This document shows, one piece after another, positions 1 through 64,000 of a stretch of DNA of 64,000 nucleotides. The DNA comes from Caldicellulosiruptor owensensis OL. Its GTDB lineage: Bacteria; Bacillota; Thermoanaerobacteria; Caldicellulosiruptorales; Caldicellulosiruptoraceae. Position 1 is the first letter of the stretch, and each line of letters starts with the position of its first letter. The translations under genes and the position numbers were made by a program. Location: positions 1,532,501 through 1,596,500 of the forward strand of contig NC_014657.1 of assembly GCF_000166335.1 (NCBI RefSeq), written 5' to 3'. The notes below the pieces were generated by a model, which did not search any database, was not told where the DNA came from, and saw only the letters and a list, made by a program, of their open reading frames with translations.

Positions 1-1519
1 GGTTGTACATCTCAACAAGTCCAGATAGTGTGGCTGCACCGTTTTGAAAAAGGTTGTGCACATAAGTTGTCCTGAAAGCTGTTTGAGGATAAGCTGTGGT
101 AACAACCATACCACAACCTGTATGGAAAAGAAGTACTATATCACCTTCAATACCTTTTAAAAGAAGATTTAAGTTAGGAAATATACCACAGCCAGGACAT
201 GCGCCATGACCAGGAACAATTCGTTTGGGCATTGCTGTCAAATCACGTGTATTTAGCAAAATATTCTTAGTCCATTCTGCTTTTATAGGTTTCATATACC
301 TTTTTGGAACATAATTTTCATCTCCCGGGTATGCACCAATATAATCAAAATCTGGTATTTCTTTTTTACCTTCCAGCACAAGGTTCATATCTTCAAAGAG
401 GTTTATAGCATCTTCAAGGAAAAAGTCCTTGCCCCCAAGTCCATAGATTCTGCTGATTACTTTTGGACCTTTTTCAAGCTCTTGAAGTGTTGCTTTGATT
501 TCAATTGTCATATTACCACCTTTTGCACCGTAGCTTTCTTGCCTGTCTAACACTGCAAGAAGTTTTACATTTTTCAAAAGCTCTTGGATTTCTTTTTTTG
601 GCCATGGTCTTAGCACGTTTGTTGTTGCAACACCAGCTTTTATACCTCTCTGTCTCAAAATATCAACAGCTTCACATATAGTATCATAAGTGGAATTTAA
701 GACAAATATAGCTATTTCTGCATCTTCCATTTTATATCCTTCAACCAGCTCATATTTCCTACCGCTAATCTTATAAAATTCCTCGAATACTTGTGGAATT
801 ATTTCATACGCTTTATCCATTGCCTTGCTGAGTTGATATTTATTATTTATAAGGTCGGGTTCATTCATATAAGGTCCAATTGTAACAGGGTTCTCAGGAT
901 CTATTGCAACGGTTCGCTTTGGCGGGAGCTTTCCAACAAACTCTTGAACATCTTCTTTATTCTTAAAATAGCTCACAACCCTCTTTTGATGGCTTGTAAA
1001 AAATCCATCATATGCAACAATTACAGGAAGATTTACATCAGGATGTTCACCAATCTTTACCGCCATTATATTCATGTCGTAAACTCTTTGTGGGTCTTTA
1101 GCAAGAAGTATTATCCAGCCGGTATTTAATGTAAACATCAAATCGCTATGGTCACCTTTTATGTCAAGAGGTCCAGAAATTGAGCGTGTAACAAGATTTA
1201 ATACCATTGGAAATCTTGTTCCAGATTGGACGGGAAGCTGTTCTAAAGCATACATAAGCCCATTTGCACTTGTTGCATTAAAAACTCTGCCACCGCCCAA
1301 AGAAGCACCGTAACATATCCCTGCGGCACCATGTTCACCGTCTGCTGCAATCAATAAAATATCATGAAGTCCATCTGCTCGCATCTGGTCAAGTTCTTCA
1401 GCAATCTGGGTAGAAGGTGTTATCGGATAGTATCCCATAATATGATAATTTATTTGTGATGCAGCCAAAGCCGCCATTTCATTCCCACTTTCAAAGATTG
1501 TCTCTTGGGGTTTTATCAT
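1..1519 (-). CDS. 2-oxoacid:ferredoxin oxidoreductase, fused alpha-beta subunit (partial at window edge)
   Basis: The frame is open from an ATG at 1519 to the window edge, about 506 residues, so the C-terminus is missing. Residues 1-380 are the alpha (pyrimidine-binding) part, with the family motif YPITPST near residue 31 and ADGEHGAAG after it. From about residue 430 the chain continues without a stop into the TPP-binding beta part, with the Fe-S/TPP motif PGHGACPGCG and HTGCGMV. The enzyme oxidatively decarboxylates a 2-oxoacid to acyl-CoA and reduces ferredoxin in the cytoplasm. The start overlaps the stop of the upstream gamma-delta gene (ATGA), indicating translational coupling. The exact substrate (pyruvate, 2-oxoisovalerate, other) cannot be read from this part. 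Fusion of alpha and beta is less usual than separate subunits. Confidence 0.9.
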   Translation of the reverse strand, partial: MIKPQETIFESGNEMAALAASQINYHIMGYYPITPSTQIAEELDQMRADGLHDILLIAADGEHGAAGICYGASLGGGRVFNATSANGLMYALEQLPVQSGTRFPMVLNLVTRSISGPLDIKGDHSDLMFTLNTGWIILLAKDPQRVYDMNIMAVKIGEHPDVNLPVIVAYDGFFTSHQKRVVSYFKNKEDVQEFVGKLPPKRTVAIDPENPVTIGPYMNEPDLINNKYQLSKAMDKAYEIIPQVFEEFYKISGRKYELVEGYKMEDAEIAIFVLNSTYDTICEAVDILRQRGIKAGVATTNVLRPWPKKEIQELLKNVKLLAVLDRQESYGAKGGNMTIEIKATLQELEKGPKVISRIYGLGGKDFFLEDAINLFEDMNLVLEGKKEIPDFDYIGAYPGDENYVPKRYMKPIKAEWTKNILLNTRDLTAMPKRIVPGHGACPGCGIFPNLNLLLKGIEGDIVLLFHTGCGMVVTTAYPQTAFRTTYVHNLFQNGAATLSGLVEMYN

Positions 1520-2535
1520 CTTTTCTCACCATCCTCATACCACTTTTCGTATATATCAAAATCATGTTTTGCAGAGATCTTTTCTATGTCATATTCCCTT
1601 TCAATTCCTTCAACAAGTGCACCTGCAGGACAAATATCAACACATCTCAAACATCCTTTGCAATATTGATAGTCTAATCCCATGTTTATCATTTTTGGTT
1701 TTCCATTTTCGATTATCCTATCCCAAACAAAGACATAATCAGGGCATGTAGTTTCACAAAGCCCACAGTTTATACATTTCTCCTTTACAAATACAGGAAT
1801 TTTCCCAATCCTGCTGGTCATATTGTTCTTTGTTATTGTGTTTGCATACTCAACAATAGTTCCTCCAATTGGAGCGTTTTTATATCCCATAGGCCTTCTT
1901 TCTTCCTGGTACTCTACGTATTGGTATTTACCATCATATTCAAAAAACTTAGATTCTACCTGGTTATACCCAGCTTCAAGACCCGCCAGGTTGGACGCAA
2001 TTGTCTGTGGATATTTTTTCTCAAAAGTTTGTTTAATAACCTCTTTCACGCTATCTAAGCTGATAAACCCAAGCATTCTTACAATCGCTCCTAACATAAC
2101 CATGTTAATCCTTGTTTTAACTTCAAGTGCAATCCTTATTGCATCCACTGTTGCCACCGTGCCACTTGCAAGCTTTAAAAAATCTCGAGCTTCATCCACA
2201 CTCTTGCTAGTGTTCAGGATAACTATTCCGTCTTTTCTAAGTCCTTGTGTGACAGGATTTGTATTTACCATATTCTCGTGAAATATAGCAACCAAATGAG
2301 GCTGAACAACAGGCGAATTAATTCTTATCTGCTTTTCCTTGGGAGCAAATCTTATATACGACTTTACTGGTGAACCCTTCTTTTCAGAGCCATAACTTGC
2401 AAAATTTAAGGCATTCAGTCCACTTCCAATAACACCTGCCTCAGCCAAAATCTTGCCCGCAACATTTGCACCAAGTCCGCCAATACTTTCAAGTCGGATT
2501 TCGTAATATCCAAGTTCGTTCGTAGTAGTTAACAT
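1516..2535 (-). CDS. 2-oxoacid:ferredoxin oxidoreductase, fused gamma-delta subunit
   Basis: The protein has 339 residues. The N-terminal 190 residues are the gamma domain (GGLGANVAGKILAEAG near residues 19-34), which helps bind CoA. The C-terminal third is a ferredoxin-like delta domain with two [4Fe-4S] motifs, CINCGLCETTCP near residue 255 and CKGCLRCVDICP near residue 293. These carry electrons from the TPP centre of the partner subunit to external ferredoxin. The ATG at 2535 follows a GAGGAG ribosome site. It is the first gene of a two-gene unit with the alpha-beta fusion, overlapping it by 4 bases. Together they supply all four OFOR domains. Confidence 0.93.
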   Translation of the reverse strand: MLTTTNELGYYEIRLESIGGLGANVAGKILAEAGVIGSGLNALNFASYGSEKKGSPVKSYIRFAPKEKQIRINSPVVQPHLVAIFHENMVNTNPVTQGLRKDGIVILNTSKSVDEARDFLKLASGTVATVDAIRIALEVKTRINMVMLGAIVRMLGFISLDSVKEVIKQTFEKKYPQTIASNLAGLEAGYNQVESKFFEYDGKYQYVEYQEERRPMGYKNAPIGGTIVEYANTITKNNMTSRIGKIPVFVKEKCINCGLCETTCPDYVFVWDRIIENGKPKMINMGLDYQYCKGCLRCVDICPAGALVEGIEREYDIEKISAKHDFDIYEKWYEDGEKR

Positions 2536-2567
2536 TTGTTTCTCTCCTCGCTCAAAAATTTTGTTTA

Positions 2568-3752
2568 TTAATTTTTACCCCCTTGAAGATATAAATTAAC
2601 ATAGTTTAATATCTCGTCTTTATTGTTTTTCTCAGGATTTTTTAAAATATATTCATATATCAGATTTAAGGTTTTACCTATTTCTTCACCTTTTAAACCC
2701 ATTTTCAACAAATCTTTCCCGTTAATCTTTACATCTTTTTTCCTAATAAGCCTGTTCTGTTTTTTTAAAATATCGAATGTTTCTGTTATCTTGGTATCAT
2801 TTTTTAATATCGACATGGTAAAAATTATATCTTCGACATTTTCCTCTTCCTCAAAAAAGATTCTCTTTATTAGTTCCTCTGCATTGTAATGCATTTTCAA
2901 ATAATTACATAACTTTATAGCCAAAGAGATGTTTCTTCTATCAAACTTTAAATCTCTCATTAATTTTTCCACTAATAATCCATCTTTCAAGCAGGCAAAA
3001 AAGGCAGGAACTTTGAACTTTGTAGGAATAAAATCAAACCCTACTTGGCTCAAATAAAGGTATATTTGTGAAAATTCAGGAATTATAATACTGCCCACAC
3101 CGCTTTCATAAAGGAGTTCAAGTCCGTAAGAAGAATTTTTGCTTTCCAAAGTCTTTGATAGTTCTATATTTATTCTTTCCTTTGAGATTTTTTTTAAAAG
3201 ATCTTTTAGGCTTTTTAGTGCCTCAAAAGTTTCATTTTCTATGACAAAACTTAGCTGCGTTGCAAACCTTATACACCTCAAAATTCTCAGTGCATCTTCA
3301 AAAAATCTTTCGTTTGGATTGCCGACACACCTGACAATTTTACTTTTCAAGTCCTCAATTCCACCGAAATAATCTATAAGTCCTTCATCCGGATGATATG
3401 CCATGGCATTTATAGTAAAATCTCTTCTTCTGAGGTCTTCAAAAAGACTGTTTGTAAACTCCACTTTCGGCCATCTGTGGTTTTCATATTCCTTTTCGAC
3501 TCTAAAGGTTGTTACTTCTATCTTGACTCCATTTATAATAACTGTTACCGTTCCATGTTTTATACCTGTTGGAATTGTCTTTTCAAAAAGATGAATTACA
3601 TCTTCAGGTCTTGCATCTGTTGCAATGTCAAAATCTTGAGGTTCTTTTGACAGCAGATAATCTCTTAGACATCCACCAACCAAATATGCCTTAAATCCAT
3701 GCTGATTCAGTGTTCTAATTACCTTGATTGGCTCGTCTTTGAGCTGAATCAT
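2568..3752 (-). CDS. cca: CCA-adding enzyme / poly(A) polymerase family tRNA nucleotidyltransferase
   Basis: This is a class II nucleotidyltransferase that builds or repairs the 3' CCA end of tRNA. The catalytic head shows VGGCLRD and DFDIAT near residues 25-45, whose Asp pair binds the metal, then RRRDFTINAMAY around residue 105 and an RNA-binding helical part. The length of 394 residues fits the bacterial family. I start at the ATG at 3752, behind AAAGGGTGA. A TTG 21 bases upstream would lie before the ribosome site. The gene diverges from the PHP gene; a possible minus-strand promoter (TTGCAC, 17 bases, TATTTT) lies between them. It could also be a poly(A) polymerase paralogue, which sequence alone separates poorly. 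Both tRNAs in this window differ in whether visible CCA is needed: both encode CCA, so this enzyme would act mainly in repair for them. Confidence 0.88.
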   Translation of the reverse strand: MIQLKDEPIKVIRTLNQHGFKAYLVGGCLRDYLLSKEPQDFDIATDARPEDVIHLFEKTIPTGIKHGTVTVIINGVKIEVTTFRVEKEYENHRWPKVEFTNSLFEDLRRRDFTINAMAYHPDEGLIDYFGGIEDLKSKIVRCVGNPNERFFEDALRILRCIRFATQLSFVIENETFEALKSLKDLLKKISKERINIELSKTLESKNSSYGLELLYESGVGSIIIPEFSQIYLYLSQVGFDFIPTKFKVPAFFACLKDGLLVEKLMRDLKFDRRNISLAIKLCNYLKMHYNAEELIKRIFFEEEENVEDIIFTMSILKNDTKITETFDILKKQNRLIRKKDVKINGKDLLKMGLKGEEIGKTLNLIYEYILKNPEKNNKDEILNYVNLYLQGGKN

Positions 3753-3773
3753 AAAAATCACCCTTTTTAACAA

Positions 3774-3802
3774 TTGCTATTGTCAATAAAATATCATACA
3801 AT
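3774..3802 (+). promoter_or_regulatory. Predicted sigma-A promoter for the PHP gene
   Basis: TTGCTA (3774-3779) and TACAAT (3797-3802) are separated by 17 bases, 43 bases upstream of the PHP start. An AAAGGAGATGA ribosome site follows before the ATG at 3846. Confidence 0.5.
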
Positions 3803-3845
3803 TTGATTGTGTGCAAAAAACTCTTTTTAAAGGAGATGACTTGTT

Positions 3846-4646
3846 ATGTTTGACTACCACATTCATTCTAACTTTTCATCAGACTCAAATATGAGTATGG
3901 AAGAGGCTGTAAAAAAAGCTATAGACCTTAGTCTTGACGAAATAGCCTTTACAGACCACATGGACCTTTTATACCCGCCAGTTTCATACCCTGTTTGGGA
4001 TATTAACTATGAAGATTATATGAATGAGTTTTATTCTATCAAAGAAAAATACAGCAACAAGATAAAAATTAAACTCGGTAGCGAGGTTGGACTGCAACCA
4101 CATTCTATAGAAAAAAGTTTAGAGATTCTAAACAAATATCCATTTGACTTTATAATAGCATCAACTCATGTTGTGGATTTCCAGGATTTGGCTGATGGTG
4201 TCTTTTTTCGAGAAAAAACAAAACACCAGGCTTATATAAAATACTTTGAAGAAACTCTGAAGCTCATCAAAAGCTTTGACAAATTTTGTGTATATGGTCA
4301 TCTTGACATTGTCAAACGATATGGAAATTATGAGAACAAAGTTTTAGATAAACAAGAGTATTGGGATTTGATAGATGAGATATTGAAACTGCTCATCTAC
4401 AAAGGAAAAGGAATTGAAGTTAATACCTCTGGTTTTAGATATGGTCTTGGAATGCCACATCCAGAATATAAAATTGTAAAACGATTTTATGAATTGGGCG
4501 GAGAAATAATTACGCCTGGCTCGGACGCTCACTCTCCAGAACACATTGCATATATGTTCGGTCATACTATAGACATGTTAAAAAGCATTGGTTTTAAATA
4601 TTTAACAAAATTTGAAAATTTAAAGCCAATATTTGTAAAAATATAA
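3846..4646 (+). CDS. PHP-domain phosphoesterase, histidinol-phosphatase (HisJ/HisK) type
   Basis: The protein has 266 residues and is a single PHP domain. The metal-binding motif DYHIHSNFSSD lies at residues 3-13, followed by FTDHMD (about 39), a central ASTHVVD, GHLD and a C-terminal GSDAHSPEH. These are the metal ligands of the histidinol-phosphate phosphatase subfamily, which makes histidinol in histidine synthesis. No other his gene is near, so another small phosphate monoester could be the substrate. It is a single gene with its own promoter and ends in a terminator shared with mnmA. Confidence 0.85.
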   Translation: MFDYHIHSNFSSDSNMSMEEAVKKAIDLSLDEIAFTDHMDLLYPPVSYPVWDINYEDYMNEFYSIKEKYSNKIKIKLGSEVGLQPHSIEKSLEILNKYPFDFIIASTHVVDFQDLADGVFFREKTKHQAYIKYFEETLKLIKSFDKFCVYGHLDIVKRYGNYENKVLDKQEYWDLIDEILKLLIYKGKGIEVNTSGFRYGLGMPHPEYKIVKRFYELGGEIITPGSDAHSPEHIAYMFGHTIDMLKSIGFKYLTKFENLKPIFVKI

Positions 4647-4667
4647 GCCCTCATCAGAGGGCTTTTT
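4646..4667. terminator. Hairpin terminator between convergent PHP gene and mnmA
   Basis: AGCCCTC (4646-4652), a 4-base loop and GAGGGCT (4657-4663) are followed by four T on the plus strand. It overlaps the last bases of both genes. The T-run favours the plus direction. Confidence 0.75.
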
Positions 4668-5736
4668 CTATTATTCCGCCACCAACAACAATATCGCCGC
4701 TATAGAATACAACAGACTGCCCTGGTGTTATTGCACGCTGTTTTTCATAAAACTTAACCAAGACTTTATTATTCTGCACAGGTATAACTTTTGCCTTTGT
4801 CTCTTTTGCAGTATATCGTATCTTTGCTGTCACTTCTAACTCAGATTCCAATTTATCAAATAGTATAAAGTTCAAATCAGAAGCAATTAAACCATCCGAA
4901 AATATTTTGTCTTCTTCTCCCAAAACAACTTTGTTCTCATCAGGTTTTATATCAACTACATACATCCTTTTCCCGGTAGATATACCAAGTCCTTTTCTTT
5001 GACCGATGGTGTAATTGTAATACGCTTTGCTCTTGCCAAGTATATTTCCTTCTGTGTCAACATACACTCCTTCATCATTTATTCCTGTCTCTTTTTCAAT
5101 AAAGCTCCCATAGTCATTATCTGGAATAAAACATATTTCCTGTGAATCAGGTTTTTTCGCAACAGGAAGCTTAAATTTCTCTGCAAGCTTTCTAACCTCA
5201 TCTTTGGAAAATCTACCAAGTGGGAAAATTGTTTTAGAAAGTATTTCCTGGGTCATGTTGTAAAGCACATAAGTTTGGTCTTTTTCTCTCGCTTTCGACC
5301 TTTTTAGAAGATACCTACATAGAGTATTGTCATATTCAATTATCGCATAATGACCTGTTGCAATGTAATCCATGCCAAGTGCTATTGCCTTTTTTAAAAA
5401 AAGCTCAAACTTGATTTTCCTGTTGCACATAATGCAAGGATTTGGTGTTCTACCTTTTATATACTCACCTACAAAATAGTTTATGACCTCTTTTTTAAAG
5501 TTATCTTTCATATTGAAAACATAGTATGGAATATCAAGAATATGAGCTACCCTTCGTGCATCGTCAACAGCAGTAAGAGAACAACAGCTCTTTTCGCGAA
5601 TTAATTCATCTTCAGTTTCGGTTTGCCAAATCTGCATTGTTGCACCATATACTTCATACCCTTCTTCTTTTAATATTGCAGCCGCGACAGAAGAATCTAC
5701 ACCTCCACTCATAGCAACCAGCACTTTTTTCTTCAA
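4654..5736 (-). CDS. mnmA: tRNA-specific 2-thiouridylase MnmA
   Basis: The enzyme makes 2-thiouridine at wobble U34 of tRNA-Lys, -Glu and -Gln. The PP-loop motif SGGVDSS lies at residues 10-16. The two catalytic cysteines are C101 (in NPCIMC) and C202 (SQEICF), as in the family. The length of 360 residues is typical. The start is a TTG at 5736 after AAAGGGTGAG. It is the last gene of the iscR-iscS-iscU-mnmA operon, so the cysteine desulfurase that supplies its persulfide sulfur is co-transcribed. Confidence 0.95.
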   Translation of the reverse strand: MKKKVLVAMSGGVDSSVAAAILKEEGYEVYGATMQIWQTETEDELIREKSCCSLTAVDDARRVAHILDIPYYVFNMKDNFKKEVINYFVGEYIKGRTPNPCIMCNRKIKFELFLKKAIALGMDYIATGHYAIIEYDNTLCRYLLKRSKAREKDQTYVLYNMTQEILSKTIFPLGRFSKDEVRKLAEKFKLPVAKKPDSQEICFIPDNDYGSFIEKETGINDEGVYVDTEGNILGKSKAYYNYTIGQRKGLGISTGKRMYVVDIKPDENKVVLGEEDKIFSDGLIASDLNFILFDKLESELEVTAKIRYTAKETKAKVIPVQNNKVLVKFYEKQRAITPGQSVVFYSGDIVVGGGIIEKAL

Positions 5737-5761
5737 AAAATCTCACCCTTTTAAAGTAAGT

Positions 5762-6145
5762 TTAGTTGGTATTTTTGCTTTTTTGCTTGCTAAGATAGTC
5801 TTCTATTGCGGCTTTAATTGCCTCTTCGGCTAAAACCGAACAGTGGAGCTTGTTTGCTGGAAGACCGTCTAAAGCTTCTGCAACAGCTTTGTTAGTAATC
5901 TGCAGAGCTTCTTCTATTGTCTTTCCTTTCACCATCTCTGTGGCTATTGAACTTGTTGCAACAGCAGCACCGCAGCCAAATGTTTTAAACTTTGCATCAA
6001 CTATTATACCATTTTCTATTTTTAGATACATCTTCATTATATCCCCGCACTTCGGGTTACCAACTTGAGCAACACCATCTGCATTCTCAATCTCACCAAC
6101 ATTTCGCGGGTTCATAAAATGATCTAAAACCTTTTCGCTATACAT
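5762..6145 (-). CDS. iscU: Fe-S cluster assembly scaffold IscU/NifU-like
   Basis: The 127 residues form a complete IscU-type scaffold on which IscS sulfur and iron are assembled into [2Fe-2S]/[4Fe-4S] clusters. The ligands C33 (GNPKCGD, with D35), C58 (FGCGAA) and H101-C102 (LHCSVLAEEA) are all present. It follows iscS by one base, and mnmA follows 25 bases later. Confidence 0.95.
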   Translation of the reverse strand: MYSEKVLDHFMNPRNVGEIENADGVAQVGNPKCGDIMKMYLKIENGIIVDAKFKTFGCGAAVATSSIATEMVKGKTIEEALQITNKAVAEALDGLPANKLHCSVLAEEAIKAAIEDYLSKQKSKNTN

Positions 6146-6146
6146 A

Positions 6147-7331
6147 TCACTTGCCCCCTTTTTTCACGCTTTCATAAAGTGGACTCATTTCTCTTAATCT
6201 TGAAACAATTTCAGGCAAAACTTCTAATAGATAGTCTATATCTTCTTCGGTGTTATCTTCACCAAGTGTTATTCTCAAAGATCCATGAGCAACCTCATGT
6301 TCAAGTCCTATTGCCAGAAGCACATGTGAAGGGTCCAAAGACCCTGATGTGCATGCAGACCCGCTTGATGCTGCAATTCCTTTCATGTCAAGCATCAAAA
6401 GCAGGCTTTCACCTTCAATAAATTCAAATGAGAAGTTTGCATTGTTAGGAAGTCTTTTGTATCTGTCACCATTGAGTCGAACATAATCAATTTTGCTCAA
6501 CACTCCGTCAATGAGCTTATCTCTCAGTTTCTGAAGCTTTGCAGCATACTCAGAAAGATTCTGAGTTGCAAGCTCTATAGCCTTTCCAAGTCCAACAATC
6601 CCTGCTACATTCTCTGTCCCAGCACGCCTATTTCTCTCCTGTGCGCCACCATGCGAAAACGGATGAATCTTTGTCCCTTTTTTAATATATAGTGCACCAA
6701 CACCTTTTGGTCCATAGAATTTGTGAGCAGAAAGTGACAAAAGGTCGACACCCAAATCTTTTACATCAACAGGAATTTGACCAACTGCTTGAACAGCATC
6801 TGTATGAATGACTATTCCCTTTTCCTTTGCTATCTTTGCTATCTCTTTGACAGGCTGGATTGTTCCAATTTCGTTATTTGCAAGCATAACAGAAATTAAA
6901 ATTGTATCATTTCTTATTGCCTCTTTTATCTTCTGAGGGTCAATAATACCATCTGGCTCAACAGGAACATATGTCACTTCAAATCCTAAACCTTCAAGAT
7001 ATTTTAGAGGATGTAAAACTGCATGGTGCTCGATGGTTGTTGTTATAATATGCTTACCTTTATCTCTATTTGCAAATGCAACTCCCTTTAATGCCCAGTT
7101 ATCCGATTCTGTTCCACCGGAGGTAAAGTAAATTTCTTGAATATCTGCATTTAAGGCCTTTGCGACCCTTTCTCTTGCAAGCTCAACTGCTCTTTTTGCT
7201 TCTCTCCCAAGCTTGTAAATTGTTGAAGGATTACCATACTGCTCTGTCAAATACGGCATCATCTCATCCAATACTTCTTTTTTAAGAGGAGTTGTTGCTG
7301 CATGATCAAAATAAATAATTTTTCCTTCCAT
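6147..7331 (-). CDS. iscS: Cysteine desulfurase IscS/NifS family
   Basis: This PLP enzyme takes sulfur from cysteine as a persulfide and passes it to IscU and MnmA. From the preferred start the protein has 394 residues. The PLP lysine is K204 ([10 protein letters not shown]), the substrate-binding region is TSGGTESDN, and the catalytic cysteine is C327 (SGSACTSGS), in the long flexible loop of group I desulfurases. The ATG at 7331 lies 8-9 bases from GGGAG. An ATG at 7340 is too close to that site. Confidence 0.95.
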
Positions 7332-7395
7332 ATATATCATCTCCCATTATTTTTATCATTTTAGTAGGGTTTCTATAACTATTATACCCCTTTTT

Positions 7396-7848
7396 TTAGA
7401 TATAAAACATGTATGACTCATCTGCTGTCATCTTTTTATAATCATCAACCAAATCCTGGAGTGTGACAGAGTCCACAACGTTTTCTATTGCTTCTTTGAC
7501 CTTTTCCCAAACCTTTCTGGTAACACAAAACTCTGCTCTTGGACAATCAACCTTTTCTATATCATCTATACATTCAGAAGGCGAAAGTGACCCCTCAAGA
7601 GCTCTTAAAATCTCACCAATAGTAATTTTTGAAGGCTCTCTTGAAAGCATATAGCCACCCTGAGCACCTCTTATACTCTTGACAAGTCCTGCTTTTTTCA
7701 ACGCAGCAATGAGCTGCTCTAAATAATGCTCAGAAATCTCCTGACGCTCTGCTATGCTCTTCAAAGATACAAGCCCTTCATCATAGTGAAGCGCTAAATC
7801 AAACATTGCTCTGACACCATATCTTCCCTTTGTAGATAATCTGAACAT
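7396..7848 (-). CDS. iscR: Rrf2-family Fe-S regulator, IscR-like
   Basis: This is a 150-residue winged-helix regulator (RLSTKGRYGVRAMFDLA at residues 3-19) with three cysteines, C93, C102 and C108, in the place where IscR binds a [2Fe-2S] cluster. The role is likely repression of the isc operon when clusters are plentiful. The start is the ATG at 7848, 7 bases from GGAGAG; a TTG 15 bases upstream is part of the ribosome site itself. CymR (cysteine regulation) is a relative, but the three-Cys motif and the isc neighbours favour IscR. Confidence 0.88.
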   Translation of the reverse strand: MFRLSTKGRYGVRAMFDLALHYDEGLVSLKSIAERQEISEHYLEQLIAALKKAGLVKSIRGAQGGYMLSREPSKITIGEILRALEGSLSPSECIDDIEKVDCPRAEFCVTRKVWEKVKEAIENVVDSVTLQDLVDDYKKMTADESYMFYI

Positions 7849-7865
7849 ACTATATCTCTCCAATT

Positions 7866-7882
7866 CCGATTAATATACTCGG
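7866..7882. promoter_or_regulatory. Candidate autoregulatory operator of iscR
   Basis: This 17-bp imperfect palindrome has CCGA and TCGG arms, with 12 of 17 positions symmetric. It lies between the -10 box and the iscR ribosome site. The position suits repression by IscR. The motif itself has not been matched to a known site. Confidence 0.4.
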
Positions 7883-7892
7883 TTTTTATATT

Positions 7893-7922
7893 ATGATAAC
7901 ACCATCGAGGTGTATTTGTCAA
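7893..7922 (-). promoter_or_regulatory. Promoter of the iscR-iscS-iscU-mnmA operon
   Basis: On the minus strand, TTGACA (7917-7922) is a perfect -35 and TATCAT (7893-7898) is the -10, with 18 bases between, about 45 bases upstream of the iscR ATG. Confidence 0.7.
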
Positions 7923-7987
7923 GGAGGTTATGAATGGTGTCTCGGAAGTGTAACATCTCATTCAAGAGTCTGTATTTTAAAGTCAAA

Positions 7988-8016
7988 CAAAAAAGAGGCT
8001 GCTTTCACACAGCCTC
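7988..8016 (-). terminator. Terminator of the tRNA-Gln/tRNA-Glu transcript
   Basis: On the minus strand, GAGGCTG and CAGCCTC form a 7-bp stem with an 8-base loop, followed by six T. It lies 15 bases after the tRNA-Glu CCA end. Confidence 0.85.
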
Positions 8017-8031
8017 GGTGGTATTCATATT

Positions 8032-8107
8032 TGGTAGCCCTAAGGGGATTCGAACCCCTGTCTCCGCCGTGAGAGGGCGGTGTCCTGGGCCTCTAGACGA
8101 TAGGGCC
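8032..8107 (-). tRNA. tRNA-Glu (CTC)
   Basis: The cloverleaf is complete. The acceptor arms GGCCCTA and TAGGGCT have a G-T closing pair. The anticodon stem CCGCC/GGCGG carries the loop CTCTCAC, giving anticodon CTC. The T arm has GGTTCGAATCC. Discriminator A and an encoded CCA follow. Confidence 0.95.
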
Positions 8108-8113
8108 ATTTTT

Positions 8114-8187
8114 TGGCTGCGGGACTAGGACTCGAACCTAGACAAGCTGATCCAGAGTCAGCTGTGCTACCATTACACCATCCCGCA
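8114..8187 (-). tRNA. tRNA-Gln (CTG)
   Basis: The acceptor arms TGCGGGA and TCCCGCA flank an anticodon stem GCTGA/TCAGC with loop CTCTGGA, giving anticodon CTG. The T loop has GGTTCGAGTCC. Discriminator G and an encoded CCA are present. It is transcribed first, 6 bases ahead of tRNA-Glu. Confidence 0.95.
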
Positions 8188-8218
8188 ACATTTTTGTAAC
8201 AATCAAAAAGCATTAATA

Positions 8219-8247
8219 ATATTAGCACACACTTTTGATTTTGTAAA
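8219..8247 (-). promoter_or_regulatory. Promoter of the tRNA pair
   Basis: On the minus strand, TTTACA (8242-8247) and TAATAT (8219-8224) are 17 bases apart, 32 bases upstream of mature tRNA-Gln. Confidence 0.6.
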
Positions 8248-8283
8248 TAGCAAAATTATGTTCGTCAATTAATATATAAACTC

Positions 8284-8319
8284 AAAAAAAAGGTCAAAGA
8301 GGAAAATGCCTCTTTGACC
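8284..8319 (-). terminator. Terminator of the ribosomal protein superoperon
   Basis: A strong 11-bp stem (GGTCAAAGAGG with CCTCTTTGACC, 6-base loop) is followed on the minus strand by seven T. It starts directly after the rplQ stop codon. Confidence 0.93.
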
Positions 8320-8661
8320 CTATACAAGCTCTATATAGACCATCATAGCACCGTCACCTTTACGTGGACCAACCTTAATTATTCTTGTATAACCACCATT
8401 TCTTCCTTGATATCTTGGAGCTATCTTCTGGAACAGGTCATACGCAACATCTTCTTCATATAAATACCCTAAAACTCTTCTATATGATGCAAGATCACCT
8501 TTTTTGGCAATAGTTATAAGCTTTTCAGCTATTCTTCTCAAGTCCTTAGCCTTTGCTTCTGTTGTCATTATTCTACCATGCTTGAACAAAGATGTTGCCA
8601 AGTTTCTCATAAGGGCCTGTCTGTGGTCTATATCGCGTTTGAGTTTTCTTAATTTGTTCAT
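8320..8661 (-). CDS. rplQ: 50S ribosomal protein L17
   Basis: The 113 residues are L17 of the usual short Firmicute length, with the conserved start [20 protein letters not shown] and the [11 protein letters not shown] region. It is the last gene of the superoperon and overlaps the end of rpoA by 4 bases (ATGA), so translation is probably coupled. Confidence 0.98.
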
Positions 8662-9632
8662 TTTTCTTCTTCCTCCTCCTTCGGCGTACTATCACTCTTT
8701 TTGAGGCTAAGTCCTAAACTGTGAAGTTTTTGGATGACCTCTTCTAAGGACTTTTTGCCCAAATTCCTTACTTTCATCATCTCTTCTTCAGTCTTGTTCA
8801 CAAGGTCTTCAACTGTGTTTATGCCTGCTCTTTTAAGACAGTTGTACGACCTTACCGAAAGTTCAAGCTCTTCTATAGTCATATCTAAAAGTTTATTTCT
8901 CTTTGGCGGTTCCTGTTTTACAACTGTCTCAATCTTTGTAGGAATATTAGATAGATCAGTAAACAGACTAAAATGCTCAATTAAAATCTTTGCAGCAACG
9001 GTCAACGCTTCATCTGGACGAATGGTCCCATTTGTCCAGATTTCCATAGTTAATTTATCGTAGTCAGTTACCTGACCAACTCTTGTATTCTCTACCTTGT
9101 AGTTAACCTTTACAACAGGTGTATAAATAGAATCAACAGGAATAACACCTATTGGCTGGTTTGGCTGTTTGTTCCTTTCAGCCGGGACATAACCTTTCCC
9201 TTGATTTACTGTTATTTCCATAAAAAGTCTGGCATCTTGATTAAGTGTGGCAATATGATGGTCTGGATTGCAAATCTCTATATCAGCATCTGCCTTTATA
9301 TCTTTTGCTTTTACTTCACACTCACCCTGAGCCTCAATATACATTATCTTTGGTCCTGGGGATGACATCTTGATAGCCAAGCCTTTTAAATTAAGTATTA
9401 TCTCTGGCACATCTTCTAAAACCCCTGGAATTGTTGAAAATTCATGTAAAACTCCATCAATCTTAACCGCTGTGACTGCTGCACCAGGTAACGATGACAA
9501 CAGTGTCCTTCTAAGTGCATTACCAACCGTTATACCATAACCTCTCTCCAGAGGCTCAATAACATATCGCCCATATTTATTGTCTGGGCTTAGTTCTTCG
9601 CACCTTATTGCTGGTTTTTGAAATTCTATCAA
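8658..9632 (-). CDS. rpoA: RNA polymerase subunit alpha
   Basis: The 324 residues have the N-terminal assembly domain ([18 protein letters not shown] near residues 30-47), a charged linker and a C-terminal domain (residues about 245-305) with the LGLSLKK end that contacts UP elements and activators. The start is a TTG at 9632 placed 10 bases after GGAGG. It lies between rpsD and rplQ, the standard alpha-operon order. Confidence 0.98.
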
Positions 9633-9689
9633 CTTGATATACCCTCCTTAAAAATAATACACCACACAAACCTTATTCGAGGGCATTTA

Positions 9690-10316
9690 TTACTTGGAGT
9701 AAAGCTCTACGATCAGGTGTTCTCTAATTGGCATATCAATATCTTCTCTTGTTGGAAGAGCTATTACTTTTCCTATAAGGTTCTCAGCGTCCTTTTCAAG
9801 CCACTTTGGAGAAGGTTTCTTTGCATACTTCTCTTTTATCTCAACAAATCTTGTCTTAGATTTGCTTCTTTCATCAACTTCTATAACGTCCCCAACTTTG
9901 ACAAGGTAAGATGGAATATTCACAGTTCTTCCATTTACCTTAAAATGAGCATGGGATACCAAAACTCTTGCTTCTCCGCGTGAGGAAGCAAATCCAAGTC
10001 TGTAGACAACATTGTCAAGTCTTCTTTCAAGTAATGACAAAAGATTTTCACCAGCGATACCTTTCATCTTTTCAGCCATTTCGAAATATCTTCTGAACTG
10101 GGTTTCTAAAACACCATAAATTCTTTTTACTTTCTGTTTTTCTCTCAGCTGCATACCATATTCAGAAAGTTTCTTTCTCTCCTGACCATGCTGACCTGGT
10201 GGATATGGTCTTCTTGCAAACGCACATTTTTCAGTATAACATCTATCACCTTTTAAGAATAATTTCATTCCTTCTCTTCTGCAGAGTCTGCAGTCCGGTC
10301 CAATGTATTTTGACAA
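9690..10316 (-). CDS. rpsD: 30S ribosomal protein S4
   Basis: S4 of 208 residues has a zinc-type N-terminus with C9, C12, C26 and C31, and an S4 RNA-binding domain in the middle ([24 protein letters not shown]). In several bacteria S4 also represses the alpha operon. The start is a TTG at 10316, 9 bases after GGAGG. Confidence 0.98.
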
Positions 10317-10339
10317 GACAAAGCACCTCCTCTAAAATT

Positions 10340-10732
10340 TTATACTCTTCTTCTTTTTGGCGGTCTGCAACCGTTGTGCGGAATTGGAGTAACATCTTTT
10401 ATGAGTGTTACCTCAAGCCCTGCTGCCTGAAGTGCTCTAATTGCAGCTTCTCTTCCTGCACCCGGTCCTTTTACATACACTTCAACAGTTCTCATACCAT
10501 GGTCCATTGCCATCTTTGCTGCCTTTTCTGCTGCAAGCTGGGCAGCAAACGGTGTACCTTTTTTGGTTCCTGAAAAACCACATGTTCCTGCACTTGCCCA
10601 TGCAATAGCATTGCCCGATGGATCAGTAATGGTAACAATTGTATTATTGAATGTTGAATGGATGTGTGCAATCCCTTTTTCAACATTCTTTCTTTCTGAA
10701 CGTCTTACAGTTCTTCTTGCTGGTCTTGCCAT
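10340..10732 (-). CDS. rpsK: 30S ribosomal protein S11
   Basis: The 130 residues match S11, with [14 protein letters not shown], the [14 protein letters not shown] stretch and the C-terminal [13 protein letters not shown] that reaches 16S rRNA near the platform. It sits between rpsM and rpsD. Confidence 0.98.
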
Positions 10733-10751
10733 ATCAGCTTACTCCTCCTTC

Positions 10752-11126
10752 TTATGATTTCTTTCTCATGACACCAACAGTTTTTCTTGGACCTTTTCTT
10801 GTTCTCGCATTTGTTCTTGTTCTCTGACCACGAACAGGAAGACCCCTTAAATGTCTCAAACCTCTGTAACATCTTATATCAATTAACCTCTTTATGTTTC
10901 TTGCAATTTCGGCTCTCAGTTCACCCTCAACCTTGAAATTTTTGTCTATATAGTCTCTGATTTTAGCTACCTCATCGTCAGTGAGGTCTTTTACTCTTTT
11001 GTTTGGATCAACCCCAGTATCCCTTAAAATCTGTTTTGATCTTGAAAGACCAATCCCGAATATATATGTCAGAGCTATCTCAACTCTCTTTTCTCTTGGT
11101 AAATCTACACCTGCAATTCGTGCCAT
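10752..11126 (-). CDS. rpsM: 30S ribosomal protein S13
   Basis: The 124 residues match S13: [16 protein letters not shown] start, an H2TH-like central part ([15 protein letters not shown]) and the basic C-terminal tail ([14 protein letters not shown]) that reaches towards the P-site tRNA. It is followed by rpsK after 19 bases. Confidence 0.98.
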
Positions 11127-11149
11127 CCTAAAAATTCACCTCCAATAAA

Positions 11150-11263
11150 TTAACCTTGTCTTTGTTTATGCTTTGGATTTTCGCAGATTATTCTTATCTT
11201 ACCCTTTCTTCTGATAATCTTGCACTTTTCGCATATAGGTTTCACAGATGGTCTGACCTTCAT
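11150..11263 (-). CDS. rpmJ: 50S ribosomal protein L36 (zinc form)
   Basis: This is a 37-residue protein, easy to miss by length. It begins MKVRPSVKP and has the zinc ligands C11, C14, C27 and H32. The ATG at 11263 follows AAGGAGGAATAAG. It stands between infA and rpsM as in most Firmicutes. Confidence 0.97.
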
Positions 11264-11294
11264 TCTACCTTATTCCTCCTTTTTTAAAGAGAGT

Positions 11295-11513
11295 TTATTT
11301 TGATCTCCAAACAATTCTACCTCGTGTCAAATCATACGGTGATAGCTGAACAACCACTCTATCACCCGGAAGTATCCTGATAAAATTCATTCTAAGTTTT
11401 CCTGACACATGGGCAAGGACTTTATGCCCATTGTCAAGCTGAACCTGAAACATTGCATTAGGCAGTGCTTCAACCACAGTCCCTTCTAATTCAATTACAT
11501 CCTCCTTGGACAA
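11295..11513 (-). CDS. infA: Translation initiation factor IF-1
   Basis: The 72 residues are a single S1-like OB fold ([20 protein letters not shown], then [19 protein letters not shown]). IF-1 fills the A site during initiation. The likely start is a TTG at 11513 behind AGGGGG. The next in-frame AAGGAGG lies inside the coding region. Confidence 0.97.
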
Positions 11514-11527
11514 GGCTTATCAACCCC

Positions 11528-11797
11528 CTACTCTTTTCTATTCTCAAATTCCTCTATCACCTTTGCAACCTCTGCGTCAGTGAGCTTTTTCTTGAGTATC
11601 TTTTCTTTTATCTCTTCTGAGACAAACTTTGTGGGTGCTATGTGTTTTATCTTTTTCTTCTTGGGTTTTTTGATCTTCCGCAGTTTTCCATCAACAAGGT
11701 AAACATACCCATCGTCGGTTATATCAAAAATTACGAAGAATCTATTTTTATCTCTTCCCATTTTGGACAGAACAATCTGCCCTATTTGAAGATCCAT
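11528..11797 (-). CDS. KOW-domain RNA-binding protein (L14e-like)
   Basis: This is an 89-residue protein with an N-terminal KOW-type beta fold (IGQIVLSKMGRDKNRFFVIFDI) and a lysine-rich middle (KIKKPKKKKIKH). Clostridial genomes often carry such a gene between map and infA. Its function is not established; it probably binds RNA or the ribosome. The ATG at 11797 is 9 bases after GAGGTG; an upstream GTG lies inside the ribosome site. Confidence 0.8.
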   Translation of the reverse strand: MDLQIGQIVLSKMGRDKNRFFVIFDITDDGYVYLVDGKLRKIKKPKKKKIKHIAPTKFVSEEIKEKILKKKLTDAEVAKVIEEFENRKE

Positions 11798-11810
11798 CTC
11801 TATTAACACC

Positions 11811-12554
11811 TCATAATGTAATTATCTCCGGTAAGCCCTCAGTTACGATTATGGTATTTTCATAATGAGCAGAGAGCTTACCATCGAGCGTCTTTACAGT
11901 CCAACCGTCCTTGTCAGTGTACACCTTGTAACTTCCCTCATTTACCATAGGTTCAACTGCCAAGGTCATGTTCTTGATAAGCCTTATCCCAACTCCAGCC
12001 TTGCCAAAGTTAGGGACCTGAGGTGACTCATGAAATTTTCTACCTATTCCATGCCCCACCAAATCCCTCACAACACTGAAGCCACGGCTTTCAACATATC
12101 TTTGTATACTATTTGATATATCTCCAACTCTCTTGCCAGCAACCGCGTTTTTAATACCTTCAAAAAAGCTTTCTTCTGCAGTTTTTATCAAAAACCTTGC
12201 TGTCTCAGAAATCTTTCCAACAGCAAAGGTTCTTGCAGCATCAGCATGAAGTCCGTCAACACAAACTCCTACGTCTATACTGATAATATCTCCATCTTCC
12301 AGCCTTCTCATACCTGGAATTCCATGAACTACCTCGTCGTTGACTGAGGTACATATGGAGGCAGGATACCCATACAATCCCTTAAATGATGGTATCCCGC
12401 CATTTTTAATTATATACTCTTCAGCAAATTCATCAAGCTCTTTTGTGGTGATACCTGGTTGTATAAGTTTTTCTAATTCTTTTAAAACCATAGCAACAAT
12501 TCTGCCAGCTGCTCTCATACTATCAAGCTCAGCTTCTGATTTTATAGTAATCAT
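11811..12554 (-). CDS. map: Methionine aminopeptidase, type I
   Basis: The enzyme removes the initiator methionine from new proteins. The 247 residues carry the five metal ligands in order: D94, D105, H168 (GHGIGRKFHE), E201 (AVEPM) and E232. No N-terminal zinc-finger extension is present. It follows adk after 17 bases. Confidence 0.97.
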   Translation of the reverse strand: MITIKSEAELDSMRAAGRIVAMVLKELEKLIQPGITTKELDEFAEEYIIKNGGIPSFKGLYGYPASICTSVNDEVVHGIPGMRRLEDGDIISIDVGVCVDGLHADAARTFAVGKISETARFLIKTAEESFFEGIKNAVAGKRVGDISNSIQRYVESRGFSVVRDLVGHGIGRKFHESPQVPNFGKAGVGIRLIKNMTLAVEPMVNEGSYKVYTDKDGWTVKTLDGKLSAHYENTIIVTEGLPEIITL

Positions 12555-12571
12555 TTTTAGTCTTTGCTCCT

Positions 12572-13219
12572 TTATTGTATGCCAAGTGCTTTTAAGACCT
12601 CTTTTGTTGTATCAGCTATTTCTTCCTGACCATAAGCCACAACAAGCAAACCTTTTGCTTTGTAATAATCAATCAGTGGCTGTGTTTGTGCATGGTAAAC
12701 TTCCAGTCTCTTTTTGACAGTTTCTTCTTTATCATCTTCTCTTTGATAAAGCTCTCCACCACATATATCACATATACCCTCTTTTTGTGGTGGTCTGTAG
12801 ATGATATGGAAGCTTGCACCGCAGTTTTTACAAATCCTTCGCCCAGACATTCTCTCTAAAATCTTTTCGTCTGGAACTTCAATGTTCAAAACCTTGTCAA
12901 TCTTCTGTCCAAGTTCTTGAAGTACCCTGTCAAGTGCTTCTGCCTGAGCAATAGTACGCGGGAAACCATCAAGCAAAAATCCATTTTTGCAGTCCTCTTT
13001 TGCAATCCTGTCCTTGACAATTTCAATCACTATCTCATCTGGAACCAAAAGACCTTTGTCCATATACTCTTTTGCCTTTTTTCCAAGCTCAGTCTCATTT
13101 TTTACATTTTCCCTCAAAATGTCACCTGTTGAGATATGAGGTATTGAAAATCTTTTGCTCAAATATTCTGCCTGAGTGCCCTTTCCAGCACCCGGTGCAC
13201 CTAAAAGTATAAGCCTCAT
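12572..13219 (-). CDS. adk: Adenylate kinase (zinc lid)
   Basis: The enzyme catalyses ATP + AMP = 2 ADP. The 215 residues have the P-loop [10 protein letters not shown] (7-16), the AMP site (ISTGDILR) and a lid holding zinc through C130, C133, C150 and C153, the Gram-positive form often linked to heat stability. It lies between secY and map. Confidence 0.97.
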
Positions 13220-13256
13220 CTTTTCTATACCTCCATACTACAATAATCCACTCTTT

Positions 13257-14564
13257 TTAACTCAAAAACCCTTTGTAGTGGCGCATCAACATCTGAGCTT
13301 CCATCTGTCTTATTGTCTCCAGTGCAACACCTACAACAATTAACAAGCTTGTTCCACCAAAATAGATGTTAAGCTGATGTTTGAACATAAGTCCAACTAA
13401 AGTTGGCAAAATAGCAATAAATGCTAAAAACAGCGCACCCGCAAAGGTAACTTTTGAAAGCACTCTTGTTATAAAATCTACAGTTGGTTTGCCAGGCCTG
13501 ATGCCTGGAATGAATCCTCCATTATTTTTCAAATTGTTAGCAATCTCAACAGGATTAAATACTATTGCTGTGTAAAAATAAGTAAACCCTATTATGAACA
13601 GTGCATAGAAGAATGTATACCAGAACGAACCTGATGAAAAGTATGCTTTTACAAACTTATAAAACCCTGAATTTGGAAAAAATTGAGCAATTGTTGTTGG
13701 AAGCATCACAAGCGAAATTGCAAAGATTATAGGAATAACACCTGCAATATTGACCTTTATAGGAATGTGTGTGCTCTGTCCGCCATAAACTCTTCTTCCA
13801 ACCACTCTCTTTGCGTATTGAACAGGTATTCTTCTTTCACCCTCTTGAATAACTATGATAAAGACAATAATTGCAAGTGCCATCACTATAAACAGAAGTA
13901 CAGCAATTATACTTGTAAGTGAAAACTCATTTAGCTTTGCCACATAATTCCAGAGAGAAACAACTCCATTTGGAAGTCTTGATATAATACCTGCAAAAAT
14001 TAATAAGGATATACCATTACCAATTCCGTTCTCTGTTATCTGCTCACCAATCCACATCAAAAACACAGTTCCAGCTGTAAGAGTAACTGTTATTGTGATA
14101 AAACCTAAAAATCCCTGTCCTTGAGCTGTAATAACTGGAACACCATTTGTAAGAGCAGTTGCATTCTTAAGACCAAAATAAATTCCTATTGCCTGAATAA
14201 ACGCCAAAATAGCTGTTCCATATCGTGTCCACTCAGCAAGTTTCTTTCTTCCTTCTTCACCCTGTTTTGCAAGCTCTTCAAGTGCAGGTATAGCAATTGT
14301 TAAAAGCTGCATAATGATGGAGGAGTTAATGTATGGAGTTACGCTCATTGCAAATATACTCATATTTTTAAATGTTCCACCTGCAACAACATCAAAAAAA
14401 CCAAGCATTGTAAGGTCGTTTATAACCTTTGCCAAAGCATCCCTATCAATATAGGGGACTGGGATGAACGCCCCCAGTCTGAAAACAAGTATCATAAAAA
14501 GTGTAAACAGAATCTTTCTTCGAAGGTCGGGCAGTCTCCACGCATTCTTTATAGTTTCAAACAC
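13257..14564 (-). CDS. secY: Preprotein translocase subunit SecY
   Basis: SecY is the channel of the Sec translocon. The 435 residues contain about ten membrane segments, the plug region after the first helix (LGFFDVVAGGTFKNMSIFAM) and the cytoplasmic loops with GERRIPVQYAKR and NNGGFIPGIRPG. The start is a GTG at 14564 with GAGGTG 7 bases upstream, almost touching the rplO stop. Confidence 0.97.
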   Translation of the reverse strand: MFETIKNAWRLPDLRRKILFTLFMILVFRLGAFIPVPYIDRDALAKVINDLTMLGFFDVVAGGTFKNMSIFAMSVTPYINSSIIMQLLTIAIPALEELAKQGEEGRKKLAEWTRYGTAILAFIQAIGIYFGLKNATALTNGVPVITAQGQGFLGFITITVTLTAGTVFLMWIGEQITENGIGNGISLLIFAGIISRLPNGVVSLWNYVAKLNEFSLTSIIAVLLFIVMALAIIVFIIVIQEGERRIPVQYAKRVVGRRVYGGQSTHIPIKVNIAGVIPIIFAISLVMLPTTIAQFFPNSGFYKFVKAYFSSGSFWYTFFYALFIIGFTYFYTAIVFNPVEIANNLKNNGGFIPGIRPGKPTVDFITRVLSKVTFAGALFLAFIAILPTLVGLMFKHQLNIYFGGTSLLIVVGVALETIRQMEAQMLMRHYKGFLS

Positions 14565-14565
14565 T

Positions 14566-15009
14566 TTAAATCACCTCTACCTTTCCTCCAGCAGCTTCTA
14601 TCTTCTTCCTTGCACCTTCTGAAACTTTCTGCACTTTAACTGTCAGCCTCTTTGTCAGCTCTCCTCTTCCCAGTATCTTCACGCCGTCTTTTTCTATCTT
14701 GCTTATAACCCTTTCCTTCAAAAGAAGCTCAGGTGTAATTACAGTGTCATTGTCAAACCTCTCAAGCTTTTCTACATTAACTTCAGTATACACCTTTTTA
14801 TTAATGTTTTTAAAGCCCCTCTTGGGAATTCTTCTGGTAAGTGGCATCTGCCCCCCTTCAAAACCAGGTCGAACACCACCGCCAGAACGCGCCCATTGAC
14901 CTTTGTGCCCTCTTGTCGAGGTCTTACCATGACCAGAGCTCTCTCCACGTCCCACTCTTTTTCTATTTTTCTTAGCACCTGGCGCAGGTTTGAGTTCATA
15001 AAGTTTCAT
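14566..15009 (-). CDS. rplO: 50S ribosomal protein L15
   Basis: The 147 residues show the glycine-rich basic N-terminus ([20 protein letters not shown]) and a globular C-terminal half typical of L15. Only 18 bases separate it from rpsE, which leaves no room for rpmD (L30) at its usual place. Confidence 0.98.
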
Positions 15010-15027
15010 AGCAAAAAGCCCTCCTTT

Positions 15028-15534
15028 TTACTTGAGTATCTCTTCTAATGTCTTCCCTCTGATTCTTGCAACTTCTTCTGGACGTCTAAGCTGCTTTAAT
15101 GCCTCAATTGTTGCATGAACAACATTTGCTGGATTGTTAGAGCCAAGACTCTTTGTTCTTATATCTTTAATACCGGCAAGCTCACATACAGCTCTTACAG
15201 CTCCCCCTGCAATAACACCAGTACCCTCTGGAGCAGGCTTTATCAAAACCTTTGAAGCTCCAAAATCACCTATTGCTTCGTGTGGAATTGTGGTTCCAAC
15301 TATTGGTACCTCAATCAGATGCTTCTTTGCATCCTCAATAGCTTTTCTGATAGCATCTGGAATTTCTGCAGCTTTTCCATGTCCTGCACCAACATGACCA
15401 TTCTCATCACCAACAACCACAATAGCAGAAAACTTTAATCTCTTTCCTCCCTTTACAACCTTTGCAACCCTGTTGATGTTTACAACTCTTTCTTTTAAAT
15501 CTAATCCCTTTGGATCAATTCTCTTTTGAGCCAA
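15028..15534 (-). CDS. rpsE: 30S ribosomal protein S5
   Basis: The 168 residues have the double-stranded-RNA-binding-like N-terminal domain ([18 protein letters not shown]) and the C-terminal domain with [12 protein letters not shown]5 acts in decoding accuracy. The start is a TTG at 15534, 8 bases after GGAGG. Confidence 0.98.
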
Positions 15535-15554
15535 GCCATATCCCTCCTTTAAAA

Positions 15555-15923
15555 TTAAAACTCAAGACCGGCTTGCCTTGCAGCTTCCGCAAGCGCTTTT
15601 ACTCTTCCATGATATGGATAACCGCCTCTATCAAATACAACCTTTGTTATTCCCTTTTCTTTTGCCCTTTCAGCTATTACTTTTCCTACATACTCTGCTG
15701 CCTCGATAGATTTTGTTGAAGACAGTCTTGACTTGATTTCAGGCTCTATCGATGATGCAGCAACAAGTGTGTGACCTTTTTCATCGTCAATTATCTGAGC
15801 ATAAATATATTTCAAGCTCTTGTAAACACAAAGACGAGGTCTCTCACTTGTACCAAAAACTTTTTTCCTAATTCTTTTGTGTCTTATAAGCCTCTTTTCA
15901 TTTCTATTCACCTTTTTATACAA
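15555..15923 (-). CDS. rplR: 50S ribosomal protein L18
   Basis: L18 binds 5S rRNA. Starting at the TTG at 15923 gives 122 residues beginning [11 protein letters not shown], the usual N-terminus, 9 bases after GGGAG. A TTG 6 bases earlier is also in frame. The C-terminal half shows [20 protein letters not shown]. Confidence 0.96.
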
Positions 15924-15939
15924 GCCCAATCACTCCCCT

Positions 15940-16488
15940 CTATTTCTTACCGCCTTTGCCGGCTTTTCCTTCTTTGAGTCTCAAAACTTCATCAGCATAT
16001 TTGATGCCTTTGCCAAGATATGGATCTGGTTCTCTTACCTTTCTTATATTTGCAGCAAAGTTGCCAACCTGTTGCTTGTCAATTCCTTTGACTATTATTC
16101 TATTTTGGTCAGGAACTTCAATTGTAATGCCAGCAGGCTCTTCAATTTCAACAGGGTGTGAATATCCAACATTGAGTATAAGTTTCTTGCCCTGTTTTTG
16201 AGCTCTGTAACCTATTCCAACAACTTCCAGCACTTTTTCATAACCCTTTGTCACACCTTCTACCATGTTAGCAATGAGTGTTCGAGTAAGACCATGCAAT
16301 GCTTTGTGGAACCTCTCATCAGAAGGTCTTTGGACTATTATCTGGTTGTTTTCTATCTTAATAATCATTTCAGGATGTATTTCTCTTGTAAGCGTCCCTT
16401 TGGGTCCTTTTACAGTAATGACATTTCCATCTATCTTGACATCAACACCACTGGGTATATCAATAGGTTTTCTGCCTATTCTTGACAT
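15940..16488 (-). CDS. rplF: 50S ribosomal protein L6
   Basis: L6 consists of two repeated alpha-beta domains and contacts the sarcin-ricin region. The protein begins [12 protein letters not shown] and ends in a Lys/Gly tail. I chose the second of two adjacent ATG codons (16488) because it is 7 bases from GGAGG, giving 182 residues. Confidence 0.97.
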
Positions 16489-16518
16489 CATTTCACCTCC
16501 AACAAATATAAAGTGTTG

Positions 16519-16917
16519 TTACCATACGTAGCAGAGAACCTCTCCGCCAACTCCTTCTTTTCTTGCTTTTTTATCTGTCATTATTCCCTTTGAGGTAGAA
16601 ATAATAGCAATACCAAGTCCTCCAAGTACTCTTGGAAGTTCATCTTTCCCAGCATAAACTCTTCTTCCTGGTTTTGATATCCTCTTGAGCCCTGTTATTG
16701 CTCTTTCTTTATTAGGACCATATTTTAATCTAATTCTGATAATCCCATTTTTCCCATCATCAATTATCTCATAATCTTTTATAAACCCTTCTTCTAACAA
16801 AATCTGGGCTATTGCTTTCTTCATTTTTGATGCTGGAATATCTACAACTTCATGGCGAGCATTGTTTGCGTTTCTAATACGTGTAAGCATATCTGCAATC
16901 GGGTCTATAACGTACAT
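16519..16917 (-). CDS. rpsH: 30S ribosomal protein S8
   Basis: The 132 residues start [18 protein letters not shown] and end with the conserved [28 protein letters not shown]8 binds the central domain of 16S rRNA. In E. coli it represses the spc operon; no such site was identified here. Confidence 0.98.
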
Positions 16918-16944
16918 CTTATTACCTCCTTCCGAATTAAAAAA

Positions 16945-17130
16945 TTACCAGCTCGCTTTCTTAACACCCGGTATCTCTCCATTGTGAGCAAGCTTTCTAA
17001 AACAGAGTCTGCAAACACCAAACTTTCTCAAATACGCTCTTGGTCGTCCACATATTTTGCATCTATTATAATACCTTGTAGAGAACTTTTGTGGTCTTTG
17101 CTGTTTTATAATTAGAGCTTTCCTTGCCAT
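16945..17130 (-). CDS. rpsZ: 30S ribosomal protein S14, zinc (type Z) form
   Basis: This is the 61-residue short S14 with zinc ligands C24, C27, C40 and C43, the form usual in Gram-positives and thermophiles. It lies between rplE and rpsH as expected. Confidence 0.97.
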
Positions 17131-17153
17131 TCATATACCTCCTCTTTCATTTC

Positions 17154-17696
17154 TTAGCTTGCAAACGGCATCCCTAAAAGTCTTAAAAGCTCTTTAGCTT
17201 CCTCGTCAGTCTTTGCTGAGGTTACAATAGTAACTTCAAGGCCTCTTATCTTGTCTACTTTGTCATAATCAATCTCAGGAAATACAAGCTGTTCTTTAAA
17301 TCCTATTGAATAATTTCCTCGACCATCAAAAGACTTATCTGATACCCCCCTGAAGTCTCTCACTCTTGGAAGAGCAAGATTTATCATCTTATCCAAAAAC
17401 TCATACATTCTATCGCCTCTTAACGTTACCATGCAGCCTATGGGCATACCTTTTCTTAGCTTGAAGTTTGCTATAGATTTTTTCGCACGTGTAACCACTG
17501 GTTTTTGACCAGTAATAGCCATCAAATCATTTACTGCTGCTTCTAAAGCCTTTGGATTGTCCTTACCTTCTCCAAGTCCAATGTTTACAACAATCTTTGC
17601 AAGCCTTGGCACTTGCATAACATTTTTGTATCCAAACTTCTGCATCATCGCAGGAATAACTTCCTGAAAATATTTTTCTTTGAGTCTTGGTGCCAT
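17154..17696 (-). CDS. rplE: 50S ribosomal protein L5
   Basis: L5 binds 5S rRNA and reaches the P-site tRNA. From the ATG at 17696 it has 180 residues, the family length, and starts [18 protein letters not shown]. The GTG 21 bases upstream is part of the ribosome site region. Confidence 0.97.
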
Positions 17697-17725
17697 GAAC
17701 AATTTACCTCCCTTCACTTTGCCAA

Positions 17726-18058
17726 TTAGTCAATTATCTCACCACATTTTTTGCATGTTCTGACCTTTCTTTCTTCTTCACCTTCTTGAATAAACCTGTG
17801 ACCAATCCTTGTTGGTTTGCCACACTTTGGACATACAAGCATAACCTTGCACGCCCAAATTGGCGCTTCTTGAGTTATTATACCACCCTGGGGCATTTTA
17901 GGATTTGGTCTTACATGCTTTTTAACTATATTGACGCCTTCAACTACTACTTTTTTATCTTTTGGCAATACTGTAAGTACCTTGCCTTGTTTGCCTTTAT
18001 ATTTGCCAGAAATAACTATAACAGTGTCACCTTTTTTTACGTGAACCTTGTTCGGCAT
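17726..18058 (-). CDS. rplX: 50S ribosomal protein L24 with C-terminal zinc ribbon
   Basis: The N-terminal KOW motif ([18 protein letters not shown], residues 10-27) is that of the assembly initiator L24. The C-terminal part has two CxxC pairs, C76/C79 and C102/C105, a zinc ribbon seen in many low-GC Gram-positive L24 proteins. The length is 110 residues. Confidence 0.97.
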
Positions 18059-18080
18059 AACCTTCCCTCCTCAAAATAGC

Positions 18081-18449
18081 TTATAGAACTTCCGGTGCAA
18101 GAGATACTATCTTCATAAAATCCTTATCTCTAAGCTCTCTTGCAACAGGTCCAAAAATACGTGTCCCTCTTGGAGTTCCATCTTCTCTTATCAAGACTGC
18201 AGCATTGTCATCAAATCTTATATATGTCCCGTCCTCTCTTCTTACGCCTTTGCGTGTTCTGACAATAACTGCTTTTACAACATCACCTTTTTTTACAACG
18301 CCACCTGGTGTTGCATCTTTAACAGAACAAACTATTACATCTCCTATATTTGCAAACTTTCTATTCGAACCACCTAAAACTCTTATACACATTACTTCTT
18401 TAGCACCTGTGTTGTCAGCAACCTTCAGTCTTGACTGTGGTTGGATCAT
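18081..18449 (-). CDS. rplN: 50S ribosomal protein L14
   Basis: The 122 residues match L14 throughout ([20 protein letters not shown], then [16 protein letters not shown]), the universally conserved protein of the subunit interface. It is followed by rplX after 22 bases. Confidence 0.98.
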
Positions 18450-18496
18450 CTTTTATTTCCCCTCCTTTAAAAAGCTAAGCTGTTTTCGACTATTTA

Positions 18497-18757
18497 TTAT
18501 TTTGCTCTTTCTAAGATCTGAACAACTCTCCATCTCTTTTCTTTGGAAAGCGGTCTTGTCTCCATAATCAAAACCTTATCTCCAACTCTGCACTCATTGT
18601 TTTCATCATGAGCTTTGAACTTTGTTGTTCTCTTCATAGTCTTCTTATAAAGAGGATGCTGAACAAGTGTTTCTACAGCAACTACTACAGTTTTGTCCAT
18701 TTTGTCACTTACAACAACACCAACCCTTGTTTTTCTCATACCTCTTTTTTGTTCCAC
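18497..18757 (-). CDS. rpsQ: 30S ribosomal protein S17
   Basis: The 86 residues form the OB fold of S17 ([22 protein letters not shown], then [13 protein letters not shown]). It is an early-binding protein of the 16S 5' domain. Confidence 0.98.
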
Positions 18758-18785
18758 TTACATTCCCTCCTCACTTAGTTCTGCC

Positions 18786-19004
18786 TTATTTTGCATTTTT
18801 ATTTGCTCTTTCTTGTTCAAGTTCTCTTTCTCTCATTATTGTCTTTATTCTTGCAATTGTTCTTTTTACCTCTCGAATTCTCATAGGATTTTCAAGTTGA
18901 TTTGTTGCAAGCTGAAATCTTAAATTGAACAGTTCTCTTTTTAATTTTTTAAGTTCATTATGGAGCTCTTGTGTTGTCATCTCTCTAATCTTAGACGCCT
19001 TCAT
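18786..19004 (-). CDS. rpmC: 50S ribosomal protein L29
   Basis: The 72 residues start [14 protein letters not shown] and form two helices ([23 protein letters not shown]) at the tunnel exit. The ATG at 19004 follows GGTGGTGAGG. The gene overlaps the 3' end of rplP by 14 bases, suggesting coupling. Confidence 0.96.
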
Positions 19005-19434
19005 TTGCCTCACCACCCACTTTAGCTTCTTCTCTTGAAACAATCTTGCATTTAATAGGCAGTTTGTGTATTGCTAATCTCAAAGCTTCTTTTGCTACCT
19101 CTTCGTCAACACCACCAACTTCAAACATTACTCTACCAGGCTTTACAACTGCTACCCAGTACTCAGGTGAACCTTTACCGGAACCCATACGAGTTTCTGC
19201 TGGTTTTTTTGTAACAGGCTTGTCAGGAAATATCTTAATCCATACCTTTCCGCCTCTTTTTATATGTCTTGAAATTGCAACTCTGGCTGCCTCAATCTGG
19301 TTGCTTGTTATCCAACCAGGTTCAAGCGCCATGATACCAAAATCACCATACGCAACAAAGTTACCTCTTGTAGCTTTTCCTTTCATTCTACCTCTTTGCT
19401 GTTTTCTCCACTTAACACGCTTTGGCATAAGCAT
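18991..19434 (-). CDS. rplP: 50S ribosomal protein L16
   Basis: The 147 residues match L16 ([19 protein letters not shown], then [18 protein letters not shown]), which helps form the A-site region. The ATG overlaps the rpsC stop codon (TAATG). Confidence 0.98.
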
Positions 19435-20102
19435 TACTTATCTCCTCCTTTTTCAGAAGCTGCTACTTTCTGTGGCAGAATATCACCTTTGTAAATCCAT
19501 GTCTTTACACCAATTCTACCATATGTGGTATGAGCTTCTGCAAAACCATAGTCAATATCTGCTCTGAGAGTTTGAAGAGGAATTCTTCCTTCTTTATACC
19601 ATTCTGTTCTTGCAATGTCAGCACCACCAAGTCTTCCCGACACCATTGTCTTAATACCCTTAGCACCGCTCCTTAAAGCCCTTGCCATTGCCTGTTTCAT
19701 AGCTTTTCTGAATGAAACTCTCTTTTCAAGCTGAGCAGCAATGTTCTCAGCAACAAGTTGAGCGTCAAGTTCAGGAACTTTTATCTCTTTTATATCAAGT
19801 GAGATTGTCTTTCCACCTGTCAGTTTTTCAAGCTCTTTCCTGAGAGCTTCAACACCAGAACCTGCTCTTCCAATAACAATACCTGGTTTTGCCGTATGGA
19901 TGATAACTTTTACTCTCTTTGCTGCTCTTTCTATCTCAATTCTCGAAATACCCGCGTTGTAAAGTTTTTCTTTTATGTGACGTCTGATCTTGTAATCTTC
20001 AAGGACATATTTGTCAAAATCCTTATCATTTGCAAACCATCTTGAATCCCAATCTCTAATAAATCCAAGTCTGAACCCTTTCGGATGAACCTTTTGACCC
20101 AT
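19434..20102 (-). CDS. rpsC: 30S ribosomal protein S3
   Basis: The 222 residues include the N-terminal KH domain ([23 protein letters not shown]) and the S3 C-terminal domain ([22 protein letters not shown]). S3 lies at the mRNA entry site. Confidence 0.98.
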
Positions 20103-20124
20103 TTATTTCCCTCCTTTTTAAAAG

Positions 20125-20487
20125 TTACTCTCTTTCTTTGAGAACAACTGTAATGTGACTTGTTCTTTTTCTTATTAAAAACGCTCTTCCTTGTGCTCTT
20201 GGTCTAATTCTTTTGAGCATTGGTCCACCATTTGCATAAATCTCCGCTATATAGAGCTTATCAACGTTCATATTGTGATTATTCTCTGCATTTGCAATTG
20301 CACTCTTTACAAGCTTTTCTACTATTCTTGCAGCCCTTTTAGGTAAAAATTTTAAGATGTTCAAAGCTTCATTTACCGGTTTATTCCTTATAAGATCAAT
20401 TACAACTCTAACCTTTCTTGGCGATATCATAGCATATCTCAAAGTTGCTGTTGCCTTTTTTACTTCTGTATTTGTTGCCTTTTCCAA
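20125..20487 (-). CDS. rplV: 50S ribosomal protein L22
   Basis: The 120 residues show RYAMISPRKVRVVIDLIR and the long hairpin ending RPRAQGRAFLIRKRTSHITV that lines the peptide exit tunnel. The start is a TTG at 20487, 8 bases after GGAGG. Confidence 0.97.
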   Translation of the reverse strand: MEKATNTEVKKATATLRYAMISPRKVRVVIDLIRNKPVNEALNILKFLPKRAARIVEKLVKSAIANAENNHNMNVDKLYIAEIYANGGPMLKRIRPRAQGRAFLIRKRTSHITVVLKERE

Positions 20488-20547
20488 TAGCTTCTCCTCC
20501 CTTCTAAATCACAAATAAACCCAATTTCATATAAGATTTTAAAAACC

Positions 20548-20832
20548 TTACTTCAAAGCTGTTGATCTCTCAGTATGATGACCATGACCTTTGAAAGTTC
20601 TTGTCGGAGCAAACTCACCAAGTTTGTGTCCCACCATCTCTTCTGTGATATATACAGGAACATGTTTTCTGCCATCATATACAGCTATTGTATGACCAAC
20701 CATCTGCGGTAAAATTGTTGATCTTCTTGACCATGTCTTTATAACCTTTTTTTCATTGTTCTGGTTCATCTTTTCGATCTTTTTTAAAAGCTTTGGGTCA
20801 CAGTATGGACCTTTCTTCAAAGACCTTCCCAC
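20548..20832 (-). CDS. rpsS: 30S ribosomal protein S19
   Basis: S19 of 94 residues starts at a GTG at 20832 ([12 protein letters not shown]), 8 bases after GGAGG. An in-frame codon 21 bases upstream precedes the ribosome site. The C-terminal [12 protein letters not shown] is conserved. Confidence 0.97.
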
Positions 20833-20879
20833 ACTCAATCCCTCCTCAAGCAATCTTTATTATTAGAAGATTATGCATT

Positions 20880-21710
20880 TTATTTCCTTCTCTTGACAAT
20901 AAACTTATCTGATGGTTTGTTCTTCTTTCTTGTTTTGTAACCAAGTGTAGGTTTACCCCATGGCGTAAGTGGCCCTGGATGACCAATTGGCGCCTTACCT
21001 TCACCACCACCGTGTGGATGGTCAACCGGGTTCATTGCAGAACCTCTAACTGTAGGTCTTATACCCATCCATCTCTTACGTCCAGCTTTTCCTATTCTGA
21101 CATTTTCATGGTCTAAGTTGCCAACCTGACCAATTGTAGCCCTGCACTCTTGGCTCACATACCTAAGCTCACCAGACGGAAGCTTTATCAGAGCATATTT
21201 TCCTTCCTTTGCCATGAGCTGAGCAACACTACCTGCTGAACGGCAAAGCTGTCCTCCTCTTCCAGGCATAAGCTCTATGTTGTGTATCATTGTACCAACA
21301 GGAATGTTTTTCAGCGGCAGTGCATTTCCAACCTTAATATCTGCATCTGGACCAGACATAACAGTGTCTCCAACCTTCAAACCTTCCGGCGCTATGATAT
21401 ATCTTCTTTCACCATCAGCATAGCACAAAAGCGCCAGAAAAGCTGTTCTGTTTGGATCATATTCAATTGCCTCAACCTTTGCAGGAATTCCATCTTTGTC
21501 TCTTTTGAAATCTACAATTCTTATTTTCTTCTTATGTCCGCCTCCTCTGTGACGAACAGTTATTCTACCCTGGTTGTTTCTACCTGCCCACTTCTTTTCT
21601 GTAAAAACCAATGATTTTTCAGGTTCTGTCTTGGTAATAATCTCTTTATAGTTTAGAACCGATGCATTTCTTCGTCCTGGTGATGTAGGCTTGTAGACTA
21701 TTATACCCAC
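20880..21710 (-). CDS. rplB: 50S ribosomal protein L2
   Basis: L2 is needed for subunit joining and peptidyl transfer. From the GTG at 21710 it has 276 residues, beginning [15 protein letters not shown], 9 bases after GGAGG. The conserved [17 protein letters not shown] loop is near residue 222. An ATG 27 bases upstream lies before the ribosome site. Confidence 0.97.
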
Positions 21711-21748
21711 CTTTGTTTCCCTCCTTAAACTCAGCATTTATATTGGTG

Positions 21749-22039
21749 TTAGATTAAGCTGTCGAAAAACTCTATTGTTTTGCTCTTATCTGTCAACTTC
21801 ACAATTGCTTTTTTCCATGCCTTTGTTCTTCCTTCAAATCTTCCCATTCTTTTTCTCTTCGGTTTTACATTCATTGTCCATACTTTTTCAACCTCAACAC
21901 CAAAAAGCTGCTCAACAGCTTTCTTTATCTCAATCTTGTTAGCTCTTTTATCAACCTCAAATGTGTATTTTTTCTGAGGAATCATACTCATGCTCTTTTC
22001 CGTAATTATAGGTCTTTTGATTATTTCCTCTGGCAACAT
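21749..22039 (-). CDS. rplW: 50S ribosomal protein L23
   Basis: L23 is the docking protein for SRP and trigger factor at the tunnel exit. From the ATG at 22039 it has 96 residues ([14 protein letters not shown] near the start, [20 protein letters not shown] in the middle). The upstream TTG at 22060 is within the ribosome site and inside rplD. Confidence 0.96.
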
Positions 22040-22040
22040 A

Positions 22041-22667
22041 TTACGCGTACACCTCCTCAACTTTCTTTACAGCATCCTGGAGGATGACAAACTTGTCATA
22101 TTTGAGTATGTCAAATACATTTAAGTTGCCAACCTGCAAAGTCTTTACCTCTGGGATATTTCTTGTTGACTTTTGCAAATACTCATTCTTCTCAGGAATG
22201 ACAATTAGCGCTTTTTGATTTTCAAGTCCCAAGTTCTTCAAAACTCTTAAAACCTCTTTTGTCTTATACTGGTTCATATCCCACCTGTCAAGCACTATAA
22301 GATTGTTCTCTTTCACCTTTGATGACAGTGCACACTTGAGAGCAAGTCTTCTTACCTTCTTTGGCAGGTCTATCGAAAAATCTCTTGGCTTTTTAGCAAA
22401 TACAACTCCGCCTTTTCTCCATGTTGGAGCTCTGATAGATCCTTGTCTTGCCCTACCTGTTCCTTTTTGTCTCCAAGGTTTTCTTCCACCACCACGAACC
22501 TCAGCTCTTGTCTTTGCAGCAAATGTCCCTTGACGCCTGTTTGCTAAGTGTGCAACAACAGCTTGGTGCAGAACATGAGTATTTATCGGCACGTTAAAGA
22601 TTGAATCATTTAGCTCAATCTCACCAATCTGCTGGCCTTCTATGTTGTAAACCGGCACCTTTGCCAT
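22041..22667 (-). CDS. rplD: 50S ribosomal protein L4
   Basis: The 208 residues contain the tunnel loop with [20 protein letters not shown] near residue 60. In E. coli L4 is also the regulator of the S10 operon. That is of interest here because the rpsJ leader contains an attenuator-like hairpin. Confidence 0.98.
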
Positions 22668-22696
22668 TCTGTTTCCTCCTTCCTAAAACTTAAAGC

Positions 22697-23329
22697 TTAT
22701 CTACTTTTGACAGAGTCCCTAATGATTAAAAGTGAATTTTTATTCCCCGGAACGCTTCCCTTTACAAGTAGAAGATTTCTCTCTGGATCTACCTTTACAA
22801 CCTGCAAATTCAAAACTGTAACCCTTTCACCACCCATTCTACCAGGCATTTTCTTGCCCGGGAATGTTCTTGCTGGGAATGTGTTTGAACCCATTGAACC
22901 AACTCTTCTGTGATACATAGAACCATGGCTCATAGGACCTCTTTGCTGACCATGTCTTTTAATAACACCCTGAAATCCTTTTGCCTTTGAAATACCTGTA
23001 ACATCTACTCTTTCGCCCGGTTGGAAAATATCGACTCTTATTTCCTGCCCAACCTCATACTTGTCTGCATCTTTAAGTCTCAGCTCTCTTAAATATCTCT
23101 TTGGCTTTACGCCATGTTTTGCAAAGTGACCTTTCAGCGGCTTGTTGAGCTTGCTTTCTTTTATATCCTCAAAACCAACTTGAATTGCAGAATAACCATC
23201 TTTTTCAACAGTTTTCTTTTGAACAACAACACATGGCCCTGCCTCAATCACAGTAACAGGTATTACTCTTCCTTCCTCGTCAAATACCTGAGTCATACCT
23301 ATTTTCTTGCCAAGTATTCCTTTTGTCAT
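22697..23329 (-). CDS. rplC: 50S ribosomal protein L3
   Basis: The 210 residues start [20 protein letters not shown] and carry the central extension with [19 protein letters not shown] that nears the peptidyl transferase centre. It follows rpsJ by six bases. Confidence 0.98.
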
Positions 23330-23335
23330 TTACAT

Positions 23336-23656
23336 TTACACCTCCTTCAGCTTGATCTCGATGTCTACACCTGCTGGAAGTTCAACACGCATCAGTGCAT
23401 CTACAGTTTTTTGTGTGGGCTTGATTATGTCAATAAGTCTTTTGTGAGTTTTGATTTCAAACTGTTCACGTGAATCTTTGTACTTGTGTGGAGCTCTGAT
23501 AATTGTAATTACCTCTCTGTCTGTCGGCAGCGGAACTGGACCTGATACCTCTGCTCCTGTGTTTTTAGCTGTCTCTACTATCTTTTTTGCTGACTGCTCT
23601 AAAAGCTTGTAATCAAATGATTTCAGCTTAATTCGCATTCTCTGTGCTTTTGACAT
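23336..23656 (-). CDS. rpsJ: 30S ribosomal protein S10
   Basis: This is the first gene of the superoperon. From the ATG at 23656, 7 bases after GGAGG, it has 106 residues with [25 protein letters not shown] and the ASGPVPLPT-type loop ([15 protein letters not shown]). S10 is a head protein and also partner of NusB in antitermination. Confidence 0.98.
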
Positions 23657-23957
23657 ACATTCCCCTCCTCTAAAATAATGTGATTCTAAGAACATTCAAA
23701 CTATTTGCGACAGGGGAATTTTGCAACTTAGCCGTGTGTATCCATAATCTTTATATAAAAATACCCGGAGTTTTTCCTTTTCGGGCATAAAAACACCGGG
23801 CATGAAATATTCTTTCACACCTTCCCCGTGTCGCCCGTCTCAAAGGACAAGACATACTCAGCAAAAATTCCCTGCAAAGCGACTTTTCGCCTTGCAGCAA
23901 CCTTTTGCCTCATCGCAGCATATGAACATTATTTTTCACCCACACAACGACTTTATA
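23657..23957 (-). promoter_or_regulatory. Structured untranslated leader of the S10 operon
   Basis: These 300 bases carry no gene. On the minus strand they hold, in order: a stable 11-bp hairpin with a 4-base loop (23872-23897); a GC-rich stretch; and a terminator-like hairpin (23764-23800, 12 pairs with one mismatch, then a T-rich run at 23752-23763). An upstream segment at 23824-23831 can pair with the 5' arm of that hairpin (7 of 8 positions), so two exclusive structures are possible. This looks like attenuation control of ribosomal protein synthesis. It has not been matched to a named leader family. Confidence 0.6.
23752..23800 (-). terminator. Attenuator-like hairpin in the rpsJ leader
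   Basis: On the minus strand the arms CCCGGTGTTTTT and AAAAACTCCGGG pair except for one T-T, with a 13-base loop, followed by TATTTTTATA. It lies about 100 bases upstream of the rpsJ start. Confidence 0.55.
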
Positions 23958-23986
23958 ATTTTATAATAAAAAAAGGCGGTTTGCAA
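23958..23986 (-). promoter_or_regulatory. Main promoter of the S10-spc-alpha superoperon
   Basis: TTGCAA (23981-23986) and TAAAAT (23958-23963) are 17 bases apart on the minus strand, just after the rubredoxin-like gene. The transcript would have a leader of about 295 bases. Confidence 0.7.
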
Positions 23987-23994
23987 GAGAAATT

Positions 23995-24156
23995 TTAATA
24001 AGTTGCCCCGCCTTCTTGATAGATTTTTTTAATTAGCTCAACATCAACTTCATCAGCCTTTACAAAATGGTTTGGTTCAGCACCACAGTATGGACACGGG
24101 GAATTTAAATCTACAATTTCATAACCACAAATGCCGCATACATATTTTTCTTGCAT
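23995..24156 (-). CDS. Rubredoxin-like small protein
   Basis: This 53-residue protein has two CxxC pairs, C7/C10 (CGICGY) and C21/C24 (CPYCGA), as in the rubredoxin-like tail of rubrerythrin. It would bind one iron (or zinc) and pass electrons. The ATG at 24156 follows GAGGAGGG. It lies 59 bases downstream of a diiron ferritin-like gene on the same strand, so the two together resemble a rubrerythrin split into two proteins for peroxide reduction. Confidence 0.85.
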   Translation of the reverse strand: MQEKYVCGICGYEIVDLNSPCPYCGAEPNHFVKADEVDVELIKKIYQEGGATY

Positions 24157-24215
24157 ATTAAAATTCCCTCCTCAGTATATTGTACTTCTTTTGTTATTTA
24201 TTTAATACCCACAAA

Positions 24216-24722
24216 TCAAAACTTTCTATCAAGATAATCTTTTAACAATTTTATATGTTTTTCCTCATCCAAAATTATTCTTTCCAATAGCTTTTTGATG
24301 TACCTATCATCTATCATTTCAATGTGTCTCTTATAATTCTTGATAGCCTCTTTCTCGGATTGGATGTCAATCTTTATCATATCTTTTAAGTCTTTATCGT
24401 AGTTTACAAAGTATCCATTCCAGTATTGGCCATAGGTTGTGTAAGAGCCTCTATATTTTGGCAAGGCACCGAGCAGATAAATTGTGGTACCCAGAAGGTC
24501 CAAGTGTTTCATCTCAACCTGGGCAATACCAATTATGAGGTCTGCAAAATCTCTGTGTTTTACATCACTTATAAAATGCTGATACGAATACAGAGCAATT
24601 GCTGTAAATTCACTAGCGTATCCTGCATAGTCATCAAGCAGAATCTCTGCATAGTGTCTATTGGGTTCTTCTACCTTAGGTTCAGGATAAGGTGCATCAT
24701 ATGCAAACTTGCTCCAATCCAT
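24216..24722 (-). CDS. Ferritin-like diiron protein (rubrerythrin-type)
   Basis: The protein has 168 residues from the ATG at 24722 (GGGAG 10 bases upstream). A four-helix bundle is indicated by two Glu...ExxH pairs: EFTAIALYSYQH with VEMKH in the first half and SEKEAIKNYKRH with DEEKHIKLL in the second. These are diiron ligands. An insertion rich in Tyr and Gly (KYRGSYTTYGQYWNGYF) sits between the halves. There is no rubredoxin tail; the next gene supplies one. Likely role: peroxide or oxygen protection in an anaerobe. Confidence 0.8.
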   Translation of the reverse strand: MDWSKFAYDAPYPEPKVEEPNRHYAEILLDDYAGYASEFTAIALYSYQHFISDVKHRDFADLIIGIAQVEMKHLDLLGTTIYLLGALPKYRGSYTTYGQYWNGYFVNYDKDLKDMIKIDIQSEKEAIKNYKRHIEMIDDRYIKKLLERIILDEEKHIKLLKDYLDRKF

Positions 24723-24942
24723 CTTAATTTTTCTCCCTCCTTTTATATCTCCAGTTTGTGTTTTTAATACATTATATTGTTCAAAGAGATTTTTGCTACC
24801 CAAACTACTTTTTAGCTTTGCAAAGTTTTATATAAAAAATGAAGGGGATATTTAAAAAACTTTGTCAAAAAATTTTTGAACTTCTGAGTTATAATAAGTT
24901 TACCGGAAATAGAGCTTTTTAAAAAGGTGGTCGATTTTTCTT

Positions 24943-26121
24943 ATGAAAATCAGCGTTGGAAATCTTTTGTCAGCTATTTCACATCTCATCGATATAGCTC
25001 AAGGAAGAAGAGAACATGCCCCAAAGGTTACATATATTTCTTTGCAGCTTTCACATATTTTAGGGCTTAAATCTCTTGAAAAAAAGAAGATATACTATGC
25101 AGCTTTTTTTCACGACATAGGAATAACAGTTGCAGATAAAAAATTTATTACATCTCATATTGATCCAGATCTTGCCAAAAATCATTGCCTACTTGGTTAT
25201 GAATTTTTGCAAAAACTACCTTTAGATGGAGATATCGCAGAGTTTGTAAAATATCATCACGAGTTTTATAACGGATCTGGTGCATTTGGATATGACCACT
25301 CGACCACACCATTTGTTTCTCAGATTATAAACTTTGCTGACCAGATTGACATTGTCTTAGATTTTTCAAACCCGTACTATCAACAGATTGATGAGATAAC
25401 AAATTGGGTATTGAAAAAGAAAGGCGTACTTTTTAACCCTATCATTGTTGAAGCTTTTTTAGAACTTGCACAAAAAGACAGATTCTGGTTGGACCTTTAT
25501 AACCCTCATTTAAGGCAAATTGTCATGGCTTTATCACCTGAAGATGAAGTTTACTTCGACATAGAGCAAATGCTCAAGTTTTCTGAAGCAATATCTTTAC
25601 TTATCGACAACAAAAGTCCTTTTACCCATGTTCACTCCCAGCAGCTTTCACAAACAGTTTATACAATCGCTAAAATTATGGGGCTGAATAGTGAAATGGC
25701 AAATAAACTTAAAATTGCAGGTTACCTTCACGATATTGGCAAAATGGTCGTTCCAAATGAAATCCTCAACAAAGAAGGAAAGCTAACAAAAGAGGAATTT
25801 TATATTATAAAGTCTCATCCGTATTACACAAAATTGATTCTTTCTCAAATTCCTGCTTTCAAAGACGACATTGCTAACTGGGCAGGAAATCACCATGAGA
25901 GAATAGACAGAAGTGGGTATCCCGAAAAACTTGGAAAAGATGAACTCTCGCTTTTAGACAGAATAGTAGGCATATGTGATGTCTATCAGGCTTTAATAGA
26001 GGATAGACCTTACCGCAGAGGGCTTCCTCAATCTACAGCACTGACAATTATTTCTGACATGGTTAAAAGTAACTTATTTTTAGAAGAAGAATTTTGGCTT
26101 TTAAAAAGAGCAGTAAACTAA
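24943..26121 (+). CDS. HD-GYP domain protein, probable cyclic-di-GMP phosphodiesterase
   Basis: The 392 residues contain two HD-type halves. The C-terminal one (about 215-392) is a full HD-GYP domain: HDIGK at 263-267, HHER at 317-320 and GYP at 325-327. The N-terminal half has its own HD (57-58) and HHE (105-107) and looks like a second, diverged HD domain. HD-GYP proteins linearise c-di-GMP. No sensor or membrane segment is visible, so it would be cytoplasmic. It is divergent from the diiron gene and convergent with the histidine kinase. Confidence 0.85.
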   Translation: MKISVGNLLSAISHLIDIAQGRREHAPKVTYISLQLSHILGLKSLEKKKIYYAAFFHDIGITVADKKFITSHIDPDLAKNHCLLGYEFLQKLPLDGDIAEFVKYHHEFYNGSGAFGYDHSTTPFVSQIINFADQIDIVLDFSNPYYQQIDEITNWVLKKKGVLFNPIIVEAFLELAQKDRFWLDLYNPHLRQIVMALSPEDEVYFDIEQMLKFSEAISLLIDNKSPFTHVHSQQLSQTVYTIAKIMGLNSEMANKLKIAGYLHDIGKMVVPNEILNKEGKLTKEEFYIIKSHPYYTKLILSQIPAFKDDIANWAGNHHERIDRSGYPEKLGKDELSLLDRIVGICDVYQALIEDRPYRRGLPQSTALTIISDMVKSNLFLEEEFWLLKRAVN

Positions 26122-26139
26122 AACCTTTTACTGCTCTTT
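26105..26139. terminator. Bidirectional terminator between HD-GYP gene and histidine kinase
   Basis: A 13-bp inverted repeat (AAAGAGCAGTAAA, 26105-26117; TTTACTGCTCTTT, 26127-26139) spans both stop codons, with an A/T run outside each arm. Confidence 0.75.
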
Positions 26140-27492
26140 GCAAATTTTTCCTCTTATTTTAAATCGCGCACCTTTGGGTATTTTATTTTTAGCCTCTATT
26201 GAAAATCCATGTTTGTCAAATATAGCTTTTGCAATTGAAAGTCCCAGCCCACTTTCACCCCTTTTACCTTTATAGAATCTTTCAAAGATTTTATCAATCT
26301 CACCTTGCAAAAACCCTTCTCCATCATCCTCAATTCTCACCTCAAACTCATCTTTTTCAGACTTTATCTCAATTGTAACCTTATTGTTCGCATATTTTAT
26401 GCAGTTTGAGATAATATTTGAAAAAGCTTCCTTTAATCTGAGCTTGTCGCAAATAACATACGTTTTTGTCTGCGGAGCAAATTCGATAGCTACTTCCTTA
26501 GAAAGCATATAACCTTCATTCTCTAAAATAGCTTCAAAAATAACCTCTTCGAGAACACTTTTTTCAAAACAAAAATAGTTTTCAATAGATTCAATCTTTG
26601 TAAGATCAATAATCTGGTTTATCAATATTTTTAATCTATCAACATGCCAAATTATTTTACCTGCAGCAGACTCCATTTTGCTTTTATCTAAAATTCCTTC
26701 TTTTAGCATCTCTGCATATCCACGCACTGAGGTAAGAGGAGTTTTGAGTTCATGTGAGATGTTCTGTAAAAACCTTATCTGTGCTTGATTGTATTCATCA
26801 ATCTTCTGGATAAGTCTGTTAAATTCAGTTGCAATTATACCAATTTCATCATTTGAAGTTACTTCAACTTTTTTGTTAAATTTCATCTGTGAAGCCTGCT
26901 TTATTGCCTCTTTCAGACGTAAAAGCCCTCTAATCATCCTACTGGATACAAAGATTGCAACGATAGCAGCAAATACACAGCTGAGTCCTGCTGTCTGTAA
27001 AATAAGCAGAAAGAATCTTTTCTTAAAGTTCAAAACCCTTGCAAGATCAGCAATAATAATTACAAAAACACTTTTTGATTTTCCACCATATATTGTGAAC
27101 AAACAGGGCTTTTCCTTAATGCTTCCCATCTCAAATCCATATTGGACATCTTTGTTCTCAGCAAAAATTTTCATTATTTTTAGCCTTGTCTCCACATCTA
27201 ACTCTTTGTTTGAATATTCTATTACTCCATCACTGCTCACAATTATAATATAATCCTGCAAAAATTTTGATTCTAAGCTTTCAAAATAAGACTCAAATGG
27301 TTTTAAATCAATAGTTTTTCTGTTCTGGTTTGTAACAACAAATTCTATAAGCCTCGCAAAACGAAGGTTATCCTCTTTCATCTGGTCAATCAAGTTTTTT
27401 TCAAACCAGGCATAAAAGAGGACAACAAAAACTACAAATATAAATAAGATTAAACCCATGTAAGACAAATAAATTTTAATCCTTATACTCAT
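26128..27492 (-). CDS. Membrane sensor histidine kinase
   Basis: The protein has 454 residues from the ATG at 27492 (GAGGAG upstream). Layout: membrane helix at about 6-30, an extracytoplasmic sensor of some 125 residues, a second helix at about 160-185, HAMP, a HisKA domain with phospho-acceptor H247 (SHELKTPLTS) and an HATPase domain with NIISNCIKYAN, DDGEGF and GLGLSIAKAI. It overlaps the 3' end of the response regulator gene by 17 bases and forms a pair with it. The signal is unknown. Confidence 0.93.
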   Translation of the reverse strand: MSIRIKIYLSYMGLILFIFVVFVVLFYAWFEKNLIDQMKEDNLRFARLIEFVVTNQNRKTIDLKPFESYFESLESKFLQDYIIIVSSDGVIEYSNKELDVETRLKIMKIFAENKDVQYGFEMGSIKEKPCLFTIYGGKSKSVFVIIIADLARVLNFKKRFFLLILQTAGLSCVFAAIVAIFVSSRMIRGLLRLKEAIKQASQMKFNKKVEVTSNDEIGIIATEFNRLIQKIDEYNQAQIRFLQNISHELKTPLTSVRGYAEMLKEGILDKSKMESAAGKIIWHVDRLKILINQIIDLTKIESIENYFCFEKSVLEEVIFEAILENEGYMLSKEVAIEFAPQTKTYVICDKLRLKEAFSNIISNCIKYANNKVTIEIKSEKDEFEVRIEDDGEGFLQGEIDKIFERFYKGKRGESGLGLSIAKAIFDKHGFSIEAKNKIPKGARFKIRGKICKEQ

Positions 27493-28180
27493 CTTTCTTC
27501 TCCTCAAGCTTATATCCCAAACCCCACATTGTTTTTATCTCAACAGGCAGGTTGTATTGCAAAATCTTTTTTCTGAGCCTTTTGATAACATCGTCAACCA
27601 TTCTCTCATCATAAAGAGCAGGGTCCCCCCATATTCTTTCTAATATATAGCTTCTCTTTAAAACCTTACTGGATTCTTTTAAAAGAAGGACAAATGTTTC
27701 AAACTCCTTTGGTGAAAGTTCTATATGTGTACCATTATAAAAAACATTTCGCTGATTAAAATCAACTTTTATTCCAAAAACTTCTATTACATTATCCTGT
27801 TTTATTGAATCTCTCTTTACTCGTCGCAAAATTTTTCTTATCCTCGCTTCAAGTTCTGAAAGAGAAAATGGTTTTGATATGTAATCGTCACTTCCAAGTT
27901 CAAGCCCCAAAACTTTGTCAAGCTCTTCTCCCTTCGCAGAGAGCATTATAATTGGTACATCGCTATTTTTTCTTATTCTTTTACAAATTTCATAACCATC
28001 GATGTCTGGGAGCATAATATCAAGTATAACTATATCAGGTTCGCTTTTTTCAAATTCTCCTAAAAAACTTTCCCCACTCCCAAATGTTTTGACTGCATAG
28101 CCTTTTTGGGTCAAATATTCAGATACAAGATCTAATATATCCTTTTCGTCATCAACCACATATACAGTGCAGCCCGACAT
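27476..28180 (-). CDS. OmpR/PhoB-family response regulator
   Basis: The 234 residues have a receiver domain with phospho-acceptor D54, acidic D10/D11 and K103 (ISKPF), followed by a winged-helix DNA-binding domain (LSPKEFETFVLLLKE, then VDDVIKRLRKK). It is the partner of the kinase downstream. An insertion sequence sits 44 bases upstream of its start and has probably changed its promoter region. Confidence 0.94.
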   Translation of the reverse strand: MSGCTVYVVDDEKDILDLVSEYLTQKGYAVKTFGSGESFLGEFEKSEPDIVILDIMLPDIDGYEICKRIRKNSDVPIIMLSAKGEELDKVLGLELGSDDYISKPFSLSELEARIRKILRRVKRDSIKQDNVIEVFGIKVDFNQRNVFYNGTHIELSPKEFETFVLLLKESSKVLKRSYILERIWGDPALYDERMVDDVIKRLRKKILQYNLPVEIKTMWGLGYKLEEKKDEYKD

Positions 28181-28214
28181 CTTTAACTTCCCTTTCTTTA
28201 TAAAAGTTAAGACA

Positions 28215-28223
28215 ATTCTTTTC
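28215..28223. repeat. Left copy of the 9-bp target-site duplication
   Basis: ATTCTTTTC at 28215-28223 is repeated exactly at 29836-29844, immediately outside the two ends of the insertion sequence. Confidence 0.85.
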
Positions 28224-29835
28224 TTAGTGTAAAATATTTATAGGACTTGAGATGGAAAAAATGCTCCCTCCTCTTGGGAAAAATGAGAGAATGATATAAA
28301 ATAATGAGCAAAAAAAAGAAGAAGAAAACTGAAAGGAAAAACAAACCAAAGGAGGGAGCAAAATGTTTGATAATATTATAACAAAAATAGAGGAACTTTT
28401 AAATAGATTTGGAGAAGGGATAGTGGAGATATTAAGAGGTGAGAAAGATATAGCGATGTATTCAATGGAATTGAAGGAGAAGATGGATGAGATAGGGAAG
28501 GAGATGATAAAAGAGGCATGCGGGCTTGTAGATGAGATTGTAAGGAATGAAAAGAAGAGGAAGGCAAGGTATGAGGTTGTAAGGAAAGATAAGAGGAGCA
28601 TAAAGACAATATTTGGAGATGTGGAATATATAAGGACGTACTACAAGAATAAAGAAGAGGGAGGGTATGTGTATTTAGCAGATGAAATTTTGGGGATAGA
28701 GAAATATCAAAGAATAGACAAAGCAGTCAAAGCAGCAATAGTTGAGAAAGTAGTGGAAATATCATATGAAAAAGCAGCCAAAGAAGTATTAGGAGAAGAG
28801 AAAATGACAAGACAAAGTGTAATGAATATTTGAGGAGGATAGAGGCAGCTCAGTTAGATAGAATCGAGCATAATAAAAAAGGAGTTGCAGGCAGTAAAAA
28901 AGTGGTAAAAGAACTTTATATAGAGGCAGATGAAGATCATATTTCGTTACAAAACGGAGAAGGGAAGATAGCGAAGCTTGCGTACATAAATGAGGGATAT
29001 AAAGAAGAGAAAGGGATTGTCAAAAGAAAGGAATTAAAAAGGGGTGCATTATTTTAGCAGTATTAAAGAGAGACCAGAAGATTTTTGGTCAAAAGTAAGT
29101 GAATATATAGAGGAGTACTATGAAACGGAGAAGATAGAGAAGATATATTTGTTAGGGGATGGAGCGGCATGGATAAAGGAAGGGCTTGAATGGATAGTGG
29201 GTGCAGAATTTGTATTAGACAGGTTTCATCTAATGAGAGAGGTAATCAAAATAAGCGGTGGAGATAAGAATATTTTTGCTGGGATAGTAGAAGCATTGAG
29301 GGATAAGGATAGAGAGAAGTTTGAGGGATTGGTAGCTAAAGCGATGGAAAAGGCTGGAGAGGACAAAAGAGCGTTGAAGAGGATAAATGAAAGTAGGAGA
29401 TATATAGCCAATCATTGGGATAATATAGTATTAGAGTTAGATAATAGGATTATAAAAGGATGTAGTGCAGAAGGGCATGTAAGCCACGTATTAGCAGATA
29501 GGATGAGTTCAAGACCAAGAGGATGGAGCGAACAAGGAGCAGAAGTGATGGTAAAGTTATTGAGCTTGAAGTATAATGGTGTAAACTTGAAAGAAGCATA
29601 TTTAAAAGAGATTTGTGGCAAGGAAGAGAAAGAAGAAAAAATATTGAAAGAAATTGTGAGAAAAAATGTTAAGAAGATAAGGAAACAGATTGAGGAGACG
29701 AGGAATAATGTGCCAATTTTAGCAAGAGGAAAAGTTGATTTGACGTTTAGAGTACTGAAAGGCCTAAGTACTGGAGATTTCTTAAATGCAGTCGTATTTT
29801 AATAAAAAATTTCCCTACAAACTCTTGACACTATC
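28224..29835 (+). mobile_element. ISLre2-family insertion sequence
   Basis: The element is 1612 bp. The ends form imperfect inverted repeats: TAGTGT, two A, TTT and TAGG agree over 20 bases (15 of 20 identical; 28225-28244 and 29814-29833). A 9-bp direct repeat flanks it, the size known for ISLre2. Inside is one transposase gene broken by two indels. The plus strand is strikingly purine-rich over 28363-29770, unlike the neighbours, which marks it as foreign. Confidence 0.88.
28363..29802 (+). pseudogene. ISLre2 (UPF0236-type) transposase, disrupted by two frameshifts
   Basis: Three consecutive pieces in two frames (28363-28833, 28830-29057, 29044-29802) together make one protein of about 480 residues. 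The family signatures are in order: IEADEDHISLQ near the middle, LLGDGAAWIKEGL, FVLDRFHLMRE and the C-terminal SHVLADRMSSRPRGWS. The first break looks like loss of one T in a T-run (around 28828-28831). The second looks like gain of one G in a run of four G (29041-29044). The two changes compensate, so the third piece is in the original frame. The copy is probably inactive, unless these are sequence errors. Confidence 0.85.
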
Positions 29836-29844
29836 ATTCTTTTC
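29836..29844. repeat. Right copy of the 9-bp target-site duplication
   Basis: This is an exact repeat of 28215-28223. It is followed by the palindrome CAAATATTTG and the promoter of the next gene. Confidence 0.85.
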
Positions 29845-29850
29845 AAATAT

Positions 29851-29879
29851 TTGAAAAAATTCTGAAACTCTTGTATACT
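29851..29879 (+). promoter_or_regulatory. Promoter of the phosphohexomutase gene
   Basis: TTGAAA (29851-29856) and TATACT (29874-29879) are 17 bases apart, 65 bases before the start codon. The insertion sequence ended 16 bases upstream and left it intact. Confidence 0.6.
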
Positions 29880-29943
29880 ATATAGTGGTCCTAAAATTTA
29901 TTATAGCATAACCTTCTGAGTCTTTGCAGGGAGGTGAAAAGTT

Positions 29944-31335
29944 ATGATAAAATTCGGCACAGATGGCTGGAGAGCAGTAATAAGCAAAGATTACACATTT
30001 GACAATGTAAAGATTGTTGCTCAGGCAATTGCTGATTATATTAAAGAAATTGACGATAAAAGACCTGTTCTGGTAGGATATGATACAAGGTTTATGTCAG
30101 AAGAATATGCTCGTCTGTGCGCTGGGGTTCTTGTGGCAAACGGGATAAAGACATATCTTACAAAAAAGCCAACACCAACACCTGTTGTATCATTTAGTGT
30201 CAAGAACATGAATTTAGCAGGAGCTATAATGATTACAGCAAGCCACAATCCACCACAGTGGAATGGTATAAAATTTAAAGGTGATTATGGCGGGTCTGCT
30301 CTTCCTTCTATCATTGCCGAGATAGAAAAGCATTTATATAAAAATGAAGTAAAATTTGTTGAGCCAGAAAATAGTAATCTTTTTTCTTATATAGACCCTG
30401 ACAAGGAGTATTTTGAACACATTGAAAAGCTTGTTGATTTAAATCTCATTGCAAAATCCAGGCCATTTGCAATAATCGACCCAATGCACGGCGCAGGAGT
30501 TGGATATGTTAAAACCTTATTAGAAAAATATGGCATCAAGCATATTCAGATAAGAGATGAGCGAAACCCATACTTTGGAGGAGTCAATCCAGAACCTATT
30601 TATAAAAACCTTGGAAAATTGATTGATGCTGTTGTTCAAAACAACGCTGACATTGGCCTTGCAACAGACGGTGATGCAGATAGGGTAGGGGCTGTTGATG
30701 AAAAGGGCGAGTTTATTGACTCGCACAGAATATATGCACTGCTTCTGAGACATTTAGTTGAAGTAAAAGGTTTAAAGGGTGGCGTTGTAAAAACATTTTC
30801 AACAACCAATATGGTTCCTATTTTGGCAAACAAGTACGGGCTCAAAATCTATGAAACACCGATTGGCTTTAAGTATATCTGCGAACTTTTCTTGAAAGAA
30901 GATATTCTCATTGGTGGAGAAGAAAGTGGTGGTATTGGAATCAAAAATCATATACCTGAAAGAGATGGAATTTTGTGTAGCTTGCTGCTTCTTGAGATTA
31001 TGGCTTATTATCAAAAACCAATCAGTCAAATACTTGATGAGCTTTTCAAGGAAATTGGCTATCATTACTATGACAGGGTTGACCTGCATCTGCCAAATGA
31101 GATAAAAGAAAAAACTCTAAAAATTATAAGCCAGAACACCGAATTTGCTGGCAGAAAGATAAAAGATATTCAAACATTGGACGGCTATAAATATATCTTT
31201 GAGGATGGCTCTTGGATATTATTCAGAGCATCTGGCACAGAACCAGTTTTGAGGGTCTACACAGAACAGTTTACCAAAGATGAAGTCAAAAGACTTTTAG
31301 ATGAGGCTGTGAAATTTATAGAAAAAATGAAATAA
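29944..31335 (+). CDS. Phosphoglucomutase/phosphomannomutase family protein
   Basis: The 463 residues carry the alpha-D-phosphohexomutase signatures: the phosphoserine S100 in TASHNPPQWNG, the metal loop D242-D244-D246 (ATDGDADR), the sugar-binding loop GGEESGG and the phosphate loop FRASGTEPVLRVY near the C-terminus. It interconverts hexose 1- and 6-phosphates. The precise sugar (glucose, mannose, glucosamine) is uncertain. The gene stands alone behind its own promoter with GGGAGGTG as ribosome site. Confidence 0.9.
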   Translation: MIKFGTDGWRAVISKDYTFDNVKIVAQAIADYIKEIDDKRPVLVGYDTRFMSEEYARLCAGVLVANGIKTYLTKKPTPTPVVSFSVKNMNLAGAIMITASHNPPQWNGIKFKGDYGGSALPSIIAEIEKHLYKNEVKFVEPENSNLFSYIDPDKEYFEHIEKLVDLNLIAKSRPFAIIDPMHGAGVGYVKTLLEKYGIKHIQIRDERNPYFGGVNPEPIYKNLGKLIDAVVQNNADIGLATDGDADRVGAVDEKGEFIDSHRIYALLLRHLVEVKGLKGGVVKTFSTTNMVPILANKYGLKIYETPIGFKYICELFLKEDILIGGEESGGIGIKNHIPERDGILCSLLLLEIMAYYQKPISQILDELFKEIGYHYYDRVDLHLPNEIKEKTLKIISQNTEFAGRKIKDIQTLDGYKYIFEDGSWILFRASGTEPVLRVYTEQFTKDEVKRLLDEAVKFIEKMK

Positions 31336-31377
31336 AAAGGGCTGTTTGAACTGCAACCTCCAACAGCCCTTTCTTTT
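31336..31377. terminator. Bidirectional terminator between phosphohexomutase and M18 peptidase
   Basis: AAAGGGCTGTT (31336-31346) pairs with AACAGCCCTTT (31362-31372), followed by CTTTTT on the plus strand and preceded by A-rich sequence for the minus strand. Confidence 0.88.
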
Positions 31378-32804
31378 TAATCAAATCTTTTCAAAAATTC
31401 ACTGTAAAACTTATATGTCATATACACATCAACCTTGCTTGTTATCTCAAATGTTGAGTGCATAGACAAAACTGGAACACCTGAGTCTATTACATTTATC
31501 ATTTTTCTTGCGATAAACATAGCAATTGTGCCGCCACCGCCTTGGTCAACCTTGCCTAAAAGCCCTGTCTGCCAGCAGATGTTATTTGAATTCAAAAAGC
31601 TTCTGATTTTGCCTACATACTCTGCCGTTGCTTCAGAACCACTGTATTTGCCTCTAATTCCCGTATACTTTTCAATAGTAACACCATGACCAATTAATGT
31701 TGAATTGAGCTTATCAAAGGCACCTTCATATGTTGGGTCCAGTGCTGCTGCAACATCGCCTGAAATTGCTGCTGAGTTTTCAAAACAAATAGCCAAATCA
31801 AGGCTACTTCCATATTCACCCAACGCCTTCAAAAGCTTTGCAACTGATATATCAAAAAAGCTTGCTTCAGCACTTGATATTCCTACACTTCCTATCTCCT
31901 CTTTGTCAACCAGATATACAAGTGCAGTTTTCTCTGGAATTTCATCTATTGAAAATATACCTTCTGCTGCCAAAAAACTGCATGCTCTGTCATCCTGACC
32001 ATATGCGCCAATCAAGCTTCTGTCAAGTCCTACATCCCGTGCTTTTGCAGCTGGCACAATTTCAATGTCAGCTGAAATAAAATCTTCTTCTGTGATACCA
32101 TATTTTTCATTCAGAATTTTTAAAATATTAAGTTTTACTTTTTCTTTCACCTTATCATCATTAAACGGCATACTTCCTATGAGAACATTCAAGTTTTCGG
32201 CAGGAATTGCCTCGCTTGCTTTTTTCTGAAGCTGTTCAGAAGATAAATGAACAAGAAGGTCTGTTATATAAAAAACAGGGTCATTTTCGTCTTCACCAAT
32301 CGCAATCTTTACCTTAGAGCCATCACTTTTCACAACAACTCCGTGGATGCTAAGAGGCACATTTACCCAGTGATATTTTTTAATGCCACCATAGTAGTGG
32401 GTTTTCAAAAGTGCAAGTTCATTTGACTCATATAGTGGCTTTGGCTTTAAATCAAGTCGTGGAGAATCTATATGGCTACCTATCAGATTAAACCCTTCCT
32501 TTAAAGGCTTTTTACCTATATGAGCAAGCAAGATGCTTTTGTTATTGTTAATAAAGTATACTCTATCACCTGGCTTTAACTTTTGGATATTATTGTTAAA
32601 TTCTTTATATCCTTTTTCTTTAGCTCTGGTTATAAAATATTCAACAGCCTCTCTTTCTGTCTTTGCACAGTTTAAAAAGTGCTTATATTTTTCTGCTAAG
32701 TCAAAAACAAAAGGTTTTTCTTCTTCTTTTAAAACTTCCCATGCATTTTTAGAAGTGTAGGATAGCTTTTCGTAAAGCTCTTGGCCGTAAGATTTTTCGC
32801 TCAT
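31377..32804 (-). CDS. M18-family aminopeptidase
   Basis: This is a zinc aminopeptidase of the aspartyl aminopeptidase family. The 475 residues (ATG at 32804, 8 bases after GGAGG) contain the metal-site motifs IGSHIDSPRLDLKP, GQDDRACSF, DKEEIGSVG with the catalytic Glu pair, and the terminal SMHSTFE. The family forms large cytoplasmic assemblies that degrade peptides. A weak TTG/ATG alternative start lies up to 15 bases upstream. Confidence 0.92.
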   Translation of the reverse strand: MSEKSYGQELYEKLSYTSKNAWEVLKEEEKPFVFDLAEKYKHFLNCAKTEREAVEYFITRAKEKGYKEFNNNIQKLKPGDRVYFINNNKSILLAHIGKKPLKEGFNLIGSHIDSPRLDLKPKPLYESNELALLKTHYYGGIKKYHWVNVPLSIHGVVVKSDGSKVKIAIGEDENDPVFYITDLLVHLSSEQLQKKASEAIPAENLNVLIGSMPFNDDKVKEKVKLNILKILNEKYGITEEDFISADIEIVPAAKARDVGLDRSLIGAYGQDDRACSFLAAEGIFSIDEIPEKTALVYLVDKEEIGSVGISSAEASFFDISVAKLLKALGEYGSSLDLAICFENSAAISGDVAAALDPTYEGAFDKLNSTLIGHGVTIEKYTGIRGKYSGSEATAEYVGKIRSFLNSNNICWQTGLLGKVDQGGGGTIAMFIARKMINVIDSGVPVLSMHSTFEITSKVDVYMTYKFYSEFLKRFD

Positions 32805-33020
32805 TTTCATACCCTCCAATGTTTTAATGTCGAAAATTCAATGTTCTTATATTATAAATATTTTTCTGCTTCCCACAAACTATGATATCACAATCCTCTT
32901 TTTTTGGGTATTAATTTTAATATAAGAGTTCACAAGTTAGAGATAGGATTACTTTGTCATTCACCACTTTAGAAGATATTTCATAAAATTACAGAAGAAA
33001 GGTGTGAAAGGCAGCACAAA

Positions 33021-34235
33021 ATGAAAAACGCAAGGGAAATACTCAAATACATAGGACCAGGCCTACTTGTCACAGTAGGATTTATCGACCCTGGAAACTG
33101 GGCATCAAACGTAGCTGCTGGCAGTAGCTTTGGTTTAAAGCTTTTGTGGGTTGTACTTCTGTCAACAATAATTCTGATAGTGCTTCAGCACAACGCAGCC
33201 CATCTTGGCATTGCAACAGGTCTTTGCTTGGCTGAAGCAACTTCAATCCATCTTAATAAGTATCTTGCAATGGCTGTACTTTCATCTGCCATGCTGGCAA
33301 CAGTTTCAACTGCTATGGCAGAGATTTTAGGCGGCGCAATTGCTCTTGAGATGCTTTTTAAAATTCCTATCAAACTTGGGTGTTTAATCATTTTGCCTTT
33401 TACCATATTTTTCTTGTTTTCTAACTCATATAAAAAGGTTGAAAGGTGGATAATTGCATTTGTCTCGCTGATAGGTCTTTCCTTTTTGATAGAGCTTTTC
33501 CTTGTAAAGGTTCCTGTGAGAGATGTTGTTTCTGGCTGGGTAACTCCAAGCATACCTTCTGGCTCCTTGGTTGTTGTTCTTTCAATCCTTGGTGCAGTTG
33601 TTATGCCCCACAATTTGTTTTTACACTCTGAAATAATTCAAAGCAGACAATGGAACATTCAAGATGAAAAAATAATAAGACATCAGTTAAAATTTGAATT
33701 TGTTGATACACTTTTTTCAATGTTTATTGGATTTTTAATTAACAGCAGCATGATTATCATAGCTCATGCAATATTTTACACAAAAGGTATCACTGTTGAA
33801 TCACTACCACAGGCTCAGCAAATGTTAAAGCCTATTTTAGGAAATTTCTCTGCAACAATCTTTGCATTTGCTCTTTTGCTGTCCGGCATCTCTTCAAGCA
33901 TTACAGCTGCGTTCACAGGTGGCACAATCATGGCAGGGTTCTATAAAAGCCCTTATAACATTGAAGAGCTGCCAACCAAGATTGGAATCATCATTCCATT
34001 GGTTTTAGCATCCATCATCATACTTTTTATCTCAAATCCGTTCAAAGCTCTGATAATCTCACAGATGCTCTTGAGCTTACAGCTGCCAATTACAATCATT
34101 CTTCAAATTTACCTGACATCATCTAAAAAAGTTATGGGCAAGTTTGCAAACTCCTTAGCAGATAAAATAATTCTTTTGATTGTGGCAGCAGTTGTAATCG
34201 GACTTGATGTTTTTCTACTCATCACATCTTTATAA
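33021..34235 (+). CDS. NRAMP-family divalent metal transporter
   Basis: The 404 residues have about eleven membrane helices. The first carries the metal-binding DPGN motif (FIDPGNWAS, near residue 24). The sixth carries VVMPHNLFLHS, the Met/His region for Mn2+/Fe2+ selectivity. This is a proton-coupled importer in the cell membrane. The 216 bases upstream (32805-33020) are AT-rich, with no recognisable manganese riboswitch or clear regulator site. Confidence 0.93.
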   Translation: MKNAREILKYIGPGLLVTVGFIDPGNWASNVAAGSSFGLKLLWVVLLSTIILIVLQHNAAHLGIATGLCLAEATSIHLNKYLAMAVLSSAMLATVSTAMAEILGGAIALEMLFKIPIKLGCLIILPFTIFFLFSNSYKKVERWIIAFVSLIGLSFLIELFLVKVPVRDVVSGWVTPSIPSGSLVVVLSILGAVVMPHNLFLHSEIIQSRQWNIQDEKIIRHQLKFEFVDTLFSMFIGFLINSSMIIIAHAIFYTKGITVESLPQAQQMLKPILGNFSATIFAFALLLSGISSSITAAFTGGTIMAGFYKSPYNIEELPTKIGIIIPLVLASIIILFISNPFKALIISQMLLSLQLPITIILQIYLTSSKKVMGKFANSLADKIILLIVAAVVIGLDVFLLITSL

Positions 34236-34242
34236 AAAATAA

Positions 34243-34283
34243 AAGTGGGCAGATGAAAGTAAAAACCTTTTGTCTGCCCACTT
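34243..34283. terminator. Terminator after the NRAMP gene
   Basis: AAGTGGGCAGA (34243-34253) pairs with TCTGCCCACTT (34273-34283) across a 19-base loop. CTACTTT follows on the plus strand and A-rich sequence lies on the other side, so it may also serve the convergent Cys-rich gene. Confidence 0.8.
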
Positions 34284-34295
34284 CTACTTTACTTT

Positions 34296-34496
34296 TTATT
34301 TCCTTGAAGAATAGTCGCGAATGAAATTCTCTATTGAACGGTCATACGTTCTTTCTGCCTCTTTAGAAAAATAACATGCAGGGAGCTGTCCATTTTTCCT
34401 GTGATAGTGCAAACATTCGCAGCATCTTCCTTTCCTTGAACACGGTTCATAAGTACATGTACATATTGAAAGGTTTTTTGAAAGTGTGCACTCCAT
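34296..34496 (-). CDS. Cysteine-rich small protein (DUF6485-like)
   Basis: The protein has 66 residues with eight cysteines, seven of them in the first 28 residues (C3, C12, C14, C19, C25, C26, C28, then C42), and a CCECLHYHR core. The arrangement suggests metal or Fe-S binding. I recognise it only as similar to a Clostridial family of unknown function. It lies 19 bases downstream of the radical SAM gene on the same strand, so the two are probably co-transcribed. Confidence 0.75.
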
Positions 34497-34515
34497 ATTA
34501 TCTTTCTCCCCCTTT

Positions 34516-36126
34516 TTACTGAAGTTTTATCTTCTTTATTTTCTTTTCGAAAAAGATATATAAAAAATACCCTTTTTCAATACTATTATCTTCTATAAAC
34601 CTTTCGATGTCAAATTCAAATATGCAAGCTCTTGATCTTCTTATAATCTCTTTTGGTTCTCCGAGGTCCTGGTATTCTGTAGCTTGATATATTGCTTGTT
34701 TAATTCTTTCTTTCTCCTCTTTCGATATTGCCAATTCCTCAGGCAAAAATTCTTCCGGAAACCTTCTTAGAATGTCGAATCTGAACAAGTTGTTCAATAT
34801 AGCCTTGTCCAAAAAAACAAAGTCATCTTTTACAGCTCTGTAAAGCTCTTTTACAAACTCTCTTGTATTTAAACTGCTATCTACTTTGCTTGAAAGCTTT
34901 TCAAAAAATTCTGAAGGAGAGACTTTTTGAAAGATGTATCTTAAAGTACAGTAAAGATACTGTCTATTGTAAACTTTATCTACCAAATCTTCTATCTTTT
35001 TAAGCTTATAAATCTCTTCAAAGCTAATAAAGCTATTTGAGATAACTTCATATGGCGGGTCTTTGAAAAATTCATAATTGTATTTAGTTGCTTCATTTCT
35101 TATTTTTGTCCCTTTTAACATCTTCAAAAATCCAAGCTGAACTTCATCGGCAAAATAAAGTATGGTCCTGTCAAGACTTTTTTTAAAACTCAAAAAATCC
35201 TCAAATGGCAAGCCCGCTATTAAATCAAGATGAACAATAGCCTTTTTGTTTTCCATAAGCTTTTTCAAGTTTTTATCTATTCTATCTATATCATAAAATC
35301 TATCTATTGCATCAAGAGTTTGTGGATTGAAACTCTGAAGACCTATTTCAAGTCTGAAAAGATTCTCTTTAGAACTATTTATTGCATTGATAATGTCATT
35401 GCCTAAAAGTGTTGGGTCTATTTCAAAGTGTACTTGAGTAGACTGCGAATTTTGTTTGCAAAACTCTATTATTCTTATAGCTCTTTCTTTATTTGCGTTA
35501 AATGTCCTGTCAACAAACTTTATGAGTCTCACTTGCTTTTTAAAAAGATAGTCAAGCTCTTCAAAGACCTTTTCAAGAGGCGTAAATCGAACACCTTTTT
35601 CAATTGAAGAAAGACAATAGGAACATCTAAAAGGACAGCCTCTGCTACTTTCATAGTAATAGATTCTACTCTGGTCTAAATTCTCGTTCTTGTACGCAAA
35701 AGGAAGTTTACTCAAATCAAACGGAGGATATTCTTTTTGGGTGTATTGCCTACCTGTTGCGATATGCTCACATAAATCTAAAAAAGGGTACTCTCCCTCT
35801 CCTCTGATAATAAAATCCACAAACTTCCACTCTTCAAGGCTATCAAAATACACCTCTGGCCCACCAAGAATTATTTTTATGCTTTTTTGTGCCTTTTTTA
35901 ATCCTTCAACAAGCTTTTCGACATAGTTTCTGTTCCAGATATATGTTGAAATTGCAACATATTCAGGTTTTTTACTCAAAATTTCAAAAATTACATCTTG
36001 CAAAGGCTGATTAATATTAAACTCAATGTAGTCACATGGATAGTTTTCTTTGCAGAGCTGATAAAGGTATCTTACTGCTAAATTTGTATGAACATACTTT
36101 GAGTTTATTGCAACAAGCAGTATCAT
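34516..36126 (-). CDS. B12-binding radical SAM protein (DUF4080 type)
   Basis: The 536 residues begin with a cobalamin-binding Rossmann domain (1-125, ILGGPEV near 86). A radical SAM domain follows, whose cluster cysteines are C164, C168 and C171 ([10 protein letters not shown]), then a C-terminal helical region typical of the DUF4080 group. The family performs radical methylation or rearrangement; the substrate is not known. It is encoded with a Cys-rich small protein. Confidence 0.88.
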
Positions 36127-36171
36127 AGCGATTTTCCTTTCTGATACTACAAAACTTTTTATTGTTCCATT

Positions 36172-36180
36172 ATTATATCA
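36172..36180 (-). promoter_or_regulatory. Extended -10 promoter of the radical SAM gene
   Basis: On the minus strand TGATATAAT gives a perfect extended -10 box, 46 bases before the start codon. No good -35 is seen. Confidence 0.45.
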
Positions 36181-36202
36181 CAGTTTTTATTTCAAAAGAG
36201 CA

Positions 36203-36233
36203 AAAAAAATAAAAAGGCAGGTTTTCTCCTGCC
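36203..36233 (-). terminator. Terminator after the DsrE-like gene
   Basis: On the minus strand, GGCAGG and CCTGCC close a 6-base loop, followed by TTTTTATTTTTTTT. It lies 25 bases after the stop. Confidence 0.88.
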
Positions 36234-36257
36234 TCTATTAGTTCAGATTTCCATGAC

Positions 36258-36734
36258 TTAGATAAACAGATTCACACCTGCTTCGCTTGCTTCACCAAGG
36301 TATGTGGCAACACCGCCAATCTCAACACCATCAATTAACTCTTCCTTTTTTATTCCCATAACGTCCATAGACATTGAACATGCAACCATCTTTATACCAA
36401 GTTCTTGCGCCTGTTTTATCATCTCAGGTAACATCATCACATTTTTCTTTTTCATCATATATTTCATTAGCTTAGGACCAATCCCTAAAAAGTTCATTTT
36501 GGAAAGCGAGAGTTTTTCAACCCCTTTTGGCATCATAGCGCCGAACATCTTTTCTAAGAATGATTTTCCGTATGCTTTCTTTTTTGCATCTCTCAAAACG
36601 TTCAAACCCCAGAATGTAAAAAACATTGTGACCTCATCGCCCATTGCAGCAGCACCAGTTGCAATTACAAATGCTGCCATAACCTTGTCCATGTCGTTTG
36701 AAAACACAATGATTGTCTTTTTGTCTTCTCTCAT
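36258..36734 (-). CDS. DsrE/DsrF-like family protein
   Basis: The 158 residues have the fold-defining start KKTIIVFSNDMDKVMAAFVIATGAAAMGDEVTMFF and the C-terminal KMVACSMSMDVMGIKKEEL, whose cysteine is the usual sulfur-carrying position. Family members pass persulfide sulfur or stay membrane-associated with TusA partners. The ATG at 36734 is 6-7 bases from GGTGAG. It is 17 bases after a TusA-like gene, so a sulfur relay pair is likely. Confidence 0.85.
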   Translation of the reverse strand: MREDKKTIIVFSNDMDKVMAAFVIATGAAAMGDEVTMFFTFWGLNVLRDAKKKAYGKSFLEKMFGAMMPKGVEKLSLSKMNFLGIGPKLMKYMMKKKNVMMLPEMIKQAQELGIKMVACSMSMDVMGIKKEELIDGVEIGGVATYLGEASEAGVNLFI

Positions 36735-36751
36735 AATCTTCTCACCCACTT

Positions 36752-36976
36752 TTAAGCCTTTTTAATCTTTGCTTGAATTACACCATTTTCTTCTTTGAGC
36801 TCCAAAAGCTCATTCTTTGTCTTTTTGCACCAGCTCTCAACATCACGTTTGAACGCTGGGTCTGTCACTTCAATTGTTACAACATCTCCACTTTGTGCTT
36901 CCTTCATTTGTTTAAAAAGCTGGGTAATAGGCCCTGGACACTGAAGCCCTTTTGCATCTACAAAATATTCTGCCAT
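36752..36976 (-). CDS. TusA/SirA-like sulfur carrier protein
   Basis: The 74 residues have the catalytic motif LQCPGPI with C13, which carries a persulfide, and the usual two-layer fold length. The ATG at 36976 is 10 bases after GGAGG. The partner is the DsrE-like gene downstream. A TusA of this type often works in sulfur trafficking rather than in tRNA thiolation. Confidence 0.9.
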   Translation of the reverse strand: MAEYFVDAKGLQCPGPITQLFKQMKEAQSGDVVTIEVTDPAFKRDVESWCKKTKNELLELKEENGVIQAKIKKA

Positions 36977-37158
36977 CTTGATCACACCTCCATAAATTTT
37001 TATTTTTCCTTTTATATTGTTACCCTATTTGCATGAGATTTATTTAACAAACTTCTGCAAAAAAATTTTTTTAAATCAGATTGTTAAAATAATAACATTT
37101 TTGAACACAAAAGCTTTTAAGCATTCAACAGGAGAAAAATAGATACCAACTTTATTTT
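36977..37158. other. AT-rich spacer between the tusA-like and csoR-like genes
   Basis: This stretch of 182 bases is without a gene. On the minus strand a weak promoter (TTGTTA, 17 bases, TAGGGT) can be drawn about 60 bases before the TusA-like start. No terminator hairpin was seen after the CsoR-like gene, so read-through is possible. Confidence 0.4.
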
Positions 37159-37416
37159 TCAACTCAAAAATTTCATCATTATATTTAAAATCTTTTGAAT
37201 CTGAGCCTTGTTATCGACATCTGATAAGCACTTTTCAGCATGGCTTTCTATGATAAAATATCCCACTTTTTCTAAAGCTTTTTTGACAGCAATTATCTGA
37301 AGCATAATCTCTTCACATTCTTTTTCTTCTTCCACCATCTTGATAATTCCTTCAATGTGCCCTTTGATATTTTTAAGTCTTGAAAGAACCTCTTCTTTTC
37401 TTCCACTTTCAGGCAC
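37159..37416 (-). CDS. CsoR/RcnR/FrmR-family metal- or persulfide-sensing repressor
   Basis: The 85 residues are a single DUF156 helical domain. The sensing residues are C34, H59 and C63, spaced exactly like the Cu(I) ligands of CsoR (C36, H61, C65). Persulfide-sensing CstR lacks the His, so copper is the first guess. However, the neighbours are sulfur-transfer and ferredoxin genes, with no copper pump. The start is a GTG at 37416 behind AGGTGG. It is 11 bases downstream of the ferredoxin gene. Confidence 0.85.
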   Translation of the reverse strand: MPESGRKEEVLSRLKNIKGHIEGIIKMVEEEKECEEIMLQIIAVKKALEKVGYFIIESHAEKCLSDVDNKAQIQKILNIMMKFLS

Positions 37417-37427
37417 TGTAATACCAC

Positions 37428-37631
37428 CTACTCTTCAACAATCTTGATAGCTCCCTGCGGACAAAACTTCGTACATACGCCGCATCCTGTACATTTTTCC
37501 TTGTCAATTTCAATCTCAACATCAAAAAATCCTATTACGTTTCTTTTTATTGCACCAAATTTGCACGAACGTGAAGCAGGACAAAAAGGTGACCTGTCAC
37601 ACACGTTTTTGTCCAGTACTGCCTTTTTCAT
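37428..37631 (-). CDS. Ferredoxin-type 4Fe-4S protein with an atypical first cluster motif
   Basis: The 67 residues have a canonical CTGCGVCTKFCP at 47-58. The N-terminal half has C11, C17 and C23 spaced C-x5-C-x5-C instead of CxxCxxC. One [4Fe-4S] cluster is certain; a second would have unusual ligands. It is the first gene after the CsoR-type operator and so is probably the main target of that repressor. Confidence 0.85.
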   Translation of the reverse strand: MKKAVLDKNVCDRSPFCPASRSCKFGAIKRNVIGFFDVEIEIDKEKCTGCGVCTKFCPQGAIKIVEE

Positions 37632-37660
37632 TCTTCTTTTTATTCTCCTTCCCCAGTAGT

Positions 37661-37686
37661 ATTACCCCTATACTATGGGGGTGTAT
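37661..37686. promoter_or_regulatory. CsoR-type operator overlapping the ferredoxin-csoR promoter
   Basis: TACCCC (37663-37668) and GGGGGT (37677-37682) form a GC-rich inverted repeat in AT-rich DNA, with the spaced C-run/G-run layout of CsoR/CstR operators. On the minus strand it covers the proposed -10 (TAGTAT, 16 bases after TTGTAA). This suggests autoregulation of the ferredoxin-csoR unit. Confidence 0.6.
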
Positions 37687-37791
37687 TGCATTTACAAGTA
37701 TATTATAAAGCAAAAAATAAAAATAATCAAGCATAAAAATTGCAACTAAAATTTTTTCTTTTAGGGGATAACAATTCTGGCTAAAATACGT

Positions 37792-37797
37792 TATAAT
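37792..37797 (+). promoter_or_regulatory. Possible -10 box of the HtrA-like gene
   Basis: TATAAT stands 38 bases before the start codon. The -35 region is poor, so this is a weak call. Confidence 0.35.
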
Positions 37798-37834
37798 TAA
37801 ATGGTGACAAATTCTTGGTATGGGAGGTTCTGCA

Positions 37835-38947
37835 ATGAAAAAAAGCGCAAAGGTATGGCTGGTCGGATTTATTGTGATATTCATTCTTTCAAACATTGTA
37901 TTTGCCCAAAGCATTACTGTGACTCCAAAAGAGATTGACGGAAAAACCTATGTTGATATTGACTCTTTGAAAGACTTTTTAAACTTTGATTACACCAAAA
38001 CGCAAAATAGTCTGATAATTCAGAAAAAAGACCTGTCCATAAGTGAAGTCATTGACAAGGTAAACAAGTCTGTTGTAGCAATCATCGGTGACAGCAAAAA
38101 GATAAAAGCAGACGACTTTTACTACAGCAAAATCCCAGCTGGACTTTCTCACGGATCTGGTGTTGTGATTGACAAAAATGGGCTGATTTTAACAAACAAT
38201 CATGTAGTTGAAGACTTAAAACAGCCTTATGTTATCTTCTACGATGCCAAGGCTTACAAGGCAACTGTACTTTACAGTGACAAAGAAATTGACCTTGCAA
38301 TTTTGAAAGTTAACCGAAGCAACCTTACCCCAATTGAAATTGAAAACCCAAAAAATATTTATGTAGGTCAGGAAGTTTTGGCAATAGGCACACCGCTTTT
38401 TTTAGGATGGCGAAATAGCGTCACAAAAGGAATAATTAGCGGGCTTAACAGACCTGTTGATGAAGTCTATACATTTTTGCAAACAGATGCAAGTATCAAT
38501 CCAGGCAACAGCGGTGGTCCACTTGTTAACATGCAAGGAAAACTTGTAGGAATAAACACTCTTGGTATTGATTACTGGCAAGGAATTAACTTTGCAATTC
38601 CTGCAGAAAATATACTTTATTTCCTTGACCACTACAAAAAGTTTGGTAGAATCAAAAGATGTTACTTAGGTCTTGAGTTTGAAGACAGTTGGTTATCTTA
38701 TGTTGGGCTTCCGTCTAACCTCGGTCTTAAAATTATAGATGTAAAAGCTGACAGTCCTTTAAAAGGATTTGCTCAAGAAAATGATATACTTGTTACAATT
38801 GACAGCTACTCTATCAATTCAATTGCAGAATACAATCAAACTCTTATGAAATATCTTCCTGGTGACAAGATAAAGATAAAAATTAAAAGAAATGGCAAAA
38901 TTCTTGAAAAAGAAGTTATTTTGAAAGAGTTGCCAACAAGCAAATAG
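37835..38947 (+). CDS. Secreted HtrA/DegP-like serine protease
   Basis: The protein has 370 residues from the ATG at 37835 (GGGAGG upstream). Domains: a signal peptide or membrane anchor (1-25); a short stalk like the copper-amine-oxidase N domain (27-65); a trypsin-like domain with catalytic H123 (TNNHVV), D153 (EIDLAILK) and S226 (GNSGGPL); and a C-terminal PDZ domain (about 280-365). It would act outside the membrane in protein quality control or processing. It is followed after 41 bases by a large secreted protein of unknown function, possibly its partner or substrate. Confidence 0.92.
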   Translation: MKKSAKVWLVGFIVIFILSNIVFAQSITVTPKEIDGKTYVDIDSLKDFLNFDYTKTQNSLIIQKKDLSISEVIDKVNKSVVAIIGDSKKIKADDFYYSKIPAGLSHGSGVVIDKNGLILTNNHVVEDLKQPYVIFYDAKAYKATVLYSDKEIDLAILKVNRSNLTPIEIENPKNIYVGQEVLAIGTPLFLGWRNSVTKGIISGLNRPVDEVYTFLQTDASINPGNSGGPLVNMQGKLVGINTLGIDYWQGINFAIPAENILYFLDHYKKFGRIKRCYLGLEFEDSWLSYVGLPSNLGLKIIDVKADSPLKGFAQENDILVTIDSYSINSIAEYNQTLMKYLPGDKIKIKIKRNGKILEKEVILKELPTSK

Positions 38948-38988
38948 TCAAAAAATAGTTAAAAATATATGGAAAGGGGAACAGTAGC

Positions 38989-40854
38989 ATGTCAAGAAAG
39001 TTAAAAATAGCGATTTGTATTTTTACAATAGTTTCTTTTGTACTGACCTCTTCTGTCTTTGCGCTTACCCAGGAAGACAGTGGTATTATTGACTTTTACA
39101 CAGTCTTTTCAAAAGATGATGTTAATAAGAACAGAGTTGGGAACAGTGTTTACAACTGGTCTATTTATATGCCACAGGATGCCTATATAAACAAAGACCC
39201 AAAAGGAAGCTATTTTTCAATGTCAAGCAATAGTTACAAGGCAAGCATAAATGTTGAGGCAATTTTAAACAAAGAAGGTTACACCTCCTTAGATGAGATT
39301 TTGCTGTACGCTCAAGATTTAATTTCAGGTTATTATTCTGGTTCAAAGTTATATTCGCTTAAAAAAGGAAAAGACAAGCAAGGCCAAGAATATATTGAAG
39401 CCACAAGTGTATATACTGACTCTTTTTATGTATTTGTTGACGAAGAAGAAAGTTCTGGCACCTTCAATCTCATACGAATATACTTGAGCAAAAATAAGAG
39501 ATACAACTATATTTACAGACTTACGATTAGCATGGATTTAAATTTCTATTCACAACACCAAAATCTTTTATACAAGATTGCTGATTCTTTTGAAACAAAT
39601 TTTGACAGAAACAATCCCAACATAAAAGATTTAGCAGACAATGTAACATCGTGGAGAGTTCACAAGAATACAAGTTACGGATGGCAGATTGATCTCCCAC
39701 CTTACTGGAAATCCACAGACATTTATAATTTTGAGTATAACTCTTCAACACAATCATTTGCTCCTCTTTACACAGATGAAGAGATGGGAATAGTAAAACA
39801 AAAACAGCAGGATACATTTGACTCAACATCTTCAGATACTCAGCAGGAGTATGACGAATATCTTTCTGTCAGCTTTGTAACAAATTCAAATGTCAGTTTT
39901 GACAAATGGGTTTCTCAGGAAATAAAAAATATTGAACTTTACAACAAAGAGCTTTTAAAAGTCATCTCATCCAAAAGTTTAAATATTGGAACAAGTAAAG
40001 CAAAAATTTATGATCTCAGAATTAGAAAAAGTCTTAACAAGACGTTTGTTGAAAAAAGACTTTATGTTGATTCGAATAATAATAAATACATTTTAACACT
40101 GTATGTTACAGAAGAAAAATATAACAAAGATAAGCAAAAGTATGATAGGATAATTAATTCGTTCAAAGTATTACCAGCAAAGAGCAGATACTTTGATTCT
40201 ATTCTTTGGTCAGGAGATTTGAAACCCCAGAATACATTAAAAACTGTAAAACTTAACAAAGCTCCATTGGAAATAAAAATTTCGAAAAATTATAAAACAA
40301 ATATGCCATATTACTATTATAATTATTTTAATCAAATAATAGGTTCCTCAATCCCATCTGCACAGGGTATTTCGGACATTGAAACAGTGACACTTTACAA
40401 TACTCCATACTCAATCTTGACAATAAATGGTGGAATAAACTTAAACCCACCCGAAAAAATTATAAAAAATGCTATGTTGGCATGGGTTGAAAGCAATGAA
40501 TATAAAAGCAAAACTGTAAATATGAGTCTTTTGAAGTATAGTGACAAAAATCTTTCTATTTATAAGTTTACTTATGTTTATAATATTCTTAAGCTTTCAG
40601 AACTTGCAAAGGGAAATCCAAATAGAGACTTTAATTTTATGAATCTTCAGAATAGAATTATCTATATGATAAAATACAATCAATATTATTACACCATTGA
40701 CCTGTCCATCCCCGTTTTGTATTATAATAGCTATACAGTTTCTGACTTTGAAAATTCTGTAAAAAGCATAAAGATAGATAAAATTGACTTTTCTAAGCTT
40801 AATATAAAATTTGTAAAAGAGGATTTGGAAAAATTTAAGAAAAAAGAGGAATAA
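38989..40854 (+). CDS. Large secreted protein of unknown function with internal repeats
   Basis: The 621 residues start with a clear signal peptide (about 1-25, ending SSVFA). No membrane segment follows. Three stretches of about 180-200 residues look alike. Each opens with a Trp/Tyr-Pro motif (NWSIYMPQD, GWQIDLPPYW, and a weaker APLEIKI) and closes with an amphipathic helix before a break (YKIADSFETNF, YDRIINSFKVL, FENSVKSIKI). This resembles repeated PsbP/Mog1-like units. I do not recognise the protein. It is co-oriented with the upstream protease and ends at a terminator. Confidence 0.75.
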   Translation: MSRKLKIAICIFTIVSFVLTSSVFALTQEDSGIIDFYTVFSKDDVNKNRVGNSVYNWSIYMPQDAYINKDPKGSYFSMSSNSYKASINVEAILNKEGYTSLDEILLYAQDLISGYYSGSKLYSLKKGKDKQGQEYIEATSVYTDSFYVFVDEEESSGTFNLIRIYLSKNKRYNYIYRLTISMDLNFYSQHQNLLYKIADSFETNFDRNNPNIKDLADNVTSWRVHKNTSYGWQIDLPPYWKSTDIYNFEYNSSTQSFAPLYTDEEMGIVKQKQQDTFDSTSSDTQQEYDEYLSVSFVTNSNVSFDKWVSQEIKNIELYNKELLKVISSKSLNIGTSKAKIYDLRIRKSLNKTFVEKRLYVDSNNNKYILTLYVTEEKYNKDKQKYDRIINSFKVLPAKSRYFDSILWSGDLKPQNTLKTVKLNKAPLEIKISKNYKTNMPYYYYNYFNQIIGSSIPSAQGISDIETVTLYNTPYSILTINGGINLNPPEKIIKNAMLAWVESNEYKSKTVNMSLLKYSDKNLSIYKFTYVYNILKLSELAKGNPNRDFNFMNLQNRIIYMIKYNQYYYTIDLSIPVLYYNSYTVSDFENSVKSIKIDKIDFSKLNIKFVKEDLEKFKKKEE

Positions 40855-40861
40855 AATTATT

Positions 40862-40909
40862 AAGGGCTTGCTAAAAATATAAATACTTTATTGAACAGCA
40901 AGCCCTTTT
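40862..40909 (+). terminator. Terminator of the protease/secreted-protein unit
   Basis: AAGGGCTTGCT (40862-40872) pairs with AGCAAGCCCTT (40897-40907), followed by TT. The loop is 24 bases. Confidence 0.8.
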
Positions 40910-40957
40910 CCATCTTAAAACTCCATTCTATTTTACTTCTGTTTTTATCTTTCTTTA

Positions 40958-42073
40958 TCATAATGTAAAATAGAAATAAAAATAAGTTTTTATCTTTCCA
41001 TTGTAAATTTTTCTGTTTTTGTCTGCTTTTTTACCAAATGCTTTTTCAATTTTACTATATGCCGATAACACAAAAAATCGCCAGTTATCAAATGTTTTAA
41101 GACATCTGCCAAAATCCCTGTAAAGCTCAAATATATCTATATCATCAATTCTCTCTCCATAAGGTGGGTTTGTTATAATTATTCCTTTTTCTGATGATTT
41201 TTTTATTTTTCTTGCATCTGCTCTGAAAAATCTTATATCTTTATCCACACCAATCTCCTTTGCATTTGTTTTTGCAATGTATACCATACTTTCGTCAATA
41301 TCGGAAGATAGTATCTCAAACTTTTTTTGGTAATCAATTCTCTCAATTGCCTCAAGCCTTGTTCTTTTCCATTCCTGTTGTGAAATAAACCCATTTCTTT
41401 CAGCCAGAAAAGTTCTGTTAATGCCGGGAGCTATGTTTCTGGCAATCATTGCTGCTTCAATTGCTATAGTGCCCGAACCACAAAATGGGTCCCAAAATAC
41501 TTCTTCAGTGTCTTGCCATTTGGCAAGCATGACTAAGGTTGCTGCAATGTTCTCTTTCAAAGGTGCTTTAGAAATAAGTTTTCGATAACCTCTTTTGTGA
41601 AGAGAATCACCTGTTGTGTCAAAAAGCAGATAAGCCCAATCATTTATCATTGCAATTTCTATCTTGAAAAGCTGTCCAGTCTCCTCAAGCAAGTTTACAT
41701 TGTATTTTGATTTCAGCTTTTCAACTATTGCTTTTTTAGTTATGGCTTGGCAGGCTCTTATACTAAACAGCTTGGACTTTTCTGTCCTGCCAGTTACCAA
41801 AATCTTTGCATCTTTTGGGAGTATTTCGTGCCAAGAGTAGCTGTACACTCCATCAAATAGTTCATCAAAAGTCTGAGCTTTGAACTTGTTTAAGATAGCA
41901 AAAACCCTATTTGGCGTTCTTAAATTTATATTGAGTTTTGGAATGTCTTCAAGCTCAGCTGACACAAAAATCCTTCCATTTTCAACTTTTAAATTTTTAT
42001 ATCCCAGCTTTATCAACTCTTCTTTTGCAACCGACTCTGTACCTAAAGGTGTTGCAATAAAAAGTTCTATCAC
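40958..42073 (-). CDS. THUMP-domain rRNA/tRNA guanine-N2 methyltransferase (RlmL N-terminal type)
   Basis: The 371 residues have an N-terminal ferredoxin-like and THUMP RNA-binding region (1-155) and a Rossmann methyltransferase domain with DPFCGSGTIAIEA (about 195-207) and the catalytic NPPYGERI (about 303). This is the YcbY/RlmL family that makes N2-methylguanosine in 23S rRNA, or in tRNA in some members. It overlaps the upstream YerC-like gene by 4 bases. Confidence 0.9.
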   Translation of the reverse strand: MIELFIATPLGTESVAKEELIKLGYKNLKVENGRIFVSAELEDIPKLNINLRTPNRVFAILNKFKAQTFDELFDGVYSYSWHEILPKDAKILVTGRTEKSKLFSIRACQAITKKAIVEKLKSKYNVNLLEETGQLFKIEIAMINDWAYLLFDTTGDSLHKRGYRKLISKAPLKENIAATLVMLAKWQDTEEVFWDPFCGSGTIAIEAAMIARNIAPGINRTFLAERNGFISQQEWKRTRLEAIERIDYQKKFEILSSDIDESMVYIAKTNAKEIGVDKDIRFFRADARKIKKSSEKGIIITNPPYGERIDDIDIFELYRDFGRCLKTFDNWRFFVLSAYSKIEKAFGKKADKNRKIYNGKIKTYFYFYFTL

Positions 42074-42381
42074 TTTTCATCATCCAATCTTGCCTTTTGT
42101 TTAAGTCTTAAAAGGACAGTTTTATAACCGTCAGCTCCGTAGTTAAGACACTTGTTAACTCTGCTAATTGTAGCAGGAGATGCCCCTGTTTTTCTTGTAA
42201 TGTCACTGTATTTTGCACCATCAAATAAAAGCTTTGCAACTTCAAACCTTTGAGAAAGTTCTTGAATTTCTCTTACAGTACACAAATCTTCAAAAAAATT
42301 ATAACATTCCTCTATTGTTCTCAGTTCAAGTATCGCTTCAAAAAGATGATCTGTCATCTCATTTTTGAGTTTTTCATTCAT
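42070..42381 (-). CDS. YerC/YecD-family TrpR-related DNA-binding protein
   Basis: The 103 residues have a TrpR-like helix-turn-helix (SQRFEVAKLLFDGAKYSDITRKTGASPATISRV). This is a small putative repressor widespread in Firmicutes with no settled target. The start is near 42381 and the end overlaps the THUMP gene. Confidence 0.9.
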   Translation of the reverse strand: MNEKLKNEMTDHLFEAILELRTIEECYNFFEDLCTVREIQELSQRFEVAKLLFDGAKYSDITRKTGASPATISRVNKCLNYGADGYKTVLLRLKQKARLDDEK

Positions 42382-42472
42382 ATACCCTGTACACCTCTTT
42401 TATTAACCCCGCTCATTCTATTCTTCTTTAAGATTATATCACTTTAAATAACTGAAGTAAATAGTGCAAAAT

Positions 42473-42499
42473 AAGAGTGAGGAACTATTCCTCACTCTT
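42473..42499 (-). terminator. Terminator of the ytxC-like gene
   Basis: AAGAGTGAGGA (42473-42483) pairs with TCCTCACTCTT (42489-42499) around a 5-base loop, then ATTTTG on the minus strand. It includes the stop codon. Confidence 0.75.
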
Positions 42500-43381
42500 G
42501 GACGAAAAACTTTCTGCATATTTTATGTTACAAGAAGTACAAAATTTAATCTTTTTGTCAAATACAAGAGAAAGAATTTCAAGTATATCCTCTGGAACAG
42601 TTGTACACTGGTGCTTGTGAAAAACAATATCTTGAGGAGAGAGCGAAATTAGTCTGCTTAAAAGTATATCTTCTTTAGAAAGATTTAACTTAAAATTTTT
42701 TGATATAAGCTCATAAAATTCGTCCTTTATCTCATTTCCTTCTCTGTCAAGGAGCAAATACATCTTAGCAGTCGGAATAACATCTACATGTTCTATCTTC
42801 GATTCTTGAATGTCTGTAAAATATCTCAGTAGGTTTATAAACTGAAAGTACTCTCTTTCTAGAAGATATTTATTTGTAACATCTTCCACAATATCTTGAA
42901 TTGTTTTTATATAATCTTTTAATCTGAAGGTCAAAAAACCCTCAAAATTAAATTCAAAGTTAGAATCTAAAAAATCAAGCACTTTTTTTATTATTTCAAA
43001 CTTAACCTTTGAAAAGCTCTGAGCACTTGTTAGTTCATTTAACCTTTTCTGACTTTCTTGAAATATCTTTTTTGTTTCTATTTCATCTAAAAAATAATAC
43101 TCCTCTTTTATAAGTTTAAAAAGAAATTTTTCTTTAGTGTACTCAATTATTACATTTGCTATTGCATCAGCAACAAAGTATTTTACTCTGTCATACGCAT
43201 TCAAATCAAAATTTTTCTTTATTTCATCGTCGCTCAAAAAAATACCATAAAATGTGACGCTACCACATTGGCTGGGCTCAATGGAAAGCCCTTTTATAAT
43301 TTCATTGCTGGTAATTTGCCTTTTCAATCTCTCATATACAAAAACAGGATCGTCTGCCACTCCCAAACTCAATATTTGCAT
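42485..43381 (-). CDS. ytxC: YtxC-like sporulation-associated protein
   Basis: The 298 residues match the YtxC type by the central FINLLRYFTDIQESKIEHVDVI and the C-terminal Cys-containing segment (KIKFCTSCNIKY). No catalytic motif is visible. It is found in spore formers; the function is unknown. The ATG at 43381 is 10 bases after AGGGA; a GTG 9 bases earlier touches that site. Confidence 0.7.
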   Translation of the reverse strand: MQILSLGVADDPVFVYERLKRQITSNEIIKGLSIEPSQCGSVTFYGIFLSDDEIKKNFDLNAYDRVKYFVADAIANVIIEYTKEKFLFKLIKEEYYFLDEIETKKIFQESQKRLNELTSAQSFSKVKFEIIKKVLDFLDSNFEFNFEGFLTFRLKDYIKTIQDIVEDVTNKYLLEREYFQFINLLRYFTDIQESKIEHVDVIPTAKMYLLLDREGNEIKDEFYELISKNFKLNLSKEDILLSRLISLSPQDIVFHKHQCTTVPEDILEILSLVFDKKIKFCTSCNIKYAESFSSKSEE

Positions 43382-43469
43382 TTTCTTCACATCCCTGAAT
43401 ATAAGCTTTAACTTTTTAGCACAATAATAAATATACCCTCAAATGCTCTTTTTCAATATGCTCTTTTTT

Positions 43470-44222
43470 CTACTCCTGACACAATGGAATGACAGAACCT
43501 ATATCTGCAAGTTGCAAACCCGCAATATTCAAGATCTCAATATCATGTTTTTTAAGAAAATTTTTTATATTCAAATAATCCGGATGTATTGAAATATCAC
43601 CATTAAAAGCCATAAGATTTTTGCCAATTAATCCGCCACAGCCGCCAATAAATCCATAGCTGAGCCCTTCTAATTTAATAAAGCCTGGCGATATGAGCAA
43701 GCTATCCATTCCATTTTCAATTGCTTTTTTATAAATTCCTTTATCAGAGGTAATAATTGCATTTGAATTTACAATCAAGATTGAACATTTAGTATACCCC
43801 TGTTTTACATGAATCCTTTGAAGACTGTCTTTCTCTATTCTTTCTGCTATTATTCTATCAGTAAATTTAAAATTGTGAAAGACTTTTGTCCCAACTTTTG
43901 CGATATTATACTTTACATCCTCAGGATATTTTCCCAGAACAGCTCTTTCTCCAAATATTATATTAAATCCAAGTTTTTTCAGTTCCTCTGTTGTTTTTCT
44001 TGGCGAGTTGGGAGCGGCAAAGATTAAGTTGTCTTCATAGTGAAAATAAAATATATCAGGGTGAGAAGATATAGCAAGATAAAGGTCATCGCAACTTTCA
44101 CATATCACTATTTTTATACCCAAATCTTCCAATGCATAGAGAAATCTATCATACACCCTTTTGTCAAGCAAAACATGTGTAACCATATTTTCTGGTATAT
44201 ACGGTAATTTTATGTACTTCAA
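43470..44222 (-). CDS. Conserved hypothetical protein (DUF6873-like)
   Basis: The 250 residues have no signal peptide or membrane segment. Recognisable parts are VNSNAIITSDKGI, the glycine-rich YGFIGGCGGLIG and FNGDISIHPDY, which resemble a guanidinoalkyl-modifying-enzyme (amidinotransferase-like) fold named DUF6873. Function not known. The start overlaps the stop of the upstream ECF S-component gene by 4 bases, so its role may concern the imported compound. Confidence 0.6.
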   Translation of the reverse strand: MKYIKLPYIPENMVTHVLLDKRVYDRFLYALEDLGIKIVICESCDDLYLAISSHPDIFYFHYEDNLIFAAPNSPRKTTEELKKLGFNIIFGERAVLGKYPEDVKYNIAKVGTKVFHNFKFTDRIIAERIEKDSLQRIHVKQGYTKCSILIVNSNAIITSDKGIYKKAIENGMDSLLISPGFIKLEGLSYGFIGGCGGLIGKNLMAFNGDISIHPDYLNIKNFLKKHDIEILNIAGLQLADIGSVIPLCQE

Positions 44223-44770
44223 ATCTTCATCTTCCCGATAAATTTATTATTATAAAGAGGCACAGCTAATATTATGGAAATTATCGCCGACAGAGTTCCC
44301 TGCAACAAATTAAAAGGCAAATTTGCAAGAGCAACTTTAAGTCCAAATTGCAAGTCTCTATTAATATTTAATGCTGATGATAGATATTTTAACACACAAG
44401 CTTCAGACAAAAAATATCCCAACGCCATAAAAATGCCACTGAGCATTGTCGAAATAATAAAAGATGCCCACTTCTTCTTTCTTTCTAATTTTTCGAAAAT
44501 CAGACCGCAGATAAAACCTTCAAGTCCTTTGATGACAAAAGTAAAAGGAGCATAAATGGTATAACCAGAAGCAATATCCGCAAGGGCAGAACCAAAACTT
44601 CCGCTCATAAACCCTATGCTTTTGCCGAACAAAATAGAAGAAAGCATTATAATAACATCACCTACATTAAAATAACCTGTTGGAAGTGGTATCTTTACCG
44701 TAAAGGTAAGAACAAAAACAAGAGCAATAATTACCCCGGAAAATACCCAAAACTTAACATTGTTTTTCAT
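44219..44770 (-). CDS. ECF transporter substrate-binding (S) component
   Basis: The 183 residues have about six membrane helices and the S-component hallmark PLPTGYFNVGDVIIMLSS near residue 30. It captures a vitamin or similar small compound and works with shared EcfA/A'/T proteins encoded elsewhere. No riboswitch was recognised upstream, so the substrate cannot be named. Confidence 0.85.
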   Translation of the reverse strand: MKNNVKFWVFSGVIIALVFVLTFTVKIPLPTGYFNVGDVIIMLSSILFGKSIGFMSGSFGSALADIASGYTIYAPFTFVIKGLEGFICGLIFEKLERKKKWASFIISTMLSGIFMALGYFLSEACVLKYLSSALNINRDLQFGLKVALANLPFNLLQGTLSAIISIILAVPLYNNKFIGKMKI

Positions 44771-44863
44771 AAAACCACCTCTTTAAAAATATTCCTACTT
44801 GCCTTATTCTACACAAAAAGATTAAAAAATCAAATCTTAAAATCAAAACTGTAACGATACAAA

Positions 44864-44890
44864 TTAAAAGGAGCTGGTAACTCCAGCTCC
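44864..44890 (-). terminator. Terminator of the chemotaxis cluster
   Basis: GGAGCTGG (44870-44877) pairs with CCAGCTCC (44883-44890) with a 5-base loop, then TTTTAATTT on the minus strand. Confidence 0.85.
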
Positions 44891-44911
44891 TCATTTAGCC
44901 ATTTACAGTTT

Positions 44912-46468
44912 TTACAAGTTCTTCGTTTTAAACTTTTCAACAAGGGCTTTAAGTACATCAGCTTGACTGAACAATTCTTCTGAAGCAGCTGCTGTTTCCT
45001 GAGAATTTGCAGAATTACTTTGTACCACATTTGCAACCTGGTTTATTCCCTCTGTAATCTGGGCTATTGCTTCAGATTGTTCTTTTGAAGAATACATTAT
45101 ATCATTCATAATCATAGCCATTTTATCAATATTCTTTGTAATTCTATCTAATGAGGAGTATGTCTGCTTTGCAATGCTATCTCCTACTTCAATCTTTTTA
45201 ATGGTGGATTCAATAAGACTACTTGTCTCTTTTGCAGCATTTGCACTTCTTGTTGCTAAGTTCCTCACCTCTTCGGCTACAACCGCAAATCCTTTTCCAT
45301 AACTTCCTGCTCGTGCTGCTTCAACTGCGGCGTTAAGAGCTAATATATTTGTCTGAAAAGCTATTTCATCTATAGTTTTTATAATCTTCGAGATATTCGA
45401 AGAAGCCATATTTATCTCTTCCATGGCTTTCATCATATCCTCCATCTGTTGCATCCCAACTTTTGCTTCGTCTTTTATTTGATTAGCAAAATTCGTAGCC
45501 TCCTCTACATTTTTGCTGTTCTGTTTTGTCTGAGCAGATACCTCTTCAACAGAGGCATTTAATTCTTCAATTGTGCTTGCCTGTTCAGTTGCACCCTGTG
45601 CCAAACTCTGGCTTGCATCTGCAAGCTGTTTTGCTCCAAGAGCAACCTGTTCTGCTGATGACTTCACTGAAAATATTAACTGAGAAAGTGAATCTATCAT
45701 TTTTGAAAATGCACCGGCAAGTAGCCCAATTTCATCTTTCGAGTCTGCTTTTACATCAATTGTTAAATCTCCCTCGGCTATTTTCTGAGCTGCTATAACC
45801 ATATCAGAAAGTGGTCTGCTTATTGCAGATGAAATAGCTATTCCTAATACCAGAGAAATTACCATACAGCAAATGATTATAATTATCATGGTTGTTACAG
45901 TAGTTTTTGTTAGTAGACTATTTTGTTCCTTAATTTTTTTAATATATTTCCTTTCAAGGTCATAAAGTGTATTTATGGAGTTTTGAACTTCTGTAACAAG
46001 CTGGGCTGAACTGGGCTTGAACAATAAATCAATTGCTGCGTTTTTATCTTTTTTAGCTAAATCAATTATTTGATTTGTCAAACTTTCATATTCTCTCATC
46101 AAAGAAGACAAATTTTGATACTCTTTTCTTGTATCTTCTTCCTCAATCAATTTTGAGTATTCTTCAAGTGCTGTTTTAAAATTATTTGCTATTTCATCAG
46201 TTTTTTGAATATAACTATTCATTTCAGCAGAATTTCTTGCAAGCAAGACATTCCTATAATTAACTCTCTGCCTTTGAAAATAATCCAAAACCTGTCCAAT
46301 CAATTCAAAAGACTTAACATGCGTGTTATACAAATTCATGTAACTGTTATTAATTTTATTTAGATCAACAATAGATAATATTCCCATTATCATAATAAGT
46401 ATCAGTACAACCATAAAACCAGACAATATCTTAGCTGACATCTTCAAATTTTTTATAATGTTATACAT
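44912..46468 (-). CDS. Methyl-accepting chemotaxis protein
   Basis: The 518 residues have a membrane helix at about 11-32, a four-helix-bundle sensor outside the cell (33-190), a second membrane helix (about 195-215), HAMP and a long cytoplasmic coiled-coil signalling domain with the hairpin tip [21 protein letters not shown] near residue 370. It passes ligand signals to CheA through CheW. It is the last gene of the cheY-cheA-cheW-mcp group. Confidence 0.95.
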
Positions 46469-46502
46469 AACAGCCTTTATCCCCCTTATGATTAATTTTA
46501 TT

Positions 46503-46988
46503 TTAAAATGCAGTTAGCCTATCAGGCATGACAAAAGTTTCGCAATCAACCAAAAGAATAAGCTTATCATTTAAGTTTGCAACACCTTTAAAAAACCTTT
46601 CTTCTATCTTTTCATATGTCTGTGGTAAGGGACTGATTTTTTCCTTTTCAATAACAACAACTTCACTCACATGATCAACTATAATACCCACTAAAAACTG
46701 GTTGATACTTGTAACAATCACGCATGTCCTTTCATTATACTCTTTTTGAGGTTTTAATAACCGCATTCTTGCATCAATTACTGGAATAATCTTTCCTCGT
46801 AAATTTATAATGCCTTTAACATACTCTTCTTGATTTGGAACATATGTTATCGGCATAAGTCCTATAATCTCAATAACATATTTAATCTCTATACCATAGT
46901 TTTGTTCGTCAATTTTGAAAATTAAATACATATCTTTCATTGTATCTTCAAACTCTTGTGAGAAATTTTCAACCATCTTTTCCTGCAC
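46503..46988 (-). CDS. cheW: Chemotaxis coupling protein CheW
   Basis: The 161 residues are one CheW domain ([14 protein letters not shown], then [19 protein letters not shown]). It connects CheA with the receptor. The likely start is a GTG at 46988 behind AGGTGA; an ATG 12 bases downstream is also possible. Confidence 0.94.
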
Positions 46989-46999
46989 CTTAAAATCAC

Positions 47000-48901
47000 C
47001 TACCTTTCAAGCAAAGAATCAACATCTAAAATAAACGCTATTTGCCCACTTCCAAGCAATGTACATCCTGAGATACCTTTTATCTTTTTTAAAATTGCCG
47101 GAAGAGTTTTTATAACAATTTGCTGCTGAGAAATCATATTGTCAACAAGTAAAACAGCACTCTTTTCACCATTTGTTACTAGTATACCTAAATAATATTG
47201 TTTTATTTTTGATAGCATATTACCTGTAAAAAATATTCTGTTTAAATCAACTATGTTAAAACACAAACCTCTTCTATAAATAAGCGGAACACCATTTTCT
47301 GATATTATCTGAGTTTTCTCAAACCTGAAGGTTTCAACAATAGAATTTAAAGGCAATACAAATATGTTCCCGTTTACATCAATTAACATTCCATCAATAA
47401 TTGCTAAAGTAAGAGGAATTTTTATTGTAAATTTCGTTCCGACATCTTTTGAAGATTCTATAACAATCTTTCCACCAATTTTTTGAATACTGTTTTTTAC
47501 TACATCAAGCCCCACTCCTCGACCCGAATATTCTGTCGTTTCTTCCTTTGTTGAAAAACCAGGTAGAAATATTAAATCAAAGAGATCATTTTCTGAAATG
47601 TCATCCGCAGATGATATTAATTCTTTTTCTAAAGCTTTTTTTATTATTTTTTCTTTATCTATCCCTTTTCCATCATCTTGAATACTTATAATAACTTCAG
47701 ACCCACTATTCTTAGCGTTTATATATATATTTCCTACCTTACTTTTTCCTTTTTGTAATCTTTCGCTCTGGCTTTCTATTCCGTGATCAATAGCATTTCG
47801 AACTATGTGAATTAACGGATCTGTAATATGCTCTATCAAAACCTTGTCAAGCTCTGTTTCTTCTCCAGAGATATGCACTTCTACAGGCTTTTGAAGTTTT
47901 GTTGACATTTCCACAATAATTCTTTTCAGTCTCTGAAATGTAGAAGAGAGCGGTAACATTCGCATTGACATCGCAACTTCTTGTAGTTCTCTTATCAACT
48001 TTGACATCTGAATTGTTAAATTTTTTATGCCGCTGTTTTCATCTCCTTTTATCTCAGGATGTTGAACAATCATCGAAAATGTTATGACCATCTCACCAAT
48101 GAGGTCTATAAGTTTATCAACTTTTTCTATATTTACATTTATTAATTTGTTTGTATAGTTAATATTGGATTGATTAGAATATTCTTCCTTGTCTTGAACA
48201 GATTTTTCTAAAGTTTCATTCAACTTAATATTTTTAATCCATGCAAAATTTTCAAACAGTTTTAAAACGTCTTCTTTTTTCATTGGAGTTTCAATTACAA
48301 TTAAAAATCCATCTTTTTTTATCTTCTCAGCTGACTGCATATTGTTTTCGATATCTGATGGTTGATATTCTAAAATCTTTACATAGTTTTTTAGATTTTG
48401 CACTATCAAGAAAGCTCTTAGATTTTCCATCTCCCAGCCTTCTTCAAAAAACAGCTTTATATAATACCTTGTTTCTTTTTTACTAACATTATCAACAAAT
48501 TCATGTAAACTCTTATTTAATTCTGTTAAAATATCTTCAATATTGTCATTAGATACACTCTTTTCAAAACCCTCAAGACAACCTATCTGGCAGTTCAAAA
48601 AGTCTACCAATCTGAGCATATTCAAAATAAATTCATCAAGATCTTTCGGAATCATTTTTCTGTCTCTTACACATACAAATATGTCTTCAGCTTTGTGACA
48701 AACTTCAGATAAATCATTAAAACCCATCATTGCAGAAGAACCTTTTAGAGTATGAAATAACCTCAAAGCTTCTGAAGCTACTGCATCTAAACTAATGTTA
48801 TTTTCTTTCAAATCAATAAATGTTCTTTCTAACGAATTAACTATTTCCTTCGCTTCACTGATAAAGATCTCAAACATAGGGTCTTTTTGTATTTCATTCA
48901 C
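47000..48901 (-). CDS. cheA: Chemotaxis histidine kinase CheA
   Basis: The 633 residues have an Hpt domain with phospho-acceptor H50 (LFHTLKGSSAMMGF), a P2-like region, a dimerisation domain (about 250-320), an ATPase domain with HIVRNAIDHGIES and GRGVGLDVVKNSI, and a C-terminal CheW-like domain. The start is a GTG behind AAGGTGAG. It phosphorylates the CheY encoded just upstream. Confidence 0.96.
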   Translation of the reverse strand: MNEIQKDPMFEIFISEAKEIVNSLERTFIDLKENNISLDAVASEALRLFHTLKGSSAMMGFNDLSEVCHKAEDIFVCVRDRKMIPKDLDEFILNMLRLVDFLNCQIGCLEGFEKSVSNDNIEDILTELNKSLHEFVDNVSKKETRYYIKLFFEEGWEMENLRAFLIVQNLKNYVKILEYQPSDIENNMQSAEKIKKDGFLIVIETPMKKEDVLKLFENFAWIKNIKLNETLEKSVQDKEEYSNQSNINYTNKLINVNIEKVDKLIDLIGEMVITFSMIVQHPEIKGDENSGIKNLTIQMSKLIRELQEVAMSMRMLPLSSTFQRLKRIIVEMSTKLQKPVEVHISGEETELDKVLIEHITDPLIHIVRNAIDHGIESQSERLQKGKSKVGNIYINAKNSGSEVIISIQDDGKGIDKEKIIKKALEKELISSADDISENDLFDLIFLPGFSTKEETTEYSGRGVGLDVVKNSIQKIGGKIVIESSKDVGTKFTIKIPLTLAIIDGMLIDVNGNIFVLPLNSIVETFRFEKTQIISENGVPLIYRRGLCFNIVDLNRIFFTGNMLSKIKQYYLGILVTNGEKSAVLLVDNMISQQQIVIKTLPAILKKIKGISGCTLLGSGQIAFILDVDSLLER

Positions 48902-48921
48902 AGTCTCACCTTCTTATCCCT

Positions 48922-49278
48922 TTATAAAGAGGACAAGACCTTTACCAAATGTTCTTCCTTGTATGGCTTTACAATAAATCCTTTTGCCCCATTTAATACT
49001 GCTTCTTTTACCTTCTCTTCCTGCCCTAAAGCGGTTATCATGACTACTTTTGCGTTTTTATCTATCTCCATAATCTTCTTTAAAACTTCTATACCATCCA
49101 TCTCTGGCATTGTAATATCAAGAGTTACTATATCTGGATTGAGTTGCTGAAAAAGTTTTATACAGCTTTTCCCATCACAAGCCTCACCTACAACCTCAAA
49201 ACCATATTTTTCTAATGTTTGTCTTAAAGAATACCTCACAAATGCTGCATCATCTACAATCAATACCTTTTTTTTCAT
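48922..49278 (-). CDS. cheY: Chemotaxis response regulator CheY
   Basis: The 118 residues are a lone receiver domain with D9/D10, phospho-acceptor D54, T82 and K104. It is the output of CheA to the motor. GGGGAGGG lies upstream of the start. CheB, CheR, CheC and CheD are not in this cluster. Confidence 0.94.
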   Translation of the reverse strand: MKKKVLIVDDAAFVRYSLRQTLEKYGFEVVGEACDGKSCIKLFQQLNPDIVTLDITMPEMDGIEVLKKIMEIDKNAKVVMITALGQEEKVKEAVLNGAKGFIVKPYKEEHLVKVLSSL

Positions 49279-49351
49279 ACAGCATTTTTCCCTCCCCGCA
49301 GGAAAATTAATATCCCAAATTTATTTTTACCCTCTTTTTTTGTATAATAAA

Positions 49352-49394
49352 CAAAAAATCCTACACCGCACAAAAACTTTGCAGTGTAGGATTT
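49352..49394 (-). terminator. Terminator of the nucleoside operon
   Basis: AAATCCTACAC (49356-49366) pairs with GTGTAGGATTT (49384-49394) around a 17-base loop. A T-run follows on the minus strand. It lies 22 bases after the pnp stop. Confidence 0.88.
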
Positions 49395-49416
49395 ATAAGT
49401 ATTTCTTTTTTATCTT

Positions 49417-50235
49417 TTAAATAATCTCTATTAGATCACTAATTATTTTTATAAACCTCTCCTCAACCATCTTTGAAACTTCTATAACCTCTTCATGCGA
49501 AAGTTTTTTTTCAAGAATTCCTGCAGCCATGTTTGTAATACATGAAATACCAAAAACCTTAATATCCATTTGCCGCGCAGCAATAACCTCTGGCACTGTC
49601 GACATACCAACAGCATCAGCACCAAGAATCTTTAGCATTCTTATCTCTGAAGGTGTTTCATATGAAGGTCCTTTTAAAAATGCATAAACACCTTCTTTAT
49701 AATCAACGCCATTTTTCTTGTATACATCTTTTGCTTTTTCAATTATCTCTCTGTCATATGCATATGTCATATCAAAAAACCTTTCGCCAAATTTTTCTGC
49801 TTCTGGTCCAATTGCCGGGTTTTCTCCTGAAAGATTTATATGATCCTTTATTACCATTAAATCTCCGGGAGAAAGCAAAGGAGAAATTCCACCTGCCGCA
49901 TTTGTAACAATAAGGTTTTCAACTCCTAAAAGTCCTGCTGCCCTTACACCAAATACAACCTCTTCAATCTTATATCCTTCATAAAGATGAAATCTTCCCT
50001 GAAAGGCCAAAACCTCTCTTCCTTTTACTCTTCCAAAAACCAAGTTGCCTTTGTGTCCCTTGACAGTAGACACAGGAAAATGAGGTATTTCTGAATATTT
50101 GATTTCAATTTTATTTTCCATTGTATCCGCAAAACCACCGAGGCCACTTCCTAAAATAATAGCAATTTCTGGCACACTTGGAATCTTCCTTTTTATAAAT
50201 TCTGACGCTTCTTTTATCCTTTCATAATAGGACAT
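49417..50235 (-). CDS. pnp: Purine-nucleoside phosphorylase (trimeric class)
   Basis: The 272 residues have the PNP signatures LGSGLGGFAD, GRFHLYEGY, VTNAAGG, and near the end ISCITNMAAG. The Asn of this last motif reads 6-oxopurines, so inosine and guanosine (and deoxy forms) are the likely substrates. The product is ribose- or deoxyribose-1-phosphate for DeoB. The start is the ATG at 50235 after GAGGTG. It is the last gene of the nucleoside operon. Confidence 0.94.
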   Translation of the reverse strand: MSYYERIKEASEFIKRKIPSVPEIAIILGSGLGGFADTMENKIEIKYSEIPHFPVSTVKGHKGNLVFGRVKGREVLAFQGRFHLYEGYKIEEVVFGVRAAGLLGVENLIVTNAAGGISPLLSPGDLMVIKDHINLSGENPAIGPEAEKFGERFFDMTYAYDREIIEKAKDVYKKNGVDYKEGVYAFLKGPSYETPSEIRMLKILGADAVGMSTVPEVIAARQMDIKVFGISCITNMAAGILEKKLSHEEVIEVSKMVEERFIKIISDLIEII

Positions 50236-50252
50236 AAAAATCACCTCAATAG

Positions 50253-51434
50253 CTATTTTATCACAATTTCTTTTAAAAAACTCTCTCCAAACTTTAAAGG
50301 TTTAACATTCAAATACTCTGCTATTGTCTGACCAATGTCAGAAAAACTTTTTCTTATTCCAAGGTCATATCCTTTTTTGATATTCTGACCATACACAAGT
50401 ATTGGCACATGTTCACGTGAATGATCTGTTGAAGGTGTTGTCGGGTCACAACCATGGTCTGCAGTGATTATTAAAATATCATCTTTTTTAAGCTTTTCCA
50501 TGATTTCGGGAAGCCTTGTGTCAAAGTCTATCAAAGCCTTTGCATAACCATGAGGGTCATTTCTGTGACCATACAGCATATCATAATCAACAAGGTTTGT
50601 AAAAATTAGTCCTTTGTCAACTTCATCCATCACCTTCAAGGTTTTGTCAACCCCGTCCATGTTTCCTTCTGTGTGAATACTCTTTGTCAGTCCTCTTTTA
50701 GCAAAAATATCCTCTATCTTGCCTATTCCCACACATTCATAACCTACTTCTTTAATATTGTCAAGCAGCGTATTATAAGGTGGCTCAACTGCAAAATCTC
50801 TTCTGTTATAAGTTCTTACAAAACTGTTCCTATCTTGCCCCACAAATGGCCTTGCAATTACTCTGGCAACAAGATACTTTCCAACAAGAAGCTGCCTTGC
50901 TATTTGGCATATCCTGTAAAGCTCCTCAAGAGGAATAACCTCTTCGTGAGCAGCTATTTGAAATACAGAGTCAGCAGAAGTATAAACAATTGGATAGCCG
51001 GTTTTTATATGCTCCTCACCAAGCTCTTTTATTATCTCTGTACCAGATGCAACTTTGTTGCCAAGAACTTTTCTCCCAATCCTTTTTTCAAATTCCTGAA
51101 TCAAATCTTCAGGAAAACCATTTGGAAATGTCTTGAAAGGCTCTTCTAAAACAACCCCTGCAATTTCCCAGTGACCTGTGATTGTATCTTTACCTTTGGA
51201 CATTTCCTTGCTCTTGCCAAAAACCCCAACAGGGTTTGGATTAGGTGGAGTACCTTTAATATCTGTAATATTTCCTATACCGAGTTGATACAAATTTTTC
51301 AGTTCAAGTCCGCCTACAGCATATGAAATATTTGAAAGAGTATTACTTCCTTCATCACCGTAAAGATTTGCATCGTCCAGTGCACCAACACCCACACTGT
51401 CAAGTACAATCAATATAATTCTCATTTTAAACAT
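50253..51434 (-). CDS. deoB: Phosphopentomutase
   Basis: The 393 residues show the alkaline-phosphatase-like metal sites [13 protein letters not shown] near residue 8 and ITADHGCDP near 330. The enzyme turns ribose/deoxyribose 1-phosphate into the 5-phosphate. The start is either the ATG at 51434 (4 bases from GGAGG) or the one 9 bases inside (13 bases). Confidence 0.96.
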
Positions 51435-51469
51435 CTTACCTCCAAATACGAAGACTTAAAAGTTATTTT

Positions 51470-52135
51470 TTATTCGCCACCCACAATTGCAACACCATTG
51501 CTTGTTCCGATTCTGCTTGCGCCTGCTTGTATCATCAAAAGAGCATCCTCAAACGTTCTGATGCCACCCGACGCTTTAATTTTGACCCTGCTACCGACAG
51601 CCTTTCTCATAAGAAGTATATCCTCATACTTTGCACCGCTTTTAGAAAAACCTGTTGAAGTTTTCACATAATCAGCGCCTGCTGCGGCTGCAATTTTGCA
51701 TGCTTCTATCTTCTTTTCATTGTCAAGTTCAGAGGTCTCAATTATTACCTTTACTATTTTATTTGAATACTCTTTTGCAACATCAACAATGCTTTTTATC
51801 TCTTCGTAAACATAATCTGTATTTCCACTTAGCATAGCTCCAATATTTATAACCATATCTATCTCATCAGCACCGTTTTCAAAAGCTTCTTTTGCTTCAA
51901 ACACCTTTGTTTTAAGAGTGTTTGCGCCAAGTGGAAAACCTATCACAGTTGCCACTTTGACATTTGACTCTTTCAAATATTCCTTACACAATTTTACATA
52001 ATAAGGATTCACACAAACTGAAGCAAAAGAATATTTTAATGCCTCATCGCAAATCTTTTTTATATCTGCAGGTGTTGCAGAGGACCTTAAAAGTGTGTGG
52101 TCAATAAACTTTGCAATCTCTTCTCTGGTCATCAT
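51470..52135 (-). CDS. deoC: Deoxyribose-phosphate aldolase
   Basis: The enzyme splits deoxyribose-5-phosphate into acetaldehyde and glyceraldehyde-3-phosphate. It has about 221 residues with FIDHTLL at the start, the Schiff-base lysine region YVKTSTGFSKSGA and VKIKASGGIRT. Two adjacent ATG codons lie 5 and 8 bases after GGAGG; I used the first (52135). Confidence 0.96.
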   Translation of the reverse strand: MMTREEIAKFIDHTLLRSSATPADIKKICDEALKYSFASVCVNPYYVKLCKEYLKESNVKVATVIGFPLGANTLKTKVFEAKEAFENGADEIDMVINIGAMLSGNTDYVYEEIKSIVDVAKEYSNKIVKVIIETSELDNEKKIEACKIAAAAGADYVKTSTGFSKSGAKYEDILLMRKAVGSRVKIKASGGIRTFEDALLMIQAGASRIGTSNGVAIVGGE

Positions 52136-52152
52136 GTTCCCCTCCACGTAAT

Positions 52153-53478
52153 TTAAAATTCAAAAACATTGTCTTTTGTTATCTTTGCAAATATTACTTT
52201 TCTTTTTGGAACAGGCCTCTTAGAAAACTCAAATGCAGTTTTCACATCTGAGATGGCTTCTTCAAGCCTTTTTTCATCATTTGCATAGATTTTAGCAAAC
52301 GGCATATTCTTGGCTATTTTGTGGCCTATTTTACCAAAAAGTTGAATTCCAACCGCATAGTCAATTTTGTCTTCTTTTCTTTGTCTTCCTGCTCCAAGTT
52401 TTAATGCGCAAAGCCCAAGTTTGAGTGCATCAATATCTTTTATATACATATCTTCATCGCATTTTAGTTCATAAGTATATTTGGCTTGTGGCAGCAAAGA
52501 ATAATTGTCAACTATTTCAGGGTTTCCACCCTGGTTTTTTATAATTTCTTTAAACTTTTCAAGAGCATATCCTTTTTCAATGCTCTCAATTGCTCTTTCT
52601 TGTGCTAATTTTTTCTCCTTTTCAACTCCAGCCATAATCATCATCTCAGATGCAAATTCAATACAAAGATTCTTCAAATCTTCATGTCCTCTGCCTTTCA
52701 AAACTTCTATTGCTTCAATAACCTCAAGAGCGTTGCCAATCATAAGACCAAGCGGCTGGTTCATATCTGTAACATAAGCGATGGTCTCTCTTCCTACCAA
52801 AGTTCCAATCTCAACCATAGTATTAGCAAGCTCTTTTGCCTTTTCATACTCTTTCATGAAAGCACCTTTGCCAAACTTGACATCAAGTATTATTTTGTCG
52901 CTCCCAGCTGCAATCTTTTTGCTCATGATAGAAGATGCAATAAGTGGTATAGATTCAACTGTAGCTGTGACATCTCTCAAAGCATATATCTTTTTGTCTG
53001 CAGGAACAAGGCTTTCTGACTGCCCAACAATTGCCGCACCAACTTTATTTACAGCTTCTATAAACTCATCTTCTGAAAGCTCTGTTTTAAAACCTGGGAT
53101 TGACTCCAACTTGTCAATTGTCCCACCTGTGTGAGAAAGCCCTCGTCCTGACATCTTTGCAACCTTTACACCGCAAGATGCTGCCAGTGGTATTAAGACC
53201 AGGGTTGTTGTATCAGCAATACCACCACTTGAGTGTTTGTCAACCTTTACACCCTCTATACTGCCCAGGTCTACCATCTTGCCTGATTTTGCCATGAGCA
53301 TGGTAAATTCTACTAATTCTTCTTTTGACATTCCCCTAAAATATATAGCCATCAAGAAAGCAGACATCTGATAGTCTGGAATTTCACCTTTTACATACCC
53401 GTTTACAATAAATTCAAGTTCTTCTTTGCTCAAGATATCTCCATCTCTTTTTTTTCTAATAATCTCCGTCACCAGCAC
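52153..53478 (-). CDS. pdp: Pyrimidine-nucleoside phosphorylase
   Basis: The protein has about 441 residues with the family motifs KHSSGGIADTTTL, KMSGRGLSHTGGTIDKLESIPGF split over residues 80-125, and the KMIDAVGR-like lysine region. It cleaves uridine, deoxyuridine and thymidine. Several GTG codons compete for the start (53487, 53478, 53472); 53478 has the best spacing to AAGGTG. Confidence 0.94.
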   Translation of the reverse strand: MLVTEIIRKKRDGDILSKEELEFIVNGYVKGEIPDYQMSAFLMAIYFRGMSKEELVEFTMLMAKSGKMVDLGSIEGVKVDKHSSGGIADTTTLVLIPLAASCGVKVAKMSGRGLSHTGGTIDKLESIPGFKTELSEDEFIEAVNKVGAAIVGQSESLVPADKKIYALRDVTATVESIPLIASSIMSKKIAAGSDKIILDVKFGKGAFMKEYEKAKELANTMVEIGTLVGRETIAYVTDMNQPLGLMIGNALEVIEAIEVLKGRGHEDLKNLCIEFASEMMIMAGVEKEKKLAQERAIESIEKGYALEKFKEIIKNQGGNPEIVDNYSLLPQAKYTYELKCDEDMYIKDIDALKLGLCALKLGAGRQRKEDKIDYAVGIQLFGKIGHKIAKNMPFAKIYANDEKRLEEAISDVKTAFEFSKRPVPKRKVIFAKITKDNVFEF

Positions 53479-53496
53479 GCCTTTCACCTTCTTGCT

Positions 53497-53667
53497 TTAC
53501 TTTGTCAACAACTTGAAAATTTGTTCAATAAAAACAGCTCCCAAAAATATTCCAAGTATACCCATTATACCTGCAAACGCATTTGGGGCAGGAATTGGAA
53601 GCTTTAGAAGTTTAAATATAGCACCGACAATAAATCCTGTGATAAGAGAAAGAAATACTACTTTCAC
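53497..53667 (-). CDS. XapX-domain small membrane protein
   Basis: The protein has about 56 residues with two predicted membrane helices (VVFLSLITGFIVGAIFKLL and a second after PIPAPNAFAGIMGILGIFLG) and the XapX hallmark LPIPAPN. Function unknown; such proteins recur near nucleoside or sugar genes. A GTG at 53667 is preferred as start; a GTG 21 bases upstream would lie before the ribosome site. It sits inside the nucleoside operon. Confidence 0.8.
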   Translation of the reverse strand: MKVVFLSLITGFIVGAIFKLLKLPIPAPNAFAGIMGILGIFLGAVFIEQIFKLLTK

Positions 53668-53695
53668 CTTGGATAATCTCCCTCCCACCTTAATT

Positions 53696-54112
53696 TCATC
53701 TTCCTTTCAAGTCAAATCCGTATGGCAAAAGCTCTTTGCTATTAGTCTCTATTACTTTTGTCATATTACAATTTGAAAGATAAATGGTGCTATTTCTTGC
53801 AAGTTCAAATATCACCTGTCTGCACGCACCACACGGCGATATAGGCTCATTCTCAGGACCGATTATATAAAGAGCTTTTATTTCACTTTCACCTTCTGAT
53901 ATCGCTTTAAAAAGTGCGATCCTTTCTGCACACATGGAAAGTGAATATGAAGCATTTTCGACGTTGCACCCTGTATACACTTTGCTACTGTTTCCAACAG
54001 CTGCTGCTCCAACCTTGAAACAGGAATATGGTGCATATGCCTTTTTTTGAGCTTCTTGAGCTAAGGTCAAAAAATATATAATTGTATCATCAACTTTGTC
54101 CAAATACCTCAT
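53696..54112 (-). CDS. cdd: Cytidine deaminase
   Basis: The 138 residues have the zinc-site motifs GCNVENASYSLSMCAERIAL near residue 55 and PCGACRQV near residue 92. It turns (deoxy)cytidine into (deoxy)uridine for the pyrimidine phosphorylase of the same operon. GAGGG lies 8 bases before the ATG. Confidence 0.95.
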   Translation of the reverse strand: MRYLDKVDDTIIYFLTLAQEAQKKAYAPYSCFKVGAAAVGNSSKVYTGCNVENASYSLSMCAERIALFKAISEGESEIKALYIIGPENEPISPCGACRQVIFELARNSTIYLSNCNMTKVIETNSKELLPYGFDLKGR

Positions 54113-54115
54113 TTT

Positions 54116-54847
54116 TTATACCCTCTTTCTCACAATGTAGAATCTGAATTTCCTGGGTGAAAAATAATTTGAAGAATACAAAATTGGAATGTCGTTTTGG
54201 TCAAAATGAACCTGGTCAAGTAAAAGAACAACATCGTTCTTTTCAAGCTCAAGCTTTTTATACACATTATTTTTCTCAGCAAGCATAGGAATGATATCAG
54301 AGATTGCATATGCAATATATATTCCCATTGTGTCATTCAAATAGTCAAACAATGACTCTCCTACAAATTTAAACTCAAATGAAAAGAGCTTTGCAGGAAG
54401 TCTATCAACACAATAAACAACGGGAATACTTTCCGCAAGTCGTACTCTTTCTATTTTGATAATCTCTTCAGTTGATGGTATTCTGAGCATATGAGCCTCT
54501 TTTGCGTTAGGATAGGTTTTGGTCACAACAACATCTTTGGTGTGTGGCTTGTACCCCTGCTTTTCCATTAATTTTGTTATACTCTGAAGCTCTTCCATTC
54601 CAGATTGTAAAATTGGCCGTGATGATACAAAAGTCCCAACACCATGTTTTCTTACAACATATCCTTCTTCTTCTAATATTCTTAAAGCCTCTCTGAGTGT
54701 TGCTCTGCTCACACCAAAAAACTTTGCCAGTTCCAGCTCAGAAGGAAGCTTGTCACCTTCTTTAAATTTTTCCTCAATGAGTTGCTTTAACTTCTTTAAC
54801 ACAAGTTCATACCTTTGGGGATATCCTACTGATTCAAAACTTTTCAC
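54116..54847 (-). CDS. GntR-family (HutC-type) transcriptional regulator
   Basis: The 243 residues have a winged helix at about 5-75 (KLPSELELAKFFGVSRATLREALRILEEEGYV) and a UTRA-type effector domain (about 95-240), the HutC subfamily. It lies inside the nucleoside operon and probably controls it through the palindrome at 60291-60317. The GTG at 54847, 6 bases after AGGTG, gives MKSFESVGYPQRYELV. Upstream extensions overlap the permease gene. Confidence 0.9.
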   Translation of the reverse strand: MKSFESVGYPQRYELVLKKLKQLIEEKFKEGDKLPSELELAKFFGVSRATLREALRILEEEGYVVRKHGVGTFVSSRPILQSGMEELQSITKLMEKQGYKPHTKDVVVTKTYPNAKEAHMLRIPSTEEIIKIERVRLAESIPVVYCVDRLPAKLFSFEFKFVGESLFDYLNDTMGIYIAYAISDIIPMLAEKNNVYKKLELEKNDVVLLLDQVHFDQNDIPILYSSNYFSPRKFRFYIVRKRV

Positions 54848-54869
54848 TGCTCGCACCTGCCCTTTCTTT

Positions 54870-55799
54870 TTATTTTTTGGGCCTGTAAGGAATACCGTCG
54901 GCAGCAGGCGCAACGCTCTTGCCACCTATTCCAATCAATGCTAATATTGTAACTACATATGGTAGCATCATGATAATGTTTTTTGAAATTGAAGACTCTT
55001 GCAATGTATAGCTCAGAGCTGTTGCAAAACCAAACAAAAGTGATGCCAAAAATGACCCAACCGGTGTCCATTTACCAAAAATCATGGCAGCTAAAGCTAT
55101 ATAACCTCTTCCTGACGACATCTCAGGTGAAAAACTGTTCAAAACACCAATTGAAAGATAAGCACCACCAAGTGCAGAAAACGCCCCGCCCAGAATAACA
55201 CCCAAGTATTTCATCTTTACAACATCGATACCTGCTGTCTCAGCAGCTTCTGGATTTTCGCCCACAGCTCTAAGCCTCAAACCTATGGTTGTCTTGAATA
55301 AAAACCACTGGCTAAGTATTATCAAAACAAACATTATATAAACCATCACATTTTGTCCGCTCAAAATCTGACCAATTACAGGAACCTTATCTATAATAGG
55401 TATTCTAACATCAGGAAGTTTGGGTGTGTCAAAAGGTGTTCCTTCCGGGCCATATATGGCATTAAAAAGGTAAGCAGTGATACCAGACGCAAATATGTTA
55501 AAAGCCATACCAAGGACTATCTGGTTTGCATACATTTTTGCAGCCGCCCATGCAAATACATATGCTACCAAAATACCAGAGATTACTCCCGCTAAAAGTC
55601 CAAGCCATGCATTGTGAAAGTATGCCGAAAATGCAACAGAAACAAATGCCGAAATTAGCATTATTCCTTCCATAGAAATATTGACAACGCCAGCTCGTTC
55701 TGAAAAAGTACCGCCAATTGCCGGAAGTGCAAGCGGTACTGCCATTGCAACGGTTGACGCCCACAAATACGGGTTTGCAAAAATACTGAGTATATTCAT
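54870..55799 (-). CDS. Nucleoside ABC transporter permease (NupQ/BmpD-like)
   Basis: The 309 residues form about nine membrane helices and the inner-membrane permease repeats of BPD_transp_2 (ISMEGIMLISAFVSVAFSA near residue 40, GENPEAAETAGIDVVKMKYL near 180). It pairs with the second permease downstream in coordinates but upstream in the transcript. Confidence 0.92.
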   Translation of the reverse strand: MNILSIFANPYLWASTVAMAVPLALPAIGGTFSERAGVVNISMEGIMLISAFVSVAFSAYFHNAWLGLLAGVISGILVAYVFAWAAAKMYANQIVLGMAFNIFASGITAYLFNAIYGPEGTPFDTPKLPDVRIPIIDKVPVIGQILSGQNVMVYIMFVLIILSQWFLFKTTIGLRLRAVGENPEAAETAGIDVVKMKYLGVILGGAFSALGGAYLSIGVLNSFSPEMSSGRGYIALAAMIFGKWTPVGSFLASLLFGFATALSYTLQESSISKNIIMMLPYVVTILALIGIGGKSVAPAADGIPYRPKK

Positions 55800-55800
55800 C

Positions 55801-56877
55801 TTATTCTTGCCCTCCTACTGGTTGCAACTTTGTTTTTCCGGTTCTAATCTTTTCCATAATAATCCTATAAAGCTCTTCAATTGCAATGAAGAATATTATA
55901 AGTCCCACAACAACATCGGCAAGCTGACCAGAGATATTTGTTTGCATCTGCATTTCCTGTGCACCTGTTGAAAGTCCTGCCAGGAAAAGTGCTGCTATTA
56001 CAACACCTATAGGATTGTTGTTTGCAAGAAGTGCAACAACTATAGCAGTATACCCATAACCTGAAGTAAAGCTATCATATAGTCTGTACTGCACACCCAT
56101 TATCTGAACAGCACCAGCAAGACCAGCAAACGCGCCTGAAAGCCCCATAGCCAGAACAAGTTTTTGTGCAACGTTCATGCCAGCATACTTTGCAGCTTTG
56201 ATATTAAACCCTACTGCTCTGAGTTCGTAACCTAATGTTGTTTTGTACATGAGAATATAAACCACCACAACTGCCAGGATTGCAATGAAAAGTCCACTTG
56301 ACAGTTGTGTATTTGGTACCAAAGTATTTAATTTTGCACTGTTTTGAATCACTGGTGATTGGGGTATTGTTCCTTTGTCCATCATTGGACCGCCTTCTAA
56401 CAAATAGTGGCTAAAATAGATAGCTATATAGCTCATCATCATAGTTGTGATAACCTCATGAGCACCAGTGTAAACCTTTGCAAGCCCAGGAACAACTCCA
56501 CCCCACAGTGCACCTGCTATCATAGCGCACACAATTATTAGAGGAATGTGTAAAAACCACGGAAGACCCTTTATCTGGTACCCAAGATAAGTTGCAACAA
56601 TTGCGCCTATCCAAAACTGTCCTTCAGCACCAATATTAAAAAGCCCTGAAGAAAATGCTATTGCAACCCCAAGCCCAGTTATTATGAGCGGTATTGCGTT
56701 TGTGAGGGTTGTTGCAAAGTTCATTAGATTTCCATAAGCGCCGCTAAAAAGTGCCAAATACGCATAAATGGGATTTTGTTTTGCTGTGATTAATATTACT
56801 ATTCCACCTACAATCATGGATATAAAAATTGCAATAAGGGGCATTAAAATACTCTGCAAAACCTTTTTTACCATCAC
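55801..56877 (-). CDS. Nucleoside ABC transporter permease (NupP-like)
   Basis: The 358 residues have about ten membrane helices, with NIGAEGQFWIGAIVATYLGYQ near residue 85 and RAVGFNIKAAKYAGMNV near 225. One base separates its stop from the second permease start, so translation is likely coupled. The start is a GTG at 56877 or the ATG three bases later. Confidence 0.92.
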   Translation of the reverse strand: MMVKKVLQSILMPLIAIFISMIVGGIVILITAKQNPIYAYLALFSGAYGNLMNFATTLTNAIPLIITGLGVAIAFSSGLFNIGAEGQFWIGAIVATYLGYQIKGLPWFLHIPLIIVCAMIAGALWGGVVPGLAKVYTGAHEVITTMMMSYIAIYFSHYLLEGGPMMDKGTIPQSPVIQNSAKLNTLVPNTQLSSGLFIAILAVVVVYILMYKTTLGYELRAVGFNIKAAKYAGMNVAQKLVLAMGLSGAFAGLAGAVQIMGVQYRLYDSFTSGYGYTAIVVALLANNNPIGVVIAALFLAGLSTGAQEMQMQTNISGQLADVVVGLIIFFIAIEELYRIIMEKIRTGKTKLQPVGGQE

Positions 56878-56880
56878 TGT

Positions 56881-58392
56881 TTAGGCCTCCTTCTTTTTCT
56901 TGCCTATCATCAAAAGCCCTATTTCTTCTTTTGTTGCATTCTTGCTCTCCAAAATATCCATAATCCTGCCCGAATACATCACAGCAATCCTGTCAGAGAG
57001 GTTCAAAATCTCATCAAGCTCTAAAGAAACAAGCAATATAGCTTTGCCTCTGTCTCTAAGCTCAATCAGTTTTCTATGGATGTACTCTATAGCCCCCACA
57101 TCCATTCCTCTTGTTGGCTGAACAGCAATTAAAAGGTCTTGATTGCTTGAAAACTCTCTTGCCAAGATTACCTTTTGCTGATTGCCACCTGAAAGGTTCT
57201 TTGCAAACAGCTTGTAATCAGGTGGACGCACATCAAATTCATGTATGAGTCTATCTGCTTCTGAGATTATTGTCTTATAGTTTAAAAAAGCTTTATTAGA
57301 ATATGGCTTTTTATAGTATCTTTTGAGCACAATGTTTTCTGCCACTGTAAAGTTCAAAACAAGCCCGTCCTGCTGCCTGTCTGCTGGAATATAAGCAATC
57401 CCTTTTTCATAACATTTGCGGGTGGGAAGGTTTTGAATCTCTTGCCCGTTGAAAATTATCTTCCCTGTTGATGAAATAAGTCCAACAATAGCTTCAACAA
57501 GCTCATTTTGACCGTTTCCATCAACACCTGCTATCCCAAAAATTTCTCCTCTTCTTATTTCAAAACTTACATCTTTGACTTTTTCAACACCGTTTTTCAA
57601 TCTGACTGAAAGGTTTTCAACCTTTAACACAGTCTCTCCTAACCGCGGTTCACTCTTTTCAACAACAAGTTTAACTTCTCTTCCAACCATCAAATTCGCA
57701 AGTTCCTGTTCGTTTGTTTCTTTGGTGTTCAAGGTTTTAATTGTCTTTCCTCTTCTCATAACAGTAACTCTATCTGAAATTTCCATAACCTCATCAAGCT
57801 TATGGCTTATGAATAAAATAGATATACCCTGACTCTTTAGATTATTAATAATCTTAAAAAGCTCTCTTGTCTCTTGAGGTGTGAGCATTGCTGTTGGTTC
57901 ATCAAGTATTAAAAGCCTTGCATCTCTATAAAAAGCCTTTAATATCTCCACTCTTTGTTGCATACCAACACTCAAATCTCCCACCTTGGCCTTCGGATCA
58001 ATTTCCAAATTATATTTTTTCGAAATTTCAAGAATTTTTTTCTCAGCCTCCTGAACATTAAATCCAAAACCTTTTGGCTCAAATCCCAAAACAATATTTT
58101 CAGCCACCGTAAATACAGGTATCAACATAAAATGCTGATGAACCATCCCTATTCCTTTTTCAATCGCTTCATGAGGACCTTTGACCTCAAGTTTTTGCCC
58201 CTCAAAATATATCTCTCCAGAATCAGGAGTGTAAAGACCATAGATGATATTCATTAAAGTAGATTTTCCAGCACCATTTTCCCCAAGTATGGCATGTACC
58301 TCACCTTTTTTGACATCCAAACACACATTATCATTTGCTTGAATATCACCAAATCTTTTAGAAATACCTTTGACCTGCAAAATGTACTCCAT
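56881..58392 (-). CDS. Nucleoside ABC transporter ATP-binding protein (NupO-like)
   Basis: The 503 residues have two ABC domains. The first has Walker A GENGAGKST, signature DLSVGMQQR and Walker B LLILDEPT. The second has a degenerate Walker A (GVDGNGQNE), signature NLSGGNQQK and a changed Walker B (LLIAVQPTRG). This arrangement is usual for CUT2/BMP-type transporters. The ATG at 58392 is 9 bases after AGGTGG. Confidence 0.93.
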   Translation of the reverse strand: MEYILQVKGISKRFGDIQANDNVCLDVKKGEVHAILGENGAGKSTLMNIIYGLYTPDSGEIYFEGQKLEVKGPHEAIEKGIGMVHQHFMLIPVFTVAENIVLGFEPKGFGFNVQEAEKKILEISKKYNLEIDPKAKVGDLSVGMQQRVEILKAFYRDARLLILDEPTAMLTPQETRELFKIINNLKSQGISILFISHKLDEVMEISDRVTVMRRGKTIKTLNTKETNEQELANLMVGREVKLVVEKSEPRLGETVLKVENLSVRLKNGVEKVKDVSFEIRRGEIFGIAGVDGNGQNELVEAIVGLISSTGKIIFNGQEIQNLPTRKCYEKGIAYIPADRQQDGLVLNFTVAENIVLKRYYKKPYSNKAFLNYKTIISEADRLIHEFDVRPPDYKLFAKNLSGGNQQKVILAREFSSNQDLLIAVQPTRGMDVGAIEYIHRKLIELRDRGKAILLVSLELDEILNLSDRIAVMYSGRIMDILESKNATKEEIGLLMIGKKKKEA

Positions 58393-58411
58393 ATTCATGT
58401 CCCACCTGTCT

Positions 58412-59152
58412 TTATATTCTTTTTATTATTTCAATGATAACCTTTTTGAGCTTTTCTACATTTTCAGAAAACACTCTCAAAACTTCTTCATGGGAAACAG
58501 GTTTTATATCTGGGTCATCTTCTAATCCAGCATCATAGTCTGTAACAAGAGTAATATTTAAATACCTTATCCTTAGCTCATTTGCCAAGGCTACCTCAGG
58601 ATACTGTGTCATTCCAATTACGTCAAACCCTGCCTTAGAATACCATCTACTCTCTGCTAAAGTTGAAAATCTTGATCCCTGAATAACAACACATGTACCT
58701 TTTTTGTGAAATCTAAAACCAAGTTCTTCTAAAACCTTGATTGCAATCTCTCTCATCTCTGGGTCATAGGGGTGAGCCATCAAAGTATGTCTTACATTTC
58801 CAATATATGAAAATGTGTCATCCCGCCCCCATGTTCTGTCAACAAATTGGTCAACAACCACGAAATCACCTGGTGAAATTTCTTTTTTCAGACTCCCGCA
58901 AGCTGTTGTGGAAATAATCTTGTCAACGCCAAGCTGTTTTAATGCATATACGTTTGCTTTGTATGGCACTTTGTGAGGGGGATAAATATGCTTTTTACCA
59001 TGTCTTGGTATAAAGGCAACTTCTTTTCCTTCTACCGTGGAGATTGCTATTTTATCACTTGGTTTACCATAAGGTGTTTCAATCTCAAGTTCCTCAAAAT
59101 TCTCCAAAAAAGAATAAAATCCCGAACCACATATTATTCCTATCACCTGCAA
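58412..59152 (-). CDS. MTAP/PNP-family purine phosphorylase
   Basis: The 246 residues have the MTAP-type motifs FIPRHGKKHIYPPHKVPYKAN, STTACGSLKKEISPGD, GSRFSTLAESRWY and VTDYDAG. The Asp in the last motif is the residue that reads a 6-amino group, so adenosine or methylthioadenosine is more likely than inosine. It starts at a TTG (59152) or a GTG 6 bases inside. Its position between the binding protein and the ATPase gene says nucleoside salvage. Confidence 0.85.
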   Translation of the reverse strand: MQVIGIICGSGFYSFLENFEELEIETPYGKPSDKIAISTVEGKEVAFIPRHGKKHIYPPHKVPYKANVYALKQLGVDKIISTTACGSLKKEISPGDFVVVDQFVDRTWGRDDTFSYIGNVRHTLMAHPYDPEMREIAIKVLEELGFRFHKKGTCVVIQGSRFSTLAESRWYSKAGFDVIGMTQYPEVALANELRIRYLNITLVTDYDAGLEDDPDIKPVSHEEVLRVFSENVEKLKKVIIEIIKRI

Positions 59153-59189
59153 GTGTCCCTTTCAGGTCTTAATTTTTAAATTCTTAAAA

Positions 59190-59224
59190 GGCCTGCTTTG
59201 ATATTAGCTCTTACCAAGCAGGCC
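59190..59224 (-). terminator. Hairpin between the binding-protein gene and the rest of the nucleoside operon
   Basis: AAGCAGGCC and GGCCTGCTT form a 9-bp stem (59190-59198, 59216-59224) with a 17-base loop and only four T after it on the minus strand. It probably ends part of the transcripts or protects the 3' end of the upstream message. Confidence 0.65.
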
Positions 59225-59240
59225 TTTTTAAACTGATATA

Positions 59241-60263
59241 TTATTTTACCTCTGTTGGTATCTTTATCTTTCCAGCCTTTATATCTGCTATTACCTTGTT
59301 TATCTTATCATTCAAGCTCTTTGGAACACCTTTCATGAATGGAGCAAGTCCAACACCGTTGTTCTTAAGGTCAAAATAAACAACACCGCTCTTGAACTTA
59401 CCGTTTAATGTATCTTTTATAATGCTGTATGTTGCAACGTCAACTCTCTTCATCGCAGAGGTCACAACAGTGTTTGGTGCAACATAGCTTTGGTCTGAGT
59501 CAACACCGATTGCATAAACTCCCTTTTCTTTAGCAGCCTGAATAACACCAAGACCTGTCTGACCCGCAACCTGGAACACAAAATCCGCGCCTTGTGCTAT
59601 CTCAGAAAGAGCAACCTGTTTACCTGATGCTGGGTCGTCAAACTTGCCAGTGTATTTGATTATAACTTTTGCTTTTGGAATCTCACTCAAAACACCAGCT
59701 TTAAACCCTGCAATGTACCTGTCAACTGGCGGAATTTTCATACCACCTGCAACGCCAAACACGTTCTTTCCAGTTGTCTTTGCAAACTTTGCCTTTTCAA
59801 GCGAAGCAACAGCAACACCTGCCAAATACCCAGCTTGTTCTTCCCTGAACATTGCCGAAACCACGTTTGGAAGATCTGAAATCTCAGAGTCGATGATCAG
59901 GAACTTTGTCTTTGGAAACTGTTTTGCAACTGTCACAACTGCATCGTGCATCATAAAACCAACTGCAATGACCAAGTTATAATTTGCTTTCGCAAGCTTT
60001 TGTAGATTCGGAATGTAGTCTGTCATCTGCTTTGACTGAATAAGAGTTGTTTTGATTTTTAGTTCCTTCTCTGCCTTCTTCATTCCCTCATATGCCGACT
60101 GGTTAAAACTTCTGTCATTGACACCACCAACGTCTGTAACAAGCCCTACCTTGAAGTTTGCATTTGACGTTGAACCACTTGCCTTGTTCCATGAAACATT
60201 TAAGCTCAACAAAAGCGCAGCAATTACAACGAGACTCAAAACCGCATATAATTTTTTCTTCAT
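59241..60263 (-). CDS. BMP-family nucleoside-binding protein of an ABC transporter
   Basis: The 340 residues have an N-terminal hydrophobic signal (about 5-22) and the Bmp fold (KVGLVTDVGGVNDRSFNQSAYEG, near residues 38-60; VGVDSDQSYVAPN-like region near 250). It binds nucleosides for NupOPQ-like proteins. Unlike most Gram-positive BMP proteins there is no cysteine in or after the signal, so no lipobox. It is the first gene of the operon, so the most abundant product. Confidence 0.92.
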   Translation of the reverse strand: MKKKLYAVLSLVVIAALLLSLNVSWNKASGSTSNANFKVGLVTDVGGVNDRSFNQSAYEGMKKAEKELKIKTTLIQSKQMTDYIPNLQKLAKANYNLVIAVGFMMHDAVVTVAKQFPKTKFLIIDSEISDLPNVVSAMFREEQAGYLAGVAVASLEKAKFAKTTGKNVFGVAGGMKIPPVDRYIAGFKAGVLSEIPKAKVIIKYTGKFDDPASGKQVALSEIAQGADFVFQVAGQTGLGVIQAAKEKGVYAIGVDSDQSYVAPNTVVTSAMKRVDVATYSIIKDTLNGKFKSGVVYFDLKNNGVGLAPFMKGVPKSLNDKINKVIADIKAGKIKIPTEVK

Positions 60264-60290
60264 AAAAACAAACCTCTTTTTTAATTTTTA

Positions 60291-60323
60291 GATGTCAGAC
60301 ATCTAATATCTGACATCTGACAT
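60291..60323. promoter_or_regulatory. Operator-like palindromes downstream of the nucleoside-operon promoter
   Basis: GATGTCAGA (60291-60299) and TCTGACATC (60309-60317) are a perfect 9-bp inverted repeat with a 9-base gap. Inside it GATGTCAGACATC is a 13-bp perfect palindrome, and TGACATC followed by TGACAT continues outside. The site starts five bases after the -10 box, so a bound protein would block transcription. The best candidate is the GntR/UTRA protein of the same operon. Confidence 0.7.
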
Positions 60324-60327
60324 TACT

Positions 60328-60356
60328 ATTTTATAATCTTTGTTCAAAAAAGTCAA
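60328..60356 (-). promoter_or_regulatory. Promoter of the nucleoside operon
   Basis: TTGACT (60351-60356) and TAAAAT (60328-60333) are 17 bases apart on the minus strand. Confidence 0.8.
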
Positions 60357-60390
60357 TATGAAAATTTATAAATTTGTGAATTATAATTAT

Positions 60391-60419
60391 AAAAGGCTGC
60401 CTCTGAATAGCAGCCTTTT
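60391..60419 (-). terminator. Terminator of murT-gatD
   Basis: AAAAGGCTGC (60391-60400) pairs with GCAGCCTTTT (60410-60419), giving a 10-bp stem with 9-base loop, 16 bases after the gatD stop. Confidence 0.85.
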
Positions 60420-60434
60420 GCCATAATTATTGTT

Positions 60435-61169
60435 TTACATATACAATTCTTTTACCTTGTTGTGAGCCATATACTCTAATGTATCATTTAATTTCTGAAA
60501 TTCTGAGCTATCTAAAGCATACTTTCTTTCAAGAGCTTTTTTGAGCATAAGGTCTGCAATATGCGGATTTTTAGGAAGAAGAGGTCCGTGCAGATAGGTG
60601 CCTATCACGTTTTTATAAATCAGCCCTTCAAATCTATCCTTCCCGTTGTTACCATAACCTTTTAAGACCTTGCCAAAAGGCTGATAATCATGATATGTTC
60701 TTCCACCATGATTTTCATATCCCACAACTGTTTTGGGAAACACATCTAAGCTTGTTTCAATTATAATATTACCAATAAGTCTTTTCCCTTCAGCCTTTGT
60801 TATAAAATCCAGGATGTGAAGACCTTTTATTGTTCTGCCGCTCGAATCAACATAAGCCTCTCCTAAAAGCTGATACCCGCCACAGATTGCAAGTACTACA
60901 ACTCCATCTTCAATGAGACTCTTTACAAGTTCTTTTAAATTCAAAAGATGTGAATACACAATAGATTGCTCCCTATCAGATGCCCCACCAAGCAAGATTA
61001 TATCTGCATTTTTTAGGATTTCTTGGTCTGCGCCTAAATTGTATTCAAAAATGTTTGCTTCTATGCCTCTCCAGACGCATCTTTTCTGCAGACAGATAAT
61101 ATTGCCTCTATCTCCATACAGGTTTAAAACTTCTGGAAACATATTTACTATATTTATCTCCACTTTCAT
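60435..61169 (-). CDS. gatD: Lipid II isoglutaminyl synthase, glutaminase subunit GatD
   Basis: The 244 residues form a class I glutamine amidotransferase domain with nucleophile C96 (AICGGYQLLG) and H194 (YLHGPLLPKNPH). It makes ammonia for MurT, which amidates the D-Glu of lipid II, a step that allows normal peptidoglycan cross-linking. It overlaps murT by 4 bases. Confidence 0.93.
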   Translation of the reverse strand: MKVEINIVNMFPEVLNLYGDRGNIICLQKRCVWRGIEANIFEYNLGADQEILKNADIILLGGASDREQSIVYSHLLNLKELVKSLIEDGVVVLAICGGYQLLGEAYVDSSGRTIKGLHILDFITKAEGKRLIGNIIIETSLDVFPKTVVGYENHGGRTYHDYQPFGKVLKGYGNNGKDRFEGLIYKNVIGTYLHGPLLPKNPHIADLMLKKALERKYALDSSEFQKLNDTLEYMAHNKVKELYM

Positions 61170-62506
61170 CCCATCCTTTTTGAAAGCTTATCTACTATTT
61201 CCTTCACTTCAAAAAGAGCTGTATATGTTGGAAGAATATAGACCTTCTCAATATCTTTTAGCTCAAAAACCTTGTCCAATTCTTCTTTGTAGTCAATAAA
61301 TTCAAAATTAGCAAGCATATATTCGCTATATTTTACTCTCAAAGCCATATCTTCTTTTCTCTTGCCGCCAAAGTACAAAGCTTTGATGTTTTCTATCCTG
61401 GACAAGATATCAAAATCAGCATCCCAAATCCAAGAAATATCCTTGCCATCTGCAGCATTGTCGTTGAGGATAAACACAATTGCCTTGGGATCGGGGTCCT
61501 GGCTAATTACGCTCAGTGTCTCGCTCATGCCTATAGGATTTTTTACAAGTGATATTATTACTTTTTTGCCGCCAACTTCTTTCTTCTCTAACCTCCCAAG
61601 CTTATTTTCAAATGTTTCTATTCTTTCCTTTATTCTTTTCTCTTCAACACCAATCAATATTGCTACCGAGATTGCTGCACAGACATTGTACAGATTATAA
61701 ACACCTCCCATTTTCCATCTAATGTTCTCAATATGTATATCTGTTTCCCTGTCAACAAAGTCAAAAACAAACCCTTCCAAATTTTCTTTTATATTAGTAA
61801 TGACAAACCTGCTCTCAGGATTTTTATAACCACACACCAAGCATTTATATTTGCCAAGATGCCCGACATTATAAAACAAATATTCAAGCCTGGCATTGCA
61901 CAGGGGACAGAAACGTGAATCTAATGTGACATTGATTCTTCGGCTAAGCACGTTTTCATCAACACTATAAAACACCTTTCTTTTACCGCTAAAGCTTGCC
62001 AAGTTTGGGTCGTCCGCATTTATTATAGCTAAAGCCTGTCCAATATGACTCAAAATCAGCTCTTTTACTCTGTCAAGTTCACCGTACCTGTCAAGCTGGT
62101 CCCTGAACACATTTGTTGTGACAAATATGTCTGGTTTTAAATATCTTGTTACAAACGGCAGTGAACCTTCATCAACTTCAAAACATGCAATATCATAACT
62201 TGACCTGAAATTATTTATAAAAGAGCTCACAATGCCATTTGCCATATTTGAACCTTTTAAATTAGAAAGTACAATTTTATCATTACCAATTAGCCAGTTT
62301 ATTATATTGTTTGTAGTTGTTTTGCCATTTGTGCCTGAGATAAGTATCTTCAGTTTGCTTCTTTTATTAATTTCTTTCATAATCCCTGGATAAATCTTCA
62401 GGGCAATCTTACCTGGAGCGCTTGTCGCATCTTGGCCAAAAAGCTTCAGCATAAGCTTAACAATCATCCCCAGCAAAATAGCAATGTAAAGTTTTATTTT
62501 CTCCAA
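61166..62506 (-). CDS. murT: Lipid II isoglutaminyl synthase, Mur-ligase subunit MurT
   Basis: The 446 residues have a Mur ligase central domain (ISGTNGKTTTNNI P-loop near residue 52), a zinc ribbon with CPLC (about 198) and CLVCGYKNPE (about 217), and the DUF1727 C-terminal part that holds GatD. It activates the D-Glu carboxyl with ATP. The start is a TTG at 62506 behind GAGGAG; a longer reading to 62575 has no ribosome site. Confidence 0.93.
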   Translation of the reverse strand: MEKIKLYIAILLGMIVKLMLKLFGQDATSAPGKIALKIYPGIMKEINKRSKLKILISGTNGKTTTNNIINWLIGNDKIVLSNLKGSNMANGIVSSFINNFRSSYDIACFEVDEGSLPFVTRYLKPDIFVTTNVFRDQLDRYGELDRVKELILSHIGQALAIINADDPNLASFSGKRKVFYSVDENVLSRRINVTLDSRFCPLCNARLEYLFYNVGHLGKYKCLVCGYKNPESRFVITNIKENLEGFVFDFVDRETDIHIENIRWKMGGVYNLYNVCAAISVAILIGVEEKRIKERIETFENKLGRLEKKEVGGKKVIISLVKNPIGMSETLSVISQDPDPKAIVFILNDNAADGKDISWIWDADFDILSRIENIKALYFGGKRKEDMALRVKYSEYMLANFEFIDYKEELDKVFELKDIEKVYILPTYTALFEVKEIVDKLSKRMG

Positions 62507-62546
62507 TTTAGCTCCTCTCCCATATTCTAAAAATTTTGTAAAAATA

Positions 62547-62570
62547 TAAAAAAGCAAGGCACTGCCTTGC
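62547..62570 (-). terminator. Terminator of xerD
   Basis: GCAAGGC and GCCTTGC enclose 3 bases; six T follow on the minus strand. Confidence 0.88.
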
Positions 62571-62598
62571 CCCACATATTTTCAAAATAAAACTCCTA

Positions 62599-63474
62599 TT
62601 ATGCACGTGGATGGGTTTTTTGATACACCTCTTTTAGCTTAACATTTGCAACCTGAAGATATCTCTGTGTTGTGGAAATATCAGCATGGCCAAGCATTTG
62701 CTGAACAGCCCTCACATCCGCCCCATTTTCAATCAGATGGGTGGCAAAAGAGTGTCTGAGCACATGCGGTGTTATTTCTTTATCTATCTCCGCGCTTTGC
62801 GCATAGAACTTTACTATCTTCCAAAATCCCTGTCTTGTCATTCTCTCACCGTTGAAGTTCAAAAACAGAGCTTCTTCATCTTTACTTTTTGCGAGGTAAG
62901 GCCGCGAATAACGCAAATACTTCTCCACTGCCGAAATGGCATATGAACCAATAGGAATCACCCTGTCTCTTTTCTTGTTTTTGCAGATGATATATCCGTG
63001 TTCAAGATTAATGTCATCAAGATTTAGATTTATAAGCTCGCTTACCTTGATACCTGTTGCATATAAAAGTTCAAGCATTGCTTTGTCTCTTATTCCCTTA
63101 ATATCATCTTCCTTTGGACACGAAAGAAGTTTTTCCACCTCGTCTCTAGTAAGTATCTGAGGTGGATTCTTTTCAAGTTTGGGAGGTTCAATCTCAATTT
63201 TCCCAATATCGATAATTTTTTGAGTTTTCAAAAAATCGTAAAATACTTTGAGTGAAACAATTGCCCGTGCAATTGTACTGTTTGATTTCCCACTCTTTTG
63301 CATACTGATGATATATGCTATTAAAGTTGCCTGAGAAGTATTTTCAAGTTTTATCTTCATGTTGTCCAAAAATTCTATGTATTTTTTAGCATCCCGCAAA
63401 TATGAGCTTATGGTATTTTGTGAAAACCTATTCTGTCTTTGAAGATGATCGCAAAAAGCTTCCACAATACTCAT
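62599..63474 (-). CDS. xerD: Tyrosine recombinase XerD-like, with Lys at the first catalytic Arg
   Basis: The 291 residues have an N-terminal SAM-like core-binding domain (1-85) and the catalytic domain. The later residues of the active site are present: a Lys in the KNKKRDR turn (about 165-169), H237 and R240 (PHVLRHSFATH), H263 (LGHADI) and Y272 (QRYLQV). At the usual first Arg (YATGLRVSEL in XerD) the sequence reads YATGIKVSEL, so K143 replaces Arg; the codon is AAG. The length fits XerD, which resolves chromosome dimers at dif with XerC. The SpoIIM-like neighbour agrees with the Firmicute spoIIM-xerD order. Confidence 0.88.
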   Translation of the reverse strand: MSIVEAFCDHLQRQNRFSQNTISSYLRDAKKYIEFLDNMKIKLENTSQATLIAYIISMQKSGKSNSTIARAIVSLKVFYDFLKTQKIIDIGKIEIEPPKLEKNPPQILTRDEVEKLLSCPKEDDIKGIRDKAMLELLYATGIKVSELINLNLDDINLEHGYIICKNKKRDRVIPIGSYAISAVEKYLRYSRPYLAKSKDEEALFLNFNGERMTRQGFWKIVKFYAQSAEIDKEITPHVLRHSFATHLIENGADVRAVQQMLGHADISTTQRYLQVANVKLKEVYQKTHPRA

Positions 63475-63526
63475 CTATTCTCAAATCCCCTTTTAGAAAA
63501 ATAAGCTCCTGAACAAAGCTTACAGT

Positions 63527-64000
63527 TTATATTAACTTACATGCAAATTTCGCCAGCATATTGTCAATCAACAATATACCGCATACTAAAAGTAATATAA
63601 CCAATCCTATTACAGCAGTTGATTTTCTGTCTATTTTTACCATTCTGTCTCTAAAAAATAACGTTATAAATGAATACAGAATAAGTATAATCAAAAATAT
63701 AAAAACAATCAATTCTTTCAACAATATATAAGAGAAAAAGAATGTAAGTCCATGTATTTTATACACGTAAAAAAATATAGAGCTGGTGAGTCCAAAAGCA
63801 AATCCTTTAAACATTACAATCCCTATGTTCAGAAACTGCATATATCTGTGAAGATTGGAAAGCCCCCATATGCACAGGCAGACCAATATTACCCCTGCTG
63901 AGGAAATCAAAACATTTTTCCAATAGGCATCTCTGTCCTGTTTAGCCATATTCATTGAAAGTGAAACAAAACTCGAAAGCTGGTTTTTCTGGTTTAAATC
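63527..64000 (-). CDS. SpoIIM-like membrane protein (partial at window edge)
   Basis: The frame is open from the right edge to a stop at 63527, 157 residues visible. Three or four hydrophobic segments are present (SAGVILVCLCIWGL; FNIG-like loop then KGFAFGLTSSIFFYVY; ELIVFIFLIILILYSFI; STAVIGLVILLLVCGILL). The size, topology and position ahead of xerD suggest SpoIIM, needed for engulfment in sporulation. The similarity is not strong enough to be certain. An internal ATG at 63955 could also be a start. Confidence 0.55.
   Translation of the reverse strand, partial: DLNQKNQLSSFVSLSMNMAKQDRDAYWKNVLISSAGVILVCLCIWGLSNLHRYMQFLNIGIVMFKGFAFGLTSSIFFYVYKIHGLTFFFSYILLKELIVFIFLIILILYSFITLFFRDRMVKIDRKSTAVIGLVILLLVCGILLIDNMLAKFACKLI

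Follow-up and report, generated by a model that had tools for sequence, protein, structure and literature searches.

An array of 7-bp units in the promoter of the nucleoside salvage operon of Caldicellulosiruptor owensensis was identified as, with high probability, the operator of the GntR repressor encoded within the same operon. This assignment, proposed in an earlier note on this DNA, was upheld by conservation of the site and by the probable orthologue NupR of Bacillus thuringiensis, which is reported to bind the same pattern in EMSA (PMC9430930). The system is a thermophilic, catabolism-linked relative of the described NupR kind, to which the earlier note made no reference, and not wholly new; what is new here is the catabolic operon, the heptad rule, the change in copy number and the breadth of occurrence, and no description of the heptad rule or of copy-number variation was found in the cited literature.

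Architecture of the operon, its promoter and the heptad array

The operon lies on the minus strand of the window, the whole 64-kb stretch of DNA analysed, and comprises the following genes in order of transcription:

59241-60263, minus: bmpA, nucleoside-binding lipoprotein, first gene of the operon (Pfam Bmp)
58412-59152, minus: nucleoside phosphorylase, MTA phosphorylase-like (Pfam PNP_UDP_1)
56881-58398, minus: ABC transporter ATPase (Pfam)
55801-56877, minus: ABC permease 1 (Pfam BPD_transp_2)
54870-55799, minus: ABC permease 2 (Pfam BPD_transp_2)
54116-54847, minus: gene of the predicted GntR/HutC (UTRA) repressor, NupR-type (Pfam, orthologues, structural model and fold)
53696-54112, minus: cdd, cytidine deaminase (Pfam)
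52153-53487, minus: pdp, pyrimidine nucleoside phosphorylase (Pfam)
51470-52147, minus: deoC, deoxyribose-phosphate aldolase (Pfam)
50253-51434, minus: deoB, phosphopentomutase (Pfam Metalloenzyme)
49417-50244, minus: punA, purine nucleoside phosphorylase (open reading frame; syntenic in relatives)

We take the gene at 50253-51434 to be deoB from a reading of its sequence and gene context, and that at 49417-50244 is presumably punA from a reading of its sequence. Pfam analysis bore out the earlier claim that a GntR/UTRA protein is encoded in the operon, where it accompanies a bmp-ATPase-permease-permease gene set, the arrangement by which the NupR type is recognised. The promoter and operator elements are as follows:

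60351-60356, minus: -35 hexamer TTGACT (sequence, promoter scan; invariant in 11 genus sequences)
60328-60333, minus: -10 hexamer TAAAAT, 17-nt spacer (sequence, promoter scan; invariant in 11 genus sequences)
60315-60321, minus: heptad unit 1, GTCAGAT, with AT before it at 60323-60322 (sequence; conserved)
60308-60314, minus: heptad unit 2, GTCAGAT (sequence, alignment; consensus score 14/14 together with unit 1)
60301-60307, minus: heptad unit 3, ATTAGAT, degenerate, GTTAGAT in most relatives (sequence, alignment)
60294-60300, minus: heptad unit 4, GTCTGAC, perfect core (sequence; the single GATGTCWGACATC of each genome)
60288-60306, no strand: perfect 19-bp palindrome TTAGATGTCAGACATCTAA, centre 60297 (palindrome scan)

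The promoter recognised earlier (TTGACT, 17 nt, TAAAAT) was recovered both in the sequence and by promoter scan, and GATGTCAGA (60291-60299)-N9-TCTGACATC (60309-60317) and the 13-bp palindrome GATGTCAGACATC (60291-60303) are all present. These nested palindromes are real, but the perfect palindrome extends to 19 bp and lies in a heptad array, and the distance of five bases given between the -10 and the outer palindrome required correction, as this palindrome ends 10 nt from the -10 while the first half-site of the array (60323) is 4 nt away. After the -10 and AGTA, the minus strand from 60323 to 60287 reads AT, GTCAGAT, GTCAGAT, ATTAGAT, GTCTGAC and ATCTAAA, such that the array starts 4-6 nt past the -10 of the bmpA promoter and holds the nup site (GTCWGAC core plus second heptad). 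The direct repeat CTGACAT, found twice at 60310-60323 and overlooked in the earlier note, identifies the site as an array of 7-bp units, and three or more short direct repeats stand in the operator, as in tandem-repeat sites. Since GTC and GAC half-sites are spaced at 7-bp intervals, palindromes arise both inside units and over unit borders, and the nested palindromes are two views of one heptad structure.

Palindrome scanning of the 64-kb window showed TTAGATGTCAGACATCTAA to be its sole odd palindrome having arms of 9 bp. As AT-rich sequence of this length should contain approximately 0.5 such palindromes by chance (estimated from base composition), symmetry and length alone prove little, and conservation and position carry the case. 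The 19-bp palindrome is probably the primary dimer site, and the promoter-proximal units, with GTCAGAT cores one base off GTCAGAC, are likely secondary sites. In Bacilli copies of the operator the symmetry is stronger about the unit border than within the unit, which leaves the exact dimer register uncertain. The GTCWGAC core has GT-3nt-AC spacing in place of the GT-4nt-AC typical of HutC operators, the latter being the usual and not the sole spacing (PMC4494728).

Further upstream, a stretch of about 40 bp beyond the -35 (window 60357-60395, CTTTTATAATTATAATTCACAAATTTATAAATTTTCATA) hardly varies within the genus and may be an UP element or the site of another regulator. The G+C-rich inverted repeat AAGGCTGCTATTCAGAGGCAGCCTTTT (minus strand, window 60390-60413), which lies between gatD and the bmpA promoter, resembles a terminator of the upstream genes and is absent from the terminator-scan list.

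Operator conservation within and outside the genus

A search of the BmpA protein against 61 genomes found bmpA in 10 other genomes of the genus, and in all 10 the array follows a near-identical promoter. GATGTCWGACATC occurred exactly once per genome, always at the bmpA promoter, in 11 of the 12 genus genomes, while its reversed-pattern control gave zero matches in genus genomes. Alignment showed that unit number differs between species by exactly 7 bp, with one extra unit in G008 and a unit missing in G001, a pattern that slippage would produce; up to five heptad units were observed, their copy number varying within the genus. In the twelfth genome (G007), bmpA, the phosphorylase, one permease and part of the ATPase have been lost, yet gntR (82% identical) is kept together with a variant operator, in which one perfect and one near-perfect GTCWGAC palindrome lie 21 bp, or three units, apart.

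The nucleoside operon of G007 is decaying (L092:7055-8796). Besides missing bmpA, the first phosphorylase and permease 1, it has remnants of the ATPase and of permease 2 joined in a single 291-aa frame (7169-8044), while gntR, the operator and the catabolic genes are retained. In G001, the one genome with an operator one 7-bp unit short, gntR (L093:7065-7800) is frameshifted near codon 42 through either mutation or sequencing error.

Outside the genus, promoters were scored against the consensus RTCWGAY x2, fixed beforehand from the window, at a threshold of at least 13 of 14 positions. All 24 clostridial GntR+bmpA operons reached this threshold, examples being GTTAGATGTCAGACAA in Thermoanaerobacter and GTCAGATGTCAGACATC in Thermosediminibacter, as did 57 of 60 such operons in Bacilli, where gntR comes first and bmpA after (ACATCAGATGTCTGATGTC, for example). 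Dinucleotide shuffles reached the threshold once in 480 (clostridial) and twice in 1200 (Bacilli) trials. The search for the motif in relatives that had been suggested earlier found it conserved at each level (11/12, 24/24 and 57/60). The site was absent from 11/11 Bacilli gntR promoters without adjoining bmpA (Fisher p 1.4e-10) and from 8/8 bmpA promoters of operons that lack this GntR (Fisher p 1.8e-9), both p values overstating independence as the species are related. Two Alkalicoccobacillus genomes carry the operator GGTCATCAGACATCTGATGAC before a distant, relocated bmpA and not before gntR, and a bmpA copy of B. stratosphericus scores 13/14. The operator thus follows the transporter gene, as expected if nucleoside uptake is regulated in trans. 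In Bacilli, the distances obtained by automatic -10 assignment were scattered, and this assignment was discarded.

In Thermoanaerobacter leaders (L014-L022, from operator to bmpA start), a hairpin shows covariation between its arms (GTTTACTACTT/AAGTAGTAAAC versus GTTTACCGA/TCGGTAAAC) and precedes a GGTAAC that does not vary; the four clostridial loci checked matched no Rfam family.

Pattern searches of the C. owensensis genome found no second convincing operator, and extra targets such as the nupC genes of NupR were not among the sites found. Two-mismatch matches equalled the reversed-pattern control in number and the other one-mismatch matches inspected overlap reading frames. One candidate with two heptad pairs 37 bp apart (G000:C1:510691-510741) was rejected because it lies inside a HEAT-repeat reading frame. 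Control therefore looks local, and multiple targets characterize the B. thuringiensis regulon, not the family as a whole. The main text of a paper on Caldicellulosiruptor bescii regulons (PMC8579813) does not mention nucleosides.

Regulator, effector and alternative explanations

The 54116-54847 protein carries a GntR winged helix (PF00392) and a UTRA domain (PF07702) by Pfam and belongs to the GntR/HutC subfamily. Its structural model (mean pLDDT 80) matches the fold of NagR/YvoA and DasR, and its effector domain superposes at 2.3 A rmsd on that of DasR in complex with glucosamine-6-phosphate. Judging from Bacillus gene order, its Bacilli orthologues presumably occupy the place of YmfC, behind spoIIIE. 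When 299 genomes were searched for the site of NupR itself, just two carried it with one mismatch; these probably lie outside the B. cereus group, and in both the site stands before gntR-bmpA and the leader holds a purine riboswitch. The window protein shares 44% identity with Bacilli orthologues that have this gene order, a near-identical site and the riboswitch, and on gene order, riboswitch and site the window GntR is probably orthologous to NupR. In B. thuringiensis BMB171, NupR is reported to repress its own operon (gntR-bmp-ATPase-permease-permease), most of its EMSA-verified sites, such as AAAGGTCAGACATCTTACGT and ACAGGTCTGACGTCTATCGT, show the same heptads, and the nupR leader is reported to hold a purine riboswitch (PMC9430930). 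The 54116-54847 protein very probably binds the heptad site. Purine riboswitches were also observed in nupR-like gntR leaders of three Bacillales genomes (L222:1147-1248, L223:2449-2550 and L225:2465-2566); riboswitch and operator on the same gntR operon amount to two purine-linked controls.

NagR grips the phosphate of its ligand by Thr90, Arg133, Arg135 and Ser165 together with helix dipoles (PMC4333415). The equivalents R134, R136 and S165 are each conserved in 81 of 81 sequences, T91 is Thr in 76 and Ser in five, and all four stand at the corresponding helix ends and strand of our model. This NagR-like set favours a phosphorylated effector, although UTRA proteins that bind carboxylates may retain the same Arg and Ser residues. 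Of the earlier prediction of release by a nucleoside or sugar phosphate, the phosphorylated ligand is thus the favoured part, whereas the nucleosides and bases tested did not release NupR (PMC9430930). That the effector is a pentose phosphate we consider evenly balanced. Ribose- and deoxyribose-phosphates would be natural candidates, deoxyribose-5-phosphate, suggested previously, being only one of them; as a sole signal it is weakened by changes in nupR having altered ribonucleoside use and not thymidine use (PMC9430930).

A paralogue of this GntR (40-41% identity) was observed in a Thermoanaerobacter operon of apparent 5'-deoxynucleoside salvage (L100:5977-12765 and L101), with a 27-bp perfect-arm palindrome AGAACAACTTGTCAGACAAGTTGTTCT of the same core before its class II aldolase gene. 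From its class II aldolase, MtnA-like isomerase and MTA phosphorylase, we take this operon to serve methylthioadenosine/5-deoxyribose salvage. The salvage operon and shared core again point to nucleoside-derived pentose phosphates.

Alternatively, operator and repressor may act as proposed with zinc as the signal, as published for NupR, which Zn2+ reversibly frees from DNA with increased promoter activity at 50 uM (PMC9430930, available part). We consider this unlikely, as full release of NupR in vitro needed 5 mM Zn2+ in that account, where the release tests named cover nucleosides, bases and metals with no mention of pentose phosphates (PMC9430930); moreover, zinc lacks an obvious tie to nucleoside catabolism and the NagR-like phosphate pocket is conserved in 81/81 sequences.

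In our proposed mechanism, a dimeric GntR/HutC repressor encoded mid-operon would bind the perfect GTCWGAC palindrome, placing the operon under autogenous control, and further dimers would probably fill the heptad units as far as the -10. With transcription starting 7 nt past this hexamer, near 60321 by prediction, the array would lie at about +1 to +35, a classical repression position that implies repression, and bound repressor could block open-complex formation or early elongation. Imported nucleosides would be phosphorolysed to ribose- or deoxyribose-1- or -5-phosphate, and the phosphorylated pentose may enter the UTRA domain at the pocket equivalent to the GlcNAc-6-phosphate pocket of NagR; ligand binding would then swing the DNA-binding domains apart and induce the operon. 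Binding in this species, the mode of repression, cooperativity and the effector are what we infer from these comparisons. As a tentative and somewhat doubtful generalization, NupR-type repressors might bind as side-by-side dimers on heptads about two-thirds of a turn apart, with repression tuned between species by slippage that adds or removes a unit, and a pentose phosphate, not zinc, as the signal.

The palindrome could also work as RNA, with a 5' leader hairpin stabilizing or attenuating the operon mRNA, and the Caldicellulosiruptor-type leader does form a 13-bp hairpin (-17 kcal/mol, z -3.65). This is very improbable, as leaders of Thermoanaerobacterium (z -0.76) and Thermosediminibacter (z -0.84) retain the heptads and lack the hairpin, no U run follows it, and an RNA hairpin is the automatic product of any palindromic DNA site. 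Least probable of all is that the site serves a different regulator, for example of DeoR or PurR type, with the GntR gene a bystander located mid-operon about 5 kb from the operator, since in Clostridia and Bacilli alike the site occurs along with this GntR and bmpA, the core has the GT-Nx-AC form of GntR sites (PMC4494728) and NupR binds the heptad pattern in the EMSA noted above.

With the GntR repressor as the preferred reading, nucleoside salvage gains a regulator, an operator and a likely class of signal, both in thermophiles of the Caldicellulosiruptor and Thermoanaerobacter types and in many Bacilli, and one operator rule (RTCWGAY heptads) ties Clostridia to an experimentally studied B. 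thuringiensis protein. The effector question, phosphate pocket versus zinc, is now directly testable, and for work in thermophile hosts a thermostable repressor paired with a single-target operator would make a convenient sensor component.

Comparison with known systems

The closest described system is NupR of B. thuringiensis BMB171, which shares with the present one a GntR/HutC repressor in an operon with a bmp-type lipoprotein, an ATPase and two permeases, a GTCWGAC core plus second 7-bp unit, and probably also autoregulation and a role in nucleoside uptake. In contrast to NupR, the operon described here includes the whole catabolic pathway (cdd, pdp, deoC, deoB and punA) with the regulator in mid-operon, no purine riboswitch was seen before bmpA, the array has up to five units of variable copy number, and one site was found in the genome where NupR has many targets.

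NagR/YvoA and DasR are GntR/HutC sensors of GlcN-6-P or GlcNAc-6-P (PMC4333415) that share with the window protein the fold and, in the effector site, every side chain that contacts the phosphate. Identity is about 27% and the sugar-contact positions differ (NagR Glu145 corresponds to Cys146 here), and the operator is GT-3nt-AC in place of the dre site.

Short-repeat operators are also known in the GntR family from E. coli NanR, three dimers of which bind (GGTATA)3 side by side, cooperatively and about half a turn apart (PMC8012715). NanR belongs to the FadR subfamily and its cooperativity operates through an N-terminal extension, whereas the present array combines a 7-bp period with palindromic symmetry. 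Within HutC, NagQ and SdhR have repeat-type sites (PMC4494728), and as in our operator these are repeats (TGGTATT) or palindromes with added symmetry; the NagQ/SdhR-type palindrome site TCTTATGTCTTATATAAGACATAAGA also shows a 7-bp repeat, while sequences, hosts and pathways differ from those of the heptad system described here.
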